Shown here: positions 1 to 13,162 of the stretch, one piece after another
How positions within the stretch are numbered: the first letter of the stretch is position 1
Layout: every line of letters starts with the position of its first letter
Source of the DNA: Anaerolineae bacterium
GTDB taxonomy: Bacteria; Chloroflexota; Anaerolineae; B4-G1; SLSP01
Length of the DNA: 13,162 nucleotides
Reading direction: 5' to 3'
NCBI GenBank assembly: GCA_016934645.1
Contig: JAFGSL010000313.1
Coordinates: forward strand, 1-13,162
Translations under genes and position numbers: made by a program
The notes under the pieces: model-generated
Databases searched by the model: none
What the model saw: the letters and a program-made list of their open reading frames with translations, nothing else
Told to the model about the DNA's origin: nothing

Positions 1-271
1 GGACGGCGTGCTCGTCGCCAGCGTGCTCTCATATTGGAACCCCGACGACAGAATCGGTATCACCGACGATGTCTTTGTCTTACCCGAATGGCGCGGGCGC
101 GGGATCGCGAAGTACCTGGTCAACGCAGGTCTCGCTTACCTGCGCGCTCATGGTCTGGAACACGCTCGCCTTGAAGTCCTCACCAGCAACCCACCCGCCG
201 TGTCCGTCTACAAGGCTACGGGGCATACCATCGTGAATGAGGAATGGCTGTTAGGACTGTATATCCGCTGA
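1..271 (+). CDS. GNAT-family N-acetyltransferase, C-terminal part (5' end outside window)
   Basis: The reading frame is open from the left edge (first full codon at base 2) to TGA at 269-271, so about 89 C-terminal residues are seen and the true start lies upstream. The stretch VFVLPEWRGRGIAKYLV matches motif A of GNAT enzymes, where R-G-R-G-I-A forms the acetyl-CoA pyrophosphate loop after a beta strand. The later VYKATGHTIVNEEW has the usual motif B pattern, a helix with a tyrosine followed by a G-[HF] turn and a last strand. GNAT enzymes transfer an acetyl group from acetyl-CoA to an amine; the substrate cannot be read from this fragment. It is convergent with the minus-strand operon and separated from it by a long palindrome, so it is probably unrelated to that system. 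Confidence 0.85.
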   Translation, partial: DGVLVASVLSYWNPDDRIGITDDVFVLPEWRGRGIAKYLVNAGLAYLRAHGLEHARLEVLTSNPPAVSVYKATGHTIVNEEWLLGLYIR

Positions 272-279
272 GGACAAAA

Positions 280-336
280 ATGTAGCGCGGACGTCTCGCC
301 CGCGAGCAGGACGCGGGCGAGACGTCCGCGCTACAT
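280..336 (-). terminator. 25-bp perfect palindrome; terminator-like hairpin for the minus-strand operon
   Basis: Bases 280-304 and 312-336 are perfect reverse complements (25 bp, GC-rich) around a 7-base loop at 305-311. On the minus strand the stem runs into a T run (A's at 276-280 on the plus strand), the form of an intrinsic terminator for the operon whose last stop codon is at 423. On the plus strand it lies 8 bases after the GNAT stop and could also end that transcript, although no T run follows on that side. The stem is longer than an ordinary terminator needs. Its sequence looks like the dispersed palindromic elements found between genes in many GC-rich genomes, so it may be a mobile or repetitive palindrome used as a terminator. 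Confidence 0.7.
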
Positions 337-422
337 ACACTATTTACAAAGGAATTCATCATTAACCCGCGGTTCACCAACGGTTGGAGGGAAATTTTAA
401 CCGCCATGTTCATAGAGCAGTT
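337..422. other. Intergenic spacer with no recognised gene
   Basis: This 86-bp stretch lies between the palindrome and the stop codon of the last operon gene. I see only a short weak inverted repeat (CGGTT at 381-385, AACCG at 399-403). The open frame crossing it on the minus strand runs through the palindrome into the GNAT gene and is not a credible gene. Confidence 0.5.
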
Positions 423-797
423 TCAACGACGGAGCTTGCCAAGCGCCTGATGAACCTCGGCAAGCAGTGCCTCCCGTCCCTCCAGCGCCGCCTCAAGTAT
501 CGCACGATGCATCGGGCGCGCGTCTGCATCGACAGCGTCCTCACGTCCGATTTCGGTACAGGTGTTCAAATCACACTGAAAGGTGATGCACGTGTAGCCC
601 TGTCGCTTCACCACCGAAACACCGGCAGCCGCAAGCGCCGCCACATCCTCAGATGCGGCGACGCTCTCTAGTTGCAACGCATCCACGCTGTAGGTACACA
701 CCTCCAGCGATGTGACGTCTGCGATCAAAGGTTGCACGCGGGCCTGCAACTGCTGTACAAGCGTCGCTGCCGCCTGTTGCAGGTTCTTGCTGGGCAT
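423..797 (-). CDS. Small stand-alone protein, divergent copy of the operon's repeated alpha/beta domain
   Basis: This 124-aa protein is not a family I recognise. It starts with ATG at 797, only 6 bp after the stop of the 134-aa gene; no clear Shine-Dalgarno is seen, so translation is probably coupled. It aligns with the 134-aa neighbour and with the C-terminus of the last peptidase: an N-terminal helix, then a strand (SLEVCTYSV), a variable loop, a second strand (GYTCITFQCD), an acidic loop, and a C-terminal helix with the shared histidine (MHRAILEAALEGREALL), ending in a basic tail. It is the most diverged of the four copies: the conserved tryptophan before HxxxV is absent, as is the proline of the third strand, and it carries an alanine-rich insertion at residues 48-58. 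No signal peptide or membrane segment is seen. Its role is unknown; as the last gene of the operon it may be a soluble partner or decoy copy of the domain. Confidence 0.75.
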   Translation of the reverse strand: MPSKNLQQAAATLVQQLQARVQPLIADVTSLEVCTYSVDALQLESVAASEDVAALAAAGVSVVKRQGYTCITFQCDLNTCTEIGREDAVDADARPMHRAILEAALEGREALLAEVHQALGKLRR

Positions 798-803
798 GTG
801 GAA

Positions 804-1208
804 CTAGCGACTCTTCTTCAAAGCATCAAGTGCCGATGCAGCCGCATCCCCGATGATGCGAAGCATCGTAGTACGGTTCTGCAGCGCCTGGCTCACCGCG
901 GCCTGGTGCATATCCCACACAGCTCCATCAATCTGCCCGCTGTCGTTGACCGGCAAGCACACAATGGCGTCGCTGTCGAAGGCGATCCGCGTATAGGCGC
1001 GCAACTGCACACCCTCTCCCGACACGACCTTATCGTTCTTCTTGTTGGGATCGTCTAGCACTTTGGCAAACTGCCCTTCGGTGATAGTGTACGTACGCAC
1101 CTCAAGCTCAGAGATGTCGGTGATGAAACTCTCCACCTTCGCCGCCAATGCGCTGGCGAACGTCTGCACCGAGGACTTCAAATCTTTCGTATTGCTGGTT
1201 TCCGTCAT
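804..1208 (-). CDS. Small stand-alone protein made of the operon's repeated alpha/beta domain
   Basis: This 134-aa protein is not a recognised family. The ATG at 1208 is preceded by AAGGAG with a 9-base spacer. The whole protein is one copy of the domain at the end of the last peptidase. It has an N-terminal amphipathic helix (residues about 10-33), strand SELEVRTYTI, a charged loop, strand LRAYTRIAFDSD, a third strand ending in a proline, an acidic turn (DSGQIDGAVW), and a helix WDMHQAAVSQALQNRTTML running into a C-terminal helix with basic residues. The peptidase copy has RAYTHIDFDGD and LWAIHQQTVREAQANRAKS at the same places, so the relationship is visible by eye. It has no membrane segment and is probably cytoplasmic. 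A 78-bp spacer with a hairpin separates it from the preceding gene, so this gene and the next may be produced at a different level from the upstream genes. Confidence 0.8.
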   Translation of the reverse strand: MTETSNTKDLKSSVQTFASALAAKVESFITDISELEVRTYTITEGQFAKVLDDPNKKNDKVVSGEGVQLRAYTRIAFDSDAIVCLPVNDSGQIDGAVWDMHQAAVSQALQNRTTMLRIIGDAAASALDALKKSR

Positions 1209-1217
1209 GGCAAATAT

Positions 1218-1223
1218 CTCCTT
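1218..1223 (-). promoter_or_regulatory. Shine-Dalgarno AAGGAG for the 134-aa gene
   Basis: AAGGAG on the minus strand lies 9 bases before the ATG at 1208. It supports independent initiation of this gene after the 78-bp spacer. Confidence 0.7.
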
Positions 1224-1244
1224 ATTATGGTATAAGTTATGGAC

Positions 1245-1274
1245 CCTTATGCAGGTTCGAAAACCTGCGTAAGG
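1245..1274 (-). promoter_or_regulatory. Intercistronic hairpin with UUCG loop
   Basis: On the minus strand, bases 1274-1262 and 1257-1245 pair as a 13-position stem: 7 bp next to the loop, one C-A mismatch, then 5 bp. The four-base loop reads UUCG. It lies between the stop of the 255-aa gene (1287) and the ribosome binding site of the 134-aa gene. No T run follows, so it is unlikely to be a complete intrinsic terminator. An mRNA processing or stability element that sets a different output for the two last genes is more likely. This is inference from sequence complementarity only. Confidence 0.5.
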
Positions 1275-1286
1275 ATGGCTGAACGC

Positions 1287-2054
1287 TTACAAATTTTGAA
1301 GTTGAGGCCACGACTGGCGTAGTGTCTGTAACACATCCCGTACAAAACGCCAGACCGCGGGTAAAAGCAATAATTGTCCACCCGGAACCGCGGCTTTGAC
1401 GGCCAATCCAACCGCCCCGGCTGCGACCACTGACGCAACACTGAGCAACGCCAACCGGGAATCCAGCGCCATCTGCACGGCCCGAATATGTAGCGCTGCC
1501 ACGTCCGATTGGCTGCCAGGGACCCAGTGTGTCTTAAAATCACCTGTCCAGCTTACAGCGGTGAGACCCACGTCCACTCCCACAATCGTTGTACGTATAT
1601 ATGCATAATGCGTCACGATACGCTGCACTTCAGCGACAAAAGCATTCCACTGCCGGACAATCTCCTGCTCCTCAAATGTTGTCCCCAACGGGATCGCGTA
1701 GGATACTGGCGAGGGTTGAAGACGATCCACCGCGGTCAGCAGCGCGGCTTTCTCGACCAACAGGGGATCTGTCGGACTGAACGAGGTCGCCTCCGGTCGC
1801 CCTAGTCCCACCAGATCCGATTCCACGCGCGTCAGGTCTTGCCAAGCCAGCGTCTGAACGCGCGCCTGGGCCTCAAGCAATGCCGTGGCCTCTTCAGATG
1901 AAGCCGGCAGACGCACGTGCCAAGTCGGCGACGATGGCGATGCATCCGCCGCCGCAAATGAGATAGCAGAGGCCACCTGCACCTCCCACAATCCCGTCGG
2001 GTCGGTTCCACCGGGTAAGGTTACCCCGGAAAGCGCGAAGCCGTAGTCGTCCAT
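1287..2054 (-). CDS. Membrane-anchored protein carrying the operon's repeated alpha/beta domain
   Basis: This 255-aa protein matches no family I know. I chose the ATG at 2054, which overlaps the stop of the preceding peptidase as TGATG; a TTG three bases earlier is an alternative. No Shine-Dalgarno is seen, which fits translational coupling. Residues 1-50 are polar and possibly strand-rich; 52-112 are mainly helical. Residues about 140-205 align with the small repeated domain: GLTAVSWTGDFKTHWVPGSQ matches the strand-turn-strand with its GD and VP, and ALHIRAVQMALDSRLALL matches the helix with the conserved histidine and arginine. Two hydrophobic stretches follow, at about 201-223 and 226-238, enough for one membrane helix or a hairpin, with a basic patch and an amphipathic tail behind. 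It is therefore likely a membrane anchor or membrane-acting member of the system. It could be an effector, a docking site for the peptidases, or a cleavage substrate. Confidence 0.8.
   Translation of the reverse strand: MDDYGFALSGVTLPGGTDPTGLWEVQVASAISFAAADASPSSPTWHVRLPASSEEATALLEAQARVQTLAWQDLTRVESDLVGLGRPEATSFSPTDPLLVEKAALLTAVDRLQPSPVSYAIPLGTTFEEQEIVRQWNAFVAEVQRIVTHYAYIRTTIVGVDVGLTAVSWTGDFKTHWVPGSQSDVAALHIRAVQMALDSRLALLSVASVVAAGAVGLAVKAAVPGGQLLLLPAVWRFVRDVLQTLRQSWPQLQNL
1440..1637 (-). other. Repeated alpha/beta domain, copy in the membrane protein
   Basis: This region encodes residues about 140-205 of the 255-aa protein. It shares the GD-x-K...VP strand pair and the HxxxVxxAxxxR helix with the C-terminus of the last peptidase, and runs directly into the hydrophobic segment. 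The alignment was made by eye and the boundaries are approximate. Confidence 0.6.
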
Positions 2055-4447
2055 CAAGGCTTAAGATTTTTCAACAAGTTAGTGGCAAGCTCGGCCATCG
2101 CCTGGATGGATTTGGCGCGATTGGCTTGCGCCTCGCGGACCGTTTGCTGATGAATGGCCCATAGTTCCTCATCGACGTCACCTTCGCTGTCCTCTGGGAC
2201 GTAGACCTTCATATCACCATCGAAATCGATATGCGTGTAGGCGCGGATTTTGGCATTCTGGGTGTTCCCTTGTGCCACTTCGACCAGATTGCTGGTCGAA
2301 TAGGTTTCGACATTCAGGGTCAGGATGTCGGTCGCCGCCGCACCCACTGCCGCAGACAGTTGATTGGTGAACTTTTTTATGGAACCGGTCAACCCGTCGA
2401 ACTGCTCACGCAAACCGAAATCCATGGCAGCATCCACGGTTGTTGCTTGCTGGCTCTCGGAAACGCCGCCCGCCGTCTGAGCCGCGCCAAAAGACTGTAC
2501 AACCACCTCGCCCAACCCCGGTCGCGCAGCGGGAGATTCCTCCGCCTTCGCCAGAGGGATATACACTGCCGGATCGCCGATCACCACGTAGCCGCGCGCG
2601 TCGTTGTTCGCCGTCCACATCTGCGTCAGATCGTAGTTGTTCACAGTGGCTGCATTGTGTTGCCGTTCTTCCAGCACCTTGCTCAACTCCGAGGACATAT
2701 CGGCATAGCGCAGATTGAAGCCTGGATCGGTCGCCCAACCCACGGGGCCGCCGTTGAGCAAGTGCCGCAGTGCGGCGACGAAATGCGTGTTGTCCAGGTC
2801 GCCGGTAGGTTTGAGGAACGAGTAGCCCCACGCCCGTTCGACGTGGCCCAAAACGGCCAGCGCCCCACGCTTCAACAACTCGTTCGGCAAAGCGGCAATG
2901 AATCCTTTATCGGCAATCGGCTGTGGCGTTTTGAAATTCGGCGAGGCAAACTGATCCAGACGCGGCGTTCCCGCGCCGTAACAGGCGAAGAGCACAACGA
3001 TCATCCCCAGTAGGTTGGCCTCCGGCGCCAGATCTTCAGCGGCAAAGTAGTGCTGGCGTTCGAGCCGCCCGTTGGGACCAGGCCATTCCTGACATAGCAA
3101 CGCGCCCTGGTACAGCAATTGCTTCGAATCGCCCTTGGGGAACTCCATACCGTGGCTGGCCGTCAGCAATAGGGCCGGGGTCTTGGCCGGGTCGCCCCCC
3201 AGAGTTTGACGCAACCGTTCGCGCGTGGCCTGGCCTGGACCAATGCACGTATCGAAATCCCACGCATACTCCAGCGCCACCCCGCGATCCGCCTCCATCT
3301 GACTGAGGTTATCCAATAAGGGACGCAGCAGGTACTTGGCGCTCATTTGCGTCGCCTTATCGTCGGGATTGGACGCGCCGAAGAAGGTAGCCTGGCGGGG
3401 TAATTTTACGTCGCCCGTCTCGGCGAGCACGACGTTGTGCGCATAACGCGCGTAGGCCTCGTAGTCCTCACCAAAATCGATACGCCCGACGCCACGCATC
3501 ACATCAAGCTGGTACTGGAATTCAAAGGGAATCTCCTCCGGGCTGCCCACCAGTAACACGTAGAAAGGCATCGCGCGCGGATCGGCCAAACCAGGGCCAA
3601 CGCGATGACGCTGTAAGAACTTGGTCTTGGTCTCTTCCGGACGATAGCCGTCTGGACCTTTGTAGATGTGAAAAAGCGGACCGGCCTGCTGCTGGCGGCG
3701 GGTAATCAGCTCAGACAGCGCGACTTCAACCTGCTGCTGCCTTTGCGGGGACCAGGCCGCCGGGAAAACGATACCCCATCCGGCCTGCGCCAGATCGGTA
3801 GGGTCTTCGACATCCTCGGTTAGAGGGAACGCACGCATAGCGTACGAGGTCTTTTTGTCGGCCAATTCGTTCTGGCGTTTCTCCGCCTCGAATGCATCCC
3901 AGACCTCTTTGAGCATGACCTCAAGTAATGCCTTTTGTGCAGGTTCCATCTCCGTGAAAAGCGCCTGTTTGTTCACCGTTACGATTTCATTGAACATCGC
4001 GTCGAGTGTTTCAAGCAGCATGTGATACCGCTGCTCTCCTGTACTCGCAAAGACCTTGTGAAACGTGTCCAGTAACTGATCGTAGTCTCGGGGGCGGCCA
4101 AGCAAGACCACAAACTCAGCCGTCTGCGTTTTACTCAATCCCACCAGCACCGCATTACGCTCCGGCGTCATATTTTCCAGGAGTACATCCCACTGCCCTT
4201 TGCTCAACAGGGCATCTCCCAAAGCAGGCTGTGCTTCCTCCAACATTGTGCGTTCCGCATGTTTTTCATAGAAAGGACGGCCTTCGATACGTGCCGCCAA
4301 CTCATCCGCCGACATCGGCGACAAACCATACCGCCCGGTTACGCCGTTCACGCCATTGAAAACCAGATCGCCCTCGAACACGTCAATGATCTCTTGTGAT
4401 GCTTGAGGTTCAAGGAAATCAGCGAAACCTGCATTTGAGATACCCAT
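2054..4447 (-). CDS. CHAT/C25-like caspase-fold cysteine peptidase with C-terminal repeated domain (third of three)
   Basis: I place the start at ATG 4447 (797 aa) because AGGAGG lies 8 bases before it; an in-frame start at 4528 would overlap the preceding gene with no such signal. An N-terminal motif at residues 28-44 (LVFNGV...GRYGLSP) is shared with the two sister peptidases. The next 150 residues are helical but unlike the sisters and shorter. From residue 222 (GWGIVFPAAW) the catalytic part is conserved: PFYVLLVGSPEEIPFEFQY, GVGRIDF, catalytic His432 in LLTASHGMEF, catalytic Cys489 in VVLFACYGAGTP, then GALAVLGHVERAWGYSF and GYVVIGDPAVYI. These SHG and ACxxG blocks are the His-Cys dyad of clan CD (caspase, CHAT, gingipain) peptidases. 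A linker rich in A, G, S, T and Q (about 633-684) leads to a C-terminal copy of the small alpha/beta domain. It has no signal peptide or membrane helix, so it is probably cytoplasmic. The substrate is unknown; operon partners such as the membrane protein are candidates. Confidence 0.85.
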   Translation of the reverse strand: MGISNAGFADFLEPQASQEIIDVFEGDLVFNGVNGVTGRYGLSPMSADELAARIEGRPFYEKHAERTMLEEAQPALGDALLSKGQWDVLLENMTPERNAVLVGLSKTQTAEFVVLLGRPRDYDQLLDTFHKVFASTGEQRYHMLLETLDAMFNEIVTVNKQALFTEMEPAQKALLEVMLKEVWDAFEAEKRQNELADKKTSYAMRAFPLTEDVEDPTDLAQAGWGIVFPAAWSPQRQQQVEVALSELITRRQQQAGPLFHIYKGPDGYRPEETKTKFLQRHRVGPGLADPRAMPFYVLLVGSPEEIPFEFQYQLDVMRGVGRIDFGEDYEAYARYAHNVVLAETGDVKLPRQATFFGASNPDDKATQMSAKYLLRPLLDNLSQMEADRGVALEYAWDFDTCIGPGQATRERLRQTLGGDPAKTPALLLTASHGMEFPKGDSKQLLYQGALLCQEWPGPNGRLERQHYFAAEDLAPEANLLGMIVVLFACYGAGTPRLDQFASPNFKTPQPIADKGFIAALPNELLKRGALAVLGHVERAWGYSFLKPTGDLDNTHFVAALRHLLNGGPVGWATDPGFNLRYADMSSELSKVLEERQHNAATVNNYDLTQMWTANNDARGYVVIGDPAVYIPLAKAEESPAARPGLGEVVVQSFGAAQTAGGVSESQQATTVDAAMDFGLREQFDGLTGSIKKFTNQLSAAVGAAATDILTLNVETYSTSNLVEVAQGNTQNAKIRAYTHIDFDGDMKVYVPEDSEGDVDEELWAIHQQTVREAQANRAKSIQAMAELATNLLKNLKP
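2057..2395 (-). other. Repeated alpha/beta domain, copy fused to the peptidase C-terminus
   Basis: This region encodes residues about 685-797 of the 797-aa peptidase: helix, strand LNVETYST, strand IRAYTHIDFDGD, strand MKVYVPEDSEG, then the long helix WAIHQQTVREAQANRAKS. It is the clearest copy of the domain also seen in the three downstream genes. The two sister peptidases end at the GDPAV block and lack it. Confidence 0.75.
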
Positions 4448-4455
4448 AGTGTTAG

Positions 4456-4461
4456 CCTCCT
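4456..4461 (-). promoter_or_regulatory. Shine-Dalgarno AGGAGG that fixes the start of the third peptidase
   Basis: A perfect AGGAGG on the minus strand lies 8 bases before the ATG at 4447. It decides this start over the longer in-frame one at 4528, which would lie inside the preceding gene. Confidence 0.85.
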
Positions 4462-4481
4462 GAAAATGCTGAAAGTGCAGA

Positions 4482-6830
4482 CTACGACTCATCTTTGGGC
4501 AAAGTGAGTCGCACAGCGGGATCGCCAACGATGATATAACCGCGCGCGTCGTTGGTGGTCGTCCAAAGTTCGGCTAGCTGGCGCGCATCGGTACTAAGCG
4601 GGCCAAACGATGGCTCGAGTGCAGTGGCAATCTCCGACGAAAGTGCTAAATAGCGTAAGTTGAAGAAATCCATTGCCTCTCCCAGGGGATACCCCCTGAG
4701 CAATCGATCAAGCGCGCTTTCGAAGACCGCGATATGCTGCCGGCTCCGCGTTTTTAAGCCCTCAGCTTGTTCGTCGTGTTCGTCGGCTTCCCACAAAAAT
4801 GAGGTTCCCCAGGCGCGCTCCACGTGCCCGACTACAGCCAACGCACCGCGTTCGAGACTCAAGAGCGCCTTGGGCAAATCGGCAATGAAGGCGCGTTGCG
4901 CGATAGACTCGCCTCGGGTTTTGTACCGTTGTTTGTAGTACGCGTCGTACCGGGGCGTGCCAGCGCCATAACAGGCGAAGAAGAAGGCAATCATACCTCG
5001 CACGTCGAGCGCGTCGGCCTCACGCACATCGCGTCCACACAAGTAGTGCCCCGGCTTGACCTCCGTTGTTCCGCTTTCAGGCCAGTCACTACAGACAATC
5101 GCACCCTGTTCCGGCTCTTGACGAGCGCGGTGTACCGGATTTTGGTAATCAAACTCCAATCCGTGACTGGTTGTGAAGAGCAGCGCCGGGCGCTCTGGAC
5201 CGCGTAGGAGGGTGAGCAACCGGGTCTTGTTCGCGTCATCATCCTGGATCAACGTGAAGTTCCAGGGTACTGTATATCTACGCTTATGTTTCACCAGAGT
5301 ATCTTGCAAGGGCTTGGCCAGATAATCGCGACTCAACTCTGTGGCCTCGTCGCCAGCATTGTGTACAGCAAAGAAAGTGACGTTGGCAGACGTTGTCGCC
5401 GTCCCTCGCTCGGCAGCGACAACGTTTTCAGCGTAACGGCGATAGGCCGCGTAGTCATTACCAAAATCGATACGTCCGACGGCAAATTGCGCATCCAGCC
5501 CGTATTGAAACTCGAACGAGATTTCTTCTGGGCTACCCACAAGTAGCAAATAGTAGGGTACTCCTCCCTCGCGTGGGTTGACCGGTTTGGCAGGATCGGC
5601 ATGGCGTCCCTCACGATTCAAGAACGCCCGCGCCGTATCGGTTGGCCGGTATCCACCTGTTCCGTCATAGATTTGAAAGAGTTCTTGCCACCTTGGATGA
5701 AAGCCCTTGTCGTTGCGCAAGGACAGCAATTCGTCGAGCGACTTCGTGTAAAGTTCGTCCTGGTCCAATCCCAGAAGAGCCAAATCTACCTGAATGAGAC
5801 GATGGCAAAGCAGCGGAGATAGCGCTTCTTTGATCCTGGTGATATATTCCTGGCCCGCATACTGGGGGAAGATGATACCCCATCCGGTTTGCTGTAAGTT
5901 TCGAGGGTCGATCCAGGGCACAATGCCCAATTCCCAGCCCATATTCGGCAAATGACTCAACCAGTCTCGTAAAGCCTGCAACAGGGCCGGCCAATCGATT
6001 GCGATCCCCGTATCAAGAACGATTTCATCCAGGCCGGCAATGAGCCTGTCGACCAGGTCTGCCCATACAAGTCCCCGTCCTCTACCGGATAATGCTGCCA
6101 GATGTTGAACCAATCCCTGAAGTTGGCGGCTTGGGCTATCGGGGAACCGCTGCAGCTTTTCCAACAACGTGCTCAATGCCTTACTGACAGTATCAGCATG
6201 CCTTTCCAACGCTTTTACTGAGTCTATCTGCAGAGCAGAGAGCAGTTGAGTTAGCTGGTCAAGCCACAAACGGCGTTCTTCTAGCGATTGGGCTAAGGTC
6301 ACTCCTTTTTCACTGGTAAGCAGAGTCCGGTTTATGTACGTAATGAACTGCTTGGTTTTTTCTTTCAAACTCTTCTCGAAGTCGGCTTTGTCCGGCCTTA
6401 CCCCTAGTAGTAGAGACTGTAAACCGATCTGATTTTTGCTCAATACGTCTTTAACAATTTGCCCTACTTGTCCAGCCGTATCCACACGAAGCGTACTCGC
6501 AAGTTGCTGCACCATACCGTCTATCTGAGCATCTACACCTAGCACAATCACGAAAAGGTTATGAGCGATGTATTTCAACCAGTCTTCTCGTGTGGACAAT
6601 TCACCGCGAAAGAACTGCTCCTGACTCTCAACAAGCATCTCGACAATTTGCTGAACCTTGCTAGCGTTGGCAAATGCCCGCTTCAGTTGATTCTCCAGGT
6701 CTTTGACTCTATCCGCTTCTGCCTCATCGTCCTTTTGGATGTGCGCCACCAACGTCTCCGCCGTCATCGGCTCCAGGCCAGGACTCCCATCCGGGCGCAA
6801 CCCATTGAAAATCAAATCTGGTTCGCTCAC
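4482..6830 (-). CDS. CHAT/C25-like caspase-fold cysteine peptidase (second of three)
   Basis: This 782-aa protein starts with GTG at 6830, 6 bases after AGGAGA and 21 bp after the stop of the first peptidase. Residues 6-22 hold the shared N-terminal motif (LIFNGLRPDGSPGLEP), followed by PMTAETLVAHI. A long helical region (about 35-305) is homologous to that of the first peptidase. For example, REDWLKYIAHNLFVIVLG here matches REAWITALARHLLMTILG there. The catalytic part begins at GWGIIFP (316-322) and has YYLLLVGSPEEISFEFQY, VGRIDF, His556 in LFTTSHGLEF, Cys620 in FFFACYGAGTP, GALAVVGHVERAWGTSF and GYIIVGDPAVRL near the C-terminus. The dyad is intact, so activity is expected. Clan CD enzymes of this kind cleave proteins, often after basic or acidic residues, but specificity cannot be read here. 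It has no signal peptide or membrane segment, and it lacks the C-terminal repeated domain of the third peptidase. Confidence 0.87.
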   Translation of the reverse strand: MSEPDLIFNGLRPDGSPGLEPMTAETLVAHIQKDDEAEADRVKDLENQLKRAFANASKVQQIVEMLVESQEQFFRGELSTREDWLKYIAHNLFVIVLGVDAQIDGMVQQLASTLRVDTAGQVGQIVKDVLSKNQIGLQSLLLGVRPDKADFEKSLKEKTKQFITYINRTLLTSEKGVTLAQSLEERRLWLDQLTQLLSALQIDSVKALERHADTVSKALSTLLEKLQRFPDSPSRQLQGLVQHLAALSGRGRGLVWADLVDRLIAGLDEIVLDTGIAIDWPALLQALRDWLSHLPNMGWELGIVPWIDPRNLQQTGWGIIFPQYAGQEYITRIKEALSPLLCHRLIQVDLALLGLDQDELYTKSLDELLSLRNDKGFHPRWQELFQIYDGTGGYRPTDTARAFLNREGRHADPAKPVNPREGGVPYYLLLVGSPEEISFEFQYGLDAQFAVGRIDFGNDYAAYRRYAENVVAAERGTATTSANVTFFAVHNAGDEATELSRDYLAKPLQDTLVKHKRRYTVPWNFTLIQDDDANKTRLLTLLRGPERPALLFTTSHGLEFDYQNPVHRARQEPEQGAIVCSDWPESGTTEVKPGHYLCGRDVREADALDVRGMIAFFFACYGAGTPRYDAYYKQRYKTRGESIAQRAFIADLPKALLSLERGALAVVGHVERAWGTSFLWEADEHDEQAEGLKTRSRQHIAVFESALDRLLRGYPLGEAMDFFNLRYLALSSEIATALEPSFGPLSTDARQLAELWTTTNDARGYIIVGDPAVRLTLPKDES

Positions 6831-6836
6831 AGTCTA

Positions 6837-6842
6837 TCTCCT
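6837..6842 (-). promoter_or_regulatory. Shine-Dalgarno AGGAGA for the second peptidase (GTG start)
   Basis: AGGAGA on the minus strand lies 6 bases before the GTG at 6830. It supports this non-ATG start, which also keeps the conserved N-terminal FNG motif at the very beginning of the protein. Confidence 0.8.
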
Positions 6843-6851
6843 ATGCTATAT

Positions 6852-9131
6852 TCAATCCAAATCGTGATGCAGCATGACCTTTAGCCGCACCGCCGGGTCG
6901 CCAATGACGACATACCCGCGTGCGTCGTGGTTGGACGTCCACAGTTCCGCCAGGTAAGCGTCAGATTCTACGCGCGACTCAAATGCGCCCGTCAACTCAG
7001 CGGAAAGCGCCGCGTAACGCATATCAAAGTAGTCCATCGCCGCGCCAACGGGATAGCCGTGCAACAGGCGATCCACCGCGCTCTCGAAGACGGCCAGGTG
7101 CTCGGTATGGCGTAGTTCGCCCGGACCCGCGTGCTGCCCCGGCCCCAAATACGAGAGACTCCACACGCGCTCGATGTGCCCGATGACCGCCAGTGCCCCA
7201 CCCTGCGCCAGACTCAACATCGCCTTGGGTAGCGCCGCCGTGAATGGGCGTTCGGCAATAACCGCACCTCTATCCATAAACGCGCAGCGGTGGTAATCGT
7301 CAAGTCTCGGCGTGCCCGCGCCATAACAGGCAAACAGGAAGGCTATGGTACCCAACAGGTTCACATCCTGGTGCGCAGCCAGCACATCGCCTGAAAGGTA
7401 GTAATCGGGCAAAACTTGTTTTTCAGCAGGCCCCTGCCAGTCGGCGCAGACCAATGCCCCCTGGTTGTCCCGCTGCTTCGCCGGGTCGCCGGGATCGAAC
7501 TGCATTCCGTGGCTGGCAGTAAAGAGCAGAGCCGGCGCTTTATCGCAGCTTAACACATCCAGCAACTTCTCGCGCGTCGTCTGCTCCGAGGAAATGACGG
7601 TGACTTTCCAATCGGGGAAAGTATCAGCTTCCTTCCCCGAACGCGCTACCTCGATCCGCTTTTCCAGGCGCTCAGCGAGGGGTTTGACAAGATACTGCGC
7701 ACTGAGCCACGTCGTCTCGTCCCCTGAATTGAGCACCGGGAAAAAGACAACGTCGGGTGCAAGCTGAAAATCATCCGCCTCCGCCGCCACAACGCTGCGA
7801 GCATAGGCGCAATAGTCAGCGCCGTCATCGAAATCCACACGCCCAACGGCGTACTGCACGTCCAGGCCGTATTGGAATTCAAAGGGAATCTCTTCCGGGC
7901 TGCCCACCAACAACAAGTAGTAAGGAACGCCGTTTCCTTTGGGGTTGGCAGGTTGCGACGGATCTGCATTATGACGGCTGAGAAAATTGCGCGCATTCTC
8001 ACCAGGCCTGTACCCTTCTTCATCCATGTAGACTTTGTAGAGCTCTCCGGCCTGCCGCCTCCGCAATGCCAATAGCGGTTCGAGTGCCTCCTGAATAGTA
8101 GCCAATCGCTCAGGCGACATCATCGCGGGGAAGATAACACCCCAGCCAGCCTCATCGAGCTTGAGTGGATCAGCCCAGGACACAAGTCCTTTGCGGCGAG
8201 GCCCCGGTGTAAAAGAGTCAAGTAAGATATCCAGCCACGCGTTCAACACCCCGAGCAAGGACCTCCAACCTGGAAGCATCACGCTATCTGCTTGCACGAC
8301 AGGCAACAAATCACGTTCCAGGATGTCGATAAGTGTAGACCATGCGATAGACTCCCATAGCCGTGACGTGGGATTGAGGTCGTGAATCAATTGGGTGTGC
8401 CAACCGATACCGGAATCGGGCAATGCTTGCAATCTCGTGACCAATTGTCTGATCGAGTCGATGACAAGGTTACTACTTTCCCGCAAGGCTCTGAACGGTT
8501 CAATCGGTAGTTCGCGGAGTTGTTGGCACATCTTTGCCAGCCAAATTGCGCGCGCCGCAGGCGTTGACTCCAACACTAAGAGTTGCTCCGGACTGAGGTA
8601 ATCCCGGATGATCGCCCGCCCCATATGTTGCACCCGCAACTTCAATTGCACTAAGTTCTCCATATAATTATCAACATCGTCGGTTTTCTGCGGCAAGAGC
8701 AATTCCTGCAGATCCTGATTCCCCCATCTTTTTGTGAGAAACGCCTTGACGATTTTCTCGACCCCTTGCTGTGTCTCCACTTCCAATTTGCGCGCCAACT
8801 CCTGGACGTTGCCCGCGCCGGCAGCCTCTTCGCCCAAAATCGTCATCAGTAGGTGCCGCGCTAGTGCCGTAATCCACGCTTCACGCGACATAGGCTCTCC
8901 CTCCAAAAGCGCTAAGCTCTGCGCGGTGAGGTAATTCACAATCTCCACCACTTTGTCCGTGTTCCGCATCGCCTGCTCAAGTTGTATGGCGAGATCCTGT
9001 TCGCGCTTCCGGTCAGCCCAGATATGATCCGCTAGCTCTTTGGCTGTCTTTGGGGACAACCCGTAACTGCCGTCGGGCTTGAGGCCATTGAAATATAATC
9101 TATCCGATGTCTCAGACCGGATTTCGTTCAT
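6852..9131 (-). CDS. CHAT/C25-like caspase-fold cysteine peptidase (first of three)
   Basis: I place the start at ATG 9131 (759 aa): it overlaps the STAND stop codon as ATGA and is preceded by GGGGGA 6 bases upstream. A longer in-frame start at 9200 would lie inside the STAND gene. Residues 12-27 carry the shared motif (LYFNGLKPDGSYGLSP), then KTAKELADHI. A helical region of about 270 residues matches the second peptidase. The catalytic block starts at GWGVIFPAMM and contains YYLLLVGSPEEIPFEFQYG, AVGRVDF, His541 in LFTASHGMQF, Cys602 in FLFACYGAGTP, GALAVIGHIERVWSLSY and GYVVIGDPAVRL. The dyad is complete, as in clan CD peptidases. It is directly coupled to the STAND gene, so it may be the peptidase most closely tied to the switch. 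No secretion signal or membrane helix is seen. CHAT and C25 share these blocks and I cannot choose between them by eye. Confidence 0.87.
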   Translation of the reverse strand: MNEIRSETSDRLYFNGLKPDGSYGLSPKTAKELADHIWADRKREQDLAIQLEQAMRNTDKVVEIVNYLTAQSLALLEGEPMSREAWITALARHLLMTILGEEAAGAGNVQELARKLEVETQQGVEKIVKAFLTKRWGNQDLQELLLPQKTDDVDNYMENLVQLKLRVQHMGRAIIRDYLSPEQLLVLESTPAARAIWLAKMCQQLRELPIEPFRALRESSNLVIDSIRQLVTRLQALPDSGIGWHTQLIHDLNPTSRLWESIAWSTLIDILERDLLPVVQADSVMLPGWRSLLGVLNAWLDILLDSFTPGPRRKGLVSWADPLKLDEAGWGVIFPAMMSPERLATIQEALEPLLALRRRQAGELYKVYMDEEGYRPGENARNFLSRHNADPSQPANPKGNGVPYYLLLVGSPEEIPFEFQYGLDVQYAVGRVDFDDGADYCAYARSVVAAEADDFQLAPDVVFFPVLNSGDETTWLSAQYLVKPLAERLEKRIEVARSGKEADTFPDWKVTVISSEQTTREKLLDVLSCDKAPALLFTASHGMQFDPGDPAKQRDNQGALVCADWQGPAEKQVLPDYYLSGDVLAAHQDVNLLGTIAFLFACYGAGTPRLDDYHRCAFMDRGAVIAERPFTAALPKAMLSLAQGGALAVIGHIERVWSLSYLGPGQHAGPGELRHTEHLAVFESAVDRLLHGYPVGAAMDYFDMRYAALSAELTGAFESRVESDAYLAELWTSNHDARGYVVIGDPAVRLKVMLHHDLD

Positions 9132-12100
9132 TGTTGTTCCCCCACACTCGCGACCTGTACTTCTGGGACACCGGAAACGTACACTTCCGCCAAGGACCAC
9201 ACATCCTCAAAAGGAACCAGATAGCGGCGAATGGTACGATCCCACGAACCGCTTGCCAGATGTTTGCCATCCGGGCTGAAAGAAACACTCCACACCAGGT
9301 CGGTGTGCCCGCCCAATTCGGCGATGAGGACAGGTTCACGCTCCGGGAAGTTCTCAAGATACCACAGCCGCACAACCCCATCCCGCGCGCCCGTCGCCAG
9401 AAAGCCATTTCCGTCGGCGTATTGCGGGCTGAACGCCACGCTGTAGACATTGACGTCGTTTGTATGGCGCAGAGGGGTCTTCAGGGCTGTCGTCAATGTC
9501 TCGGTACTCCAGATGCGGGCCGTGCCATCCCACGCAGCAGAGGCCAGGTAACGGCTGTCCGGGCTGAACGCCAGGCCCATCACGTAGTTCCCACCGTGAT
9601 CAGTGAAAGTAACAACCGGCGTCACCTGTATAGGATTTCCCGTCACAGGAGGATCAACACGCCATAGCACAACACTGGCACCATAGTAAGCGGACGAATA
9701 GCCAGTCGCAATCCAGTGCCCATCCGGGCTGTAGGCCACACTCCTGACATAACCAGGATAGCTCCGCCCTGGAATGACCAGGTCGGCCCCTGCGCTCCAC
9801 GTAGCCGTGTTCCAGAGGATGCCCCTGTGATCGTCGCTGCCGGTCACAAGATAGGCTCCGTCGTCGCTAAACCCGGCAGTATATACATTTCTAGTGTGCC
9901 CGCGCAACACGGCGATAGGTTTAGAAGCAAATTGGTCCCAGACGTAGGCGTTGTTATCCGCCGCACACGTGACCAAGTATTGCCCGTCCGGGCTGTAAGT
10001 AAGGTTCCACACCGTCCCGCCGACCGGCGCCAGTTCACGCACTGTCTCGCCGGTCCTCACGTCCCAAATACGCGTCCTGCCTTCATCGTCGGCAGAAGCT
10101 AGATGTACACTATCGGGACTGTACGCCATGCCCCGCACGCGTGTCTCGTGCCCACTGAGCGTGGTCAGTCCCTGCTGAGCGACATAGCCCCGGTTCCACA
10201 CGCGCAGTGTGTAATCCGCAGTCCCGGCGACCAAAAAACGGTTGTCTGGTCTGAAGGCCACCGTGGTTACTATATTCCGGGGGCCGGAAAGCAATGTGAG
10301 CAGAGCATTGGGATTGCGTGCCATCACGTCCCACACGCGCACCGTCAGGTCACGCGAGCCGGAGATGAGGTAACGCCCATCAGCGCTGAACGCGATACTT
10401 GCCACTTCGGAGGTGTGACCCGTCAGTGTAAGCAGCTCCTGCCCGGTGTGCGGGTCCCAGATGCGGATCGTCTTATCATCCGAAGCCGAGGCCAGGAAGC
10501 TCTCGGCGGGACTGTAGGCAATGGCGTTCACTGCGCCGGTGTGGCCACGCAAGGTATGCGCCAGGGTCGCGGAGACGCTGCCGGGTGCATCGGAGGTAAG
10601 CGCCCAGATATAGATCGCACCGTCGAAGGAGCCAGCCGCCAGATAATACGGTTCGTAGATCGGGCGCGCGACGTTGCGCAGCGGGCGAGGATCGAAGGCG
10701 ACACTACTCACCCGCGCAGTGGGTTCGGTGAGGGTCAGAAGAGCAGTCGCCAACACAGTATCGCCACGCGTTGCCAGTTCCCACACCCGGACGATACCAT
10801 CCGCCATACCGCCGGAATAGTCGCGGTAGACATTGTCGTAGTCGCCGCCAGTCGCCAGATAATAGCCGTCCGAGCTAAAGCCAACGGCATAGATATCGTC
10901 GTACACGCCAAGGGGCGTCGGCACAACGAGCCAGTCCAGCCACTCGCCACTATGCAGATCAAGCAAGCCCACGGTACCGACTTTCACTTTCGGACGGTTG
11001 TCATCCCCCCCTACCGCCAGTATGCGCTCGTCAGGGCTGAGCGCCAACGACCACGTCGCACCCCGTGTCTCGTAGACGGCGGTCTGGTGTAGCCAATTAC
11101 TCTCCTGTGACCACGCGGTAACCTGGCCTACATCATTACCTACGTAGAGGGTGCGGCCGTCGGTGCTGTAGACGACGCTGTATGGATTGCCAGACAATCC
11201 TTCGATCATCTGCGCGGGGTAGAAATCCACCAACGCCTGGCGCAGCGCACTTTGCGCCCGCTGGGTATCAATCTCGCCAAGCAGGGGCCGCCACAACGGT
11301 GTCGCGGCGTCGCGGTAGGTGGGATCGCCGAGCAGCACGCCTTTACGCGCCTGGAGAATGCTGTTAATCTGATCGTTCTCCATGGAATAGGCCAACGCAT
11401 CCGCCGCTGCCTCGCGGGAGCGCGCCACCATGCGACTGCGTTCCGCACTCCACGCCAGGAACGTGATCAGCGCCAGGATAACAACACCGAATACTGTCGC
11501 CAAAATTTGCACGGTCCGTCGCCGCCGGTGGGCCTGCTGTGCCAACTTGCTGGCTTCGAGGAACTCGCGCTCGTAGGGTTCGGCATCGAGAGGGTGCGCT
11601 TCCACCCACTGCGTGGCCTCGTCCAGCGCAGCATCCCGGTAGAGAAGGCTTGCTTCCTTCGTCGCTTGCCAGCTCTTCGCCGTCATGCGCAGCGGCGTCG
11701 AGCGTTTGGCCTCCCACCCCTGGTTGGAACTGAGGATCGGCGCGATCAGCCGGTCGTGGGCCAATTCGTACCAACGCGCGCCCGCCCGCACCTCCGAGCG
11801 GATGATGTAGTGATGGCTGAGCACGTCGACGGCGGGGTTAGGCAACGTGCCGGTCGTCTCCGAGCCGCGCAGCACCAAACCGCGCGTCTGCATCGGCGTA
11901 ATCAACTCGTTGCCAAACCAGCGCCGCAACAATTTCTGGCTGGCGCCGGTCTTTTCCTGCGCAGCGTCCAATGCACTGCGGTAGAAGTCGATCAGCGCCC
12001 GGTCGATGCGCCCGTACTCCTCGACTTCAACCCACTGGATCATTTTGTCCTCTTGATCCGGCAAGTTCTCCCACAGACGGCTGCACACCACCTGCAACTG

Positions 12101-12898
12101 CACCGGTTCCACAAACGGGCCGATCGTGGTGGCCTCTGCGCTTTCATCGTTCGAACCACGCTGCACGCGAATACGACAAAGATCGTCCACCATACGCTCA
12201 GCCACGCCCTCGTCAAAGCCAATGCCCTGGGACTGTGCGGGTTGCACAATCGCCTCCAGAGCGCCCTCCGGACCGAGCAGCTCCATGCGGAAGCGCGCGC
12301 GCATTCGTTTAGGCAACAACGTCAAATAGGGATCAAGTTCCGCCAGGTAATCCTTGCGCATCGCAAAGAGAACGCCCATGCCGGGTAGCGCATCCAAGGC
12401 ATCGCGTACCTGGATGAAAAAGCCCTCGGCGTCCTGCCAGCGATCGCGGTGCGTGGTGAACAACTCCTCGAATTGGTCGAGGATAAGCAGGAACGGTTCA
12501 TCCCCTTCACTCTCGCTGTCAGGATGCTGGCACAAAGCCTGCAAAAACGAGGTCAGTGTGTGCCCCTGCAGACGTTCCGGCGTCATATTCTCGCCCGCCA
12601 GCGACATCAACGCGCTGCACACGAAAACGTTGCCCACGGCATCGTGCAAGGCGCCGGGCGGCGCATCGCTGCTGACGCGCGCGACGGGCAAAACGCGGAA
12701 GCCTTCATCTTCCAGCGCCGGGATCACCTGCGCATTGAGCAGCGAAGTCTTACCCGCGCCGGATTTGGCGTAGAAGAGGACGGTGCGCTCGGCGAGCAAC
12801 AGCGCGAGTAAGTCACGTGCCTCCCGATTGCGGCCGTAGAATTTGCTCTGATCCCCGCGTTCGTAGGGGCGCGGGCCGACATAGGGATTGTCTTTCAC
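9128..12898 (-). CDS. STAND-type NTPase (nSTAND1-like) with one membrane segment and 14 WD40 repeats
   Basis: This 1256-aa protein starts with GTG at 12898, overlapping the SIR2 stop as GTGA, with GGAGG 10 bases upstream. The N-terminus PYVGPRPYERGDQSKFYGR is typical of the novel STAND family. The Walker A loop is FYAKSGAGKTSLL (about residues 42-54, Lys50), Walker B is FLLILDQFEEL (136-146), and a sensor-like MRKDYLAEL follows at 180-188. A helical winged-helix-like part follows, ending in WYELAHDRLIAPIL (376-389). A hydrophobic segment at about 463-484 after an RRRR cluster is a likely membrane helix. Residues about 565-1240 form WD40 repeats; I count 14, which would make two seven-bladed propellers. 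STAND proteins act as ATP-dependent switches that oligomerise when their sensor repeats bind a trigger. Here it probably controls the SIR2 and peptidase partners. If the hydrophobic helix crosses the membrane, NTPase and WD40 parts lie on opposite sides; it may instead be peripheral. Confidence 0.92.
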   Translation of the reverse strand: MKDNPYVGPRPYERGDQSKFYGRNREARDLLALLLAERTVLFYAKSGAGKTSLLNAQVIPALEDEGFRVLPVARVSSDAPPGALHDAVGNVFVCSALMSLAGENMTPERLQGHTLTSFLQALCQHPDSESEGDEPFLLILDQFEELFTTHRDRWQDAEGFFIQVRDALDALPGMGVLFAMRKDYLAELDPYLTLLPKRMRARFRMELLGPEGALEAIVQPAQSQGIGFDEGVAERMVDDLCRIRVQRGSNDESAEATTIGPFVEPVQLQVVCSRLWENLPDQEDKMIQWVEVEEYGRIDRALIDFYRSALDAAQEKTGASQKLLRRWFGNELITPMQTRGLVLRGSETTGTLPNPAVDVLSHHYIIRSEVRAGARWYELAHDRLIAPILSSNQGWEAKRSTPLRMTAKSWQATKEASLLYRDAALDEATQWVEAHPLDAEPYEREFLEASKLAQQAHRRRRTVQILATVFGVVILALITFLAWSAERSRMVARSREAAADALAYSMENDQINSILQARKGVLLGDPTYRDAATPLWRPLLGEIDTQRAQSALRQALVDFYPAQMIEGLSGNPYSVVYSTDGRTLYVGNDVGQVTAWSQESNWLHQTAVYETRGATWSLALSPDERILAVGGDDNRPKVKVGTVGLLDLHSGEWLDWLVVPTPLGVYDDIYAVGFSSDGYYLATGGDYDNVYRDYSGGMADGIVRVWELATRGDTVLATALLTLTEPTARVSSVAFDPRPLRNVARPIYEPYYLAAGSFDGAIYIWALTSDAPGSVSATLAHTLRGHTGAVNAIAYSPAESFLASASDDKTIRIWDPHTGQELLTLTGHTSEVASIAFSADGRYLISGSRDLTVRVWDVMARNPNALLTLLSGPRNIVTTVAFRPDNRFLVAGTADYTLRVWNRGYVAQQGLTTLSGHETRVRGMAYSPDSVHLASADDEGRTRIWDVRTGETVRELAPVGGTVWNLTYSPDGQYLVTCAADNNAYVWDQFASKPIAVLRGHTRNVYTAGFSDDGAYLVTGSDDHRGILWNTATWSAGADLVIPGRSYPGYVRSVAYSPDGHWIATGYSSAYYGASVVLWRVDPPVTGNPIQVTPVVTFTDHGGNYVMGLAFSPDSRYLASAAWDGTARIWSTETLTTALKTPLRHTNDVNVYSVAFSPQYADGNGFLATGARDGVVRLWYLENFPEREPVLIAELGGHTDLVWSVSFSPDGKHLASGSWDRTIRRYLVPFEDVWSLAEVYVSGVPEVQVASVGEQQ
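9179..11206 (-). repeat. WD40-repeat coding region (about 14 repeats)
   Basis: Repeats of roughly 40-60 residues show the pattern GH....V..[VI][AS][FY]SPDG..LA[ST]...D....[IV]W. Clear examples are AYSPAESFLASASDDKTI, AFSADGRYLISGSRDLTV and SFSPDGKHLASGSWDRTI. Several early repeats carry long insertions, for example after FSSDGYYLATGGDYDNV. The repeats differ from each other, so they are not a recent expansion. Confidence 0.85.
11447..11512 (-). other. Predicted membrane segment in the STAND protein
   Basis: This encodes residues about 463-484 (VQILATVFGVVILALITF and flanks), a strongly hydrophobic run between a basic cluster (HRRRRT) and a charged segment (SAERSRMVARSRE). The positive-inside rule is ambiguous because both flanks are basic. 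Confidence 0.75.
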
Positions 12899-13162
12899 CG
12901 GTTTGCCGCCTCCAAATACTCCTGTAGTTCCGCGATAAACTGTAAAATCGTTCCCACGTACACGTTGATCTCGTTGTCCTGAAAATAGCTGCGCATGAAT
13001 TCATGGACGGCGGGCAGGTCATCGTCAAGCACATCGTCCGGTTCGAGCTGCACGCCAACGTGCTTGAACCGGCGGCGCTGTTGCTGCGGCGCGATCAAGC
13101 CGCGCAGCAACACGCGGAAGCCCCAATCGTTGAGCCGGTAGCCGAGGAACATCAGCGAGCTA
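12895..13162 (-). CDS. SIR2-like domain protein, C-terminal part (5' end outside window)
   Basis: The minus-strand frame is open to the right edge, with residues SSL before the internal Met at 13152, so the protein continues beyond the window; about 88 C-terminal residues are seen. SSLMFLGYRLNDWGFRVLLR matches the end of the SIR2_2-type domain, where a strand and LFLGYSLxDWxFRxL motif closes the Rossmann core. The rest (HVGVQLEPDDV..., YFQDNEINVYVGTILQFIAEL) fits the usual tail of these proteins. Bacterial SIR2-like proteins in conflict systems generally hydrolyse NAD+ when a partner senses infection. The NAD-binding core that would show catalytic residues lies outside the window. It overlaps the STAND gene by four bases (GTGA), which indicates tight coupling between the two proteins. 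Confidence 0.8.
   Translation of the reverse strand, partial: SSLMFLGYRLNDWGFRVLLRGLIAPQQQRRRFKHVGVQLEPDDVLDDDLPAVHEFMRSYFQDNEINVYVGTILQFIAELQEYLEAANR
12909..12913 (-). promoter_or_regulatory. Shine-Dalgarno GGAGG for the STAND gene (GTG start)
   Basis: GGAGG on the minus strand lies inside the end of the SIR2-like gene, 10 bases before the GTG at 12898. It supports this non-ATG start and the GTGA overlap. Confidence 0.7.

Follow-up and report, generated by a model that had tools for sequence, protein, structure and literature searches.

A Chloroflexota gene cluster that may encode a STAND-controlled, caspase-fold protease pathway

Gene content of the locus

The window, that is, the whole stretch of DNA analysed, is an entire metagenome contig of 13,162 bases. 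All eight genes of the putative operon lie on the minus strand, overlap or are separated by gaps of at most 78 bases and, as originally predicted from the reading frames, close at one terminator. The features are:

2 to 271, convergent to the operon: fragment of a GNAT gene
280 to 336, minus: probable operon terminator, with perfect 25-bp hairpin arms followed by a T-run on the operon's strand
423 to 797, minus: stand-alone small-domain protein, 124 aa (copy 4, by sequence)
804 to 1208, minus: stand-alone small-domain protein, 134 aa (copy 3, by sequence)
1287 to 2057, minus: 256-aa protein with a divergent small domain in its C-terminal half (copy 2, by profile match)
2054 to 4528, minus, start probably 4447: C25-like peptidase 3, with a shorter N-terminus and a small domain at the C-terminus
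2075 to 2392, minus: that small domain, residues 713-818 (copy 1, by HMM)
4482 to 6830, minus: C25-like peptidase 2, laid out as peptidase 1 by sequence and 45% identical to it
6852 to 9200, minus, likely start 9131: C25-like (gingipain-fold) peptidase 1, with a long helical N-terminal region
9128 to 12898, minus: nSTAND1 NTPase, predicted transmembrane helix and WD40 propeller, 1256 aa (by Pfam)
11450 to 11506, minus: the predicted membrane helix, residues 465-483 of the STAND protein, preceded by an RRRR stretch (by hydropathy)
12895 to 13161, minus: C-terminal 88 aa of a probable CHAT-SIR2 fusion, cut by the contig end (by SIR2_2 and relative L003)

The longest hairpin arms in 20 simple shuffles were 7-11 bp, as against 25 bp in the terminator, and no exact copy of the arm was found in 121 loci or 6 genomes. 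PADLOC named no specific defence system for the window proteins.

The gene cut by the contig end is probably a CHAT protease-SIR2 fusion whose CHAT half lies outside the window. The predicted SIR2-like C-terminus was recovered: the 88 aa available match SIR2_2 with an E value of 5e-4, under the Pfam cut-off, and 82 of them (93%) are identical to the C-terminus of L003:1173-3215, a protein composed of CHAT (E 5e-33; 115 bits against a cut-off of 24) and SIR2_2 (E 2e-16). The CHAT dyad is conserved among CHAT-SIR2 relatives (His 43/43, Cys 42/43). The NADases ThsA and KomC are homologues of the SIR2 half, which differs from them in its pocket; the pocket was scored in the relatives, as the window's 88 aa stop short of that part. 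The canonical catalytic His, placed by alignment to the KomC H146N entry as KomC His146, is absent in all 43 relatives and is Phe in 36 of them; the count leaves out two more genes with broken frames and includes one row (L072) that is misaligned at the His motif. The NAD-loop GxG reads GP- in 35 of the 43, the catalytic Asn is retained in 28, and an alternative His, two positions ahead of the canonical one, in 34. NAD depletion, the output named in the original prediction, is doubtful because the canonical His is missing throughout, and a role in nucleotide binding or in regulating the protease is more probable for this domain than NAD destruction.

The STAND protein exceeds the curated nSTAND1 cut-off (E 4.9e-34; 119 bits against 27.1) and contains 13 WD40 stretches. 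Every one of the 33 lettered rows of the alignment, the window's included, carries Walker A Lys and Walker B Asp (the other 3 of 36 rows are gapped), which places the protein in the nSTAND1 clade and agrees with the NTPase motifs first noted. A membrane helix is predicted ahead of the propeller in 30 of 32 STAND proteins, again including the window's. The WD40 propeller may lie outside the cell, with topology judged from hydropathy and flanking charge, and the protein looks membrane-spanning rather than like the cytosolic Avs-type sensor that had been proposed. Its sole PADLOC match is HEAT-ARM_XIII, across the WD40 part.

The three peptidases are 40-45% identical to one another, and each keeps the His and Cys that are invariant among C25-like peptidases (58/58); Ser replaces Cys in two C25 rows. 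The predicted structure of peptidase 1 is gingipain-like, with the catalytic fold and a His-Cys dyad, so that the claim of three caspase-fold peptidases with intact dyads holds at the level of residues in all three and of a modelled fold in one. Craspase is the second structural relative. Two window peptidases score 20.8 and 16.7 against Pfam C25 (cut-off 23) and the third is unmatched; four relatives pass (L107, 25.8; L017, 25.9; L108, 53.2; L049, 26.3) and another, L008:12102-14174, has no match. NCBIfam gave no name to any of the three. Initiation at 9131 would give peptidase 1 a 4-nt overlap with the STAND stop, and peptidase 2 has its own orthologues at 72-74% identity.

The small domain occurs in four genes, as predicted, three copies being evident by sequence and the 256-aa copy by profile comparison only (91%, E 9e-7 across 56 columns; single-sequence comparison is weak). 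Copy 4 has orthologues at 73-90%, and the AlphaFold2 model of copy 3 (pLDDT 88) is a helix-strands-helix arrangement. Asp80, His101 and Arg112 (copy 3 numbering) are invariant across 62 rows, which would leave an enzymatic or binding role possible beside that of an adaptor; neither the small-domain family nor the 256-aa family has a convincing Pfam adaptor match. A hydrophobic stretch in the 256-aa protein (residues 202-220, hydropathy 2.35) overlaps its small domain.

Recurrence and linkage in other genomes

The association of these genes is not random, which agrees with the original prediction. An nSTAND1 gene follows the CHAT-SIR2 fusion in 41 of 45 cases, a non-random sample in which many loci were fetched via the peptidase. 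Among 150 genomes from one class, CHAT-SIR2 occurs in 9 and a C25-like gene in 12, and all nine CHAT-SIR2 genomes carry the C25-like gene. STAND and C25 are fused into one protein in one genome. The peptidases are not rarely found beside SIR2 or STAND genes: where 3.5 kb or more of upstream sequence is available (48 peptidase loci), CHAT, CHAT-SIR2 or STAND lies within three genes of the peptidase at 32 loci and at 16 it does not.

The proposal of one fixed eight-gene system was not supported by the comparison. The operon of L002, an environmental Chloroflexota MAG, carries a single long peptidase in place of two. CHAT-SIR2 and STAND are the constant pair, and the genes that follow vary between C25-like genes and a giant FG-GAP protein, the latter in three scanned cases from a second group of genomes. 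That group has no C25-like gene at its 11 CHAT-SIR2/STAND loci in the stretch available, two of the contigs (L170, L174) ending inside the STAND gene. Of the 11 CHAT-SIR2 genes from the 150-genome sample, those of L112 and L109 lack a C25-like neighbour in the 16-17 kb available. In the class of genome G012, five of the 151 genomes have a C25-like gene and a single one, G012 itself, has CHAT-SIR2; the other four C25 genes have CHAT nearby in two cases, STAND in one and neither in one. Genomes G004-G007 carry the module with CHAT matches only, full-length CHAT-SIR2 being absent.

The small domain was found in 15 of 301 Chloroflexota genomes, and in 10 of the 15 the peptidase/small-domain module is unlinked. 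One such module lies beside nusA and IF-2 (L007, with matching gene lengths in L006, L009 and L026) and another beside sufE and a two-component pair (L156; sufE also in L149); gene lengths around most other unlinked modules are similar to the sufE-type sites.

Relation to known systems

Searches of the open-access literature turned up no description of this gene set, and it appears to be an undescribed variant of the STAND-protease conflict systems. The closest published setting is that of the STAND-centred systems of multicellular bacteria (Kaur et al. 2020, PMC7159879; 2021, PMC8195603). In the passages considered, these papers describe STAND NTPases (nSTAND1 being named in PMC8195603), caspase-superfamily peptidases, adaptor domains repeated on neighbouring proteins, and hosts among Chloroflexi and other phyla with multicellular members, all as here; PMC8195603 also lists SIR2 among effector domains, and a SIR2-like domain is present here. 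The papers differ from our locus in that a term search finds gingipain and a CHAT domain in neither text and C25 not in that of PMC8195603; the passages considered contain no domain resembling the small domain. The two-gene EACC1 system, as outlined in PMC7159879, likewise pairs a caspase-superfamily protein with a constant, small alpha+beta protein that bears a membrane helix. The EACC1 domain (PF19953), however, matched none of 17 members of the 256-aa family (among 9 families), was absent from the 25 families listed, out of 33 weak ones, for 62 small-domain members (the remainder matched few, and weakly), and was found in none of 3 genomes carrying the operon. Bacterial metacaspases with NACHT-WD40, in the part of PMC3501461 concerned, also combine a caspase-fold protease, an NTPase and WD40, but as one polypeptide with a metacaspase domain, whereas here CHAT and C25-like proteases lie in separate genes.

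The window peptidases differ from the gingipains RgpB and Kgp (family C25) in gene context, in the large helical N-terminal region of peptidase 1 and, by sequence, peptidase 2, and in having no export signal visible by eye and no membrane helix by hydropathy. Craspase (Csx29 TPR-CHAT) and SAVED-CHAT differ in that none of the window genes was recognised as part of a CRISPR or CBASS system. Avs5 (AVAST type V) likewise combines SIR2 with STAND but carries both domains on one polypeptide; in the window and the CHAT-SIR2 loci examined they occupy separate reading frames, SIR2 comes after a CHAT protease and, in relatives, is without the canonical His, and STAND is probably membrane-anchored and bears WD40.

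A receptor-controlled protease pathway and its alternatives

The recurrence of the parts together in distant bacteria makes a real death or immunity pathway likelier than a chance cluster. We favour, with a probability of about 0.5, a protease pathway under receptor control that belongs with the STAND conflict systems, in which a transmembrane STAND receptor would drive a caspase-fold protease cascade. The model takes as computed the gene set and order, the CHAT dyad (in relatives) and C25 dyads, the linkage, the fusions, the peptidase 1 fold prediction, the membrane helix prediction and the altered SIR2 pocket. The STAND protein would span the membrane, with its propeller outside and its ATPase switch inside. 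A signal on the propeller (candidates are a phage, a change in the envelope or a product of a neighbour) would cluster the ATPase domains, and the cluster would gather the CHAT-SIR2 protein and turn on its protease. Either this protease or the cluster itself might then activate the gingipain-fold peptidases, held together by small-domain contacts, to carry out a response, with cell death or dormancy the likeliest outcome. We infer the topology, the clustering, the order of activation, the contacts between small domains, the death output and the trigger. A more specific version is tentative: an undescribed, inflammasome-like transmembrane pathway in which an outward-facing WD40 receptor and STAND switch act through a pseudo-sirtuin-gated CHAT protease on gingipain-fold executioners, on a scaffold of the new Asp/His/Arg small domain.

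A two-armed defence, in which the STAND sensor triggers the SIR2 NADase and the peptidases together and so causes abortive infection, is rather unlikely. Homology to ThsA and KomC and the frequently kept Asn favour it, as does the upstream His, which might substitute; the KomC-type position is nevertheless never His, and the GxG is mostly altered. It is unlikely that the small-domain and 256-aa proteins are instead substrates, cut so that the freed hydrophobic helix of the latter harms the membrane. Precedents exist in gasdermin, freed by caspase-like proteases, and in Csx30, cut by Csx29, and such a role would fit the structural likeness to Craspase, the placement of the small proteins immediately after a protease gene, the hydrophobic stretch, and the order peptidase-SM/256-aa/SM preserved at 8 unlinked loci. 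A stretch above 1.6 hydropathy is, however, present in only 12 of the 22 listed members of the 256-aa family (the window's included), and the invariant Asp, His and Arg suit a binding or active site more than a linker.

Regulated proteolysis outside defence, vertically inherited and serving development, envelope stress or kin signalling, is improbable to a similar degree. The housekeeping sites of the unlinked modules, a propeller that is probably outside, the giant FG-GAP protein of the second group and the lack of relatives in viral contigs by tblastn are consistent with it; the patchy distribution (9/150, 12/150; 15/301) and many gene-content variants are not, nor is the relationship of both CHAT-SIR2 halves to immune proteins. 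A chance neighbourhood of unrelated genes is very improbable: small-domain modules occur without the CHAT-SIR2/STAND pair and vice versa, but chance is contradicted by the adjacency in 41 of 45 cases, the complete co-occurrence in nine genomes and the STAND-C25 fusion.

If the receptor-controlled pathway is real, an outward-looking, membrane-anchored STAND receptor runs a bacterial caspase-fold protease cascade, a layout that resembles the death-receptor and inflammasome pathways of animals more than it does the cytosolic Avs sensors. Gingipain-fold peptidases, familiar chiefly as secreted enzymes, would gain an intracellular signalling role, and the protease-fused pseudo-sirtuin would be a candidate switch that can be tested. 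Direct tests of the idea are within reach through the STAND-C25 fusion and the larger operons that public MAGs contain (L002).

Operon layout and the truncated first gene

The window spans an entire contig of 13,162 bases. The eight genes all lie on the minus strand, overlapping or at most 78 bases apart, and the run closes with a 25-bp perfect hairpin followed by a T-run on the operon's strand, in line with the one-strand operon and single terminator of the original prediction. The closest named relatives belong to Anaerolineae and other Chloroflexota, so the source organism is probably a member of Chloroflexota. A convergent GNAT acetyltransferase fragment, truncated by the contig end, occupies positions 2-271 (Pfam E = 1e-13); the hairpin starts 9 bases past its stop.

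The first gene is cut to its last 88 aa, of which 82 are identical to the end of a relative's protein (L003:1173-3215) that consists of a CHAT domain (residues 58-372, E = 5e-33) and a SIR2_2 domain (494-634, E = 2e-16). By homology, the cut gene probably encodes a protease that carries a sirtuin-like domain of altered sequence. Among 43 distinct relatives of full length (two more, whose frames are broken, were excluded), the CHAT dyad is nearly invariant (His 43/43, Cys 42/43). Their SIR2 halves have Phe in 36 of the 43, and His in none, where KomC and ThsA have the catalytic His; 28 keep the Asn, and 35 have GP- in place of the GxG of the loop. The NAD depletion originally predicted should not be assumed; hydrolysis may nonetheless occur, since 34 of the 43 keep a His two residues upstream of the canonical position. 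At one locus (L057:5465-8526), CHAT (with an FGE-sulfatase domain) and SIR2_2 are separate adjacent genes upstream of a STAND-WD40 gene.

Two modules, joined and apart

Neighborhoods were surveyed with the best 80 of 152 peptidase relatives in genome contigs, representing 79 loci; gene calling recovered the peptidase in 71. At 48 of these loci, 3.5 kb or more of upstream sequence is available, and CHAT-SIR2 is no more than three genes from the peptidase in 17 and STAND in 27; CHAT, CHAT-SIR2 or STAND is that near in 32, and none is in 16. STAND is the next gene after CHAT-SIR2 in 41 of 45 cases; the gap is at most 100 bp for 38 of these and 0.3-1.1 kb for the other 3. Of the four that deviate, L065 has CHAT-SIR2 in tandem, L073 has overlapping gene calls, L085 has its gene close to the end of a contig, and L112 is a plain exception. 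Fusions also occur: a 910-aa protein immediately downstream of a CHAT-SIR2 gene combines nSTAND1 with a C25-like peptidase (L107:4241-6973), and CHAT and nSTAND1 form a single protein at L029.

A draw of 150 genomes from the class of G001, a genome with the linked operon, contained CHAT-SIR2 (E <= 1e-150) in 9 and peptidase (E <= 1e-50) in 12. All nine CHAT-SIR2 genomes carry both genes, on one contig in six and on separate contigs in three. Three of the nine had supplied rows of the query alignment; when these are excluded, 6/6 are shared, against peptidase in 9/147 (P = 6.6e-9). Outside Chloroflexota, the class of G012 (locus L070, Bryobacterales) was sampled with 151 genomes, which yielded peptidase in five and CHAT-SIR2 in G012 only; in the mapped stretches around the remaining four peptidase genes, CHAT is near two, STAND near one, and neither near one.

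The small domain is present in 15 of 301 Chloroflexota genomes, and only one of these, G001, has the linked operon. In 10 of the 15, CHAT-SIR2 and STAND are absent from the stretch examined around the peptidase/small-domain module. Eight of these ten carry the peptidase-small-domain gene, the 256-aa gene and the small-domain genes in order (L149-L153, L155, L156, L158), including G208, whose contig stops just upstream of the module; G240 has broken frames, and G183 has the parts at two separate places, with a CHAT gene near one. The other four have small-domain genes and no called peptidase. At L156 the module is flanked on one side by sufE and on the other by a histidine kinase/response regulator pair; an aldehyde dehydrogenase is also a neighbor, and gene lengths around most other unlinked modules resemble those there. 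Four other genomes have the peptidase module (L006, L007, L009, L026), and full-length CHAT-SIR2 was not found in them; at L007 the module adjoins nusA and IF-2.

Five of the ten unlinked-module genomes have full CHAT-SIR2 genes at other sites, and a further two have broken copies. All 11 CHAT-SIR2 loci of these genomes are paired with STAND, and the gene after the pair, where scanned, encodes an alpha/beta hydrolase in one case and an FG-GAP protein in three.

Giant FG-GAP repeat proteins (1453-2031 aa) following CHAT-SIR2/STAND-WD40 in this second group of Chloroflexota genomes
L164:13709-18070
L167:12873-18251
L168:521-6616

Because the peptidase/small-domain module and the CHAT-SIR2/STAND pair each occur alone, the operon is a union of two modules. 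The predicted association of the peptidases with SIR2 and STAND genes is supported by the 32 of 48 neighborhoods that have a CHAT, CHAT-SIR2 or STAND gene, though not as an indivisible set. At L118:5631-12861, peptidase, small-domain and 256-aa genes adjoin two Peptidase_C14 caspase genes, and neither SIR2 nor STAND was found in the 15 kb examined.

The putative STAND receptor and possible mechanism

The STAND protein comprises nSTAND1 (E = 5e-34) followed by 13 WD40 stretches. Hydropathy predicts a hydrophobic helix at residues 465-483, preceded by RRRR. Of 32 STAND proteins of sufficient length, 30, among them that of the window, have such a predicted helix just past the STAND domain, and the flank before it is the more positive in 25 of the 30, equal in four and less positive in one. 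The more positive flank of a membrane helix stays inside (the positive-inside rule), so that flanking charge and hydropathy would place the ATPase inside and the WD40 propeller outside.

The computed results are the constancy of the CHAT-SIR2/STAND pair, the intact dyads of the proteases, the fusions and the helix prediction. The topology, clustering, activation order and death output are inferred from the workings of STAND proteins and caspase-fold proteases elsewhere, in Apaf-1-like and Craspase systems. Among published systems, the STAND/peptidase conflict systems described by Kaur et al. (PMC7159879, PMC8195603) come closest, and against these the altered sirtuin, the predicted membrane topology and the gingipain-fold peptidases are surprising. 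Searches of open-access papers turned up no description of this gene combination.

The small domain

The four predicted copies were recovered, those in peptidase 3 and the last two genes by sequence and that in the 256-aa protein by profile. Thr, Asp, His and Arg are common to all four, and Asp80, His101 and Arg112 are invariant among 62 small-domain sequences. The 106 homologues found are all short, a property imposed by the length limits of the search. A structural model (pLDDT 88) predicts a helix followed by strands and then a long helix, and comparison with solved structures gave no convincing relative. In a single case (L160:4806-7331), a stand-alone small-domain gene adjoins a gene for a MoxR-like AAA/vWA protein, a neighborhood that might connect it with ternary conflict systems.
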